From contig JAUXVN010000057.1 of the NCBI GenBank assembly GCA_030684555.1, positions 1-47,155 of the forward strand: 47,155 nt of DNA, given 5' to 3'. The stretch comes from Ignavibacteria bacterium. GTDB taxonomy: Bacteria; Bacteroidota; Ignavibacteria; Ignavibacteriales; Ignavibacteriaceae. Position numbers and translations under genes: made by a program. Positions 1 to 47,155 of the stretch are shown piece by piece. Positions within the stretch are counted from its first letter, which is position 1. The number at the start of each line of letters is the position of its first letter. Below the pieces are notes generated by a model. That model was not told the origin of the DNA. It did not search any database and saw nothing but the letters and a program-made list of their open reading frames with translations.

Positions 1-125
1 ATCTTGGACCTATCTACCAGTTAACATGGAAAGATTTTTATTTTACAACCTGTATTTTAATTGGAAATAAAAATTTTAGATACCCAAGATTATCTTATTC
101 GATTGGTTATAATTTTTCATTTTGA
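1..125 (+). CDS. 3' end of an outer-membrane beta-barrel protein (5' truncated by window)
   Basis: Reading from base 3, an open frame of 40 codons runs to TGA at 123-125. The peptide alternates polar and hydrophobic/aromatic residues and ends YSIGYNFSF. A terminal Phe with alternating aromatics is the usual last-strand signature of outer-membrane barrels. Only the last one or two strands are visible, so neither the family (for example a TonB-dependent receptor or porin) nor the start can be given. The barrel assignment is inference from composition. Confidence 0.5.
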   Translation, partial: LGPIYQLTWKDFYFTTCILIGNKNFRYPRLSYSIGYNFSF

Positions 126-383
126 AAATATTTCCTTTTAACCTCATCACTTAATTTATTGGTTAGGTTTATTCTTTTCTCTAAATCAGTTTTAAAGTAC
201 ATTTTATCGAAAACGATTCATGTTAGGGCAGCTTCCGAAGTCCGACCACAGAATAAAATCTAACTTCGTCTATACTTTCGTGACTTCTGCCAATTAGTAC
301 GACAAATCAGGAGAAATACTATCTTTTGTTCTATTTCCCAAATTTTTTTTAACTTTTTAATAGTGGCTGAAATCAAGAATAAA
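126..383. other. Intergenic region, nothing recognised
   Basis: AT-rich stretch between the stop of the left-edge plus-strand gene and the terminator of the minus-strand tyrosine operon. I see no coding potential, RNA gene or clear promoter. A plus-strand terminator for the barrel gene is not obvious. Confidence 0.5.
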
Positions 384-418
384 AAATCCTCTATCTCAGA
401 TGAGGAAATAGAGGATTT
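384..418 (-). terminator. Rho-independent terminator of the tyrosine-degradation operon
   Basis: An 11-bp perfect stem (384-394 with 408-418, AAATCCTCTAT/ATAGAGGATTT) encloses a short loop that contains a further CTCA/TGAG pairing. Read on the minus strand it is followed by a T-rich run (TTTTTTATTCTT). It lies about 30 bases after the fumarylacetoacetase stop codon. Confidence 0.85.
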
Positions 419-448
419 AATAAATGCGTATTAACACTAATAACTTAC

Positions 449-1468
449 TTAAAGATTTTTCTTTTTAGATAATATGGAATTCGATTTAGGATTTTTAACA
501 ATTCTATTTTGCAGACGTCCTAAACCTTCAATTTCAAGTTCAATCAAATCACCTTCATTTAACCAAACAGAAGTATATGACTCTCCTTTAGTTTTTGCTT
601 CGAGTGACCGGGTTCCATTTAATTCGAGATAACAACCAGTACCAACAGTACCCGAACCAATTACATCTCCCGGGAATAAAGTAACTCCGTATGAAGCTCT
701 TTCAATAATTTCTGCAAATGTCCAATTCATATCTTTGACATTTCCATCAGAAATTAAATTGCCATTGTGATAAGCAGTCATTCGTAAATCATACTTATCA
801 CCAAAATCAGTTTTTATTAGTTTCGTCTCCAGCTCATCCACAGTAACCAAATAAGGACCGATTGAAGTTGCAAAGTCTTTTCCTTTTGCTGGCCCAAGAT
901 TTAATTTCATTTCTTCCATTTGAAGTAGTCGCGCGGAAAGATCATTCATAACTAAATAGCCGGCAATATAATTATCTGCTTCAGATGAATTGATATTTCT
1001 TCCCTCTTTACCAATAACAATCGCAACTTCCAGTTCAAAATCAAGCTGTTTAAGATGATCGTCTTCAACGATTACATCGCCTGGACCGATAATGGAATTA
1101 TGATTAGTAAAATAAAAAATCGGATATTGATCAAACTCGGGTATCATCTCAACTCCACGATTTCGTCTAGCAGTCATAACATGTTGACGAAAAGCATAAC
1201 CATCTCGAAATGACGGTGGCTTTGGAATGGGAGCATGTAGTTTTATATCTTTTAAGCTGTAACTGATTACATCTTCCGATTGAGAGTATTTATCGACTAT
1301 CTTCTTAGAAACTGATATTGTCTGCTCCCAATTTCGGAGTAAGCCATCCATCTGTTCCGGTAATGTATGACCGATTTTTGTAGAATTGCTTCCGATAGGA
1401 AGTACAACTTCGCCGACCAAAATGCCGGCAATTATTATATTCTCTGATTCAAATGATACGAACTTCAT
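449..1468 (-). CDS. Fumarylacetoacetase (FAH family hydrolase)
   Basis: 339 residues. FAH-family enzymes hydrolyse fumarylacetoacetate to fumarate and acetoacetate, the last step of tyrosine breakdown. The residues expected from the mammalian enzyme are present in order: metal-ligand Asp89 and catalytic-type His96 (FRDGYAFRQH), the E-x-E pair Glu145/Glu147 (DFELEV) and Asp176 (NDLSAR). The N-terminal ~80 residues form the small domain and the rest the FAH barrel. It is shorter than human FAH (about 420) but normal for bacterial members. The ATG start has an AGAGGTG ribosome site just upstream. Last gene of the operon after the aminotransferase. The context makes fumarylacetoacetate the likely substrate, although the wider family includes other acylpyruvate hydrolases. 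Confidence 0.85.
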   Translation of the reverse strand: MKFVSFESENIIIAGILVGEVVLPIGSNSTKIGHTLPEQMDGLLRNWEQTISVSKKIVDKYSQSEDVISYSLKDIKLHAPIPKPPSFRDGYAFRQHVMTARRNRGVEMIPEFDQYPIFYFTNHNSIIGPGDVIVEDDHLKQLDFELEVAIVIGKEGRNINSSEADNYIAGYLVMNDLSARLLQMEEMKLNLGPAKGKDFATSIGPYLVTVDELETKLIKTDFGDKYDLRMTAYHNGNLISDGNVKDMNWTFAEIIERASYGVTLFPGDVIGSGTVGTGCYLELNGTRSLEAKTKGESYTSVWLNEGDLIELEIEGLGRLQNRIVKNPKSNSILSKKKNL

Positions 1469-1527
1469 TTCACCTCTTATTAATAATTAGCTATATCATT
1501 ACTTTACAAGTAGTTACCATGCTTTAA

Positions 1528-2628
1528 TTATTTTAACATTTCCCATACTTCGTCTATAGCTTGAACAGCAAATTCAGTCTCATCATCAGTACCGGAATTG
1601 ATTCTAACACCGACCGGAATACCAAAGGTATCAACATGTCTTAAAATTAATCCTCTATTCAAACATTCGATTGTAAATTTTTTAGCCAGCTCTTCAGAAT
1701 CAAAAATCATCATTAAAAAGTTTGCGGCTGAATCTGTGTACTTAATTTCAATTGCATCAAGTTTTTCACGGAGCATAGTCAAAGAACGTCTATTCAATTC
1801 TATTGTTTTTGCTATAAACTCTTCATCACTAATTGCAGCTATTGCGGCTACTTGAGAGAGTGATGATGGTTCAAAAGATAACTTAACTTTAAACATATGT
1901 TGGATTAAGTTTGGATAAGCGAATGCATAACCGACTCGTAATCCGGCAAGTCCATAACTCTTCGAAAAGGTTCTAGTTACAATCAAATTTTCTCGCAAAT
2001 AATTGACTCCATTTGGGAAGTCGAGACTATCATCCACGTAGATTGTATAAGCTTCGTCAAGCACAACCAACACATTTGAAGGGACTTTTTCGAGAAAGTT
2101 TTCCAACTCTTTCGATGAAAAAATTGTCCCGGTCGGATTATTCGGATTTGCTAAATAGATTATTTTGGTTCTCTCAGAAATTGCTTCTGAGATTGTTTTT
2201 AGATCATATTTATAATCGCTCGTCAAAGGAATCTTTACAGATTTTCTACCGAGTTTATCGGCATTTACATACCAGCCTATAAACGATCCTTCGGAAGTAA
2301 GTAATTCATCACCTTCTTTTGAGAATGTCATGATAACATACTGAAGGATTGCATCTGACCCGCTTGCTGCGAAAATCATTTCGGGAGCAAGTTTGTGTAT
2401 TTCAGATAGATGATGAGTTAAATTGTGGCAAAGTGGATCTGCATATCTGTGCGATTCGCTAATATAATTATTGATTGCTCCCATTGCTTTTGGGGAAGGA
2501 CCAAGCGGGTTTTCATTTGATGCTAATTTAACGATTTGTGTGAGACCTTTCTCTCTCGCTAATTCATCAATTGATTTTCCTGCTTTGTAAGGGACGAGAT
2601 TCTGAACGAAGTCAGGTATTGTAATCAT
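1528..2628 (-). CDS. HisC-like class I/II aminotransferase, probably aromatic (tyrosine) aminotransferase
   Basis: 366 residues, fold-type I PLP enzyme of the histidinol-phosphate aminotransferase family. Visible motifs: SNENPLG near residue 37, NPNNPTG at 161-167, Asp191 and Tyr194 of the cofactor pocket, the PLP lysine Lys223 in FSKSYGLAGLR, and a substrate-carboxylate Arg near 342 (VRINSG). By sequence alone it would be called HisC. It sits between homogentisate dioxygenase and fumarylacetoacetase, with no other histidine gene nearby, so I infer that its main job is transamination of tyrosine to 4-hydroxyphenylpyruvate; HisC-type enzymes commonly accept aromatic amino acids. The ribosome site before the ATG is weak, so translation may depend on the upstream gene (29-base gap). 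Confidence 0.8.
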   Translation of the reverse strand: MITIPDFVQNLVPYKAGKSIDELAREKGLTQIVKLASNENPLGPSPKAMGAINNYISESHRYADPLCHNLTHHLSEIHKLAPEMIFAASGSDAILQYVIMTFSKEGDELLTSEGSFIGWYVNADKLGRKSVKIPLTSDYKYDLKTISEAISERTKIIYLANPNNPTGTIFSSKELENFLEKVPSNVLVVLDEAYTIYVDDSLDFPNGVNYLRENLIVTRTFSKSYGLAGLRVGYAFAYPNLIQHMFKVKLSFEPSSLSQVAAIAAISDEEFIAKTIELNRRSLTMLREKLDAIEIKYTDSAANFLMMIFDSEELAKKFTIECLNRGLILRHVDTFGIPVGVRINSGTDDETEFAVQAIDEVWEMLK

Positions 2629-2657
2629 ATATTTTACTTATAGTTAGTTATAGTTAT

Positions 2658-3821
2658 TTATTTTTCTAACCATGATTGTGAATACTCATCAATCATGGTT
2701 TCTTTCACATTTTTAGTTACTTCGAGAGGCTCAAATGTATCTATCATTATCGCATATTCTTCTGTTTCTTTCTTCCCGATTGAAGCTTCCGTTTTCCCCG
2801 GTTGAGGTCCATGCGGAATCCCCATCGGATGAAGGGTTATGCTCCCTTCCGTGACACCACTCCTCGACATAAAATCACCATGTACATAGTATAATACTTC
2901 ATCACTATCTACATTTGAATGATAATAAGGAGCAGGTATTGCCAGTGGATGAAAATCATAAAGCCTCGGCACAAAGTTACACACCACAAAATGGGCAGTT
3001 TCAAACAAAAGATGAATTGGTGGAGGTAGATGAATCTTTGCAACCTTAGGTGAGTATTCCTTTATATTAAAAGTGTAGGGATATAAAAATCCATCCCAGC
3101 CGACCACATCAAACGGATGATGCGGTAATTGATATTCAAAATATCGATTTGCAACTTTGATGATTAATTGAAAATTTCCAGGCTCATCAATCGGTTCCGT
3201 GTATTCAGGAACGTTAAAATCTCTCTCATAATATGGGGCGTCTTCTTTTAGCTGCCCGTATTCATTTCTGAAATGTCGTGGGATTTCAAATGGCGAATCG
3301 GATTCAACTACTAAGATTTTAGCATTGGAGTAGTCCTTAAATTTCAATTGATATGTTGTCCCTTTTGGAATTACCACATAATCCCATTCATTCAATTTAA
3401 GACGCCCGTATTCAGAAAGTAATTCACCTTCACCGTGATGAATAAAAAGAAGTTCGTGCGAATAACTGTTCCGGAAAAAGAGATTTGTTTCTTCGGTTAT
3501 CTCTGCTGTCCCAATTGAGCAGTGATTATTTTTAAGAAAGACATTTCTAGCAGATAAATAATTACCGCTACTCTTTTTCTTTCCTGTTACAAAATGATAA
3601 TATTGAAGCGGCGCATCTTTCCACGAATTATCTTCAAACGGATTAATTTCTCTTATGGCCTCAACTTGTGGAGGCATATAAATATGATATTTATTTGAAT
3701 AAATTCCCGAGAAGCCCTTCGTACTGAACAGTTCTTCCCGATATAAAGATTTTCCATCTTCTTTGTAGAAAGTTATATGTCGTTTTTGAGGAACTTTCCC
3801 AAGCTTAACGTAAAATGGCAT
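2658..3821 (-). CDS. hmgA: Homogentisate 1,2-dioxygenase
   Basis: 387 residues, cupin-type non-haem iron dioxygenase that opens the homogentisate ring to maleylacetoacetate. The C-terminal half holds the iron site seen in the family: His301 (YYHSN), Glu308 (DEVLY) and His337 (IPHGPQPG). The N-terminal half is a second, degenerate cupin with SHELLFIHHGEG near 121-132. The length fits bacterial enzymes, which are somewhat shorter than the human one (445). The ATG is preceded by AAGGAG at a good distance. It lies directly downstream of hpd (36-base gap), and the two enzymes act in succession. Oxygen dependence implies an organism that meets O2 at least part of the time. Confidence 0.92.
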   Translation of the reverse strand: MPFYVKLGKVPQKRHITFYKEDGKSLYREELFSTKGFSGIYSNKYHIYMPPQVEAIREINPFEDNSWKDAPLQYYHFVTGKKKSSGNYLSARNVFLKNNHCSIGTAEITEETNLFFRNSYSHELLFIHHGEGELLSEYGRLKLNEWDYVVIPKGTTYQLKFKDYSNAKILVVESDSPFEIPRHFRNEYGQLKEDAPYYERDFNVPEYTEPIDEPGNFQLIIKVANRYFEYQLPHHPFDVVGWDGFLYPYTFNIKEYSPKVAKIHLPPPIHLLFETAHFVVCNFVPRLYDFHPLAIPAPYYHSNVDSDEVLYYVHGDFMSRSGVTEGSITLHPMGIPHGPQPGKTEASIGKKETEEYAIMIDTFEPLEVTKNVKETMIDEYSQSWLEK

Positions 3822-3857
3822 AACAATTCTCCTTAAAAAGGGTTATGAAAAAGTTAA

Positions 3858-4973
3858 TTATTCTTTGTCAAAATTTCCGCGCAATATTTGGTCTCTTTCA
3901 ATCGACTCAAACAATGCTTGGAAGTTACCCTGTCCAAATCCTTCGGCTCCTTTTCTTCTTTGAATTATTTCGAAGAAAAATGTAGGTCTATCCCCAATCG
4001 GCTTTGTGAAGAGTTGAAGAAGATAACCTTCTCCTTCAAGGTCACATAAGATTCCATGCTTCTTTAGTTCATCAATATCTTCAGTGATTTCCCAACCTTT
4101 TTCTTTTAACATTTCATAATATGTATCGGGAGGAGTGCTTAAAAACTCAATTCCGTTCAATCTCATGTTTTTAATAGTTTCGATTATATTATCAGTTGAA
4201 ATTGCGATGTGTTGTATACCGGAACCTGTGTATTCATCAATGTATTCTTCGATTTGAGATTTTTTTAATCCTTCATAAGGTTCGTTTATGGGATTTCTAA
4301 TAATTTTATCTTTTGATCTTACAACTTTTGATAGCAGTGCTGAATATTCAGTCGAGATATCTCCGACTCCGAATTCAAGAAATGTTTCGAGTCCGAGAGT
4401 TTTATTCAAATAATTAACCCATAAATCCATTTCATTTTCACGGACATTTCCGACAATATGATCAACCTTCTCTAATCCGGTATCTATCGTTTCGATGTTT
4501 ATATTTAATACTGGCGCACCGAATCCGGGACGAAAATTTCCTTTGTAGTTGTCATTGTTAAAGAATACTATTTCGGCATCATCATAAAGTTTAATTGATG
4601 CCTCTTCGACATATCCGAATTCATCCTCAATTTTCTTTGGTCTCCTTGATGGAATTCCACCATTCTTAGTTGCAAAATTAAAAGCATCAATAACATTATT
4701 AACTTCTAATGACCAGCGTTTAACGCCGTCACCGTGTTTGTTCACAAAATTTAAAACATCAAAATTAGATGGCTTCACTGCTGATGTGATAAGGAATTTC
4801 ATATTATTTTTTGTTAGTAAGTAAGAAACTCTATCCCTAACCCCTTTTTCAGGTCCGCTATAAGCAGTAATCTTCATCGAAAAAGCTTTAGCGAGCCAGT
4901 AAGTCCACATTTTTGCAGACCCCACATAAAATTCAATAAAATGATATCCCCTTACACCGAGTGAATTACTCAT
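3858..4973 (-). CDS. hpd: 4-hydroxyphenylpyruvate dioxygenase
   Basis: 371 residues from the ATG at 4973, which has GGAGG five bases upstream; a TTG one codon earlier is a less likely start. Two vicinal-oxygen-chelate halves are visible. The C-terminal half carries the 2-His-1-Glu iron triad His172 (VDHIVGNV), His255 (IQHIAIST) and Glu335 (FFFEIIQRR), followed by the conserved C-terminal GFGQGNFQALFESIE helix that closes the active site. It converts 4-hydroxyphenylpyruvate to homogentisate, the substrate of the next gene. First enzyme gene of the operon, directly after the Lrp-type regulator (16-base gap). Confidence 0.95.
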   Translation of the reverse strand: MSNSLGVRGYHFIEFYVGSAKMWTYWLAKAFSMKITAYSGPEKGVRDRVSYLLTKNNMKFLITSAVKPSNFDVLNFVNKHGDGVKRWSLEVNNVIDAFNFATKNGGIPSRRPKKIEDEFGYVEEASIKLYDDAEIVFFNNDNYKGNFRPGFGAPVLNINIETIDTGLEKVDHIVGNVRENEMDLWVNYLNKTLGLETFLEFGVGDISTEYSALLSKVVRSKDKIIRNPINEPYEGLKKSQIEEYIDEYTGSGIQHIAISTDNIIETIKNMRLNGIEFLSTPPDTYYEMLKEKGWEITEDIDELKKHGILCDLEGEGYLLQLFTKPIGDRPTFFFEIIQRRKGAEGFGQGNFQALFESIERDQILRGNFDKE

Positions 4974-4989
4974 CAATCCTCCGATTTAA

Positions 4990-5439
4990 TTATATAGTTA
5001 ATTTAGTTGACTCTTTAATAGTTTCTAATACAATTGTTGTACTTGTCGATTTAATGTTTTCGATTTTACCGAATTTATTTCTTAACAGATCGTTGAGAGA
5101 ATTTGTATCCGCAACTTTTACTTTTACCAGAAAACAATCTTCTCCCGCAACGATATGAACTTCTTGAACTTCAGGAATTTTTCCGATTTCTTTAGCAGTT
5201 TTTGTATCCACAACGGGACCGTTTGATTTAATCATTATGAACGCCGTTAGAGTTACTCCAACTTTATGTGAATCAATAGAGACAGTATATTTTTGAATAA
5301 TCTTTTTCAATTCGAGCCGTCTCATCCGCTCCAAAACTGCTGATGGCGCCATATTGATTTGTCTTGATAAATCCGCATTGGTAATTCTGCCGTTAGTTTG
5401 CAGAATATTCAATATTTTTTTATCTATTTCGTCAATCAT
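4990..5439 (-). CDS. Lrp/AsnC-family transcriptional regulator
   Basis: 149 residues, the usual length for the family. Residues ~4-55 form the AsnC-type winged helix-turn-helix (DKKILNILQTNGRITNADLS then APSAVLERMRRLE), and ~65-149 the RAM/ligand-binding domain (GPVVDTKTAKEIGKIPEVQE, AGEDCFLVKV). First gene of the operon, so it probably senses tyrosine or another amino acid and controls its own transcript and the four catabolic genes; the effector is inferred from context only. No good ribosome site precedes the ATG. Confidence 0.9.
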   Translation of the reverse strand: MIDEIDKKILNILQTNGRITNADLSRQINMAPSAVLERMRRLELKKIIQKYTVSIDSHKVGVTLTAFIMIKSNGPVVDTKTAKEIGKIPEVQEVHIVAGEDCFLVKVKVADTNSLNDLLRNKFGKIENIKSTSTTIVLETIKESTKLTI

Positions 5440-5475
5440 TCGGGTTTTTACTTATTTTATAGAAGATAGTGCGTC

Positions 5476-5505
5476 AATATAATGGTTTTGTAGAATTAAA
5501 GGCAA
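5476..5505 (-). promoter_or_regulatory. Candidate sigma-70 promoter of the Lrp-tyrosine operon
   Basis: On the minus strand TTGCCT (5500-5505) and TATATT (5476-5481) are separated by 18 bases and lie about 40-65 bases before the regulator ATG. The match is moderate and was found by eye. No clear Lrp-type palindrome was seen next to it. Confidence 0.35.
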
Positions 5506-5602
5506 GATGGTTTTGAATGACAAGTTTTAATAAAATCTCATTTTTTCTTTATCAATTGAGCAATAAGTTTTACTAAACTTCATTAACTAAAGGTGGATCA
5601 TT

Positions 5603-6709
5603 TTAAGCTGTCAGTTCAAAATTGGTAATAACTCTTTCTTCTCCATTTACGATGAGAGAAAGTTTTTGTTGCCCATAATAAAATTGTCGTGTTGTTATAA
5701 TTCTGAAACTTTGTTTGCGGGTGATTTCGATTTTTTCGTTTGGTTGTAATTGTCGTTCACTTATCTTGAAAACTTTTTTTGATAGTTGACCGTTTTTTCG
5801 CAGATAATGTATAGCATATTCAAGTCTTACTGATTGAGATTTTTTATCGATGTTTTGAAGTTCAAATGAAAACTCTAAACTATCACCTATAGCTATTTTT
5901 TCCTTTCGGATTTTGAAATTTAATACTCTAACATTTTGATTATTGGTAAGTCTGAAATGCTTTAATATTTCCGGGTGTCCTTGTTTTAATAATGTTCTAC
6001 ATGCATGCTTGATTACAGCATCTGTTTCTTTACTGAAACCTTTCCATTGTTTTGCAATCTTGATTACAATTTCAGGATTGTCTTTAGCAATGTCATTCAA
6101 ATTGTTTGCAACACTTCTTCTAACATACTCAGATGAATCATTTTTGAGGTTTTCGAGTATAGGAAGTATTGGTCTCGGATCTTTTTTAAGTGTTGGTAAA
6201 GCCATAGCCCATGGGAGTCTTGGTCTTGAACCTTCACTTGATAGTCGTCGAACGTGATGGCTTTCATGCAAACTCCATTCATACATTTGCTCGATCATTT
6301 TATCACCATACTTGATAATGAATGGTCTCACTGCAAACTCGCAACTAGTAAACTGAGTTACAAACTCAATTGCATTTACAGATACATCAAAATGGTTGAT
6401 ACCATACTTTTCGATATAATCGGGTAAGAACATAAATTCGATGCTTGTTTCTGTAATTTGTTTTTGGCGGAGTTTGATAATTATTTTCTTTATTAGTTTT
6501 GTTGTCGATTCAAAGTCTGAGGGAAAAACTGAATTCAAAATGAGTGAAGTATGTTTCATCCGTTCTTTTAATTCTTTGCTTTGCCAATTTTCATCAAAAA
6601 TTTGCTTTATAAATTTCTCCTTATTGAATGAAGGAATAACCTCCAACAGGATTTCAGAGAATTTGCTATAAAACTCAATTGAGTAAATATCTTTTAGTAA
6701 ACTGCTCAT
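5603..6709 (-). CDS. AlkC-type DNA alkylation repair protein (HEAT-like glycosylase with Ig-like C-terminus)
   Basis: 368 residues. Residues 1-~255 are helical HEAT-like repeats with the hallmark stretch ESHHVRRLSSEGSRPRLPWA (~148-167) found in AlkC/AlkD-type proteins. These non-base-flipping glycosylases excise cationic methylated bases such as 3-methyladenine and 3-methylcytosine. Residues ~260-368 are beta-rich (KIRKEKIAIGDSLEFSFEL...) and match the Ig-like domain that sets AlkC apart from AlkD. It stands alone between the tyrosine operon and a VOC gene, with no ada or alkA neighbour. The AlkC assignment rests on motif recognition, not alignment. Confidence 0.8.
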   Translation of the reverse strand: MSSLLKDIYSIEFYSKFSEILLEVIPSFNKEKFIKQIFDENWQSKELKERMKHTSLILNSVFPSDFESTTKLIKKIIIKLRQKQITETSIEFMFLPDYIEKYGINHFDVSVNAIEFVTQFTSCEFAVRPFIIKYGDKMIEQMYEWSLHESHHVRRLSSEGSRPRLPWAMALPTLKKDPRPILPILENLKNDSSEYVRRSVANNLNDIAKDNPEIVIKIAKQWKGFSKETDAVIKHACRTLLKQGHPEILKHFRLTNNQNVRVLNFKIRKEKIAIGDSLEFSFELQNIDKKSQSVRLEYAIHYLRKNGQLSKKVFKISERQLQPNEKIEITRKQSFRIITTRQFYYGQQKLSLIVNGEERVITNFELTA

Positions 6710-6773
6710 TATGTTGGATTGGTTTATTGTAAGATGTTAATTAGTTATGTACGAAGTGTATTATCTAAATGAA

Positions 6774-6804
6774 GGTGGCAATTTGATATTACTAAATTGC
6801 CACC
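6774..6804. repeat. 11-bp perfect inverted repeat between alkC-like and VOC genes
   Basis: GGTGGCAATTT (6774-6784) pairs perfectly with AAATTGCCACC (6794-6804) across a 9-base loop. No long T run follows on either strand. It could be a weak terminator for the VOC gene (minus strand) or a protein-binding palindrome upstream of alkC. Confidence 0.6.
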
Positions 6805-6911
6805 CGGTCACAAAATCTCATTTCGAAATCGAATCTAGAACTAAAAAGCTAACCACCGGAAATTTCAAACGCTTGTTGTGTTTGGTTTCTTTTTTTGAAC
6901 AGTTGAAGTTT

Positions 6912-7304
6912 TTATAACATTGAATGTAATCCGATTGTGTTTCCTTCAGTATCCATTACTATTGAGCAAAATCCATACGTGCCTATTGACATTTTAGTTT
7001 GCAGTACTTTACCGCCTGTAGTCTCTACACGGCTCTCTTCAACGGAACAATCATCGCATGTAAAATAGACGAGTGTACCTCCACTGCCCGGATTCATATT
7101 TTCCATTTTCGTCAATGCGCCGCTAATATTAGGCTTTCCTTCAGCCCAGGGAAAGCTAAGCATTTGCATTTCCCCCATTCCTTCCGGCATCGGAAGTTCG
7201 GCCATTTGAATTTCTAATACCGTTTCGTAAAATTTCTGAGCTCTGCTCATATCTTCTACATAAATTTCTATCCAGGTGATTGGATTTTTTGTAGGTGCTG
7301 CCAT
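6912..7304 (-). CDS. VOC (glyoxalase/bleomycin-resistance-like) family protein
   Basis: 130 residues from the ATG at 7304, which has AGGAG at a good distance. A frame extension upstream to 7388 would add 28 residues unlike the family and lacks a ribosome site. A single-domain vicinal-oxygen-chelate protein: first beta-alpha-beta unit WIEIYVEDMSRAQKFYETVL (8-27), second module from GGTLVYFTCDDC and ending GFCSIVMDTEGNTIGLHS. The acidic N-terminal and C-terminal positions fit a metal-binding VOC fold, but the substrate cannot be told. Members of this subgroup are usually annotated only as VOC family proteins. Probably monocistronic. Confidence 0.8.
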   Translation of the reverse strand: MAAPTKNPITWIEIYVEDMSRAQKFYETVLEIQMAELPMPEGMGEMQMLSFPWAEGKPNISGALTKMENMNPGSGGTLVYFTCDDCSVEESRVETTGGKVLQTKMSIGTYGFCSIVMDTEGNTIGLHSML

Positions 7305-7543
7305 CTTTAGCTCCTTTTCGGTTTGGTTAAAGTTTACCTTCTTTTGAAAGTTGATTTGTAAATTTAGGAAATGCAAAGTAAAGTGCAAATCAATTTTTGA
7401 TTAGAGTAATTTTTTTTCACTGATGTAAATCATATCTATTACTGTAGTGAGAGCATTAAGTTAGGTGAAAGAAAAAGTAATCAAATTATAAAATGTAGAG
7501 TAGCAATTGGCGTTTGCTCATGGGTTCACATTTACATTCGAAT

Positions 7544-7972
7544 TTATTTCTTTTCATATTTTATCTTCAAGAAGTCAATGGTTTCTTTTATTAGTTCTTT
7601 TAGGACTTCCTGGTTAATATCAGAAAGTTTTTTGATATAGATACAAGCTTTACCCATTTTGAATTTTCCTAAATCTTTAAGTAAATACTCGTGTTGTTTA
7701 CTGCCTGTGTAAACATAAAGCGATATGGCAGCTTTGCGTGGTGAAAATCCGATAAGAGGCCAATCACCTTCCTGCCGGCTTCTATCGGATTTGTAATGGA
7801 AACTTCCAAAACCAATGATTGTTGGTCCCCACATTTTCGGTTCAAAACCGGTGAATTCCTGCATGAGTTTTATTAACTCGAAACTGTCTTTCCGTTTCTG
7901 TTCAGTATCAGTAAAAGTGTTGACAAATTCAAGTACATCAGCATTAGTCTGTTTTGTTTTTATCTCTGCCAT
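7544..7972 (-). CDS. DUF1801 (YdhG-like) protein
   Basis: 142 residues from the ATG at 7972, with AAGGAG five bases upstream; the longer frame starts at TTG. The conserved core of the DUF1801 fold is visible: KMWGPTIIGFGSFHYKS, then WPLIGFSPRKAAISLYVYTG (~77-96) and a C-terminal helix (EVLKELIKETIDFLK). The family is small, cytoplasmic and of unproven function, related to the frataxin-like YdhG fold. Single gene between the VOC gene and the restriction system. Confidence 0.8.
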   Translation of the reverse strand: MAEIKTKQTNADVLEFVNTFTDTEQKRKDSFELIKLMQEFTGFEPKMWGPTIIGFGSFHYKSDRSRQEGDWPLIGFSPRKAAISLYVYTGSKQHEYLLKDLGKFKMGKACIYIKKLSDINQEVLKELIKETIDFLKIKYEKK

Positions 7973-8156
7973 CAATACTCCTTTTGAATTTAATTAAATG
8001 GATGTTATAAATCATGTTTTCGGGATTGCCGTAAGTAGTGGAATTAGAAGCACAAAACTGTCAATTTACTATCAATTTTATCAGTTGCAATACTCTTCAA
8101 AATAGTACTTTCCGTCCGCTTGATTTCAGCACTTGTCGGCGGTGTGTGACTTTTAT

Positions 8157-8900
8157 TCACGCCTTTAGTCGGATAATTTCTTGTTTAATCTCCTCAATGA
8201 CTTCTTTGTTTTTTATAACTTTCTTATCACCTGTTCTCGTAGAAAAAATGACAAATACTTTTCCTCCAAACTTTTGTTCAAAATTTTGAAAACTTGAACT
8301 CATTCTCTCGGTAATTTTATAATTGCCAAAATTTGCATTTGCAGTTATTGGCTTTATTTGTATACCGAACGCTTTATTACCAACTTTTCCAATATAATCA
8401 ATGTCTCCGGCATGATCCAATTCGGAGTCGCTTTCTTCAAATTCAATTTCTGGGAATATTTTTGAAAGCCCATCATTAATTACAGATTTCTCAAGTAAGA
8501 AGCCATCATATGTCCGAACTATTGTAACTTCATAAATGTAATTTTTACAATCTTGTAAAGTTAAATCTTCGAATGCAGCTGTCCACTCTGGTATTACTAC
8601 TTCAGTAATTTTAGAAAATAAACGCTCACCTAATTCGTCTAAAATTTCTTTTGTTATTTTTATTTTGTCTTTATTCTTTGTATAGGCTTTCTTAAAATAG
8701 AATTTCTCCCATTCTTCTATTGCTTTTGGTTGGCATTCCCTAATCAATGCCATCACTGCATCAACCTTGTTTGGTCTTGTAAGTTGATATGTGTTACTTG
8801 CGTAATTCAATACCTTTTCCTTTTTTCCGAAAGGCTTTGCGAATTTCTTGATTTCTTTTTTACTCATCTCAATAATCCCATATTCTTTGCTGTTCTTCAT
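8157..8900 (-). CDS. Type II restriction endonuclease, MjaI-like
   Basis: 247 residues. A PD-(D/E)xK-type site is visible: Asp166/Asp168 in HAGDIDYIG and Gln181-Ile-Lys183 in FGIQIKP, with Glu137 upstream (YDGFLLEKS). The N-terminal block NYASNTYQLTRPNKV followed by EEWEKFY resembles the MjaI family as I remember it, whose founding member cuts CTAG; that specificity is tentative here. The ATG directly abuts the methyltransferase stop (TGA then ATG), so translation is probably coupled, and no ribosome site is seen. An internal ATG at codon 12 is an alternative start. As the partner of the methyltransferase it should cut unmodified foreign DNA. Confidence 0.7.
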   Translation of the reverse strand: MKNSKEYGIIEMSKKEIKKFAKPFGKKEKVLNYASNTYQLTRPNKVDAVMALIRECQPKAIEEWEKFYFKKAYTKNKDKIKITKEILDELGERLFSKITEVVIPEWTAAFEDLTLQDCKNYIYEVTIVRTYDGFLLEKSVINDGLSKIFPEIEFEESDSELDHAGDIDYIGKVGNKAFGIQIKPITANANFGNYKITERMSSSFQNFEQKFGGKVFVIFSTRTGDKKVIKNKEVIEEIKQEIIRLKA

Positions 8901-10196
8901 TCATAATCTTGCTTCACTTAAAAGGTTTAAGAACTTATTCTTGTGTTTGTATTCAATATCACTTTCTACTTGCACTAAACCATTTTTAATTAAATGTGCA
9001 TTTATAAAAGTTTTGTTTTCCAAATAAAGATAGCAAAGCAAGTTGTTTTCTATATCGTACTTTACATTATCATATTTTAGAAATACTCTTTTGCCCTTGG
9101 TTTTCTCAATTAGAAATGAAGTTGCATTACCATTTGCTTTTGGGTCTTCCTTGATGCCAATAAGTTTTACAGTTAAGTCATTACTGAGTTTAATTAGTAC
9201 AGGGCTAATGACTTCTTTCACTGTAAAAAGTACTTCTCGTTGAGTTGAACTGTCCTTGTCAATTTTAGAGCCGAACTGTAACTTTTTTACATCAATTTTT
9301 TTGTCCAGAGTGTGTGGATCTTTGAAGATGTATGGCAATTTATTGATTTCATATTCAAAATCGATTGTTAATTGATCTTGAGTTGTAAATTCATAATTTG
9401 TTTCATTCAAGTCCCTTTGGTGAATTTCCAATTTTTCTTTTATGAATGGAATAAATTCAGGATTGATTTCGAAACCAACAGAATTCCTGTCTAAATTCTT
9501 TGCAGCCAAGGCTGTAGTTCCACTTCCTAAAAATGGGTCTAGAATAGTTTCACCAACAAACGAAAACATTTTAATTAGTCGGTTTGGTAATTCTGCCGGG
9601 AACATAGCGATGTGTCCATTTTGTCTTGCTCCTGCAAAATTCCAATGTCCAGCAAAATTAGTATTCCATTCTTCGGCAGTCATTTTAGAAAGTTCCTTCT
9701 GTTCTTTTGTCGGCTTTGGTGCGTCACCAAGTTTTTTAAAAACGAGAATAAATTCATAGTCAAGTTTCAAAATACCGTTTCTCGGATAAGGATATGAACC
9801 CATCTGGACACCTCCGCCCGTAGTGTTTGAAGTCGTAACTTTTTGCCAGATAATTGCACCCATATAGTCAAATCCTATGTTCTCAGAGAATTTAATTATT
9901 TCTTCACGAATTGGAATGACTTTATAACGTCCATAATAAACTGCTCTTGCAAATTGGTCGCCAATGTTTATGCACAATCTGCAACCATTGTGAAGCGTAC
10001 GGTAACACTCTTTCCAAACTAAATTCAGGTTATTGATATAGTTTTCATAACTGTCGTGAAAGCCGATTTGATTATCAGTTCCGTAGTCCTTCAGTTGCCA
10101 GTAAGGAGGAGAAGTAATTGCTAAATGTACTGAATTGTCAGGCAACTCAGTCATTTGTCTGCTATCTCCATTTATAATTTTATGATGTGTTTTCAT
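8901..10196 (-). CDS. DNA methyltransferase (beta-class, probable N4-cytosine) with C-terminal SNase-like domain
   Basis: 431 residues. Motif IV comes first (TSPPYW, 28-33) and the SAM-binding motif I later (DPFLGSGTTALAA, 220-232), the order of beta-class enzymes. SPPYW is typical of N4-cytosine methylases, although N6-adenine cannot be excluded. Residues ~255-320 form a linker. Residues ~322-431 resemble a staphylococcal-nuclease fold (LTVKLIGIKED, GKRVFLKYDNVKYD, NLLCYLYLENKTFINAHLIKNGL), but the positions of the nuclease catalytic Arg/Asp/Glu/Arg are not conserved, so it is probably a DNA-binding module. Cognate modification enzyme for the adjoining endonuclease gene. The ATG has an A/T-rich leader without a ribosome site. 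Confidence 0.85.
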   Translation of the reverse strand: MKTHHKIINGDSRQMTELPDNSVHLAITSPPYWQLKDYGTDNQIGFHDSYENYINNLNLVWKECYRTLHNGCRLCINIGDQFARAVYYGRYKVIPIREEIIKFSENIGFDYMGAIIWQKVTTSNTTGGGVQMGSYPYPRNGILKLDYEFILVFKKLGDAPKPTKEQKELSKMTAEEWNTNFAGHWNFAGARQNGHIAMFPAELPNRLIKMFSFVGETILDPFLGSGTTALAAKNLDRNSVGFEINPEFIPFIKEKLEIHQRDLNETNYEFTTQDQLTIDFEYEINKLPYIFKDPHTLDKKIDVKKLQFGSKIDKDSSTQREVLFTVKEVISPVLIKLSNDLTVKLIGIKEDPKANGNATSFLIEKTKGKRVFLKYDNVKYDIENNLLCYLYLENKTFINAHLIKNGLVQVESDIEYKHKNKFLNLLSEARL

Positions 10197-10422
10197 TCAA
10201 ATTTTATTTTCTGCAAAGTTACTTAAACTATCTGACTTTTTCTCAGAATTTCAAAGTAAGAGGTTTTTTCTACATTCAGCACTTACATATTTCTTTGCAC
10301 AATATTACTCAATTCATACTTTAAAAACCATAGTTGATGTATGAGAACCATAAATTACAGGTAATCAATATGTATGGGATTGTTTACCTCTTCCACACAG
10401 CATTAAGAGAAACTCAACCCCC
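10197..10422. other. Divergent intergenic region between restriction-modification operon and groESL
   Basis: Apart from the candidate -7 element of the methyltransferase near its left end and the groES promoter just to its right, I see nothing recognisable in this AT-rich spacer. Confidence 0.5.
10214..10221 (-). promoter_or_regulatory. Candidate Bacteroidota-type -7 element for the restriction-modification operon
   Basis: On the minus strand TAACTTTG, matching TAnnTTTG, ends 18 bases before the methyltransferase ATG. The spacing fits a short, SD-less leader. A convincing -33 element at the right distance was not found, so this is a weak call. Confidence 0.3.
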
Positions 10423-10451
10423 TTGACAAGAATCGGATAGTTGCCTATATT
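10423..10451 (+). promoter_or_regulatory. Sigma-70 promoter of groESL
   Basis: TTGACA (10423-10428) and TATATT (10446-10451) are exactly 17 bases apart, a near-consensus vegetative promoter 68 bases before groES. The -10 box overlaps the first two bases of the CIRCE operator, so repressor binding would block it. Confidence 0.9.
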
Positions 10452-10476
10452 AGCACTCGTTCTTTAAGAGTGCTAA
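10450..10476 (+). promoter_or_regulatory. CIRCE element (HrcA operator)
   Basis: Perfect match to TTAGCACTC-N9-GAGTGCTAA (arms 10450-10458 and 10468-10476). CIRCE is bound by the heat-shock repressor HrcA. This predicts repression of groESL that is relieved by protein misfolding. No hrcA gene is in the window. Confidence 0.97.
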
Positions 10477-10518
10477 TAATTTTAATAAAAACTAAAATAT
10501 AACAAATGGAGGAATACT

Positions 10519-10815
10519 ATGAGTCAAATCAATCTTAGTCCGTTATCGGACAGAGTGATTATTAAAGCAGCTGCTGCTGAAGAAAAAACAAAAAGCGGAA
10601 TCATCATTCCAAATACAGCACAGGAAAAACCAATCGAAGGAACCGTTGTTGCAGTTGGTAGCGGCAAAGTAACAGATGCAGGCAAAACAATTGCCATGAC
10701 TGTAAAAGTCGGTGATAAAGTTCTTTACGGAAAATACAGTGGAACAGAAGTATCCGTTGAGGGTGAAGACTATTTAATAATGCGCGAAAGCGACATTTTC
10801 GCAATTGTACAATAA
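10519..10815 (+). CDS. groES: Co-chaperonin GroES (Hsp10)
   Basis: 98 residues, the usual length. Typical N-terminus [20 protein letters not shown], a mobile loop ([17 protein letters not shown], ~22-38) that contacts GroEL, and the conserved [14 protein letters not shown] and C-terminal [11 protein letters not shown] segments. Forms the heptameric lid of the GroEL folding chamber. GGAGG lies seven bases before the ATG. Transcribed from the TTGACA/TATATT promoter under CIRCE control and followed by groEL 32 bases later. Confidence 0.98.
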
Positions 10816-10829
10816 AATTTTTGAAATAA

Positions 10830-12482
<1,653 letters not shown>

Positions 12483-12501
12483 TAGATAATCTAATTCTAC
12501 A

Positions 12502-12540
12502 AAAAAAGGGATGCAAATTGCATCCCTTTTTTATTTTATT
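12502..12540. terminator. Bidirectional terminator between groEL and the DUF58 gene
   Basis: GGGATGC/GCATCCC stem (12508-12514 with 12520-12526), extended by A:T pairs on both sides. Seven A's lie on the left and a T-rich run on the right, so it can serve groEL (plus) and the convergent DUF58 gene (minus). Confidence 0.9.
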
Positions 12541-12550
12541 TTTCATCTTC

Positions 12551-13459
12551 TTAATATATTCGACTTCGTTTCTGCAGGTAAGCAAAAAGTGCTTTATCAA
12601 AACTCATTGATGTATCAATAAGATTATATTCTATTCCATTATTTAAACATTCATTTTTTAATCCTGATGTAAATTCATGCATAGCTTCTTTATAAGCTTT
12701 TTGAATCTGATGCGGCTGAGTTGTAATTTCTTCTCCCGATTCTAAATCAACAAATATTGAATCTCTTCCAAATGAAAAATTTCTTTCATAGGGATCAAGT
12801 ATTTGAAATACTATTACTTCATGCTTCTTAAAAGCAAAATGTTTAATTGCCGAATATACTTTTTCAGGTTCATCAAAAAAATCAGAGATAATTATTACCA
12901 TCCCTTTTCGCTTAATGTTTTCAGCATAAAGATTTAGTGCTTCGGCAGTATTAGTTTTATTTGATGGCTCAATTTTATTCAGCGCTAACAGCAGTTCCCG
13001 AAGATAAATATTTGATGCTTTTGGCGGTAAGTTTTTAATAATTTTATCAGCATATAAACAGATACCAACTGCATCTTTCTGTTTTAATAACAGATAACTA
13101 AGACTGCCTGCAAGTAATGATGAATACTCAAGTTTGCTTATTTGTTTATCGGAAGCATAAGTCATAGACTTACTGATATCCAGGAGAATATGGCACTTTA
13201 AATTAGTTTCTTCTTCATACTGTTTAACAAAAAAGCGGTCTGTTTTTCCATATACTTTCCAGTCAATATCTTTTAAAGCATCTCCCTGCATATATGGACG
13301 ATGCTGACTAAACTCAATACTAAAGCCATGATAAGGACTACGATGAAGCCCTAAAAGAAATCCTTCAACAATCATCCTTGCTTTTAATTCAAATGAAGAA
13401 AGCTTAGAAACTATTGAAGGATTAAGATACTTTGTTAAATCATCATTTGAAGAATGCAT
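12551..13459 (-). CDS. DUF58 / VWA-like domain protein
   Basis: 302 residues. Residues ~25-85 hold the DUF58 signature (FELKARMIVEGFLLGLHRSPYHGFSIEFSQHRPY is broken here by the usual G-D-x-x-K-D-I-D-W motif at 59-67). A MIDAS-type metal site D94-x-S96-x-S98 (LLDISKSM) opens a von Willebrand A-like domain. Such proteins normally work with a MoxR-type AAA+ ATPase on unknown clients in the envelope or in metal insertion, but no MoxR gene is present beside it. Its ATG abuts the stop of the upstream lipoprotein gene, so the two are cotranscribed. Confidence 0.85.
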   Translation of the reverse strand: MHSSNDDLTKYLNPSIVSKLSSFELKARMIVEGFLLGLHRSPYHGFSIEFSQHRPYMQGDALKDIDWKVYGKTDRFFVKQYEEETNLKCHILLDISKSMTYASDKQISKLEYSSLLAGSLSYLLLKQKDAVGICLYADKIIKNLPPKASNIYLRELLLALNKIEPSNKTNTAEALNLYAENIKRKGMVIIISDFFDEPEKVYSAIKHFAFKKHEVIVFQILDPYERNFSFGRDSIFVDLESGEEITTQPHQIQKAYKEAMHEFTSGLKNECLNNGIEYNLIDTSMSFDKALFAYLQKRSRIY

Positions 13460-13966
13460 TTATTTTGAAGTTACAGATGATTTTTTCTGAAGAATTTGTT
13501 CGGGAGAAAGTCCCATATAATTTAGTTCATCTTGAGCAGAACTTGTAAGATCATGATTTGGATATTTTTCAACAAATAACTTATAAGTTTTTGTTGCTTC
13601 ATCAAGTTGATTTAAATCGTTGGCTAAAATAAATCCTTTCATGAAAAGTGCGAGAGGGGCTTCCGGACTAGATGGATGTTTCTGATAAACTTCATCAAAA
13701 TAGTAGATTGCCTTTGTAAGTGATTCAGTTTCATTTATATTTTTTAGCAGTTTACTTTGATAAATTTTTCCAAGTTCATACATCGCAACCGAAGCTTCCC
13801 GGCTTTCAGGATGTTCCTTAATAATTTCCTCAAATAACACGACCGCTCCGGTAATATTATTATTTTTTATTAATTCTGATGCATCTCCAATTAACTCTGA
13901 TGCATCCTTTTTACCACAACCAGTTAGTAAAAATAGGAATACAAATAATGACAGATATTTTTTCAT
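13460..13966 (-). CDS. TPR-repeat lipoprotein
   Basis: 168 residues. N-terminal lipoprotein signal with lipobox LLTGC (Cys17), then about three to four helical TPR-like units: residues ~20-55 (SELIKNNNITGAVVLFEEII), ~60-95, ~100-130 and ~135-150. The layout resembles BamD/YbgF-type Tol-Pal and assembly factors, but it is shorter than BamD (~245) and no specific identity is justified. Predicted to sit on the periplasmic face of a membrane. First gene of a two-gene unit with the DUF58 protein. Confidence 0.75.
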   Translation of the reverse strand: MKKYLSLFVFLFLLTGCGKKDASELIGDASELIKNNNITGAVVLFEEIIKEHPESREASVAMYELGKIYQSKLLKNINETESLTKAIYYFDEVYQKHPSSPEAPLALFMKGFILANDLNQLDEATKTYKLFVEKYPNHDLTSSAQDELNYMGLSPEQILQKKSSVTSK

Positions 13967-14493
13967 CGAAACCCTTAATGAGTAATTTTAAAATGTGAGT
14001 GTAAAGCTATTAAATTAGTTCATGTAGAACAATAGTATTTGACTTCTCTTTATGTTAATATTATCTAACTATTTGGCTCCTCTTAATTGAAGTTTTATAC
14101 GATATTTCACCCATTAATTAACCTCCCCAAATTCTTACTTTACTGTTGATTTATTAAAGATTCCTCTATATGTTACACCGTGTTATGAGAAACATTATTT
14201 TTAAATAAAAAGTCTACCCGGCTTCAGCTGAATAATTTTTTTAGTGAATTTGTAGAGTTTAGGGAAACAATAAAAGTTAGTAATTGATTCGGTGGATGTG
14301 CTTCAAATCACATACTTTAATGTTTAATTTATTTATTTTGCAAGCGACAAATGAGGTAACTATTAAAGTTTTGGAAAATATGAGAACAAGAGATATTTTT
14401 CTGCTGTAAACTAAATTCTTCTTTCGTTGAGAAATTTAAACTAAGTTCAAAACTATATATTTAGTTCCTTCTAATTTTTTTTACAAATGTATT
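13967..14493. other. Long intergenic region upstream of the FecR/CHASE2 cassette
   Basis: About 530 AT-rich bases between divergent genes, with no coding frame of note. One plus-strand promoter-like pair is visible, TTGACT (14039-14044) and TATCTA (14062-14067) with 17-base spacing. It would give a long leader of over 400 bases before the first cassette gene. No riboswitch or small RNA family was recognised. Confidence 0.4.
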
Positions 14494-14503
14494 GGAGGAT
14501 ACA

Positions 14504-15601
14504 ATGAAAAAGAGGCTAACATTATGGAGAGTATTGATTTTCTCATTACTCTCATTCACTTTTAGCACCGCTCAAATTCATACATTCAGGCTGAATGTAT
14601 TCACACCTTTACCACAATTAGATTTTGCTACTTTTGCGGTAACAAATGATTTGCAAGGTGCCCCTACAGTCTTTTCTGTAGAAATTTTACCTGCTGATGA
14701 ATTAGTTATTTTTGAAGGATCTTTTGAATGGAAAGACGTCGGTGAAGCAGGATATACATTTTTTACAAAATTTAGAACAAGACCTTTTAGATCACGTGTT
14801 TTCTTTAATAATACTTTAGGTTCTGAGATTAGAATTGAATCTTCGGAAAATAATAGTAATAGAATCACACAGGCATTGAGAAAAGGTAAACCAACAGGTA
14901 ATTACATCCTGACATTGAAATTGTTCAAAGAAAACGGAAGCCCTTATATTGATCCATCAACAGGACAACAATTTGTGACTTCTGCAGCACTTGAATTTTT
15001 AAATCCGACACAAACATTAGAAATTTTACTTCCAATTCCATCAACCCTACAGGATGTTGGACAGGTAATTGCTAAATGGACACCAGTGCAAGGTGCATCT
15101 AAGTATTTTATCAAAGCAAGTTTGAGAAGAGACAATCGTACCTCCCTTGAAAATGCACTCAGTTCAGGACAAGTATTGATTAATAATGTTGAAGCTAAAG
15201 ATCCAACGGGACAGCCTACAACTGAGATTAATTTGAGGAATTTACTTACCGGTGCGGAATGGTTTGGTGGACAAGAAGTTGTTTTCCAGGTTACAGCATT
15301 TGTAGAAGGACCCAGCGGAGGTCAAAGCATTTTTAGTAATTTGGTTAATTTCTACTTGAAAGATGCTAACACAATGGCATACATGACACTTGTGGGAAAT
15401 ATTGTTTCAATTATGCAATCTTTACCCGGGGGAGTAATTCCTCAAAGTTTAATTAATGATTTTATATCCGGTGCCCTGCAAATAACGGGAATAAAGAGAG
15501 ATGATGGTTCTGATATGCCAATATCTGAAGTTATGGCTTTATTTAATTATCTTGCTCAGAACCCGGGTGAACGTGTTGTTAGTGCAACTTTCAATCAATA
15601 A
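14504..15601 (+). CDS. Secreted protein of unknown function, first gene of the FecR/CHASE2 cassette
   Basis: 365 residues from the ATG at 14504, with GGAGG 5 bases upstream; a frame extension to a TTG at 14492 would swallow that site. Residues 1-23 are a signal peptide (KKR, hydrophobic core, FSTAQ). The mature part is beta-rich. A stretch around 180-270 resembles a fibronectin-III/Ig-like domain (VIAKWTPVQGASKYFIKASL) and a short helical tail follows. No catalytic motif, and I do not recognise the family. The FecR gene begins 31 bases downstream, so the two are probably cotranscribed. Presumed periplasmic or surface-exposed. Confidence 0.75.
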   Translation: MKKRLTLWRVLIFSLLSFTFSTAQIHTFRLNVFTPLPQLDFATFAVTNDLQGAPTVFSVEILPADELVIFEGSFEWKDVGEAGYTFFTKFRTRPFRSRVFFNNTLGSEIRIESSENNSNRITQALRKGKPTGNYILTLKLFKENGSPYIDPSTGQQFVTSAALEFLNPTQTLEILLPIPSTLQDVGQVIAKWTPVQGASKYFIKASLRRDNRTSLENALSSGQVLINNVEAKDPTGQPTTEINLRNLLTGAEWFGGQEVVFQVTAFVEGPSGGQSIFSNLVNFYLKDANTMAYMTLVGNIVSIMQSLPGGVIPQSLINDFISGALQITGIKRDDGSDMPISEVMALFNYLAQNPGERVVSATFNQ

Positions 15602-15632
15602 ATAATAATAGAAATTGAAAAGAGGAAAAAAA

Positions 15633-16331
15633 ATGAATTCCATAATTAAATTAGCAGTATTATTCCTTATACTTCCCGTATTATTATTTGCAGCTGAAAA
15701 CCCCGGCAGTAATGTTTCTAAAAGTGAAAACCCGGTTGCAGTAGTAATGAAAGTTGTTAAGGAAGTAAGTACAAAAAAAGAAGGGACTGATTGGGCTACA
15801 GCAAAAATCGGTCAAACATTAAAAACAGGCGATGAAGTTAAAACAGGAGACAAATCTCTCGCTTTAATTAAATTCACTGATAATTCTTTAATCAGAGTCA
15901 GAGAAAATTCATCATTAAAAATCTTTGCTGACAAAAAAGATAAAACCATTTCAAAAAATACTCATATTGATAAAGGAAGAGTTGGTTTTGAAGTTGCTAA
16001 ACAAGAAAATGAAGAGTTTAAGTTTACAACCCCAACGATGGTGGCGTCTATCCGTGGTACAGAGGGATTTTTTGATGTATTCCCGGATGGAGCTTCTTTA
16101 TTAGTAGTTGCGAGAGGATTAATTGAAGTACTTGGAACTCTTGGTAATAAAGACGGCGGTAATGTTGGTGCAGGTCAGTACGTTATGTACAATAACAATG
16201 GAGATATGACTCTTGGCGATGCAACAGAAGGAATGATGAAAGATCAACAAGGAACAAGATCAACGAACCTAAAAAAGATAAGGATTCAAACCAGTCAAGG
16301 TGAATTGGTTATCGAATATTACGCAGAATAA
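15633..16331 (+). CDS. Secreted FecR-domain protein
   Basis: 232 residues from the ATG at 15633 (AGAGGA upstream); an upstream TTG at 15615 is unlikely. Signal peptide ~1-20. The FecR domain covers ~50-165: a variable strand with WATAKIGQTLKTGDEVKTG, then SLALIKFTDNSLIRVRENSSL, and the conserved TPTMVASIRGTEGFFDV followed by a hydrophobic strand (LLVVARGLIEVLG). Here it is an exported stand-alone domain, not the membrane anti-sigma factor of iron uptake: there is no sigma factor or TonB receptor beside it. Such FecR domains often occur with CHASE2 cyclases, as in this locus. Function unknown, presumably periplasmic ligand or peptidoglycan binding. Confidence 0.88.
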   Translation: MNSIIKLAVLFLILPVLLFAAENPGSNVSKSENPVAVVMKVVKEVSTKKEGTDWATAKIGQTLKTGDEVKTGDKSLALIKFTDNSLIRVRENSSLKIFADKKDKTISKNTHIDKGRVGFEVAKQENEEFKFTTPTMVASIRGTEGFFDVFPDGASLLVVARGLIEVLGTLGNKDGGNVGAGQYVMYNNNGDMTLGDATEGMMKDQQGTRSTNLKKIRIQTSQGELVIEYYAE

Positions 16332-16337
16332 TCTTTG

Positions 16338-16374
16338 AAACTCGACATTATAATTTTAATGTCGAGTTTTTTTT
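16338..16374 (+). terminator. Rho-independent terminator after the FecR gene
   Basis: 13-bp stem AAACTCGACATTA (16338-16350) with TAATGTCGAGTTT (16357-16369), 6-base loop, then an eight-T run. It separates the secreted-protein/FecR pair from the barrel/cyclase pair, which therefore may have its own promoter in 16375-16473. Confidence 0.9.
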
Positions 16375-16473
16375 ATACATATGGAAGATTGATTATCGTT
16401 TTTGTATTTTATGTGGGTTAATCTTCGATAGTTTTAATCAACAGTTGTTCAAAAGATTCTTGGAGGGCTATAC

Positions 16474-18891
16474 ATGAACTCAAATTTTACTTCACTAAAA
16501 ATTTTCCTTTTCACATCTATTTTTTTAATATTTACTTTTTCTACTGCCTATTCTCAAATGAGTAGTTATATTTCCTCTGTTAAAGCATTAGATGTTCAAG
16601 AAAATGAAGAAGCGGAAATTACTCTTAATTTTTTTCAAACACAGGGGCTGAATAAAGTTCTACTTGCATATAGAACTTTTGGTGAAAGTGAATATAAAGA
16701 GATGGAGGTGATGGTCTCCGGAACTAATGGTAAAGTAAATATTTCGGCTGAGAATGTTACACCTCCCTTTATTGAGTACTATTTTGTTTTACAAAAAAAT
16801 ACAGGACAGAGCGAAACATATCCGCTTGGTTTTCCTTATGAAAGTTCTCCATTACAATTGAGAGTCAACTCAGCTTCTCCAAAAGATAAAGAAGTTATTT
16901 TGATGAGTCCCGAAAGAAATTCTCAAATTGCAGCAAGTGATTTTTTTGTTTCTATTTCACTTCTGAGAGCATCAGATGAAATTGACAAAGCTGCAACTAA
17001 AATTTTTATAGATAATACAGACATCACTAACCTTGCATTATTTGCAGATGATCTTATTATTTTTTCCGCAGAAAACTTTCCAAAATCCGTTAGCCTTGGA
17101 ACTCACTTATTAAGAATTGAGGTTTACGACAAATCAAATCAATTGTATCACACAATATCTTCAAAATTTACAATCTTAACATCCGAACAAGCTGTTGCAA
17201 TGGGCGATAGGGTGAATTACAGAGTAAATGTTACCGGAGAATCCCGCAACGAAAATATTAAGTCAAATTCAAATTGGTTTAACAATATAAATGTTGATGC
17301 AACTGCCGATTATAAATCGTGGGAAGCAAGAGCCAATATTTATGTTACTTCCGAAGAGAAAAAATATTTGCAGCCATTTAATCGCTACAGTCTAAATGTT
17401 CGCAATGGTTGGTTAAGTGTTGATGTTGGTGATAATTACCCAGTTTACCCTTCAAATATATTAAGTGGTAGAAGAGTACGTGGTGTAAACGGAAGTTTAA
17501 ATCTTGGATTTTTTAATTTACAGGTTACTCTTGGTGAGACTGAAAGAGATATTGAAGGGCAATTACTTCAGGTGCTTTCCGATACCAGTACTTCACACTC
17601 ATTTAATACTATCCAAATCGACTCAACAAAGTACAGAGATGCAGACGGTAATCCTGCCAGTAGAGGGATTGTAAATATTGGAACGTATAAAAGAAATATT
17701 TTTGCGGTACGTCCTTCTTTCGGAAAGGGAGAGAATTTTCAATGGGGATTTACTTATCTTCATTCCCAGGACGATCCTAAGTCTATTGAGTTCGGTGTCA
17801 AACCTCAGGAAAATCTTGTTTTAGGAACTGATCTTTTGGTTGCATTTGATGATCAAAAAGTAATGTTCACGGCTCAGGGAGCATTCAGTTTATTAAATAA
17901 AGATATTGCAACAGGAGAACTTAAAGATGAGCTTATAGATTCTCTTGCGGTTGCTATTGGAACAAGTGCCAGCACATTTAGAACAATCAGAGATGTATTA
18001 GGTACATTTATTACTGTTAATCAATTCCTTATACCTCTAAATCCTCAAGAATTACCAACGGTAGCTGCAGAAGCTGCAATGGCAGTTAACTATTTCGGAA
18101 ACTTCTTCAAGGTTAGTTATCAATATAGAGGTAATGATTATGTTTCATTTGGTCAAAACTTTTTGCGTACTGATATTGCCGGTATTAGTTTGACTGATCG
18201 TTTACGATTATTTCAAAATAAATTGTTCTTATCTTTAACCTATGAAAACTTGAATGATAATATTCAGGAGACAAAACTAAATACAACGAATTATCAAAAT
18301 TTAAGTTCTTCAGTTTCTTATTATCCAAGAGTTGATTTACCTAGTTTTACTCTTTCATATGCAAACTACTCGACAAAAAATGATGCACCTGAAAAAATTA
18401 ATGATACACTCAATATAATGTATCTTAATAGTATAACCGGACGAATGGGATTTCAGGTCGCCTATGACTTTTTCTTTAAATACCGCCATCAGGCTTCACT
18501 AAGTATTAATTATACAAGCGGTGATGACAAAACATTCCGCGATTATGATATAACTAATCTTTCATTATATTTAGTAACCAATACAACATGGACTGACAGA
18601 CTTCAATCCAACTTCAATATAAGTATAAACCAAAGTGAGGTAGTTAAGACAACATTCAATTACACCACACTTGGAATAGGCGCAAGATATGTACTTATTA
18701 AAGATAAACTAAACCTTAACGGTTCATATAACCCGAGTTTTGGCGATTTAAAAAGAAATCTTTTAGAAATAAGTTCACAATATTTTGTGATGAAAAATCT
18801 TAATCTACAGTTGAATGTTCGCTGGATAAATTATGCAGGTGGATTTAATGACACATTCTTTGGTTTAACTACAAATTATTCTTTCTACTAA
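16474..18891 (+). CDS. Outer-membrane beta-barrel protein with N-terminal Ig-like region
   Basis: 805 residues; ATG with TTGGAGG at good distance. Signal peptide ~1-27 (FSTAYSQ). Residues ~30-245 are beta-rich Ig-like repeats: EAEITLNFFQTQ...VLLAYRTF, and SQIAASDFFVSISLLRA...KIFIDNTDIT. From ~255 to the end, amphipathic strands alternate with short turns (WEARANIYVTS, LSVDVGDNYPVYPSNILSGRRVRG), and the chain ends TTNYSFY, a C-terminal aromatic typical of outer-membrane barrels. No plug domain or TonB box, so not an obvious TonB-dependent receptor. Family not recognised. Lies five bases before the CHASE2 cyclase gene, so the two are surely cotranscribed. A surface sensor or scaffold is plausible but unproven. 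Confidence 0.75.
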   Translation: MNSNFTSLKIFLFTSIFLIFTFSTAYSQMSSYISSVKALDVQENEEAEITLNFFQTQGLNKVLLAYRTFGESEYKEMEVMVSGTNGKVNISAENVTPPFIEYYFVLQKNTGQSETYPLGFPYESSPLQLRVNSASPKDKEVILMSPERNSQIAASDFFVSISLLRASDEIDKAATKIFIDNTDITNLALFADDLIIFSAENFPKSVSLGTHLLRIEVYDKSNQLYHTISSKFTILTSEQAVAMGDRVNYRVNVTGESRNENIKSNSNWFNNINVDATADYKSWEARANIYVTSEEKKYLQPFNRYSLNVRNGWLSVDVGDNYPVYPSNILSGRRVRGVNGSLNLGFFNLQVTLGETERDIEGQLLQVLSDTSTSHSFNTIQIDSTKYRDADGNPASRGIVNIGTYKRNIFAVRPSFGKGENFQWGFTYLHSQDDPKSIEFGVKPQENLVLGTDLLVAFDDQKVMFTAQGAFSLLNKDIATGELKDELIDSLAVAIGTSASTFRTIRDVLGTFITVNQFLIPLNPQELPTVAAEAAMAVNYFGNFFKVSYQYRGNDYVSFGQNFLRTDIAGISLTDRLRLFQNKLFLSLTYENLNDNIQETKLNTTNYQNLSSSVSYYPRVDLPSFTLSYANYSTKNDAPEKINDTLNIMYLNSITGRMGFQVAYDFFFKYRHQASLSINYTSGDDKTFRDYDITNLSLYLVTNTTWTDRLQSNFNISINQSEVVKTTFNYTTLGIGARYVLIKDKLNLNGSYNPSFGDLKRNLLEISSQYFVMKNLNLQLNVRWINYAGGFNDTFFGLTTNYSFY

Positions 18892-18896
18892 TAAGT

Positions 18897-21143
18897 ATGA
18901 AATTTGGGAGAGAGAAATTAACTAAAGCAGCTATAGCACTCGCAATAGCTGCTTTCTCACTAATTATCACCCAGGATATTTATTTTTCAATTGGTCCCCT
19001 TGATTCACTTAGACAAAGTTTTATTGATCAACGTTTTTCCGACCGCGGCGTTGTACCTATCAAAGAGAAATCTTCCGTTGTTATTGTAGAAATTACAAGA
19101 AATACACACGAAGGTATTCCTGCCCCCTATAATACCTGGCCTTTTGCTCGTTTTATTTTTGCGAAATTGATTAAAAATTTGTCGGATGCCGGAGCTAAAG
19201 CTATCGGAATAGATATTGTTATGTCAGCACCTGATAAAAATAATCCGATTTATGATTCACTAATGATTGATGCAATTCGCAATAGTGGAAACGTTGTTGT
19301 TGCCGGGAAAATTGAAGAGATTTCAGGAAATGTAACTGTCCAAAATGTTAGTGAAGATTTCAGTGTTTCTGTCTCAGGACCATCATTTCAAATTACTCGT
19401 GTTCATGAAGATTTTAGCAATTACTATTTTCAAGCCGACAGTTCTATTGGGATTGTTCAAGTAATTGGTGATAATGATGGTGTTTATAGGCGCTATTTAC
19501 CTTTCATGTATTCAACATCTGCCGATCGTTTAGTTCCAACTTTTGGTTTTGCTCTTCTGAACAAATACTATGGTTTGAATAAAGACTATCTTCCCAAAAA
19601 TTCTACTAATCATTTTGTACTTGGCGATATTAAAATACCCAAGTATGATAATGTTTCTATGCTAATCAATTATTATGGACCGGATGGAACGTTTCCTAAA
19701 GTTGATTTTATAGATGTAATAGATGACAGCGAATTTCACACTTCTGATGAAATTGAACTTGAAACTGATATTAATACCTGGGATGACCCCGAGTATGGAT
19801 TAAAATTTAAAGATTTTTTCAAAGACAAAATTGTTTTAATTGGTTCTACCCAGCCGGAAGATAAGGATATTCTCCCTGTCGCTTTTGCTAAAGGTGAAAA
19901 GACCGGCGATAATAATATGTACGGAGTTGAACTCCACGCAAATGCTATCCAGAATATTATTAATCAAGACTTTTTAATAAAGTTACCAAAATTATATGAA
20001 ATTTTTATTTTAGTTCTTCTTTCACTTGTTAGTTTCTATGTCTCTTCATTTTTTAAATCAGTTAAAACCAAATATGGGATATTTTTAGAATTTGCTAATC
20101 TCATTGTAATAGCATTAATACTTGTCGGAATTAGATATTTTTCTTTCTCGATATTCGAGAACAACAATTTTATTTTCCCGATTATAAACCCCTCATTAAC
20201 AGTTGCACTCGGATATTTTGGAAGTACTGCCTATCACTTCATTACCGAACGAAAACAAAAGGCAATGATTAAAGGCATGTTCAGTCAATATGTAAATGCA
20301 ACTGTGGTTAATGATATTGTCAGTAATCCCGATAAGTTAAAACTTGGTGGTGAAAGGAAAACGCTTTCTGTTTTTTTTAGTGATATTGCCGGATTTTCGA
20401 CTTTCTCAGAAACAAAAGACCCGGCAGAGTTAGTCTCTTTTCTGAATGAGTACTTAGGTGAAATGACAAAAATAATTTTTGAAAACAAAGGGACTCTCGA
20501 CAAGTATATTGGCGATGCTGTAATGGCTTTTTGGGGAGCTCCAATTCCATTCGACAATCATGCTTCCTTAACTTGTTCCTCTGCACTAAAAATGCAGGCA
20601 CGTCTATCTGAAATGCGAAAGAAGTGGGAAACCGAAGGTCAAACTGTTATTGATATAAGAATGGGGATTAATTCCGGTGACATGATCGTTGGAAATATGG
20701 GAGGTAAAGAAAGATTCGATTATACTGTAATGGGTGATAATGTGAATCTTGCCTCACGATTAGAAGGTGCAAATAAAGAATATAGTACGCGAATAATGAT
20801 TTCTGAAATGACTCATGATATTGTTAAAGATGAGTTTTTCACAAGAGAGTTAGATGTAATTGTTGTCAAAGGAAAAACTAAACCAATTAGAGTTTTTGAA
20901 CTTTTGGGTAATGATGAATTCCCGCCAAGCGAAACGCTTAAAGAATCTTTTGCCTTTTATTGTGACGCGATGAAAGAATATAAAAGCAAGAATTTTTCAA
21001 ACGCTATCTCTCTTTTTGAAAATGCCTTGAAAATAAATCCCGAAGATGGACCTTCAAAAGTATATATTAAAAGATGTAAATTATTTTTAGAAACTCCCCC
21101 GCCTGATGATTGGGATGGTGTTTTTATAATGAAAACAAAATAA
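18897..21143 (+). CDS. CHASE2-domain class III adenylate cyclase
   Basis: 748 residues. One N-terminal membrane helix (~9-29), a periplasmic CHASE2 domain (~35-360), a cluster of membrane helices (~366-386, ~400-418, ~424-446), then a cytoplasmic class III cyclase domain (~485-670). Active-site residues are intact: metal-binding Asp496 (FFSDIAGF) and Asp540 (GDAVMAFWG), purine-selecting Lys536 (LDKYIG) and Thr610 (DYTVMGD), transition-state Asn617 and Arg621 (NLASRLEG). The Lys/Thr pair points to ATP, so the product should be cAMP. A C-terminal TPR-like helix pair (~685-730) is followed by the WDGVFIM tail common in this family. No ribosome site is seen; translation is probably coupled to the barrel gene. 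Confidence 0.93.
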   Translation: MKFGREKLTKAAIALAIAAFSLIITQDIYFSIGPLDSLRQSFIDQRFSDRGVVPIKEKSSVVIVEITRNTHEGIPAPYNTWPFARFIFAKLIKNLSDAGAKAIGIDIVMSAPDKNNPIYDSLMIDAIRNSGNVVVAGKIEEISGNVTVQNVSEDFSVSVSGPSFQITRVHEDFSNYYFQADSSIGIVQVIGDNDGVYRRYLPFMYSTSADRLVPTFGFALLNKYYGLNKDYLPKNSTNHFVLGDIKIPKYDNVSMLINYYGPDGTFPKVDFIDVIDDSEFHTSDEIELETDINTWDDPEYGLKFKDFFKDKIVLIGSTQPEDKDILPVAFAKGEKTGDNNMYGVELHANAIQNIINQDFLIKLPKLYEIFILVLLSLVSFYVSSFFKSVKTKYGIFLEFANLIVIALILVGIRYFSFSIFENNNFIFPIINPSLTVALGYFGSTAYHFITERKQKAMIKGMFSQYVNATVVNDIVSNPDKLKLGGERKTLSVFFSDIAGFSTFSETKDPAELVSFLNEYLGEMTKIIFENKGTLDKYIGDAVMAFWGAPIPFDNHASLTCSSALKMQARLSEMRKKWETEGQTVIDIRMGINSGDMIVGNMGGKERFDYTVMGDNVNLASRLEGANKEYSTRIMISEMTHDIVKDEFFTRELDVIVVKGKTKPIRVFELLGNDEFPPSETLKESFAFYCDAMKEYKSKNFSNAISLFENALKINPEDGPSKVYIKRCKLFLETPPPDDWDGVFIMKTK

Positions 21144-21207
21144 TACCTAATTATCGAATCCTTTCCCTTCACAATTCATCCCACCTGCAAAATTCAAAAG
21201 GATTATT

Positions 21208-21849
21208 ATGCTCTCTTCAATTCATATTGACAAAATCAAAAGCGGATTAAGTTATCAACAATTCATCGAAAAAACTAAAAATAAAATTAATAGTTCCAAT
21301 GAAGAAATAATCGATTTCGAAAAATTTGAATTTACAAAATTGAACCTCCAAAGAAGCTCAAGAATAGAAAAAACATACTCTCCTTCAATCGAAATAAGAG
21401 ATGTAATGGCAAAGATTTCTTCTCCTCAAATATGGTTAGTTTTAACTGAAAATTGGTGTGGGGATTCAGCTCAAAATTTACCTTACATTGCTAAATTTGC
21501 TCAACTCAATAGTAAGATATCATTCGTCATTTTAGAGCGAGATAAAAATCTAAACTTAATGAATAACTATTTAACCAATGGAACATTAAGCATTCCTAAA
21601 TTGGTTTCGTTTGATGAGAATATGAATGAATTATTTCAATGGGGACCACGTCCGGCAGATGCTGTTTCATTAGTAGCGAAGTTAAAAAGTGAAGCAAAAA
21701 CAAAAGAGGAGTTAATGAAAGAGTTACATCTTTGGTATTCAAAGAATAAAGGACGTTCAATAGAAAAAGAATTTATTTCAATTCTCAATAACTTGATGTA
21801 TACTGAAACAAGCACTAAGTCTCAGAAACTATCGATTCATTCTCTTTAA
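21208..21849 (+). CDS. Thioredoxin-like family protein with a single active-site cysteine
   Basis: 213 residues; ATG preceded by AAAGGAT. The thioredoxin fold lies in ~65-170: WLVLTENWCGDSAQNLPYIAKF carries a C-G-D-S motif in place of C-x-x-C, followed by cis-Pro (SIPKLVSFD). Monothiol members of this group are common in Bacteroidota-related bacteria and are annotated only as thioredoxin-family. The ~60-residue N-terminal extension and ~45-residue helical C-terminus are outside the core. No signal peptide, so cytoplasmic. Its last 35 bases overlap the 3' end of the convergent MFS gene. Substrate unknown. Confidence 0.8.
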   Translation: MLSSIHIDKIKSGLSYQQFIEKTKNKINSSNEEIIDFEKFEFTKLNLQRSSRIEKTYSPSIEIRDVMAKISSPQIWLVLTENWCGDSAQNLPYIAKFAQLNSKISFVILERDKNLNLMNNYLTNGTLSIPKLVSFDENMNELFQWGPRPADAVSLVAKLKSEAKTKEELMKELHLWYSKNKGRSIEKEFISILNNLMYTETSTKSQKLSIHSL

Positions 21850-23038
21850 CAAATGAGAGTATAATCATACCAACCAGGAAGAAAAACGCAATAGATATAA
21901 TTGCTAATCTTTGATTCCCTGAGTAATAACTAATCAGACCAAAAACAAGCGGTCCAATTATAGCAGAACTTTTCCCGAAGAAAGAATAGAAACCGAAAAA
22001 TTCTGTTTTTTTGTCAATTGGAGTAAGGTGTGACATAAGTGAGCGACTCGTTGATTGACTTGCCCCCATCGCTGCCCCGGCAATTAATCCAACTATATAA
22101 AATGTATTCTTTTCTTCAACCAAATATGCTAGGACTATGGTTATTAGCCACATTATTAAAGTAATAATTATTGTTCGCTTTTGCCCGATTGAGTCAGCTA
22201 AAATACCAAGTAAAATCGAACCTACAATTGCAGTAGTTTGAACAGTTATAAAAAAAAGTAATAATTCAGTATCAGAAAAACCTAAAGTTGTGCTTGCATA
22301 ATTACCCGAGAAAAATATTACAGTATTTACTCCCTCGATGTAAAAAAAGTATGCTAATAAAAATAGAGCGAGATTTTTATACTTTGGCAGATGAGTAATC
22401 GTACTCTGAACACGATTAAATCCAATTCGTAATGAAGTTAAAAAGCTTGCTTTCGGCTTTCTATTATCTTTTAAGAAAATAAAGATCGGTAATGAGAATA
22501 TCAGAAAAAACAAGGCGGCGATAGGAAATGTTTCTTTTATCATTTCCATTTGTATAAATGGATATACAATTCCCAATGTTACAAGTGACCCGACATAACC
22601 CATTCCAAAACCATAACCGCTAACTCTTCCGAAGTTTTTTGGAGAAGTAATTTCAGGTAAAAATGAATCATAAAAAACTAATCCGGCTTCAAATCCGATA
22701 TTGGCAATAATAAAAATCACTAATCCCCAAAAAACATTTCCGGGACCCACAAAATAAAGCCCGGATGTAGCAACTACACAAAGAAGAGTAAAAAAAAGGA
22801 GAAATCTTTTTTTGCCCGCTGAATAATCTGCAATGGCTCCAAGAAGCGGTGAGATTATTGCTGTAACAATCATTGCTATGCTTGTGCCGAGACTCCAGTA
22901 AAAATCACCAATCGCTTCGCCGCCTGCAACCACTTTTTTAAAGTAGACTGCATAAAGAAATGTTACTACAACAATTGAAAATGAAGTATTGCCAAAATCG
23001 AAGAGTGTCCAGATGAAAATTTTTTTTCGTTCTGTCAT
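21815..23038 (-). CDS. MFS transporter, UMF1 (Atg22-like) type
   Basis: 407 residues, about 12 membrane helices. The N-terminus KIFIWTLFDFGNTSFSIVVV matches the W-x-x-[YF]D-x-x-N-[ST]-x[FY] opening of the UMF1/Atg22-like branch. The A-like motif GAIADYSAGKKRFLLFF (~67-83) and its C-half counterpart GILADSIGQKRTI (~271) are present. Bacterial UMF1 proteins are uncharacterised, and the yeast relative exports amino acids from the vacuole. The start codon overlaps the nusB stop (TAATG), so the two are translationally coupled. Its 3' end overlaps the thioredoxin-like gene tail to tail. Confidence 0.88.
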   Translation of the reverse strand: MTERKKIFIWTLFDFGNTSFSIVVVTFLYAVYFKKVVAGGEAIGDFYWSLGTSIAMIVTAIISPLLGAIADYSAGKKRFLLFFTLLCVVATSGLYFVGPGNVFWGLVIFIIANIGFEAGLVFYDSFLPEITSPKNFGRVSGYGFGMGYVGSLVTLGIVYPFIQMEMIKETFPIAALFFLIFSLPIFIFLKDNRKPKASFLTSLRIGFNRVQSTITHLPKYKNLALFLLAYFFYIEGVNTVIFFSGNYASTTLGFSDTELLLFFITVQTTAIVGSILLGILADSIGQKRTIIITLIMWLITIVLAYLVEEKNTFYIVGLIAGAAMGASQSTSRSLMSHLTPIDKKTEFFGFYSFFGKSSAIIGPLVFGLISYYSGNQRLAIISIAFFFLVGMIILSFVKENESIVSET

Positions 23039-23517
23039 TACGTTAAATCATTCTTTGGAATCGTTTCTTCGATTAATCCTCTCCCCTTTTTATTAAGTTG
23101 ATTGTTCTCTTTCAAATTATCTAAATAATTATCAAGTACACCGTTGATAAATTTTCCGCTGCTTGCCGTACTAAAGTTTTTTGCAATTTCAATTGCTTCA
23201 TTAATAGTTACTTTTGGGGGAATATCCGGGAAATATAAAAGTTCACACATCCCCATTCTCATTAGGATTCTATCAATTATTGCAATTCTGTTAAACTCCC
23301 AATTATTCACCCGATTTTTTATCTCTTCATCAAACTCGGGACTATGAATAATAACCTTATTGATAATTGAACGGGCAAATTCACGATCATCAATATTCTC
23401 AACATCAGCCATAACACCATCAATGAGTGCTTCAAGACCATCTCTATTTATTTCATAAGCGTATAAAATTTGAAGAACTTTTTCGCGGACAATTCTTCTT
23501 CCTAATCTTTGTTTCAT
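23038..23517 (-). CDS. nusB: Transcription antitermination factor NusB
   Basis: 159 residues, all-helical. Recognisable blocks: RRIVREKVLQILYAYEIN (7-24), NRIAIIDRILMRMGMCELLY (~75-95) and the C-terminal VTINEAIEIAKNFSTASSGKFINGVLDN. NusB pairs with NusE (S10) on boxA RNA in rRNA antitermination. The C-terminal ~20 residues are an extension beyond the core. It sits between a leucine-type dehydrogenase gene (36-base gap) and the MFS gene. Confidence 0.95.
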   Translation of the reverse strand: MKQRLGRRIVREKVLQILYAYEINRDGLEALIDGVMADVENIDDREFARSIINKVIIHSPEFDEEIKNRVNNWEFNRIAIIDRILMRMGMCELLYFPDIPPKVTINEAIEIAKNFSTASSGKFINGVLDNYLDNLKENNQLNKKGRGLIEETIPKNDLT

Positions 23518-23553
23518 TAAAATATATCTCTCAACTAAATTTATTCGTAAATA

Positions 23554-24666
23554 TTATCTTCTAAAAAAGTGATTGAATTTCCCGGAGAATTCTGACCTAC
23601 CGGAATAAATTCTATTAATCCCGCCGACTTGTTCAATTCTTTGTTCAGCTAGTTTATTTGATGCCTCATATGTCGGAATATTTTCTTTCTTAGATGTAGC
23701 AAAAACACTCTTGAGAACCGTATAAATACTTTCAGCCTGAGCTAATGCACGGTCTCTAATATAACCTTCAAGCTCGTTGGCTACATTGATTAACCCACCA
23801 GCATTGATAACATAATCAGGTGCATACAAAATTCCTTTATCAACTAACATTTTGCCATGTTTTTTTTCATCTTTCAATTGATTATTAGCACCCCCGGCAA
23901 TAATTGGAGCTTTAATTTTATCTATAGAATCATCATTTATTATTGCACCGAGTGCGTTTGGTGAAAATATATCTGCATCAATATTAAAAACTTCTTCAGG
24001 TTTAATTACCGTAAGTTTTACTTTTGACGATAACTCTTTTACTTTGTCTTCATTAATATCGCAAACATACAATTCAGCCGATTCGCTATCGAGATGTTCG
24101 CAAAGATAACTTGCAACCTTACCTGCACCCTGTACAACTATTTTTTTATTTTTTAAGGAATCACTACCCCACATTTCACTTGCACAAGCTTTCATGCCAA
24201 CGTAAACACCATATCCTGTTACAGGTGAAGGATCACCTGAACCACCAATCGCTTGAGAGATTCCTGTTACATAAGTTGTCTCCATCCTTACATATTCCAT
24301 GTCTTTAACACTTGTGCCGACATCTTCTGCGGTTATATATCTTCCGGCAAGTCCTTCAACAAATTTTCCGAATGTTCTGAATAATAATTCATTCTTTTGT
24401 TTTGAAGCGTCACCAATGATAACAGCTTTTCCCCCGCCTAAGTTTAATCCCGCAACCGCAGCTTTATAAGACATTCCTTTTGACAATCTTAATGCATCAA
24501 TCAATGCATCTTCATCATTGGCATATTGCCACATTCTTGTTCCACCAAGAGATGGACCGAGTGCAGTGCTGTGTATTGCTATTATTGCTTTAAGTCCGGA
24601 TACTTTGTCCTGACAAAAAACAACTTGTTCATGGTTATAATCTGAAAATATTTCAAAGATTGCCAT
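23554..24666 (-). CDS. Leucine dehydrogenase-type Glu/Leu/Phe/Val dehydrogenase
   Basis: 370 residues from the ATG at 24666 with AAGGAG upstream; the longer frame to 24699 would overlap the upstream gene and adds atypical residues. Substrate domain with GLNLGGGKAVIIGD (catalytic Lys ~80) and RYITAEDVGTSVKDM (catalytic Asp ~114), then a Rossmann domain with the NAD-binding VQGAGKVASYLC. The length (~365) and these motifs fit leucine/branched-chain dehydrogenases better than glutamate dehydrogenases (~420-450). It would reversibly deaminate leucine, valine or isoleucine with NAD+. Fourteen bases downstream of the YdcF-like gene. Confidence 0.9.
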   Translation of the reverse strand: MAIFEIFSDYNHEQVVFCQDKVSGLKAIIAIHSTALGPSLGGTRMWQYANDEDALIDALRLSKGMSYKAAVAGLNLGGGKAVIIGDASKQKNELLFRTFGKFVEGLAGRYITAEDVGTSVKDMEYVRMETTYVTGISQAIGGSGDPSPVTGYGVYVGMKACASEMWGSDSLKNKKIVVQGAGKVASYLCEHLDSESAELYVCDINEDKVKELSSKVKLTVIKPEEVFNIDADIFSPNALGAIINDDSIDKIKAPIIAGGANNQLKDEKKHGKMLVDKGILYAPDYVINAGGLINVANELEGYIRDRALAQAESIYTVLKSVFATSKKENIPTYEASNKLAEQRIEQVGGINRIYSGRSEFSGKFNHFFRR

Positions 24667-24680
24667 AATGTTTCTCCTTT

Positions 24681-25721
24681 TTATATTGCAAAAAACCAAA
24701 AGATCAGTAAAGCTATGGCTTCCCGAACTTTGTAATATAATGAATCGTCCCAGTTTAATTTCATATCAGCCGGAATAAGTTTTATTTCAGCATTATAGAA
24801 TAAACTCATTTGATAAATTCTGCTTAGATGATAGTTGTTCGATATAACAACTATGTTATTAAAATTTTTCTTTGTTATTAATTCATTTTTTATAAATCTA
24901 ATCTGTTCTGCCGTTGAAGAAGTTTTATTCTCAAGAAACACATCATTTAGATTCACATTAGATTCTTTCACCAAATTGAAAGCAACCTCTGCTTCCGACA
25001 TTTCACCCGGAGCATTACCCCCCGTCAACTGAATTTTATCCACTGCTTTAATTTGATATAAATTAACTGCTTTTTCAACCCTTGCTTTTAAACTTGTGCT
25101 TGGTTTATTATTTGACCAGACTGCGGCACCAAGTACGACTGCAATAGTCCCGTAAGATTCTTTTCTAACAGCTTCATCACTATAGTTCTTTTGAATATAG
25201 ATAAAAGAGAATCCAAATAGTATAATTATGATAATTACAGAATTAATTAAAGTACGAATTATTAAAGCTGATTTGTGTTCAACGAGTTCCAGCCAAATAT
25301 AAACAGTGATAGAAATTAGGCTAAAAAATGATAATAAATAAAAGAGTGTTAATAAAACCTTTTTCAAAGATTGTTTAAGAAAATATACATCAGGTAGAGG
25401 AATTTCACGTTGTGCAAATATCCACGCTAAGATCAACATACCGAGAGAAAGCCATAGAAAAAACATAATGGTTTTTTTTGACTCGACAAATACCTTAGTT
25501 TTTCTTAAATAAAGAATTGATACTCCGATTAAAAGTGCTAAATAGGATAAAAAATTTAGTACGTTGCCCAGATATAAGAAATTGATTTCGGAAATTGGAA
25601 GGTTTTGATTTTTATATTTAATAAAAATAAGTAATCCTAATGAAAGGAAAGATAAAAACGAAATAATTGCAAAATGATTGCGGTTCGTGTTGGATGTATT
25701 TTTCTTTTTTGATTTTAACAT
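24681..25721 (-). CDS. Membrane protein with YdcF/DUF218 domain
   Basis: 346 residues. The N-terminal half has five to six hydrophobic helices (~17-35, ~48-68, ~83-103, ~125-145, ~153-175). The C-terminal half is a DUF218 domain: TIAVVLGAAVWSNNKPS (~188-204), IQLTGGNAPGEMSEAEV, ENKTSSTAEQ and VVISNNYHLSRIYQMS. SanA/YdcF/ElyC-type proteins share this domain and are linked to envelope or peptidoglycan precursor metabolism. The extended membrane region is typical of larger members. First gene of the YdcF-LeuDH-nusB-MFS run. Confidence 0.82.
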   Translation of the reverse strand: MLKSKKKNTSNTNRNHFAIISFLSFLSLGLLIFIKYKNQNLPISEINFLYLGNVLNFLSYLALLIGVSILYLRKTKVFVESKKTIMFFLWLSLGMLILAWIFAQREIPLPDVYFLKQSLKKVLLTLFYLLSFFSLISITVYIWLELVEHKSALIIRTLINSVIIIIILFGFSFIYIQKNYSDEAVRKESYGTIAVVLGAAVWSNNKPSTSLKARVEKAVNLYQIKAVDKIQLTGGNAPGEMSEAEVAFNLVKESNVNLNDVFLENKTSSTAEQIRFIKNELITKKNFNNIVVISNNYHLSRIYQMSLFYNAEIKLIPADMKLNWDDSLYYKVREAIALLIFWFFAI

Positions 25722-25790
25722 TTAACAATTTTCTAAAGAACTATGCTAAAATAATAAATTTCGAGTTTCTATCAGAACATTTTTTAAAAT

Positions 25791-25829
25791 AGGTTGTCAG
25801 AATTGTAATTATTTCAATTCTGACAACCT
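25791..25829 (-). terminator. Terminator of the RND efflux operon
   Basis: 15-bp perfect inverted repeat, 25791-25805 with 25815-25829, 9-base loop, 16 bases after the RND pump stop. Read on the minus strand it is followed by ATTTTAAAAAAT, a moderate T-rich tail. Confidence 0.8.
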
Positions 25830-25844
25830 CAAAACATGAACTAA

Positions 25845-28800
25845 TTATTTCTTAAAAACTTTTTTAATGGATTTGATGATATCTTCCTTCAACTGACGCA
25901 ATGCTATGGGTACATCATCTAAAGTTGAATATATAACCGGCACAATCACCAATGTTAAAAATGTTGCAAAGGTTAATCCAAAAATAACTGCAATTCCCAT
26001 TGATTGCCAAAACTCTGCACTCTGTCCGCCGGCAGAAAATTCGAAAGTATAAATATCGAATCCTAATCCGAAAGATAAAGGTATAAGTCCAAGCACTGTA
26101 GTTATAGCTGTTAATGTTACAGGACGAAAACGCCTAATTCCGGCTGTTACAATCGCTTCTCGTCTTGATAATCCTCGTTTTCTTAACTGATTTGTATAAT
26201 CAATTAACACAATGTTATTATTTACAACAACTCCCGCGAGACTAATTACACCTATACCTGTCATTATAATTCCAAATGGCATAGCAAAAACAATTAAGCC
26301 GATAAAGACACCGACTAATGAAATAACTACTGCAGATAGTATTATCAATGGTTGGCTTAATGAGTTGAACTGTATCACCAAAATTAGAAAGATTAAAAGC
26401 AGGGCAATCAAAAATGCTTTACCGAGAAATGCACTTGCTTTAGCTTGTTCTTCATCCTGTCCGGCAAAAGTTAATGTATAACCTTGTGGTATCTGGAACG
26501 ATTTTAGTTTTTCTTTTACCTTTGCAAGAACTTCGTTTCCGTTATATCCTTCTCCCGCATCAGCAGATACTGTAATCATTCTATGTAGATTTTTTCTTCT
26601 AATCGCCCCGGGACCTTTTTCATAAGAAATTTCGGCAACACTTATTAAGGGAACACTAAGAGTTGTTCCTTTATCATTATTATAAATAATTCTCAGGTTT
26701 TTTAATGCATCCGAAGATTCACGTTGATCTTTTCTTAATCTTACGGTAATGTCATACTCATCTTCATCCACACGATATTTCGAAGCTGTAGCACCATTTA
26801 TGGCAGTTCTGACACTATTTGCAATGAGTCCTGTACTTAGTCCATATAAGGCAGCCTTTTCTCTGTTAATTAAAATTCTTATTTCGGGTTTGCCGGAATC
26901 AAAATTACTCTCTAAATCAACAAGTCCTGGGACATTCTCAATAACTGACATAATTTGTTTACTTAATTCACCCAGCTTATTATAATCATCTCCACTTATT
27001 TGTATTGAAACAGGAAGCCCTACAGGGGGACCCATATCCTGTCGTTTCACTCTAATGTCTACTCCTGGTATTCCTGAAATCAAATCCCTTATTTGATCAG
27101 TAGTTATTGCAGAACTTTGTAATCTATCTTCGTAATCAGTAAACTGAACAGTAACACTCCCTTTGTTTGGTGTTGATGAACCTGCATCAAAAGGGTTATT
27201 TGAAGCCCCGACAACTACAAGGACGTCTTTAACATCCGGATACTTTTCCTTTATCAATCTCTCTTCTATTATTGAGGATATTTTGTCAGAGGCATCTACA
27301 TTAGTTCCGGTTGGAGTTTCAAAATTCACGTAGATCGTTGCAGGTTGTGTCTCCGGAAAAAACTCAGTTCCATGTTCAAGTACTCCATAAAATTGTGTAA
27401 TCAATAATAGTGACATCAACGAAGCCCAAATGAATTTCAGCCGATTATTTGTGAATATCCATATCACCGCAATTCCAAGAAGCAGACTCACAACAATCAT
27501 AATAGCAGGAGGAATAAATTCAGACAACATTCCTTCAATTATAAAAAATCCTATGATCCCCAAAACTCCATACCAATTTCTTTTGTTCACTCTCTGTTCG
27601 TGAGTTCTAACAGGACCGAGAGCGAATCGAATTGTTTTCTCGTAAAGAGCAAGCACTTTTGGTAAAGCTAAGTCAACGAAGAAGTGAGTAACTCTATTAA
27701 ATGGATAAATTATTTTTTCAAATATAGTAACCGGTTTGTGATCCGGATGTTCAAGTTTCATGTACTTAGATGCAAATACGGGATTGATCAACAGCGCAAC
27801 GAATAATGATGCAGCAAGTGTTATTATCAATGTTGCAGGGATGTAAAACATAAAATCGCCGACAATTCCAGGCCAAAACAACAATGGAAAGAATGCCGCA
27901 AGAGTAGTAAGTGTAGAGGAAATAACGGGCCAGGCAACTTCAGCGGTTGCTTCTTTAGCAGAATCTTTAAGAGATTTTCCCTCTTCGAGGAATTTATAAA
28001 TATTTTCTATAATTACGATTGCATTATCTACTAACATTCCTAACGCAAGAATTAGTGCAAATAGAACAACAAAATTGAGAGTTATATTAACTGCCTGCAA
28101 AACGAAAAATGTAATTAACATACTTAATGGAATTGCAATAGCAACGAACATCGCATTCCTGACTCCAAGGAAAAAGAAAAGCACGCCAACAACAAGTACC
28201 AATCCGGAAAAAATATTATTTTCAAGTTCGCGTACCTGCTGCTTAATATTTTTTGATTGATCATTTGTAATATCAATACTTATTGTTTTGGGTAATTCGG
28301 CTTTGCGGTCGTTTACTATTTCTTTTATTTTATCAACAATAGAAATAATATTGTACCCAACTCTTTTTGAAATATTTACAGCAACAGCGTCATGTCCATT
28401 CAGTCTGGCATATGAAGTGCGGTCTTTAAAATCATACTGAACAGTTGCAAGATCACGAACATAAATAGGTTGTCCTTCTTTCAATTTTACAATAATGTTA
28501 CCAATTAAGTAAGGTTCCTTAAACTCTCCGGGAACGCGTACAAGAAAACTTGATGAATTAATATCTATCGAACCGCCCGGTATGTTTTTATTTTCATTTG
28601 AAATTGAATTTATTATATCATCGAATCTGATGTTGTAGTGTTGAAGTTTAGTTAGATCAACATCAACTTTAACTTCTCTTTCCATTCCACCATTTATTTT
28701 AACATCTAAGACACCGTCAACCTGTTCAATTTCGTCTTTAAGATCTTCGGCAATATCTTTTAATCTCACCAATCCAACGGGTCCTGAAATATTTAATGTT

Positions 28801-29216
28801 ACTATCGGTAATTCGGAAATGTTGATTTCTATAATCTCAGGTTTTTCAGCATCCGCTGGAAGTTTTGGTTCAGCTTTATTAACTTTATCACGAACCTTCT
28901 GTAGCGCCTCATCAATATCATAACCGCTCTCAAATTCAACTTGAATAAGTGAATATCCCTCAAAAGAAGAAGATTCAATTTTCTTTGCCTCACCGATTGC
29001 CTTCAATTCTTTTTCAATCGGTTGAGTAACGAGATATTCAATATCCTCCGGTGAAACACCGATATATGGTGTTGAAATTACAACCAACGGAATTGAAACA
29101 TCCGGGGAAGATTCACGAGGTAGATTTACATAAGCAGAAATACCGAGAATGGTGATAATCAGGACAAGAATGAAAATACTTGTACGGTTATCAACTGCAA
29201 GATTTGTAATTTTCAT
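25845..29216 (-). CDS. RND efflux transporter permease (AcrB-like), with two extra hydrophobic segments
   Basis: 1123 residues, longer than AcrB (~1049). N-terminal helix, first periplasmic domain, helices 2-6 with the TM4 motif GMLVDNAIVIIEN (Asp397-Asn398, where AcrB has Asp-Asp), second periplasmic domain from ~617, and C-terminal helices with GVVVNNNIVLIDY. Proton-driven pump for drugs, dyes or lipid-like compounds; the substrate cannot be told. Between TM6 and the second periplasmic domain there are three hydrophobic stretches (~549-562, 570-588, 594-611) where one is usual. Last gene of the TetR-OMF-MFP-RND operon, 21 bases after the membrane fusion gene. Confidence 0.95.
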   Translation of the reverse strand: MKITNLAVDNRTSIFILVLIITILGISAYVNLPRESSPDVSIPLVVISTPYIGVSPEDIEYLVTQPIEKELKAIGEAKKIESSSFEGYSLIQVEFESGYDIDEALQKVRDKVNKAEPKLPADAEKPEIIEINISELPIVTLNISGPVGLVRLKDIAEDLKDEIEQVDGVLDVKINGGMEREVKVDVDLTKLQHYNIRFDDIINSISNENKNIPGGSIDINSSSFLVRVPGEFKEPYLIGNIIVKLKEGQPIYVRDLATVQYDFKDRTSYARLNGHDAVAVNISKRVGYNIISIVDKIKEIVNDRKAELPKTISIDITNDQSKNIKQQVRELENNIFSGLVLVVGVLFFFLGVRNAMFVAIAIPLSMLITFFVLQAVNITLNFVVLFALILALGMLVDNAIVIIENIYKFLEEGKSLKDSAKEATAEVAWPVISSTLTTLAAFFPLLFWPGIVGDFMFYIPATLIITLAASLFVALLINPVFASKYMKLEHPDHKPVTIFEKIIYPFNRVTHFFVDLALPKVLALYEKTIRFALGPVRTHEQRVNKRNWYGVLGIIGFFIIEGMLSEFIPPAIMIVVSLLLGIAVIWIFTNNRLKFIWASLMSLLLITQFYGVLEHGTEFFPETQPATIYVNFETPTGTNVDASDKISSIIEERLIKEKYPDVKDVLVVVGASNNPFDAGSSTPNKGSVTVQFTDYEDRLQSSAITTDQIRDLISGIPGVDIRVKRQDMGPPVGLPVSIQISGDDYNKLGELSKQIMSVIENVPGLVDLESNFDSGKPEIRILINREKAALYGLSTGLIANSVRTAINGATASKYRVDEDEYDITVRLRKDQRESSDALKNLRIIYNNDKGTTLSVPLISVAEISYEKGPGAIRRKNLHRMITVSADAGEGYNGNEVLAKVKEKLKSFQIPQGYTLTFAGQDEEQAKASAFLGKAFLIALLLIFLILVIQFNSLSQPLIILSAVVISLVGVFIGLIVFAMPFGIIMTGIGVISLAGVVVNNNIVLIDYTNQLRKRGLSRREAIVTAGIRRFRPVTLTAITTVLGLIPLSFGLGFDIYTFEFSAGGQSAEFWQSMGIAVIFGLTFATFLTLVIVPVIYSTLDDVPIALRQLKEDIIKSIKKVFKK

Positions 29217-29237
29217 AATTAATTTTGTGCCTTCCTA

Positions 29238-30317
29238 TTATCGCATCACTTTAATATTTTCACCGTTTACCAAACTTTGGTATCCGACAACAATTAACTT
29301 TTCACCTTCTTTTAAACCTTCACTTACGGCTACTTGATTATTCCTTCTATTCAGAATTTTTATTTTTCTCAATTCAGCTTTCTCTCCATTTACGACAAAA
29401 GCTATGTAACCATAATCGGTTCGAGAGACTACATTTTCCGGTATAACAATCATCTTATCGTATTTCCCGCGTTGAATTTGTACTTCTGCATTCAATTCAG
29501 GTTTGATTTGATTATTTGAATTTGGGACTAACATTTCTATTGGAAGCGTTCTGTTATTTGTTGTAATCGATTTTCCCATAAAGGATATTCTCGATTTAAC
29601 TTTCAAATCGTTTAAGTCTTTAAAGTTGACAATACATTCATTACCCGCTTTAATTTCTGCAATAAAATTTTCCGGCAGTCCGGCTGTAACTTTAACTGTA
29701 TTAGAATTTATTAGAGTAATAATCGGTAATCCGGGAGAGACAACTTCCCCTTCCTCAAAAAATTTGGAATCAAGATAACCGGAGAATGGAGCTTTGATAA
29801 ATGTTTGCTCGTATCGAACTTTAATCAATTCATAATTTGCCCTGGCTGCATCTCTCTGATATTTACTCTGAAGATATACCATTTCACTTGAAACATTTTC
29901 CTTGTAGATTTTTTCCTGCTTGGTGAAATTCATTTCTGCAAGATCATATTGTGCTTTAACCGCACCAAGTGTAGCATTTAGAATATCGTTATCAATTGTT
30001 AAAATGATTTCTCCTTCTTTAACAAAACTCCCCTTTGATTTATTAAACTGCTTAATCTTACCTCCCTCTAATGAGGAGATATTTGCAATCTGATATGGTT
30101 TAACCACACCGATAAGCGAAACATAATCCACATACGGTTCTGCTATAAGTTCCCTTACTTCTACGAGAGTGAAATTTTCTTCTTTTGCAGTTGTAGTTTT
30201 AGAGTTTGCTCCTGAATCGGAACAACCTATAAATGTTGAAGAGGAAATTCCTATCATGATAAAAACAAGTAATAGAATTATTGATTTAGTTTTCATTTTT
30301 ATTCTTTCTGATTTCAT
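29238..30317 (-). CDS. Efflux membrane fusion (periplasmic adaptor) lipoprotein
   Basis: 359 residues from the ATG at 30317, which overlaps the upstream TolC-like stop as ATGA; an internal ATG at codon 8 is possible. A lipobox TFIGC (Cys32) points to a lipid-anchored adaptor like AcrA. Half-lipoyl pieces (~75-110: GGKIKQFNKSKGSFVKEGE; ~165-195: FIKAPFSGYLDSKFFEEGE) flank a short alpha-hairpin, followed by the beta-barrel and membrane-proximal domains with GYIAFVV and VAVSEGLKEGEKLIVVG. It bridges the RND pump and the outer-membrane channel. Confidence 0.93.
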   Translation of the reverse strand: MKSERIKMKTKSIILLLVFIMIGISSSTFIGCSDSGANSKTTTAKEENFTLVEVRELIAEPYVDYVSLIGVVKPYQIANISSLEGGKIKQFNKSKGSFVKEGEIILTIDNDILNATLGAVKAQYDLAEMNFTKQEKIYKENVSSEMVYLQSKYQRDAARANYELIKVRYEQTFIKAPFSGYLDSKFFEEGEVVSPGLPIITLINSNTVKVTAGLPENFIAEIKAGNECIVNFKDLNDLKVKSRISFMGKSITTNNRTLPIEMLVPNSNNQIKPELNAEVQIQRGKYDKMIVIPENVVSRTDYGYIAFVVNGEKAELRKIKILNRRNNQVAVSEGLKEGEKLIVVGYQSLVNGENIKVMR

Positions 30318-31654
30318 AAAGTTTCAATTCCTAATAATTGTTGAAGTTTTGCATATGAGATAAAATATTCATAAATCCCATTAAAATAATTCACTTTTGA
30401 TCTGGTCAACGCAACCATTGCGTCAACTATTTCTAACTGTGTACCAACTCCGCTGTTAAATCGTTTTTGTGCAATATCATAAGCTAATTTCGCTTGATCT
30501 ATGGATGCGCCGTAAGCTGTTACTTTTGACTTATTATTTTGCAAATTCAAAAGTGATTCTTGCAGATGATTCCTTAATGCTTTTTTTGTTTTAGAATAAT
30601 TCTCTGCAGATATTTTATAATCCAGCTTTGCTTGCTGTACCTGAGCGGTTGTTTGAAATCCATTAAAAATTGGAATTTTTAAGTTTAATCCTACAGTTGA
30701 AGAATTCATGTAACGCCATTTATTAAATGAGCGTGAATCATTCTCCTGAGCTTCAGCCTGCCAACTTCCATAAGCATAAAGAGAAGGGAAATGAGTAGCA
30801 AATCTTGCCGAGACTACATCGTCACGAAGTTTTTCTTCAAGTTCTAACTGTTTTAAGGTGTGATTGCGTGTGAGTAATTCATTAAGATAAGCATCCTTAT
30901 CACCGGTTTGAAGTTCCTTATAGCTGAATGAATCACTAATTTCAATATTCTGCGAGTAATCAATTCCTGTTATCAGCTTTAATAAATTTTCTGAAAGTTG
31001 AAGTGTATTTTCAGCCTGCTCAACTTCCGGAACCAAGTTTTGCACTTGAACTTTAGCCCTTACAAAATCATATTCCGATACCATTCCGGCGTTCCACATG
31101 GTCTCAGTATCTTTCAAGTTATTTTCTGCAAGCTGCAGATTTTGTTCCGAAAGTTTCAGAACTTCTCTGCTGAGTAGATATCCATAATATGCTTTTTGAA
31201 CATTTACGAATATCTCACCTTTTGAAGCATCATAAATTTTACCCGCAATTTCAGTATATGTTTTTGCTACTCTAATTGCGATAAAAAGTGCTCCGGTAAA
31301 TAATGGTTGGTCTAATGATAGACTTGCTGTCATAGTATTGTCAGTACCAATAGGAAATTGTCCGCTAAAAAGGGGAGTATCAAATGTCATGACTCCCTTT
31401 TTTAGGGATCTTCTGTAATTCACACTTCCTTTTATTTCGGGAAAAACAGCGCTTCCCCAGGCTTCATTCAACTGTTCGTCTGCAATTTGTTTATTGTATT
31501 TGGCAATTTTTAGATCTTCATTGTTTTTAATCGCGAACTCAATCGCTTTGTTAAGATCAAGTTTGATAACATCGCCGTCATCCTGCTTAATATTTTTCGC
31601 AAAAGATAAACTAAACGAAAACATCACTGAAATAATTAATAAATACCTTAACAT
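30314..31654 (-). CDS. TolC-family outer-membrane efflux channel
   Basis: 446 residues. Signal peptide ~1-19 (FSLSFA). Two OEP repeats of long helices and short barrel strands: first half LDLNKAIEFAIKNNEDLKIAKYN (~32-54), with FPEIKGSVNYRRS and LSLDQPLFTGALF; second half LGINYSQ-like turn then LLTRNHTLKQLELEEKLRDDV, LKIPIFNGFQTTAQVQQA and FNSGVGTQLEIVDAM (~398-412). The length is normal. AAGGAG precedes the ATG. Outer component of the tripartite pump encoded by the next two genes; the stop overlaps the adaptor start. Confidence 0.93.
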   Translation of the reverse strand: MLRYLLIISVMFSFSLSFAKNIKQDDGDVIKLDLNKAIEFAIKNNEDLKIAKYNKQIADEQLNEAWGSAVFPEIKGSVNYRRSLKKGVMTFDTPLFSGQFPIGTDNTMTASLSLDQPLFTGALFIAIRVAKTYTEIAGKIYDASKGEIFVNVQKAYYGYLLSREVLKLSEQNLQLAENNLKDTETMWNAGMVSEYDFVRAKVQVQNLVPEVEQAENTLQLSENLLKLITGIDYSQNIEISDSFSYKELQTGDKDAYLNELLTRNHTLKQLELEEKLRDDVVSARFATHFPSLYAYGSWQAEAQENDSRSFNKWRYMNSSTVGLNLKIPIFNGFQTTAQVQQAKLDYKISAENYSKTKKALRNHLQESLLNLQNNKSKVTAYGASIDQAKLAYDIAQKRFNSGVGTQLEIVDAMVALTRSKVNYFNGIYEYFISYAKLQQLLGIETL

Positions 31655-31689
31655 TCTACTCCTTTTTATTTAATTCTATTAATCATTAA

Positions 31690-32319
31690 TTATGATTTAT
31701 CACTCAACATTCCACTAAGTAAAATTTCTGATATAAAATCTGTTTCTGCTTTAATATTTATCTCTTCTACCGGAGTGCACAGTAAAAGATAATGCACATA
31801 AGGGAAAACCACATGAATAAAGAAGTTAATAACCTTTTTAGTTTCGAAGGGTTTTATCACATCTTCTTTCAGAGCATTTTTAAATTGTTTAGTAAGTATC
31901 TTCTGACTTAAGTTATGGTAATTGATCAGAGATTCATTTTTTTCTTTTGTAAAGATTGGATCAAAATGGGCTATCTCTCTAACAAATATTAAGTAAGAAA
32001 ATTTATTTTCGATACAATAATTAAAAATTTGATCAATATATAGTTTTACAAATTCTTGTAAACTCTTAGATAACTTATCAGATTTTTCCAATATTTTGCT
32101 TGTATTTTCAAGTACATCTTCGATGATACTAAAATAAATTTCTTCCTTGTTTTGAAAATAGTTGTAAATGGTACCTTTACCGAACTCTGCCGATTCAGCA
32201 ATCTCTTCTAAAGTTGTTGAGTTAAATCCCTTCAAAGCGAATAATTTAGAAGCTGCAGTCTGAATTTCGTTTCGTCTGAATACCCTTTCTCTCTCTTTTC
32301 TCGGAATACTTTCGTTCAT
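31690..32319 (-). CDS. TetR-family regulator of the efflux operon
   Basis: 209 residues from the ATG at 32319 (AAAGGG nearby); a longer form from a TTG at 32361 (223 residues) is possible. N-terminal TetR helix-turn-helix: IQTAASKLFALKGFNSTTLEEIAESAEFGKGTIYNYFQNKEEI. The helical ligand-binding domain has no recognised specificity. First gene of the operon, 35 bases before the channel gene, so it probably represses its own operon and is released by a pump substrate. Confidence 0.92.
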   Translation of the reverse strand: MNESIPRKERERVFRRNEIQTAASKLFALKGFNSTTLEEIAESAEFGKGTIYNYFQNKEEIYFSIIEDVLENTSKILEKSDKLSKSLQEFVKLYIDQIFNYCIENKFSYLIFVREIAHFDPIFTKEKNESLINYHNLSQKILTKQFKNALKEDVIKPFETKKVINFFIHVVFPYVHYLLLCTPVEEINIKAETDFISEILLSGMLSDKS

Positions 32320-32394
32320 TTGACCCTTTGGTTTAAATAGTGACTCATTATTCACATTCAAAACTATGAATTCTTAAAAAAAATTCCAAGGTCA

Positions 32395-32409
32395 AAATGA
32401 ATATCATTT
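32395..32409. promoter_or_regulatory. Candidate TetR operator palindrome
   Basis: AAATGA-ATA-TCATTT is a perfect 6-bp inverted repeat with a 3-base centre (15 bases), 76 bases before the regulator ATG. Position and symmetry fit an autoregulatory operator. The short arms and AT-rich context make chance possible. Confidence 0.4.
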
Positions 32410-32469
32410 GAAAATTATACATGAATGGTTAATAAGAATGATAAGATGTAGATAACAGGGGGAGTAAAT

Positions 32470-32494
32470 AAAAAAGGCGTCTATAAGACGCCTT
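32470..32494 (-). terminator. Terminator of the TonB gene
   Basis: AAGGCGTCT (32474-32482) pairs with AGACGCCTT (32486-32494) over a three-base loop. On the minus strand it is followed by TTTTTTATTTA. It lies just after the tonB stop. Confidence 0.9.
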
Positions 32495-32499
32495 AAAAA

Positions 32500-33159
32500 T
32501 TAATTTAGTTTGAATACTACCGGAATGTGTACTTGAACTTTTACCGGTTTACCTCTTTGTTTACCGGGTTTAAATTTAGTCTGTTTAACAGCTTCTAAAG
32601 CAGCTTCATCACATCCGGCTCCAATCCCTTTTGCAACTTGAGCTTTAATAACCAAACCTTGTTCATCAACAAAAGCGAGAATAAAAACTTTTCCTTCTAC
32701 TCCGGCTCTTTTAGCAATTTCAGGATATACAATTTTGCTTTGAATAGCACCAATACCGCCGATTGGTTCAGGCATTTCTTCTACTGCTACGAAAAAAGTT
32801 GGTTCTTCTTCAATAATTTTCTTCTCCTCTTTCGGAGGTGGAGGTGGTGCCTCAACATTCGCAGTTATGTCGATTTCTGTACTTCCGATTTCAACATCAT
32901 CTAAAAGATTGTCAGAAGGAGCCTCAATAGGAATCGGCGGTTTAGGAGGAGGAGGAGGAGTATTTTCCTGTTTTGTATGCTGAATATCTTCAACCGTGAA
33001 TAATTCCTGAGTTCCTTCGTTTTGAGATGCTTCTTTTTCTAAATTAGGGAAGAACTTGAATGCAACGATAAGTACAGTTAATGAAATAATTAAACTTATT
33101 TCATAAACTCTTTTATACTTCGATCTTAAATCTGCTTTTGCCGTTTTAATTAAAGGCAT
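32500..33159 (-). CDS. tonB: Energy transducer TonB
   Basis: 219 residues. Short cytoplasmic N-terminus, one membrane helix (~20-38), a Pro/Glu-rich periplasmic spacer with two poly-Pro runs (PPPPPKPP near 67 and APPPPPKEE near 104), and a TonB C-terminal domain (~130-219: YPEIAKRAGVEGKVFILAFVDEQG, then CDEAALEAVKQTKFKPGKQRGKPV, ending VVFKLN). It couples the inner-membrane proton gradient to TonB-dependent receptors. No exbB/exbD here. GGAG precedes the ATG; monocistronic with its own terminator. Confidence 0.95.
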   Translation of the reverse strand: MPLIKTAKADLRSKYKRVYEISLIISLTVLIVAFKFFPNLEKEASQNEGTQELFTVEDIQHTKQENTPPPPPKPPIPIEAPSDNLLDDVEIGSTEIDITANVEAPPPPPKEEKKIIEEEPTFFVAVEEMPEPIGGIGAIQSKIVYPEIAKRAGVEGKVFILAFVDEQGLVIKAQVAKGIGAGCDEAALEAVKQTKFKPGKQRGKPVKVQVHIPVVFKLN

Positions 33160-33277
33160 ATAAACTCCATTTCTGAGAAAATTCCCGATTGAAAATTAAT
33201 AAATGCCGACTCCTTTGTCAATCTATATTTCAACTCTTTATACTTTTCAGAATAAAAAAAGTTCCTCAACTATTGCT

Positions 33278-33679
33278 TCATTTAGAAAAATAAGCTGCAT
33301 CAAACTTTTTGAGTAATATTAGAAAGAGAATTCCTGTTACTCCACCTAAAATATTTGCAACCCAGTCGTCAAAAGCACAAAATCTACCAGGAATTAGAAG
33401 TTGATGAAGTTCATCAAACAAACCATACACAGCAACCGTGATAATTGTAAATAGATGATGTTTGTTTTTGAGTTTTTGATATTTATCTTGAAACTGAAAT
33501 GTTAAATTGACAAGAATCGATAATCCAAAATATGCGAGGAAATGACTGATTTTATCACCTATCCCAACATCAGGAATACTTGTTGTGGGCAAAGTTGTTA
33601 AAGTGAAAATTAGAAGCCAATATAAACCGAGCGGAGTATAAACTAACCATATTTTATAATTTCTTAATACTTCTAACAA
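33278..33679 (-). CDS. VanZ-like membrane protein
   Basis: 133 residues with four hydrophobic helices (~11-28, ~43-62, ~75-92, ~108-125). VanZ-like signatures: DKISHFLAYFGLSIL (42-56) and a DELHQLLIPGR stretch followed by FDDWVANILGG. Homologues are uncharacterised apart from the link of VanZ to low-level teicoplanin resistance. Its ATG directly follows the stop of the NAD(P)HX repair gene, so they are cotranscribed. Confidence 0.85.
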   Translation of the reverse strand: MLEVLRNYKIWLVYTPLGLYWLLIFTLTTLPTTSIPDVGIGDKISHFLAYFGLSILVNLTFQFQDKYQKLKNKHHLFTIITVAVYGLFDELHQLLIPGRFCAFDDWVANILGGVTGILFLILLKKFDAAYFSK

Positions 33680-35233
33680 TTAGACTCCGACTAACTTGAA
33701 TGAATTCGGGATTTCATTAATTATTTCTCCCGCAGTATACGAAAAAGAAGTGAATTTTTCTTTCAGTTGATCACCGCACAAGCCGTGTAAATAAACTCCA
33801 GCTAATGCCGAGTTTAATAAAGTTCCTCCCTGAGCGATTAGACTACCAATCATTCCTGAAAGCAGATCCCCTGTTCCGAATTTTGCCATTCCTTCATTAC
33901 CGGTTGGGGAAATGTAAATATCTCCATCCGGATTAAATATCAACGTTCTTGGGCCCTTAAGAACTAAAACAGATTTAGTTTTAAGGACAAATTCTTTCCC
34001 ATACTTCAACAAATTTTTATTCACCTCTGCGGCAGTCAATTTGAGTATTGCTGCAAATTCCCCTATATGAGGAGTTAATATTGATTTTCTTAAATCGATA
34101 TTTTTAATACCGATTAGAGAAATTGCATATAGAGCATCTGCATCAATTACAAAATTTTTATCACTGAATTTTGATATAATCAGTTTTACAGCTTCAATTG
34201 TACCAACTTTACGCCCCAAACCCGGACCAATAATAACAACATCAGAATGTTCGATATCATTACTTAGCTCAACTACATTCGCTCCTGTGAGATACTCATT
34301 ATGGTAGTCATTATAAGGTTTAACTACTACTTCAGGGAAAGAAGAAACTATGGAAAATTTCAGTGATTCAGGGATTGCCAACAAGACTGCTCCTGAGCCT
34401 GTTTTCATCGCCGCTTTTGATACTAAGACAGGGGCACCTAAATAATCTCCGGAACCTGCAATCACAAATGTTTTTCCGGATGTATATTTATTTATTCCTT
34501 TAGATTTAATTGGAAGTAGTGATTTAATATCAACCTTCTCCAACAATCTGATATTGCTCTCTTTTATATAAACTGAAGGGGGAACTCCGATACTCCCCTC
34601 TTCTATAATTCCTGATTTCAGATAACCGTCCGAATAATAGAGAGAAGATTTTAAACCGCCAAGTGAGACGGTTAAATCAGCATTAAAGACAACTTCACCG
34701 TAAGCAGTTTCAGAATTAAGTCCAGTCGGTATATCAATAGCTATCTTTATGCATTCAATTTTATTTAAAGTTTCAACAAGTGAACGAAGAACATCTTTAA
34801 GATTTCCATCCGACCCACTCCCCAAAATAGCATCAACATAAAAATCACAACCTTCGAATGTTTTAACATCTTCTTTCCCTGAAATCTTTTTAATTAAAAG
34901 TTTTGGGAATGATGACTTCAGTTTTTTTAATAATTCAAAATTTAATCGTGCATCGGGTGAAAATGTAATCGGTTGATACAAATGGTAAAGTGTGACTTTA
35001 TGACCCAGGATAACAAGTTTTCTTGCTAATGTTATTCCATCACCGCCATTATTTCCTTTACCAACAAAGATTGCAAAAGATTTTATTTCTTCAGAGAGAT
35101 GATAATGCTTTTCAAGAATTTCACAGATTGAATAAACAGCATTTTCCATCAACAATATTGACGGGAATTTTAATTTGTCGATTGCAAATTTATCAAGTGA
35201 TCTGATTTGTGAAGTGGTATATATTTTTTTCAT
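33680..35233 (-). CDS. nnr: Bifunctional NAD(P)H-hydrate epimerase / ADP-dependent NAD(P)H-hydrate dehydratase
   Basis: 517 residues. N-terminal YjeF_N epimerase domain (~1-215: AIFVGKGNNGGDGITLARKL near 50-70, then YVDAILGSGSDG) and C-terminal ribokinase-like dehydratase (~230-510: FVIAGSGDYLGAPVLVSKAA, VIIGPGLGR, and the phosphate-binding GMAKFGTGDLLSGMIG with catalytic Asp). It repairs hydrated NADH/NADPH. The fused form is the usual bacterial arrangement. Overlap-free junction with the VanZ-like gene. Confidence 0.95.
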   Translation of the reverse strand: MKKIYTTSQIRSLDKFAIDKLKFPSILLMENAVYSICEILEKHYHLSEEIKSFAIFVGKGNNGGDGITLARKLVILGHKVTLYHLYQPITFSPDARLNFELLKKLKSSFPKLLIKKISGKEDVKTFEGCDFYVDAILGSGSDGNLKDVLRSLVETLNKIECIKIAIDIPTGLNSETAYGEVVFNADLTVSLGGLKSSLYYSDGYLKSGIIEEGSIGVPPSVYIKESNIRLLEKVDIKSLLPIKSKGINKYTSGKTFVIAGSGDYLGAPVLVSKAAMKTGSGAVLLAIPESLKFSIVSSFPEVVVKPYNDYHNEYLTGANVVELSNDIEHSDVVIIGPGLGRKVGTIEAVKLIISKFSDKNFVIDADALYAISLIGIKNIDLRKSILTPHIGEFAAILKLTAAEVNKNLLKYGKEFVLKTKSVLVLKGPRTLIFNPDGDIYISPTGNEGMAKFGTGDLLSGMIGSLIAQGGTLLNSALAGVYLHGLCGDQLKEKFTSFSYTAGEIINEIPNSFKLVGV

Positions 35234-35298
35234 AAAAAAAAGGATTAAAGATTTATAACAAATCTACAAAAATCTTCAACCCAAAAAAGTGCTAAAAA

Positions 35299-36729
35299 TT
35301 AAATTACAAAAGTTGAAATTAATTCTATTATTGAACCGGGGAAAAGTCCAATCAAAATTACTATTAATGCAGCTATTACTACACCCAATAATGCCGTATT
35401 AGAAACTGTAGGATTAATACCTTCGTTTCCTTCTTTGAAATACATAAGGACTACAAGTCTTAAGTAGAAATAAACGCTTATCACACTTGATATAACACCG
35501 ACAATTGCCAACCATGTCATTCCGGATTCTATTGCAGAAATAAAGACATAATACTTACCGAAAAATCCGGCAAAAGGCGGAAGTCCCGATAATGCAAACA
35601 TGAATATCGAAAGAAGTCCGGCAATTAAAGGATTCTTTTTACCAAGATTTATATAATCATCTATCTTCAGGTTTGTATCATTTTCTCCTTCAAGCATTGA
35701 GACGATACCGAATGCGCCGAGATTCATAAAAGTATAAGCAGCAAGATAAAAAATTACGCCGGCAGTTCCCGAAGCCAAACCGGAGGTTACACCAATCAGC
35801 ATATATCCTGCATGTGATATTGATGAGTAAGCCAGCATTCGTTTTATATCGGTTTGTGCGATCGCCACAATACTACCAAAAAGCATTGAGAGAACTGCTA
35901 ATGCAGAAAGGAATGGTTTAAATATATTGAAACTAACGTCACCAAAAAACGGAGACAGAGCTATGAATAATGCACTGAATGCCGCTGCTTTCCCACCGGT
36001 TGACATAATTGCAGTCACCGTAGTAGGTGAACCTTGATAAACATCCGGTACCCACATGTGGAATGGGAATGCTGCAATCTTAAATGAAAATCCGATAATA
36101 AATAATAATACTCCGATGATGAAAACTGCGTTTGTAGATACATCACCAAACTTTGTCATTATTGCATCTATAGACATTGAGCCAACACTTCCGTATATCA
36201 ATCCCATTCCAAAAACTATAAAACCGGTAGCAAACGCTCCTAATAAGAAATATTTAAGTGCTGCTTCATTAGAAAAATGTTTTTTTCGGTTAAAACCTGC
36301 AAGCACATAAAATGGAATCGACATCTGTTCAAGCCCAATAAATATCATAACCAAATCACGTGCATTTGCCAATAACATCATTCCAAGAACAGCCGATTGA
36401 AGAAGTATATAATACTCCCCGAAATAAATCCCTGCTTTTTTTAGGTAGTCGATTGAAAGAAGCGAAACAATCGCAGCACCAAAACAAAATAGGAAGAAGA
36501 AAATATTTGCCGTTCCTCCTGTGACTATCATATTGCTAAAGAGAACTGATTGAGAATTTACCGTGAAGAGGGCATAATATCCGGCAGAAAAGAAAATTAC
36601 AATTGAGAACCAGGGTAATATCTTCTCACTGTTTTTTGCATACATCTCAATAACAACCGAAATTAAAATACCCGCTGCTATTATAATTAATGGTAAAATA
36701 TTTAGATAATCTTGAATTGTAATGTCCAT
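35299..36729 (-). CDS. nuoN: NADH-quinone oxidoreductase subunit N (NuoN)
   Basis: 476 residues, about 13-14 membrane helices, antiporter-like proton-pumping subunit of complex I. Family motifs: FIGLEQMSIPFYVLAGF (~130-146, with the conserved Glu), FKIAAFPFHMWVPDVYQGSPTTVTA (~215-239) and AQTDIKRMLAYSSISHAGYM. Last gene of the nuoJ-N cluster, separated from the orphan 122-residue gene by two bases, so the whole set is one transcript. Confidence 0.95.
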   Translation of the reverse strand: MDITIQDYLNILPLIIIAAGILISVVIEMYAKNSEKILPWFSIVIFFSAGYYALFTVNSQSVLFSNMIVTGGTANIFFFLFCFGAAIVSLLSIDYLKKAGIYFGEYYILLQSAVLGMMLLANARDLVMIFIGLEQMSIPFYVLAGFNRKKHFSNEAALKYFLLGAFATGFIVFGMGLIYGSVGSMSIDAIMTKFGDVSTNAVFIIGVLLFIIGFSFKIAAFPFHMWVPDVYQGSPTTVTAIMSTGGKAAAFSALFIALSPFFGDVSFNIFKPFLSALAVLSMLFGSIVAIAQTDIKRMLAYSSISHAGYMLIGVTSGLASGTAGVIFYLAAYTFMNLGAFGIVSMLEGENDTNLKIDDYINLGKKNPLIAGLLSIFMFALSGLPPFAGFFGKYYVFISAIESGMTWLAIVGVISSVISVYFYLRLVVLMYFKEGNEGINPTVSNTALLGVVIAALIVILIGLFPGSIIELISTFVI

Positions 36730-36731
36730 AT

Positions 36732-37100
36732 TTACTCTATAAATAAAATGTCTGAGTCGGTTTCTTCAATACTAATTTTATGGTGATCTTGAAGGTAGAT
36801 ATTCAATTTAACATGATTTTTAAAATCAAAAATGTCTTTCCCTTTTTCTACAACAACCATTTTGATAGATTCAAATTCTGAAATAACATCATCTAAGTTT
36901 TTATATTCTAGAAAATATAAATCAGTATAATTTTCATTTTCAATAATATTAATTCCGCACGAACTATTTGAAAAATCAGTAATCACATCCTTTTCAATTA
37001 TCACTTTAAGAAAATGAGCTTTAAATGGTAATATTAATCTGTTACCATAAGTAAGACCACTTACTTTATTTGTTACAATTTCTTTTAACGACTGCATCAT
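36732..37100 (-). CDS. Orphan 122-residue protein inside the complex I operon
   Basis: Soluble, no signal peptide or membrane helix. Acidic and mixed alpha/beta: NRLILPFKAHFLKVIIEKD, a cysteine at 48 (SSCGINI), YLEYKN-like strand then DDVISEFESIKMVVVEKG, and an acidic C-terminus (EETDSDILFIE). I do not recognise any family; it does not show the motifs of pterin carbinolamine dehydratase, which has been reported in a related operon of Rhodothermus. It is packed between the antiporter gene (10-base gap) and nuoN (two-base gap), so it is certainly cotranscribed and translated, and possibly an assembly or regulatory factor. Confidence 0.75.
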   Translation of the reverse strand: MMQSLKEIVTNKVSGLTYGNRLILPFKAHFLKVIIEKDVITDFSNSSCGINIIENENYTDLYFLEYKNLDDVISEFESIKMVVVEKGKDIFDFKNHVKLNIYLQDHHKISIEETDSDILFIE

Positions 37101-37110
37101 TTTTTAATTT

Positions 37111-38535
37111 TTAATGAAAAAATATTAACCAGACTAAAAAGAATATCGGAAGTAATATCGGAACTGAATACTTAACGATATAAACAAAGAAGCTCGGCAT
37201 TTTAATTCCGGCTCGTTCACTAATCGATTTAACCATAAAATTGGGACCGTTACCAATATAAGTCATTGCTCCAAAAAATACTGCTGCAACTGAAATTGCT
37301 CTTAAATAAATATCGTCTTGAATAACAAAATGAATAACATCCGCTTTTATGTTAATATCCAAACCAAATTTCCCCATTGCTGCACTCAAGAAATTCAAGT
37401 ATGTCGGCGCATTATCAAGAATTGCCGATAATCCACCGGTTGCCCAATAAAAAGTTTCCGTCTCAAGCATGTTGCTGTATACTTTTGCTTCATATGCTAT
37501 AAGCTGGAGTGCCGGAATCATCGTTAAGAAAATACCTATGAATAAAAATGCAACTTCTTTTATCGGTTCAAAATCAAATTCGTTTGCCTTAAGTACTTCT
37601 CTATCGGCATTTTTGAAAGAGAGATAAACAACACTGAACATTATTATTTCTCTTATCCCAAAAGGAAGCGGAGCCAGACTCGGGACAAAACTAAGCACTC
37701 CCGGATCAATAAAAACTGAAATAATAATTATTGCCAAATAAATTAAATTTTTTGTTCCTTTAAATTCCATCTTACCGGAGTATTCAATTTCGGAATTATT
37801 CTTCTTTTGTTTGTTTACACTAATTGTATCAACCACATAAAAGAGAATCAGCATAAATGCTACTGTCGGAATCCAAATAAACCAAACATTTTCAATTACC
37901 CAGAAAAACGGAACTCCTCTTAAAAATCCAAGAAATAATGGAGGATCTCCGATTGGAGTTAGAGCACCACCAATGTTACTCACAACAAATATGAAAAAGA
38001 TTATATGAAATGGTTTTATTCGATCTTTATTAATTTTTATAAAGGGACGAATCAAAAGCATTGATGCTCCGGTAGTTCCGATTATATTACTGATAACCGC
38101 ACCGAACAATAAAAAAAGAACATTTATAAGTGGTGTCGATTTTTTATCGACTTTAATAAGTATTCCGCCGCTTGCAACAAACAGTGACGCAAGTAAGGCT
38201 ATAAACGAAATATACTCCGCAAGTGTGTGAAGAATACTAAGATAATCATTGAGTATAGCTAAGTAATAAGATGCTGTAAACAAACCGAGTAATATCGCTA
38301 TCTTCGGGTAATGCTTTTCCCAAAAATGATGATACAAAATTGGTCCGGAAGCAATCATTAACAATAACAATACGAATGGAATAACCATATATGGAGAAGG
38401 AAGAATATGATGTACCGCATCTTGATTTACTACTTCTACCCCATCTTTAACCGGTTCAGAAACAGCCGCATAAGACTGCTGAAAGCTGATCAATATTAAA
38501 AGAACAAACACTGAAAGCAGAATAATCCTTTTCAA
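37111..38535 (-). CDS. NhaD-type sodium/proton antiporter within the nuo operon
   Basis: 474 residues, ion-transporter superfamily. A hydrophobic N-terminus resembling a signal (~3-23, ending SYAA) is followed by about 11-12 helices. Recognisable: FGAVISNIIGTTGASMLLIRPFI (~143-165), SNIGGALTPIGDPPLFLGFLRG (~186-207), LSAILDNAPTYLNFL and FFGAMTYIGNGPNFMVK, the paired N/D-rich loops of NhaD/ArsB-like carriers. Would exchange Na+ (or Li+) for H+. Located between nuoM (seven-base gap) and the orphan gene, so made together with complex I. Citrate or arsenite transport is less likely given this context. Confidence 0.88.
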   Translation of the reverse strand: MKRIILLSVFVLLILISFQQSYAAVSEPVKDGVEVVNQDAVHHILPSPYMVIPFVLLLLMIASGPILYHHFWEKHYPKIAILLGLFTASYYLAILNDYLSILHTLAEYISFIALLASLFVASGGILIKVDKKSTPLINVLFLLFGAVISNIIGTTGASMLLIRPFIKINKDRIKPFHIIFFIFVVSNIGGALTPIGDPPLFLGFLRGVPFFWVIENVWFIWIPTVAFMLILFYVVDTISVNKQKKNNSEIEYSGKMEFKGTKNLIYLAIIIISVFIDPGVLSFVPSLAPLPFGIREIIMFSVVYLSFKNADREVLKANEFDFEPIKEVAFLFIGIFLTMIPALQLIAYEAKVYSNMLETETFYWATGGLSAILDNAPTYLNFLSAAMGKFGLDINIKADVIHFVIQDDIYLRAISVAAVFFGAMTYIGNGPNFMVKSISERAGIKMPSFFVYIVKYSVPILLPIFFLVWLIFFH

Positions 38536-38542
38536 GAAACTC

Positions 38543-40066
38543 TCATTTTATTACATTAGTAGAAAAGGAGAGTACTTGTTTTACTATTGCCTCTGAAGCA
38601 CTTTCCGTTAATCCCAAAAAGGTAGATGGATAAACACCAATCCATACAATAAAAATAAATATCGGAATTATAATTGCGATTTCTGAAGCCGTCATATCTT
38701 TTAAAGAATGTAAACGGTCGTGTTTAACTTCTCCGAAAACAACTCTCTGATACATCCATAACATATAAACCGCTGCAAAGATAACACCACTGGCAGCAAA
38801 AATTGTATAAACCCAACTGTTCAAAACCTGAGATTTAAATGATCCGAGAAGAATTAAAAACTCACCCACAAATCCATTCAACCCGGGTAATCCTATACTT
38901 GATAAAGACGCAATTAATAATGCCGCCGAATAAACAGGAACTATTTTAGCTATTCCGCCGTAATCAGCAATTTCACGGGTGTGGGTTCTTTCATAAATAA
39001 AACCAACCAACAAGAATAATGCACCCGTAGATAAACCGTGATTTACCATTTGTATAACTGCCCCCTGCATTGATTCTGTTGTTAATGCGAAAATTCCAAG
39101 CACTACAAATCCCAGGTGTGATACCGATGAATAAGCAACTAATTTTTTCATATCAGTTTGAACCATCGCAACTAAAGCGCCGTATATAATTCCAACTACT
39201 GCAAGTATTGAGAATAAAGGAGCAAAGTTAATTGAGGCTTGCGGGAATAGTGGTAAACAGAATCTTAGTAAACCATAAGTTCCCATCTTCAATAATACAC
39301 CTGCAAGAATAACTGAGCCTGCTGTTGGAGCTTCAACGTGTGCATCCGGCAGCCATGTATGTAATGGAAATAATGGTACTTTGATAGCAAAACTTAATGC
39401 GAATGCGAGGAACATATAATTCTGAATTGTCTGAGGAACAGTTGGACCAACTTTATAAAGTTCCAATAAATTAGTAGTAAAAACTCCGAGTGGTTCAGAA
39501 GCATAAACAGCAAGCCATATTATTGCAACAAGCATTAATAAGCTGCCAGCCATCGTATAAATAAAGAATTTAACGGAAGCATAAATTCTTCTCTTGCCTC
39601 CCCAAATACCGATAATAAAATACATCGGGATAAGCATTGCTTCCCAGAAAATATAAAAAAGGAAAAGATCAAGAGAAACGAATACACCGAGCATTCCGAC
39701 TTCTAAAATCAACATGAAGAATGTAAATTCTTTTACTTTATGCTTTATCGATCCCCATGTAGAAAAGAGAGTTAAAGGTGTAAGGAAAGTTGTTAGGAGT
39801 ACAAGTAACATTGAGATTCCATCAACACCAACAAAGTAAGAAATGTTAAGATTCTCAATCCACATGAACTTATCAACCAATTGAAATTCGGATGAGGTTT
39901 GATCAAATTCTAAGTATAAGTTTAATGAGACCAAAAAAGTTACAAGTGAAATCAATAATCCAAAATACTTAACCGCTGTATCACTTTTCTTCGGAAAGAA
40001 TATTAAGAAGAGTGCTCCAAACAACGGAACAATTAATAAATATGAGGTTAATAAGGTATTGTCCAT
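38543..40066 (-). CDS. nuoM: NADH-quinone oxidoreductase subunit M (NuoM)
   Basis: 507 residues, ~14 membrane helices. Motifs of the subunit: FYIFWEAMLIPMYFIIGIWGG (~138-158) with the pump Glu, FAIKVPLFPLHTWLPDAHVEAP, and AMVQTDMKKLVAYSSVSHLGF with lysines of the proton path. One of three antiporter-like modules of complex I. Three bases separate it from nuoL upstream and seven from the NhaD gene downstream. Confidence 0.97.
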   Translation of the reverse strand: MDNTLLTSYLLIVPLFGALFLIFFPKKSDTAVKYFGLLISLVTFLVSLNLYLEFDQTSSEFQLVDKFMWIENLNISYFVGVDGISMLLVLLTTFLTPLTLFSTWGSIKHKVKEFTFFMLILEVGMLGVFVSLDLFLFYIFWEAMLIPMYFIIGIWGGKRRIYASVKFFIYTMAGSLLMLVAIIWLAVYASEPLGVFTTNLLELYKVGPTVPQTIQNYMFLAFALSFAIKVPLFPLHTWLPDAHVEAPTAGSVILAGVLLKMGTYGLLRFCLPLFPQASINFAPLFSILAVVGIIYGALVAMVQTDMKKLVAYSSVSHLGFVVLGIFALTTESMQGAVIQMVNHGLSTGALFLLVGFIYERTHTREIADYGGIAKIVPVYSAALLIASLSSIGLPGLNGFVGEFLILLGSFKSQVLNSWVYTIFAASGVIFAAVYMLWMYQRVVFGEVKHDRLHSLKDMTASEIAIIIPIFIFIVWIGVYPSTFLGLTESASEAIVKQVLSFSTNVIK

Positions 40067-40069
40067 AAA

Positions 40070-42010
40070 TTATAAACTCAAAATAATCCAGAATAAAGCT
40101 ACTGCTATTCCGAGTGTCATAATAACAGCATAAAACTGTGTGACACCGGTTTGAATTTTTCTAATGTAAGATGCTGTTTTCTCTACAATTGAAGCTAAAC
40201 CATTTACGGTACCATCAATTATTTTTACATCGGTGAACTTCCATAAAAGAGATTCAGAGCCTTTAAGAATCGGTTTAACAACAGTAAAATCGTATACTTC
40301 ATCAACATAATATTTATTAAATAAAACTTTGTATAACCCCTTGAATTTTTTTGCAGTATTAACGGCAAATTGAGGATTTTTAAGATAAATTTTTCTTGCA
40401 AACCAAATCGCTGATGCTGCGCCGATAACCGAAATAGTCATTAAAACTAATTCAGTGGTATGCGAATGGCTTCCGTAATGAGCAAGTTTAATTTCTGCTT
40501 TTTTGAATATCGGAGCTAACCATCCATGAAATAAATTTCCATGACTTCCTGAAAAGACTTCAGGTATTCCGATAAAACCGCCAACAATTGAAAGAACAGC
40601 TAATGCTATCAATGGAATCGTCATCACTGCCGGAGACTCATGCGGATGTTTATGATGAGTATCGAATCTTGGTGTACCGTCAAAGGTCAATGTTAAAAGA
40701 CGAAACATATAAAATGCCGTCATTAATGCAGTCGCAACACCGATTAGCCAGAATATTAATCCCCCGTTTGCATATGAGTACCAGAGGATTTCATCCTTAC
40801 TAAAGAATCCTGCAAATGGCGGAATACCGGCAATTGCTATCGAAGCCACTAAAAATGTTTTATAAGTAGTTGGCATATATTTTTTCAAGCCGCCATACTT
40901 TTGGATATTCTGCTCTTCATGCATTCCATGAATTACTGAACCGGCACCAAGGAATAATAATGCTTTAAAAAATGCATGTGTCATAACGTGGAAGATTCCC
41001 GCACCAAATGCACCAACTCCTAAAGCTAAAAACATATAACCAAGTTGACTTACTGTTGAATAAGCCAAAACTTTTTTAATATCATTTTGAACTAAACCGA
41101 TTGTTGCAGCAAAAAATGCTGTAAGTAGACCAACCACGGCAATCAAAGTCATTATCGCAGGGGCTGATGCAAAAATGATAGAACATCTTGCAACCATATA
41201 AACACCGGCTGTAACCATTGTAGCAGCATGTATCAATGCTGAAACCGGTGTGGGACCTGCCATTGCATCCGGTAGCCAAACAAATAACGGAATTTGCGCC
41301 GATTTTCCGGTAGCTCCGATAAATAAAAAGAGAGCTATAAAATTAAAGACATAAGTAGGAACATTTAATCCTGATGCTCTTGCAAATACTTCGGTAAAAT
41401 TAAGACTTCCGAATGTCATAAAGATTAAGAACATCCCCAATAAAAACCCGAAATCACCGATTCTATTTACAACAAATGCTTTTTTTGCCGCATCGCTTGT
41501 TGTACTCTTTTCAAATTTTCTATCATACCAAAAACCAATAAGAAGATAAGAACATAATCCTACTCCTTCCCATCCTAAAAATAAGAGGACAAAATTATCG
41601 GCAAGTACCAAATTCATCATTGCAAAGATGAATAAGTTTAAGTATGCAAAAAATCTCCAAAACCCTTTATCCCCATGCATATAACCGATTGAATAGATAT
41701 GGATTAAAAATCCAACACCTGTTACAATCAATGCCATTGTGATCGATAACTGATCAACTTGATAAGCAATTGAAACATCAAGTCCACCTGTTTTCAACCA
41801 GGTAAACAGGTTTACAATCACTTGTCTTTTATCTTCCGGTAAAGCCAATAATTCAAAAAGCGAAAATAGAGCAATAAGAAATGAGAGTCCGATAACACCG
41901 GAACCAATTGCTCCTATTATCTTTTCATTCTTTATTTTGCTTCCGAGAAGTCCGTTAATCAAGAATCCGATTAAGGGAAGAAGTACTGTTAAATAAATTA
42001 GTTGTGTCAT
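40070..42010 (-). CDS. nuoL: NADH-quinone oxidoreductase subunit L (NuoL)
   Basis: 646 residues, the largest complex I membrane subunit. Core antiporter-like part with LLFLGWEGVGLCSYLLIGFWY (~142-162), GKSAQIPLFVWLPDAMAGPTPVSAL and LVQNDIKKVLAYSTVSQLGYM. The C-terminal extension (~520-646) would form the lateral helix that braces NuoM and NuoN, with KYYVDEVYDFTVVKPI near its start. Preceded by nuoK after 23 bases. Confidence 0.97.
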   Translation of the reverse strand: MTQLIYLTVLLPLIGFLINGLLGSKIKNEKIIGAIGSGVIGLSFLIALFSLFELLALPEDKRQVIVNLFTWLKTGGLDVSIAYQVDQLSITMALIVTGVGFLIHIYSIGYMHGDKGFWRFFAYLNLFIFAMMNLVLADNFVLLFLGWEGVGLCSYLLIGFWYDRKFEKSTTSDAAKKAFVVNRIGDFGFLLGMFLIFMTFGSLNFTEVFARASGLNVPTYVFNFIALFLFIGATGKSAQIPLFVWLPDAMAGPTPVSALIHAATMVTAGVYMVARCSIIFASAPAIMTLIAVVGLLTAFFAATIGLVQNDIKKVLAYSTVSQLGYMFLALGVGAFGAGIFHVMTHAFFKALLFLGAGSVIHGMHEEQNIQKYGGLKKYMPTTYKTFLVASIAIAGIPPFAGFFSKDEILWYSYANGGLIFWLIGVATALMTAFYMFRLLTLTFDGTPRFDTHHKHPHESPAVMTIPLIALAVLSIVGGFIGIPEVFSGSHGNLFHGWLAPIFKKAEIKLAHYGSHSHTTELVLMTISVIGAASAIWFARKIYLKNPQFAVNTAKKFKGLYKVLFNKYYVDEVYDFTVVKPILKGSESLLWKFTDVKIIDGTVNGLASIVEKTASYIRKIQTGVTQFYAVIMTLGIAVALFWIILSL

Positions 42011-42033
42011 GTAATTATGGATTTAATTCAAGA

Positions 42034-42336
42034 TTACCATTTTAAAATATTTATTTCATCGATACTGACGGTCTGTTTATTTCTGAATAATGCAATGATG
42101 ATTGCTAAGCCGACTGCTGCTTCAGCGGCGGCTACAGTCATCACAAAAAAGACAAACAACTGTCCGGTAACATTTCCTAAGTATGATGAAAACGTAACAA
42201 ACGTCAAGTTAGCCGAATTCAACATCAACTCAATCGACATAAAAACTATAATTGCGTTTTTTCTTGTTAATACACCGATAACACCCATGATAAACATAAA
42301 CGCACTAAGTATTAAATAATATTCTATTGGAATCAT
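42034..42336 (-). CDS. nuoK: NADH-quinone oxidoreductase subunit K (NuoK)
   Basis: 100 residues, three membrane helices. Conserved acidic residues within the membrane are seen: Glu37 in [16 protein letters not shown] and Glu73 ([12 protein letters not shown]), both part of the proton pathway. Normal length. Eight bases before it lies the end of nuoJ. Confidence 0.96.
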
Positions 42337-42343
42337 ATATCTC

Positions 42344-42856
42344 TCAATTGAATTTCTTCTTTGCTAATACGATAGCTCCTATAGCCGCAGCTAACAATAA
42401 AAACGCTGCAGCCTCAAACGGAATTAAATATTTTGTATAAAGTTCTTTTCCGATAGATTGAATAGTTCCAATTTCTATATTATTCGGGGCTTGTACTATC
42501 GAACCAACAGTTGAACTAAAGAGGATTACAAAAGCTAACTGGAGAAAAATAAAGACTCCGATTCCTATTGCAAACCATTTCATTTTAGGATGTTCTTCTA
42601 ATAACCCTTTATCATCTGCAGGTCTTAATAACATTATTACAAAAAGGAATAAAACCATTATTGCCCCGGCATAAACAATAACTTGAACAACTGCAATAAA
42701 CTGGGCGTGTAAAGTGAGGTAGAGTCCTGAAAGGGCACCAAAATTCAATATTAAGAAGAGTGCCGACATAATCGCATTTCGCCTCGTCACCATTAATACT
42801 GATGATACAACAGCTATTGCCGAGAAAATCACAAATAGAATTATTTCTAAATTCAT
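42344..42856 (-). CDS. nuoJ: NADH-quinone oxidoreductase subunit J (NuoJ)
   Basis: 170 residues, five membrane helices. Typical motif [22 protein letters not shown] (split here: [10 protein letters not shown], then [12 protein letters not shown]; ~57-78), which holds the pi-bulge helix region of the family, and a C-terminal helix ending AIVLAKKK. First nuo gene of this cluster. Its ATG is only 18 bases after the asnS stop. Subunits A-I are not in the window. Confidence 0.95.
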
Positions 42857-42874
42857 TCTGATTACTTTATAATT

Positions 42875-44170
42875 TTAAGGGGTTTTTCTATAAATCATTC
42901 TTGCAAACGGAATTGTTTCCCGAACATGTTCAAGTCCGCAAATCCATGCAACTGTTCTTTCAATTCCAAGCCCGAAACCTGCATGAGGAACCGAACCATA
43001 TCGTCTTAAATCTAAATACCATTCAAAATCTTCCATCGGAAGTTCGTGTGCTTTAATTCTTCCGATTAATAGATCAAGATCATCTTCTCTTTGACTTCCG
43101 CCGATAATTTCACCGTAACCTTCAGGTGCCAATACATCAACTGCAAGAGCAACTTTCGGGTTTTCCGGATCACGTTTCATATAAAAGGCTTTTACTTCGG
43201 AAGGATAACGATGAACCATTACAGGTCTGTCATACTTCCCCGAAATGATAGTTTCATCGGCAGCACCGAAATCATTACCCCATTCAAATTCAACACCTTC
43301 TGCATGAAGTATATTTACTGCTTCATCATAAGAGATTCTTGGGAAAGGTCGAACAACTTTTTGAAGAGGAGTTAAATCTCTCTCTAAAACTTTCAGTTCT
43401 TCCGCACGGTCTTTCATTACACTTTGCACTATATATTCTAAAAATTCTTCCGCTAAATCCATATCATCATCTAAATCAGCAAAAGCTACTTCAGGCTCTA
43501 CCATCCAAAATTCTGTAAGATGACGGCGGGTTTTTGATTTTTCAGCACGGAATGTAGGACCAAATGTATATACTTTACCAAGTGCAAGTGCACCCGCTTC
43601 TGCATATAGCTGTCCTGATTGAGTTAAATAAGCTTTACCGAGGTCAAAATAATCGGTAGAAAATAATGTCGATGTTCCTTCGCATGCGGAAGGAGTTAAG
43701 ATGGGTGAATCAAGAAGTGTAAATCCTCTATCATCAAAAAAGTCACGGACAGCCTTGATAATTCTGTGCCTTATCTTCATTATTGCAACTTGTCTGCTCG
43801 AACGAAGCCACAAATGACGCTTATCCATTAAGAACTCAACTCCATGTTCTTTGGGAGTAATAGGATAGTCGTGTGTTTCATGGAGGATAGTTAATCCTGT
43901 TGCATCAAGCTCGTAACCGCCCGGGGAACGGGGTTCCGCTTTAACGGTTCCGGTTACTTCAATTGCAGATTCTTGTCCGATGGAATCAGCAAGTTCAAAA
44001 ATTTCGGGAGTTACATTTCCCTTAAAATAGACACATTGGAGATAGCCGGTGCCGTCACGTAAAATGATAAATTTAATTTTTCCGCTTGATCGTTTGTTGT
44101 AAAGCCAACCCTTGACAGATACTACTTCCCCAACATGTTCAGATAGATTTGATATATATAATTTGTGCAT
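42875..44170 (-). CDS. asnS: Asparaginyl-tRNA synthetase
   Basis: 431 residues from the ATG at 44170, the usual family length; a TTG ten codons upstream gives an atypical extension. N-terminal OB-fold anticodon domain ([33 protein letters not shown]), then the class II catalytic core: motif 2 around [21 protein letters not shown] and motif 3 [16 protein letters not shown]. Asn- rather than Asp-type features include the compact length without a GAD insertion. Charges tRNA-Asn in the cytoplasm. The close spacing to nuoJ suggests cotranscription. Confidence 0.93.
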
Positions 44171-44520
44171 TCGCCATTCATGTTTAAAATTAAGTTTCAA
44201 ATATAGAGTTATGCTGTTTTAAATGCAAAAAAGAGTTGGGCTTATTCTGTGATTAACATACCATCCAACATGGCGAATTGTTTCAGAATTTCCCTTTTTA
44301 GTAGGAAAATGATGATATACGTCAGCATGACATTATTTGAAGACTGTCATCCCGCTCGCCTTGGGCGGGTCGGGATATTTGAGAATATGGGAAGATGCTG
44401 ATAATTAAGCTCATAAAAAAAAACAGAACAGCGGAGAAATGCGCTTCCTGATTACAGTTTTGCACATTAAAGAAATGCTGAGTATACTTTATCTCATTCT
44501 TAATTTTGTAATTATACTAA

Positions 44521-44590
44521 GCATTGATTTTCGTTAAGTGAGAAAATCTGTTTGAACGAAGTGAGTTATTTTCTCATAGAAAATCAATGC
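44521..44590. repeat. Nested 70-base palindrome (REP/MITE-like)
   Basis: Outer 12-bp arms GCATTGATTTTC (44521-44532) and GAAAATCAATGC (44579-44590) enclose inner 9-bp arms TGAGAAAAT (44539-44547) and ATTTTCTCA (44568-44576). The loop contains GAACGAAGTGAG. No ORF. It looks like a non-autonomous folded repeat element. Confidence 0.75.
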
Positions 44591-44647
44591 GGTGCAGTAT
44601 TATCAATTTCAATTAAGTAGCATTTCTTTTGAGTGCATGTTCTTTTG

Positions 44648-44674
44648 TTACTTTTCTTGCGCCAAGAAAAGTAA
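44648..44674. repeat. 12-bp perfect palindrome with CGC loop
   Basis: TTACTTTTCTTG (44648-44659) and CAAGAAAAGTAA (44663-44674) are perfectly complementary across CGC. The form is of a type widely scattered between genes in many bacteria. It has no long T run of its own. Confidence 0.75.
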
Positions 44675-44780
44675 AATAAAAATTTCCAGATTCCTAAAAC
44701 TATACTGACCAGCCTTAGGCGGGCGAGCATGACACATTGGTAAACTCAAACTTATATCTTATATTTAAGTAATACCAACC

Positions 44781-44872
44781 CACTAACCACGTCATTTATG
44801 ACGTGGAAAACTCCGTGGCAAGATTACAAGGGCTTTAGCCCAATAAGCATTTCTGTAACTAAGACATACTCT
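44781..44872. repeat. 92-base repeat, copy 1 (two hairpins)
   Basis: Begins CACTAACCACGTCAT and ends AAGACATACTCT. It contains CCACGTCAT-TT-ATGACGTGG (44787-44806) and GGGCT-TT-AGCCC. Same length, ends and hairpins as copy 2; only the ~25 bases between the hairpins differ strongly. The paired-hairpin form resembles REP elements moved by REP-associated tyrosine transposases. Confidence 0.85.
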
Positions 44873-44988
44873 CCGACAAAGATCGGAATCTGCTCTTATT
44901 TTCTTAAAGATGCCGATTCGCCGGAATGAAACATCGCAAAACAGATTCAGTAATTCCGAACTCATGTCTCATTCCAACAAAACTACCA

Positions 44989-45080
44989 CACTAACCACGT
45001 CATTTATGACGTGGAGGCTTCAATAAAAAAATCCCAGGGGCTTCAGCCCAATAAGCATTTCTGTAACTAAGACATACTCT
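44989..45080. repeat. 92-base repeat, copy 2 (two hairpins)
   Basis: Second copy in the same orientation, 116 bases after copy 1. Identical over the first 27 bases and over the last ~34, with GGGCT-TC-AGCCC as the second hairpin. It ends just before the terminator of tRNA-Phe. Confidence 0.85.
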
Positions 45081-45088
45081 TTAAAATA

Positions 45089-45114
45089 AAAAACCCGCTT
45101 CGGTTAGCGGGTTA
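45089..45114 (-). terminator. Terminator of tRNA-Phe
   Basis: AACCCGC (45093-45099) pairs with GCGGGTT (45107-45113) over a TTCGGTTA-type loop. Minus-strand reading is followed by TTTTTTATTTT. It lies about ten bases after the tRNA 3' end. Confidence 0.85.
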
Positions 45115-45123
45115 ATGATGATG

Positions 45124-45196
45124 TGGGCAGGGAGGGAATTGAACCCCCGACACAAGGATTTTCAGTCCTTTGCTCTACCGACTGAGCTACCTGCCC
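45124..45196 (-). tRNA. tRNA-Phe (anticodon GAA)
   Basis: 73-base cloverleaf on the minus strand. Acceptor GGGCAGG/CCTGCCC with discriminator A; D stem GCTC/GAGC; anticodon stem AAGGA/TCCTT with loop CTGAAAA, anticodon GAA at positions 34-36; T arm GGGGG-TTCAATT-CCCTC. The 3' CCA is not encoded. Single gene with its own terminator. Confidence 0.97.
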
Positions 45197-45522
45197 ATCA
45201 TTTTCAAAATTGAACTGTAAAAGTAAGTAAATCTATTTTTCTATGCAACAGTGGTTTAATTAATCCGAAAATATTTTTTCAAGTCGGATTTTGTGATGTG
45301 TTGGGATAAAAGCCTGTCCCACTATCGGGGTTGGGGTTGTAATTACCAGAGGCGAGGATACTTAATCGAGTTCAGAATTACAATTAAAATGCAGTTGCTG
45401 ATTTTCATCAGCATGACAGTGAAGATAAATAATGATTTTCTTTAGAACGACGGAGTGTTTTGATAGATGCAGAAGAATATTATCAAAAGAATTTTAATAA
45501 GACTCGTCAGTTTTTTCTAATT
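45197..45522. other. Intergenic region with small hairpins
   Basis: Holds the tRNA promoter region and short palindromes AATCCGA/TCGGATT (45262-45268, 45284-45290) and GCTGAT/ATCAGC (45397-45412). No ORF or known RNA was recognised. Confidence 0.5.
45220..45248 (-). promoter_or_regulatory. Candidate promoter of tRNA-Phe
   Basis: Minus-strand TTGCAT (45243-45248) and TACTTT (45220-45225) are 17 bases apart and would start transcription about 15 bases before the tRNA. The -35 match is good and the -10 match poor. Confidence 0.3.
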
Positions 45523-45813
45523 TTATGTTACTATTTTTGTTCGTAGAGCAATTTCTTCAAGAATTGATGAAACCTTTAGGCAATCTTTCATCTTTCCTTC
45601 GAACACCATTGCCTGCCCTTTAGTATGTACCTCAAAAGCATGACCTTGAGCTTTTTCAAAACTGCAGCGAGTTGCTTTCATCAATTGTTCAATCACTTCA
45701 TCAAATGTATGCCAGTCGTCATTATATAATATAACACGACTCAACAACTTCACATCTTGGTCGGTGTCGACTAATTCTTGGTACTTACCCGATTCTTCTC
45801 TTTTTATTTCCAT
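45523..45813 (-). CDS. clpS: ClpS-family adaptor of the Clp protease
   Basis: 96 residues. A disordered N-terminal tail (1-25) is followed by the ClpS core VILYNDDWHTFDEVIEQLMKA (27-47) with the Asn-Asp-Asp substrate-pocket motif, the AxxxAFEVHTKGQAMVFEG helix-strand region, and a C-terminal helix (LKVSSILEEIALRTKIV). ClpS hands N-degron proteins to ClpA- or ClpC-type unfoldases. Stand-alone gene; no clpA neighbour. No ribosome site is visible before the ATG. Confidence 0.9.
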   Translation of the reverse strand: MEIKREESGKYQELVDTDQDVKLLSRVILYNDDWHTFDEVIEQLMKATRCSFEKAQGHAFEVHTKGQAMVFEGKMKDCLKVSSILEEIALRTKIVT

Positions 45814-45878
45814 GACGCAAAAATATGAAAACTATGGTATAGTTGAAAGTGGGATTTGCATTGTAAAATTTGCAAACT

Positions 45879-45965
45879 GCAAGGGACAACTTGGAAAGTT
45901 GTCCTACATATAATTTGTAGGTCAAGATTGCATCTTGACCCATTGCTATTCTTGAGTAAAAAAGT
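45879..45965. repeat. 87-base double-hairpin repeat, copy 1
   Basis: Starts GCAAGGGACAACTTGG and contains two perfect 8-bp hairpins: GACAACTT-GGA-AAGTTGTC (45885-45903) and GTCAAGAT-TGC-ATCTTGAC (45921-45939). Ends in an A-rich run. Confidence 0.85.
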
Positions 45966-46008
45966 TTATATATGAATAAACCATTCGCACAAACTCTAAT
46001 CACAGTCT

Positions 46009-46058
46009 CGACATGAATGTCGATCTACATTTGCTTCGTATGTCAAGATTTCATCTTG
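46009..46058. repeat. Degenerate relative of the 87-base repeat
   Basis: CGACAT-GA-ATGTCG (46009-46022), then CAAGAT-TTC-ATCTTG (46044-46058), the second resembling the second hairpin of the 87-base copies. The spacing between the hairpins is similar. Confidence 0.55.
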
Positions 46059-46190
46059 TTTTGTGTTTCAACTTATAGGTTAAATTTAGTGACACATAGA
46101 ATTGATAGTTTATTTTTTAACTCACCCTTGCCAAAGGCATCCCTTCGGGATGGTCCCTCTCTTGAAAAGCGAGGGAAATAATTACTAATC

Positions 46191-46277
46191 GCAAATGACA
46201 ACTTGGAAAGTTGTCCTACATTAATTTTGTAGGGCAAGATTCCATCTTGACCACCGACATTCTTCGATAAAAAAAGT
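46191..46277. repeat. 87-base double-hairpin repeat, copy 2
   Basis: Same orientation and length as copy 1, about 226 bases after its end. GACAACTT-GGA-AAGTTGTC is intact (46197-46215). The second hairpin is CAAGAT-TCC-ATCTTG, with one outer pair lost. Confidence 0.85.
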
Positions 46278-46401
46278 CGATTTTAATTCTTTCTCTGAAT
46301 CACTTTTTTCATATATAATTTTTACAATATTGGAATCCAATTCCATAATTGTAAAGTTGAGTTGACAGGGTGTACGCGTTCTGCACGACTGAGCAGGGAA
46401 A

Positions 46402-46516
46402 ACGTGAAATTATTTTATAAATTATTTACAACTTTTTCCATTAGTGAGTTGTATTTCACTTCATCAATATATACTGTTTCACGGGGTGAACATGAGATTA
46501 TTTTATAAATCATGCA
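46402..46516. repeat. Imperfect 27-base direct repeat pair
   Basis: Units at 46402-46428 and 46490-46516 share ATTATTTTATAAAT with flanking near matches (ACGTGAAA / ACATGAGA before it). Starts are 88 bases apart. AT-rich, so only a modest call. Confidence 0.5.
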
Positions 46517-46597
46517 CAATTACTTTGTTCATATCATCAGTATTGAAATTAACCAATTACTGAAGTTTGGAAAATTTGAAGATTAGAAAATTGAGTA

Positions 46598-46981
46598 TTA
46601 AAAACAAAATTTATCAGCATTCATTTCCATAGAGTTCAGCATCTTAATTATCTTTTCGTATTCAGAATCAAGTTCATCAAATAAATTGTTGTCAATATAT
46701 GAGCATGAGCTTGAAAATTCCAACCAAGTTTGTGTTTCAGAAGCTTCTTGCATCGAATCTGTTAGTTTATTCACAAATACTGCTTTATATTTTCTTTTCC
46801 TCCATCCTTCTGCTAAATTTGAACAAACTGAACGAGATGATCTCCTTATCTGATCAGTCAATGAAAATTTTTCTTCGGAGGGAAACGTTTTCGTAATTTC
46901 AAAAATTCGAATCGCTGATTTAAAGGATAACTGATATACTTCTAAATCTCTAAAATGTTTTAAGTCTTTTTTCCTTTCCAT
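46598..46981 (-). CDS. Four-helix-bundle protein (S23 / 23S rRNA intervening-sequence family)
   Basis: 127 residues from the ATG at 46981 (GGAG upstream); the frame stays open to 47143 but the added part is hydrophobic, atypical and lacks a ribosome site. Signature blocks: KHFRDLEVYQLSFKSAIRIF (~8-27), FPSEEKFSLTDQIRRSSRSV, CSNLAEGWRKR and a C-terminal helix. This family was named for proteins encoded in 23S rRNA inserts, but stand-alone genes like this one are common in the Bacteroidota superphylum. Biochemical role unknown; a basic helix suggests nucleic-acid binding. Adjacent to repeat-rich DNA on its 3' side. Confidence 0.85.
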   Translation of the reverse strand: MERKKDLKHFRDLEVYQLSFKSAIRIFEITKTFPSEEKFSLTDQIRRSSRSVCSNLAEGWRKRKYKAVFVNKLTDSMQEASETQTWLEFSSSCSYIDNNLFDELDSEYEKIIKMLNSMEMNADKFCF

Positions 46982-47057
46982 AATTTTCACTCCATTTTTT
47001 TTCACTTCAAACTTCCTAGTGTAGTGCCACAGAAATAGCTTTACAATGAGATAAAAA

Positions 47058-47096
47058 ATCATTATCTTTGTAACACAAAACAAAAGAGATAATGAT
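47058..47096. repeat. 10-bp inverted repeat overlapping a start codon
   Basis: ATCATTATCT (47058-47067) pairs with AGATAATGAT (47087-47096) over a 20-base-class loop. The right arm covers both candidate ATG codons of the right-edge ORF. It could be an operator or a hairpin that hides the start. Confidence 0.6.
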
Positions 47097-47155
47097 GAAT
47101 AAAACTGCATTACATAAATTGATATCGGGGAGAAATACTGCACAGAAAGTAGTGA
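47092..47155 (+). CDS. 5' end of a plus-strand ORF cut by the window edge
   Basis: ATG at 47092 (or 47095) opens a frame of 21 codons to the window end (MNKTALHKLISGRNT from the second ATG), without stop. Only about 20 residues are seen and no family is recognised. TATCTTTG at 47063-47070 upstream matches the Bacteroidota -7 form TAnnTTTG. Too short to be sure it is a gene. Confidence 0.35.
   Translation, partial: MMNKTALHKLISGRNTAQKVV

Follow-up and report, generated by a model that had tools for sequence, protein, structure and literature searches.

A conserved four-gene cassette of Ignavibacteria as a candidate split receptor between the outer membrane and a CHASE2 cyclase

Introduction

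The closest described relative of the locus studied here is the NsrA-CyaK system of Sinorhizobium meliloti. According to excerpts of the papers on this system, a CHASE2 cyclase depends genetically on NsrA for its response to plant signals. Genetic evidence supports NsrA-CyaK as a route by which an outer-membrane receptor signals to a CHASE2 cyclase, the C-terminal barrel of NsrA being the papers' own prediction (PMC7529298, PMC13001267). NsrA carries FecR and TPR domains and nsrA lies directly before cyaK, a pair that was present in each of five further plasmid records. In FecI-FecR-FecA iron signalling, a FecR domain likewise stands between the outer membrane and a cytoplasmic output; these regulators comprise a FecR with an anti-sigma N-terminus and a TonB-dependent receptor. 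For Campylobacterota, an excerpt of PMC9239204 describes a CHASE2 adenylate cyclase clustered with a FecR-domain outer-membrane protein, and its authors suggest that they belong to one pathway. In 2016, the input recognised by CHASE2 domains was described as unknown (excerpt of PMC5192318).

Here we analysed a cassette of four genes, SEC, FECR, BARREL and CYC, on a 47,155-nt stretch of DNA from an uncultured Ignavibacteria bacterium of environmental origin (the window being this whole stretch). We estimate at roughly 0.6 the probability that these genes encode a transenvelope receptor that signals through cAMP, similar to NsrA-CyaK and split into separate proteins.

Results

The preliminary description of the window had reported four plus-strand genes in a row at 14504-21143, and all the open reading frames (ORFs) were found there (Table 1), with the five-base gap between BARREL and CYC at 18892-18896. 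N-terminal export signals were read by eye in SEC, FECR and BARREL; the preliminary description had reported export signals or membrane parts for all four products. The domain limits and strand count of BARREL were set by eye on its predicted structure. The stem of the terminator-like hairpin was counted with G-T pairs allowed, and an equivalent was found in 9 of 64 homologous FECR-BARREL gaps. Because this hairpin separates FECR from BARREL, the four genes may be carried on more than one transcript rather than on a single simple one. According to the ORF list and Pfam, a thioredoxin-like gene accompanies SEC, FECR, BARREL and CYC on the plus strand; none of these neighbours was recognised as a phosphodiesterase. 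A gene encoding a TPR lipoprotein is oriented divergently at 13460-13966.

Table 1. Positions of the cassette genes and associated features in the window.
Feature	Position	Strand	Description
CRP-like dyad	14297-14312		TGTGC-TTCAAA-TCACA; 9/10 consensus positions; 192-207 bases before SEC start
SEC	14504-15601	+	365 aa from ATG 14504; exported; FN3/Ig-like domains, then C-terminal helices; no Pfam family
FECR	15633-16331	+	232 aa, exported; FecR domain about 15831-16121
Terminator-like hairpin	16337-16370	+	between FECR and BARREL; 14-bp stem, then T run
BARREL	16474-18891	+	805 aa; Ig-like domains about 16555-17211; barrel of roughly 26-28 strands, about 17212-18888
CYC	18897-21143	+	748 aa; CHASE2 18990-20030; class III cyclase domain 20358-20888; weak C-terminal TPR-like match

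Neighbourhood analysis, put forward as a check in the preliminary description, showed that linkage of SEC, FECR and BARREL to the CHASE2 cyclase is conserved, both in named loci and in a sample of the phylum. Among 76 named BARREL loci, CYC lies downstream in 71, FECR upstream in 68 and SEC is present in 61, and 57 hold all four genes; L109, an alphaproteobacterial MAG whose 174-aa ORF matches a BARREL fragment, was left out of this count. One locus with the cassette, L074, belongs to a named strain, Stygiobacter electus 09-Me. Missing members were mostly accounted for by contig ends or by an unmatched ORF in the place of SEC. Two loci (L084 and L105) hold SEC-FECR-BARREL with no CYC within the flanking sequence examined, and one (L070) holds a BARREL-CYC pair without FECR or SEC. 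Across the 76 loci, BARREL is 30-47% identical to that of the window, except for one at 76%.

In the phylum sample of 395 genomes, BARREL was found in 93 genomes (E ≤ 1.6e-41) and both FECR and CYC adjoin it at 75 of 95 loci, among the matches listed. BARREL, FECR and CYC were all present in 92 of the 103 genomes having any one of them, again among the matches listed and with thresholds chosen after inspection of the ranked lists. P values for this co-presence take no account of common ancestry, and the counts alone are relied on. Scoring covered 2 first-look candidates per genome for BARREL and CYC and 7 for FECR, and second copies can therefore escape notice. BARREL is unlinked in 10 genomes (10 of the 95 loci; families f24, f39 and f51), where matches to FECR and CYC are still found; since the genes are dispersed in these families, adjacency is not obligatory. 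The counts of loci and genomes are not independent because all carriers are related.

The CYC protein matched CHASE2 (PF05226) with an E value of 3e-48 (165.2 bits against a cut-off of 26.3) and Guanylate_cyc (Pfam) with 2e-28, and its cyclase domain was aligned with CyaB (PDB 3r5g) at E 1e-62. Class III adenylate cyclases employ two metal-binding Asp residues, a base-recognising Lys and Thr/Asp, and transition-state Asn and Arg residues. Consistent with the earlier statement that the active site is intact, D496, D540, K536, T610, N617 and R621 are invariant across 32 aligned homologues; we take D496 and D540 to bind metals, K536 and T610 to recognise the base, and N617 and R621 to act on the transition state. 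CYC probably produces cAMP. CHASE2 cyclases that are related to CYC but come without BARREL amounted to 9 rows, two of them identical. The cyclases of genomes with an unlinked BARREL group with the cassette cyclase of L130 (support 99), apart from the barrel-less cyclases. Barrel-linked cyclases lie on one side of a branch with a support of only 65 in a quick tree with long branches, and their monophyly is not claimed.

FECR matched PF04773 (FecR) at E 2e-14, the sole Pfam domain over its cut-off, with DUF7354 falling below its own. By hhalign comparison, FECR and the FecR domain of NsrA are homologous (97.8%, E 9.6e-13, 136 columns). The FecR proteins of three loci (L080, L081 and L141) carry additional domains that the BARREL profile matches, and are therefore consistent with FecR and barrel as partners.

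Neither SEC nor BARREL had a Pfam match at E ≤ 1, and NCBIfam gave a single match for SEC (E 0.08) and nothing for BARREL, so both are, as first described, of no recognised family. The predicted structure of SEC (pLDDT 88) had FN3 structural matches, with a best Z score of 9.1 among those listed. In a survey of 59 genomes with up to 35 candidates scored in each and tallied by hand, strong SEC matches (E < 1e-60) occurred in 31, the same 31 that encode a full-size BARREL, own genome included, and in 0 of the remaining 28 without a full-size BARREL. Weaker matches outside the cassette, mostly within larger ORFs, were discounted as common FN3-type domains.

The structure predicted for BARREL (pLDDT 85.6) consists of two Ig-like domains and a large barrel, a model that probably places the protein in the outer membrane. 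Many porins, TonB receptors and ushers were among the fold matches listed, FN3 proteins also appeared in the structure lists, and the Ig-like region weakly matched peptidylarginine deiminase in a PDB profile search (E 3e-4). Assignment to a known transporter family was rejected, with no match in Pfam or NCBIfam and no convincing PDB sequence match. In a comparison with the barrel of NsrA, hhalign gave no match against a shallow NsrA profile (Neff 2).

Upstream of SEC, TGTGA-N6-TCACA (≤ 1 mismatch) was present in 9 of 47 thinned regions versus 2 of 322 control regions; of 1024 dyads it takes 16th place by raw count, most of those ahead of it being A+T-rich, whereas by excess over expectation it takes second place. 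This enrichment of a CRP-type dyad suggests cAMP feedback on the cassette promoter. The genome itself encodes a CRP-type protein, which we take to be marked as such by its motifs GE...RSA and SRETISR. A larger excess was shown by AGCAT-N6-ATGCT (14 versus 0.07 expected), located 245-300 bases upstream of SEC in 13 of 14 regions and 154 bases upstream in L051. This dyad and an overlapping AACAT dyad were put down by eye to a neighbouring coding region and discarded, because the surrounding stretch varies about every third base.

Discussion

In the mechanism that we propose, BARREL would meet an outside ligand or state at the outer membrane, and its periplasmic Ig-like domains and SEC, the exported FN3 protein, would together retain soluble FECR or gate it. 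FECR would relay the change to the periplasmic CHASE2 of the inner-membrane CYC, whose cyclase domain would then alter cAMP output, and a CRP-family regulator would read the cAMP and also act on the cassette's own promoter. The preliminary description had likewise suggested that the barrel and the two secreted proteins deliver a cue to CHASE2. Conserved linkage speaks for this part, BARREL was not confidently assigned to a transporter family and its homologues are not randomly scattered; the transfer of the signal is what we infer. Kept across dozens of sampled genomes, the cassette offers a concrete model for CHASE2 driven from the outer membrane, and since it splits the fused parts of NsrA into genes, the parts can be tested singly.

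Alternatively, BARREL could be a pore or assembly platform for the export or anchoring of SEC or a different surface protein, with FECR and CYC reporting the export or envelope state and cAMP tuning surface genes, in which case the signal would be internal (assembly or stress). Usher pores rank high for BARREL in Foldseek, yet they match at the fold level only and less well than MtrB. SEC appears to be exported and is usually encoded upstream (61 of 76 loci), and some of the very large ORFs holding weaker SEC-profile matches reach about 4000 aa, but no secretion-pathway gene was recognised by eye among the immediate neighbours. An operon of Burkholderia encoding a LysM-FecR protein and a CHASE2 kinase is linked to biofilm in an excerpt of PMC5192318; the NsrA precedent, however, is a receptor, and we consider an export monitor unlikely.

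We give little credence to BARREL as an MtrB-like conduit for extracellular electron transfer or solutes, with the cyclase linked only as a sensor of that process. MtrB (6r2q_B) shares the large barrel fold and tops the structural matches (Z 18.1 over 455 residues at an rmsd of 4.2; Z 15.3 for the next row), but BARREL is only 12% identical to it, has N-terminal Ig-like domains, lacks any Pfam match at E ≤ 1 and retrieved no MtrB chain at E ≤ 1 in the PDB profile search. PF11854 (MtrB_PioB) does not match BARREL, its only match in this genome being an 849-aa frame on contig C19 (E 1e-64), and the CxxCH haem motif is absent from the translations of all four cassette proteins, read by eye. That the genes are co-inherited neighbours without a common function is barely credible: the carriers are all related, with non-independent counts, and linkage is lost in some relatives, but gene order is kept at 30-47% BARREL identity, the genes are co-present even where unlinked (92 of 103 genomes, among the matches listed), and FecR and barrel proteins have a domain in common.

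Beyond the reading of this one cassette as a transenvelope receptor, we tentatively suggest, at somewhat less than even odds, that split four-component receptors linking the outer membrane to cAMP form a class of their own throughout the lineage, with unnamed barrel and FN3 families particular to it and cAMP-CRP feedback. Such a class would be an analogue of FecIRA with a second messenger in place of a sigma factor, spanning Ignavibacteria and one or more other classes of the phylum.

The FecR domain occupies an intermediate position in FecI-FecR-FecA and would do so here, whereas Pfam matches neither FECR nor BARREL with an anti-sigma, STN, plug or TonB-receptor domain. The BiofilmReg operon of Burkholderia, as given in an excerpt of PMC5192318, also places a FecR-domain protein beside a CHASE2 sensor; in contrast to the cassette, it signals through a histidine kinase and response regulator rather than through cAMP, its FecR is fused to LysM, and the words 'outer membrane' are absent from that paper's main text. 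In the Campylobacterota cluster, as here, a CHASE2 cyclase is clustered with a FecR-domain protein, but the further members are a phosphodiesterase and a TPR protein in place of SEC and BARREL (excerpt of PMC9239204). A literature search for Ignavibacteria adenylate cyclase returned nothing relevant. The earlier claim that no system of this layout had been described stands for the four-gene split, which was not found in the literature searched, but has to be narrowed, as the related NsrA-CyaK and Campylobacterota arrangements were already described. Unlike NsrA, a single polypeptide that includes TPR repeats, FECR and BARREL are separate proteins, and neither has a TPR match in Pfam; the FN3 protein SEC is extra, and barrel homology was not detected with the shallow NsrA profile. 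Both systems encode a FecR domain, a predicted outer-membrane barrel and a CHASE2 cyclase side by side, with homologous FecR domains and with the cyclase directly downstream (here CYC after BARREL in 71 of 76 loci).

Cassette genes and their products

The genome holding the window comprises 4.34 Mb in 152 contigs, of which the window is one, and its closest named relative by BARREL, the predicted Ig-like and barrel protein, is the Ignavibacteriaceae MAG L033 (76% identity). The preliminary description placed four plus-strand genes in a row, and ORFs were confirmed at each place. The secreted protein SEC (365 aa) matched no Pfam family; in its predicted structure (pLDDT 88) helices come after beta domains, and the top structural matches were FN3 domains (best Z 9.1). 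FECR (232 aa), with an N-terminal export signal judged by eye, contains PF04773, and its Pfam search returned nothing else over the cut-off. BARREL had been said to belong to no recognised family, and Pfam and NCBIfam searches of its 805 aa indeed gave none. Its predicted structure (pLDDT 85.6, pTM 0.74) shows two beta domains and then a barrel, for which visual inspection of the DSSP line gave about 26–28 strands. The cyclase CYC (748 aa) comprises CHASE2 and a class III cyclase domain (Pfam) and matched CyaB 3r5g at E 1e-62. Its catalytic residues, previously described as intact, are invariant across 32 homologues, and its Lys536/Thr610 is a pairing typical of adenylate, not guanylate, cyclases.

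Positions of the cassette genes and of other features discussed in the text
Feature	Source	Position	Remark
CRP-like dyad	window	14297-14312	TGTGCTTCAAATCACA; upstream of SEC
SEC	window	14504-15601	plus strand
FECR	window	15633-16331	plus strand
BARREL	window	16474-18891	plus strand
CYC	window	18897-21143	plus strand
MtrB_PioB porin	L168/L169, G000:C19	2233-4635	PF11854, E 1e-64
Barrel-part matches	L111	3699-5408
	L113	3554-5266
	L112	1512-4352
	L140	5883-7607
SEC-like domains	G007:C43
	G008:C1	1434088
	G025:C400
CHASE2 without cyclase domain	L110, own contig C145	249-6987
CHASE2 with sigma-54 activator domain	L122	6300-8747
Barrel-less CHASE2 cyclases	L126	12848-17254
	L124	3598-8269
	L116	1102-8577
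DUF5706	L114, S. meliloti pSymB	1144-1689
Pycsar system effector family	L146, Rhizobium sp. BG4	4349-4888

Conservation of the cassette

It is nearly certain that the cassette is a conserved functional unit. Among 59 relatives, the window's genome included, BARREL was matched in 32, full-size in 31 (two of these divided between two contigs). In the 29 loci retrieved from relatives, CYC, FECR and SEC were each found beside BARREL in 28. Locus L031 is truncated where its contig begins; in L009 (also L038; G013:C87) a second SEC copy stands at CYC's place, directly 3' of BARREL, and runs off the contig end. The other BARREL copy of that genome (C206, L050) is followed by a cyclase.

Scanning the genomes of GTDB species yielded 77 loci, 76 after removal of the fragment L109. 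The neighbourhood comparison proposed in the preliminary description bore out linkage to the CHASE2 cyclase: CYC follows BARREL in 71/76, FECR precedes it in 68, SEC was found in 61 and all four genes in 57. Eight of the 19 incomplete loci have a contig start or end inside the cassette. In seven (L080, L081, L091, L094, L095, L099 and L102) an unmatched ORF of 353–399 aa takes SEC's place, and L094 additionally ends before any CYC; another is L038. The real exceptions are L084 and L105, without CYC in the flank covered, and L070, without FECR or SEC before BARREL.

Across a sample of 395 genomes of the phylum, with few candidates scored per genome, the BARREL profile matched 134 at E ≤ 0.001 and 93 (95 loci, the basis of the neighbour count) at E ≤ 1.6e-41; thresholds were chosen after viewing the lists, and shared descent inflates any significance of such counts. 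FECR lies upstream and CYC downstream of BARREL in 75 of the 95 loci. Of the other 20, contig edges account for five (both halves in G021 and in G055, and a single locus in G129). In four members of family f21 the search matched only the C-terminal part of CYC, although L130, the one of these inspected, is complete. G289 has its CYC match on another contig, and BARREL is unlinked in the remaining ten (families f24, f39 and f51). All ten of these genomes have FECR and CYC matches elsewhere. In the tree, their ten cyclases group with that of L130 (support 99) inside the main cassette-cyclase set (support 96), apart from barrel-less cyclases, and so seem to be this cyclase after loss of linkage. 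Overall, 92 genomes hold BARREL, FECR and CYC, and 103 hold any of the three. The exceptions are G129, with BARREL at a contig start and no FECR, and ten genomes with CYC and no BARREL at E ≤ 1.6e-41, five of them with FECR. BARREL adjoins 78 of the 82 strongest CYC matches.

Predicted expression and cAMP output

Median gaps are short, at 13 bases for SEC–FECR (57 loci) and 7.5 bases for BARREL–CYC (60 loci), and the FECR–BARREL gap spans 5 to 347 bases, with a terminator-like hairpin in 9/64 loci, including the window. Given this hairpin and variable gap, SEC–FECR and BARREL–CYC may be produced at different levels.

TGTGA-N6-TCACA (≤1 mismatch) occurs in 9 of 47 regions upstream of SEC, thinned to <60% SEC identity (two perfect), versus 0.35 expected from Markov resampling and 2/322 control regions, which lie upstream of other genes of these loci. 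Among 1024 five-base dyads with N6 spacing it ranks 16th by raw count, the dyads ahead of it being mostly A+T-rich, and second by excess over expectation. The first by excess, AGCAT, was set aside, its excess being attributed to a neighbouring coding region. The window's genome has two class III cyclase and six cNMP-binding domain matches, and a 229-aa protein on its contig C6 carries the GE...RSA pocket motif and SRETISR helix typical of CRP-type proteins. These data would fit regulation of the cassette by cAMP-CRP, with the dyad as a putative site.

Relatives of single domains and other CHASE2 proteins

The solved fold closest to BARREL is MtrB (Z 18.1, rmsd 4.2, 455 residues, 12% identity), and the MtrB_PioB model PF11854, searched in the window's genome, did not match BARREL. 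A true, distinct MtrB_PioB porin is encoded there, hinting at extracellular electron transfer. Four proteins with other N-termini match the barrel part alone; the barrel domain belongs to a wider family. SEC-like domains also occur within ORFs some 4000 residues long, which may encode giant surface proteins. The BARREL profile matches the C-terminal domain of the FecR proteins of L080 and L081, and the FecR protein of L141 has three copies matching BARREL's N-terminal Ig-like region. Such sharing would be expected of a FecR protein that cooperates with the periplasmic domains of the barrel protein, though Ig-like domains are common and mobile.

A second CHASE2 protein of the window's genome has as neighbours a weak FecR-like protein, a TPR/CHAT-like protein and a VWA/OmpA-like protein, the last two named by eye. 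The sigma-54 activator fusion in one relative represents another CHASE2 output, and many relatives have CHASE2 frames of similar size. The neighbours of three barrel-less CHASE2 cyclases are WD40-like, TPR/NHL or weak DUF4384-like proteins, which points to further kinds of input module for CHASE2.

Comparison with known systems

Our literature search, with most subscription papers outside its coverage, found no four-gene SEC–FECR–BARREL–CYC layout in print. Two reports describe a FecR/CHASE2-cyclase cluster in Campylobacterota (PMC9239204) and a FecR/CHASE2-kinase operon in Burkholderia (PMC5192318). The nearest precedent is in S. meliloti, where the response of the CHASE2 cyclase CyaK to plant signals needs the outer-membrane protein NsrA, whose C-terminal barrel is a prediction (PMC7529298, PMC13001267, PMC10463352). 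The two genes are adjacent in the region examined; Pfam assigned FecR and TPR repeats to NsrA, and CHASE2 and a cyclase domain to CyaK. The same pair was present in five of five further chosen plasmid records (Methylocystis, Neorhizobium, Ensifer and two Rhizobium). Divergent genes just upstream of the pair are annotated as DUF5706 in S. meliloti and as Pycsar system effector family in Rhizobium sp. BG4; the proximity of a cyclic-nucleotide effector to a receptor cyclase could merit attention.

FECR and the FecR domain of NsrA are homologous, whereas no homology was detectable between BARREL and the NsrA barrel, so that the cassette resembles an NsrA divided into separate proteins and is a candidate rather than an established member of the NsrA family. 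From the NsrA precedent and domain logic, we judge it likely (about 0.6) that the cassette is a receptor-to-cyclase relay.
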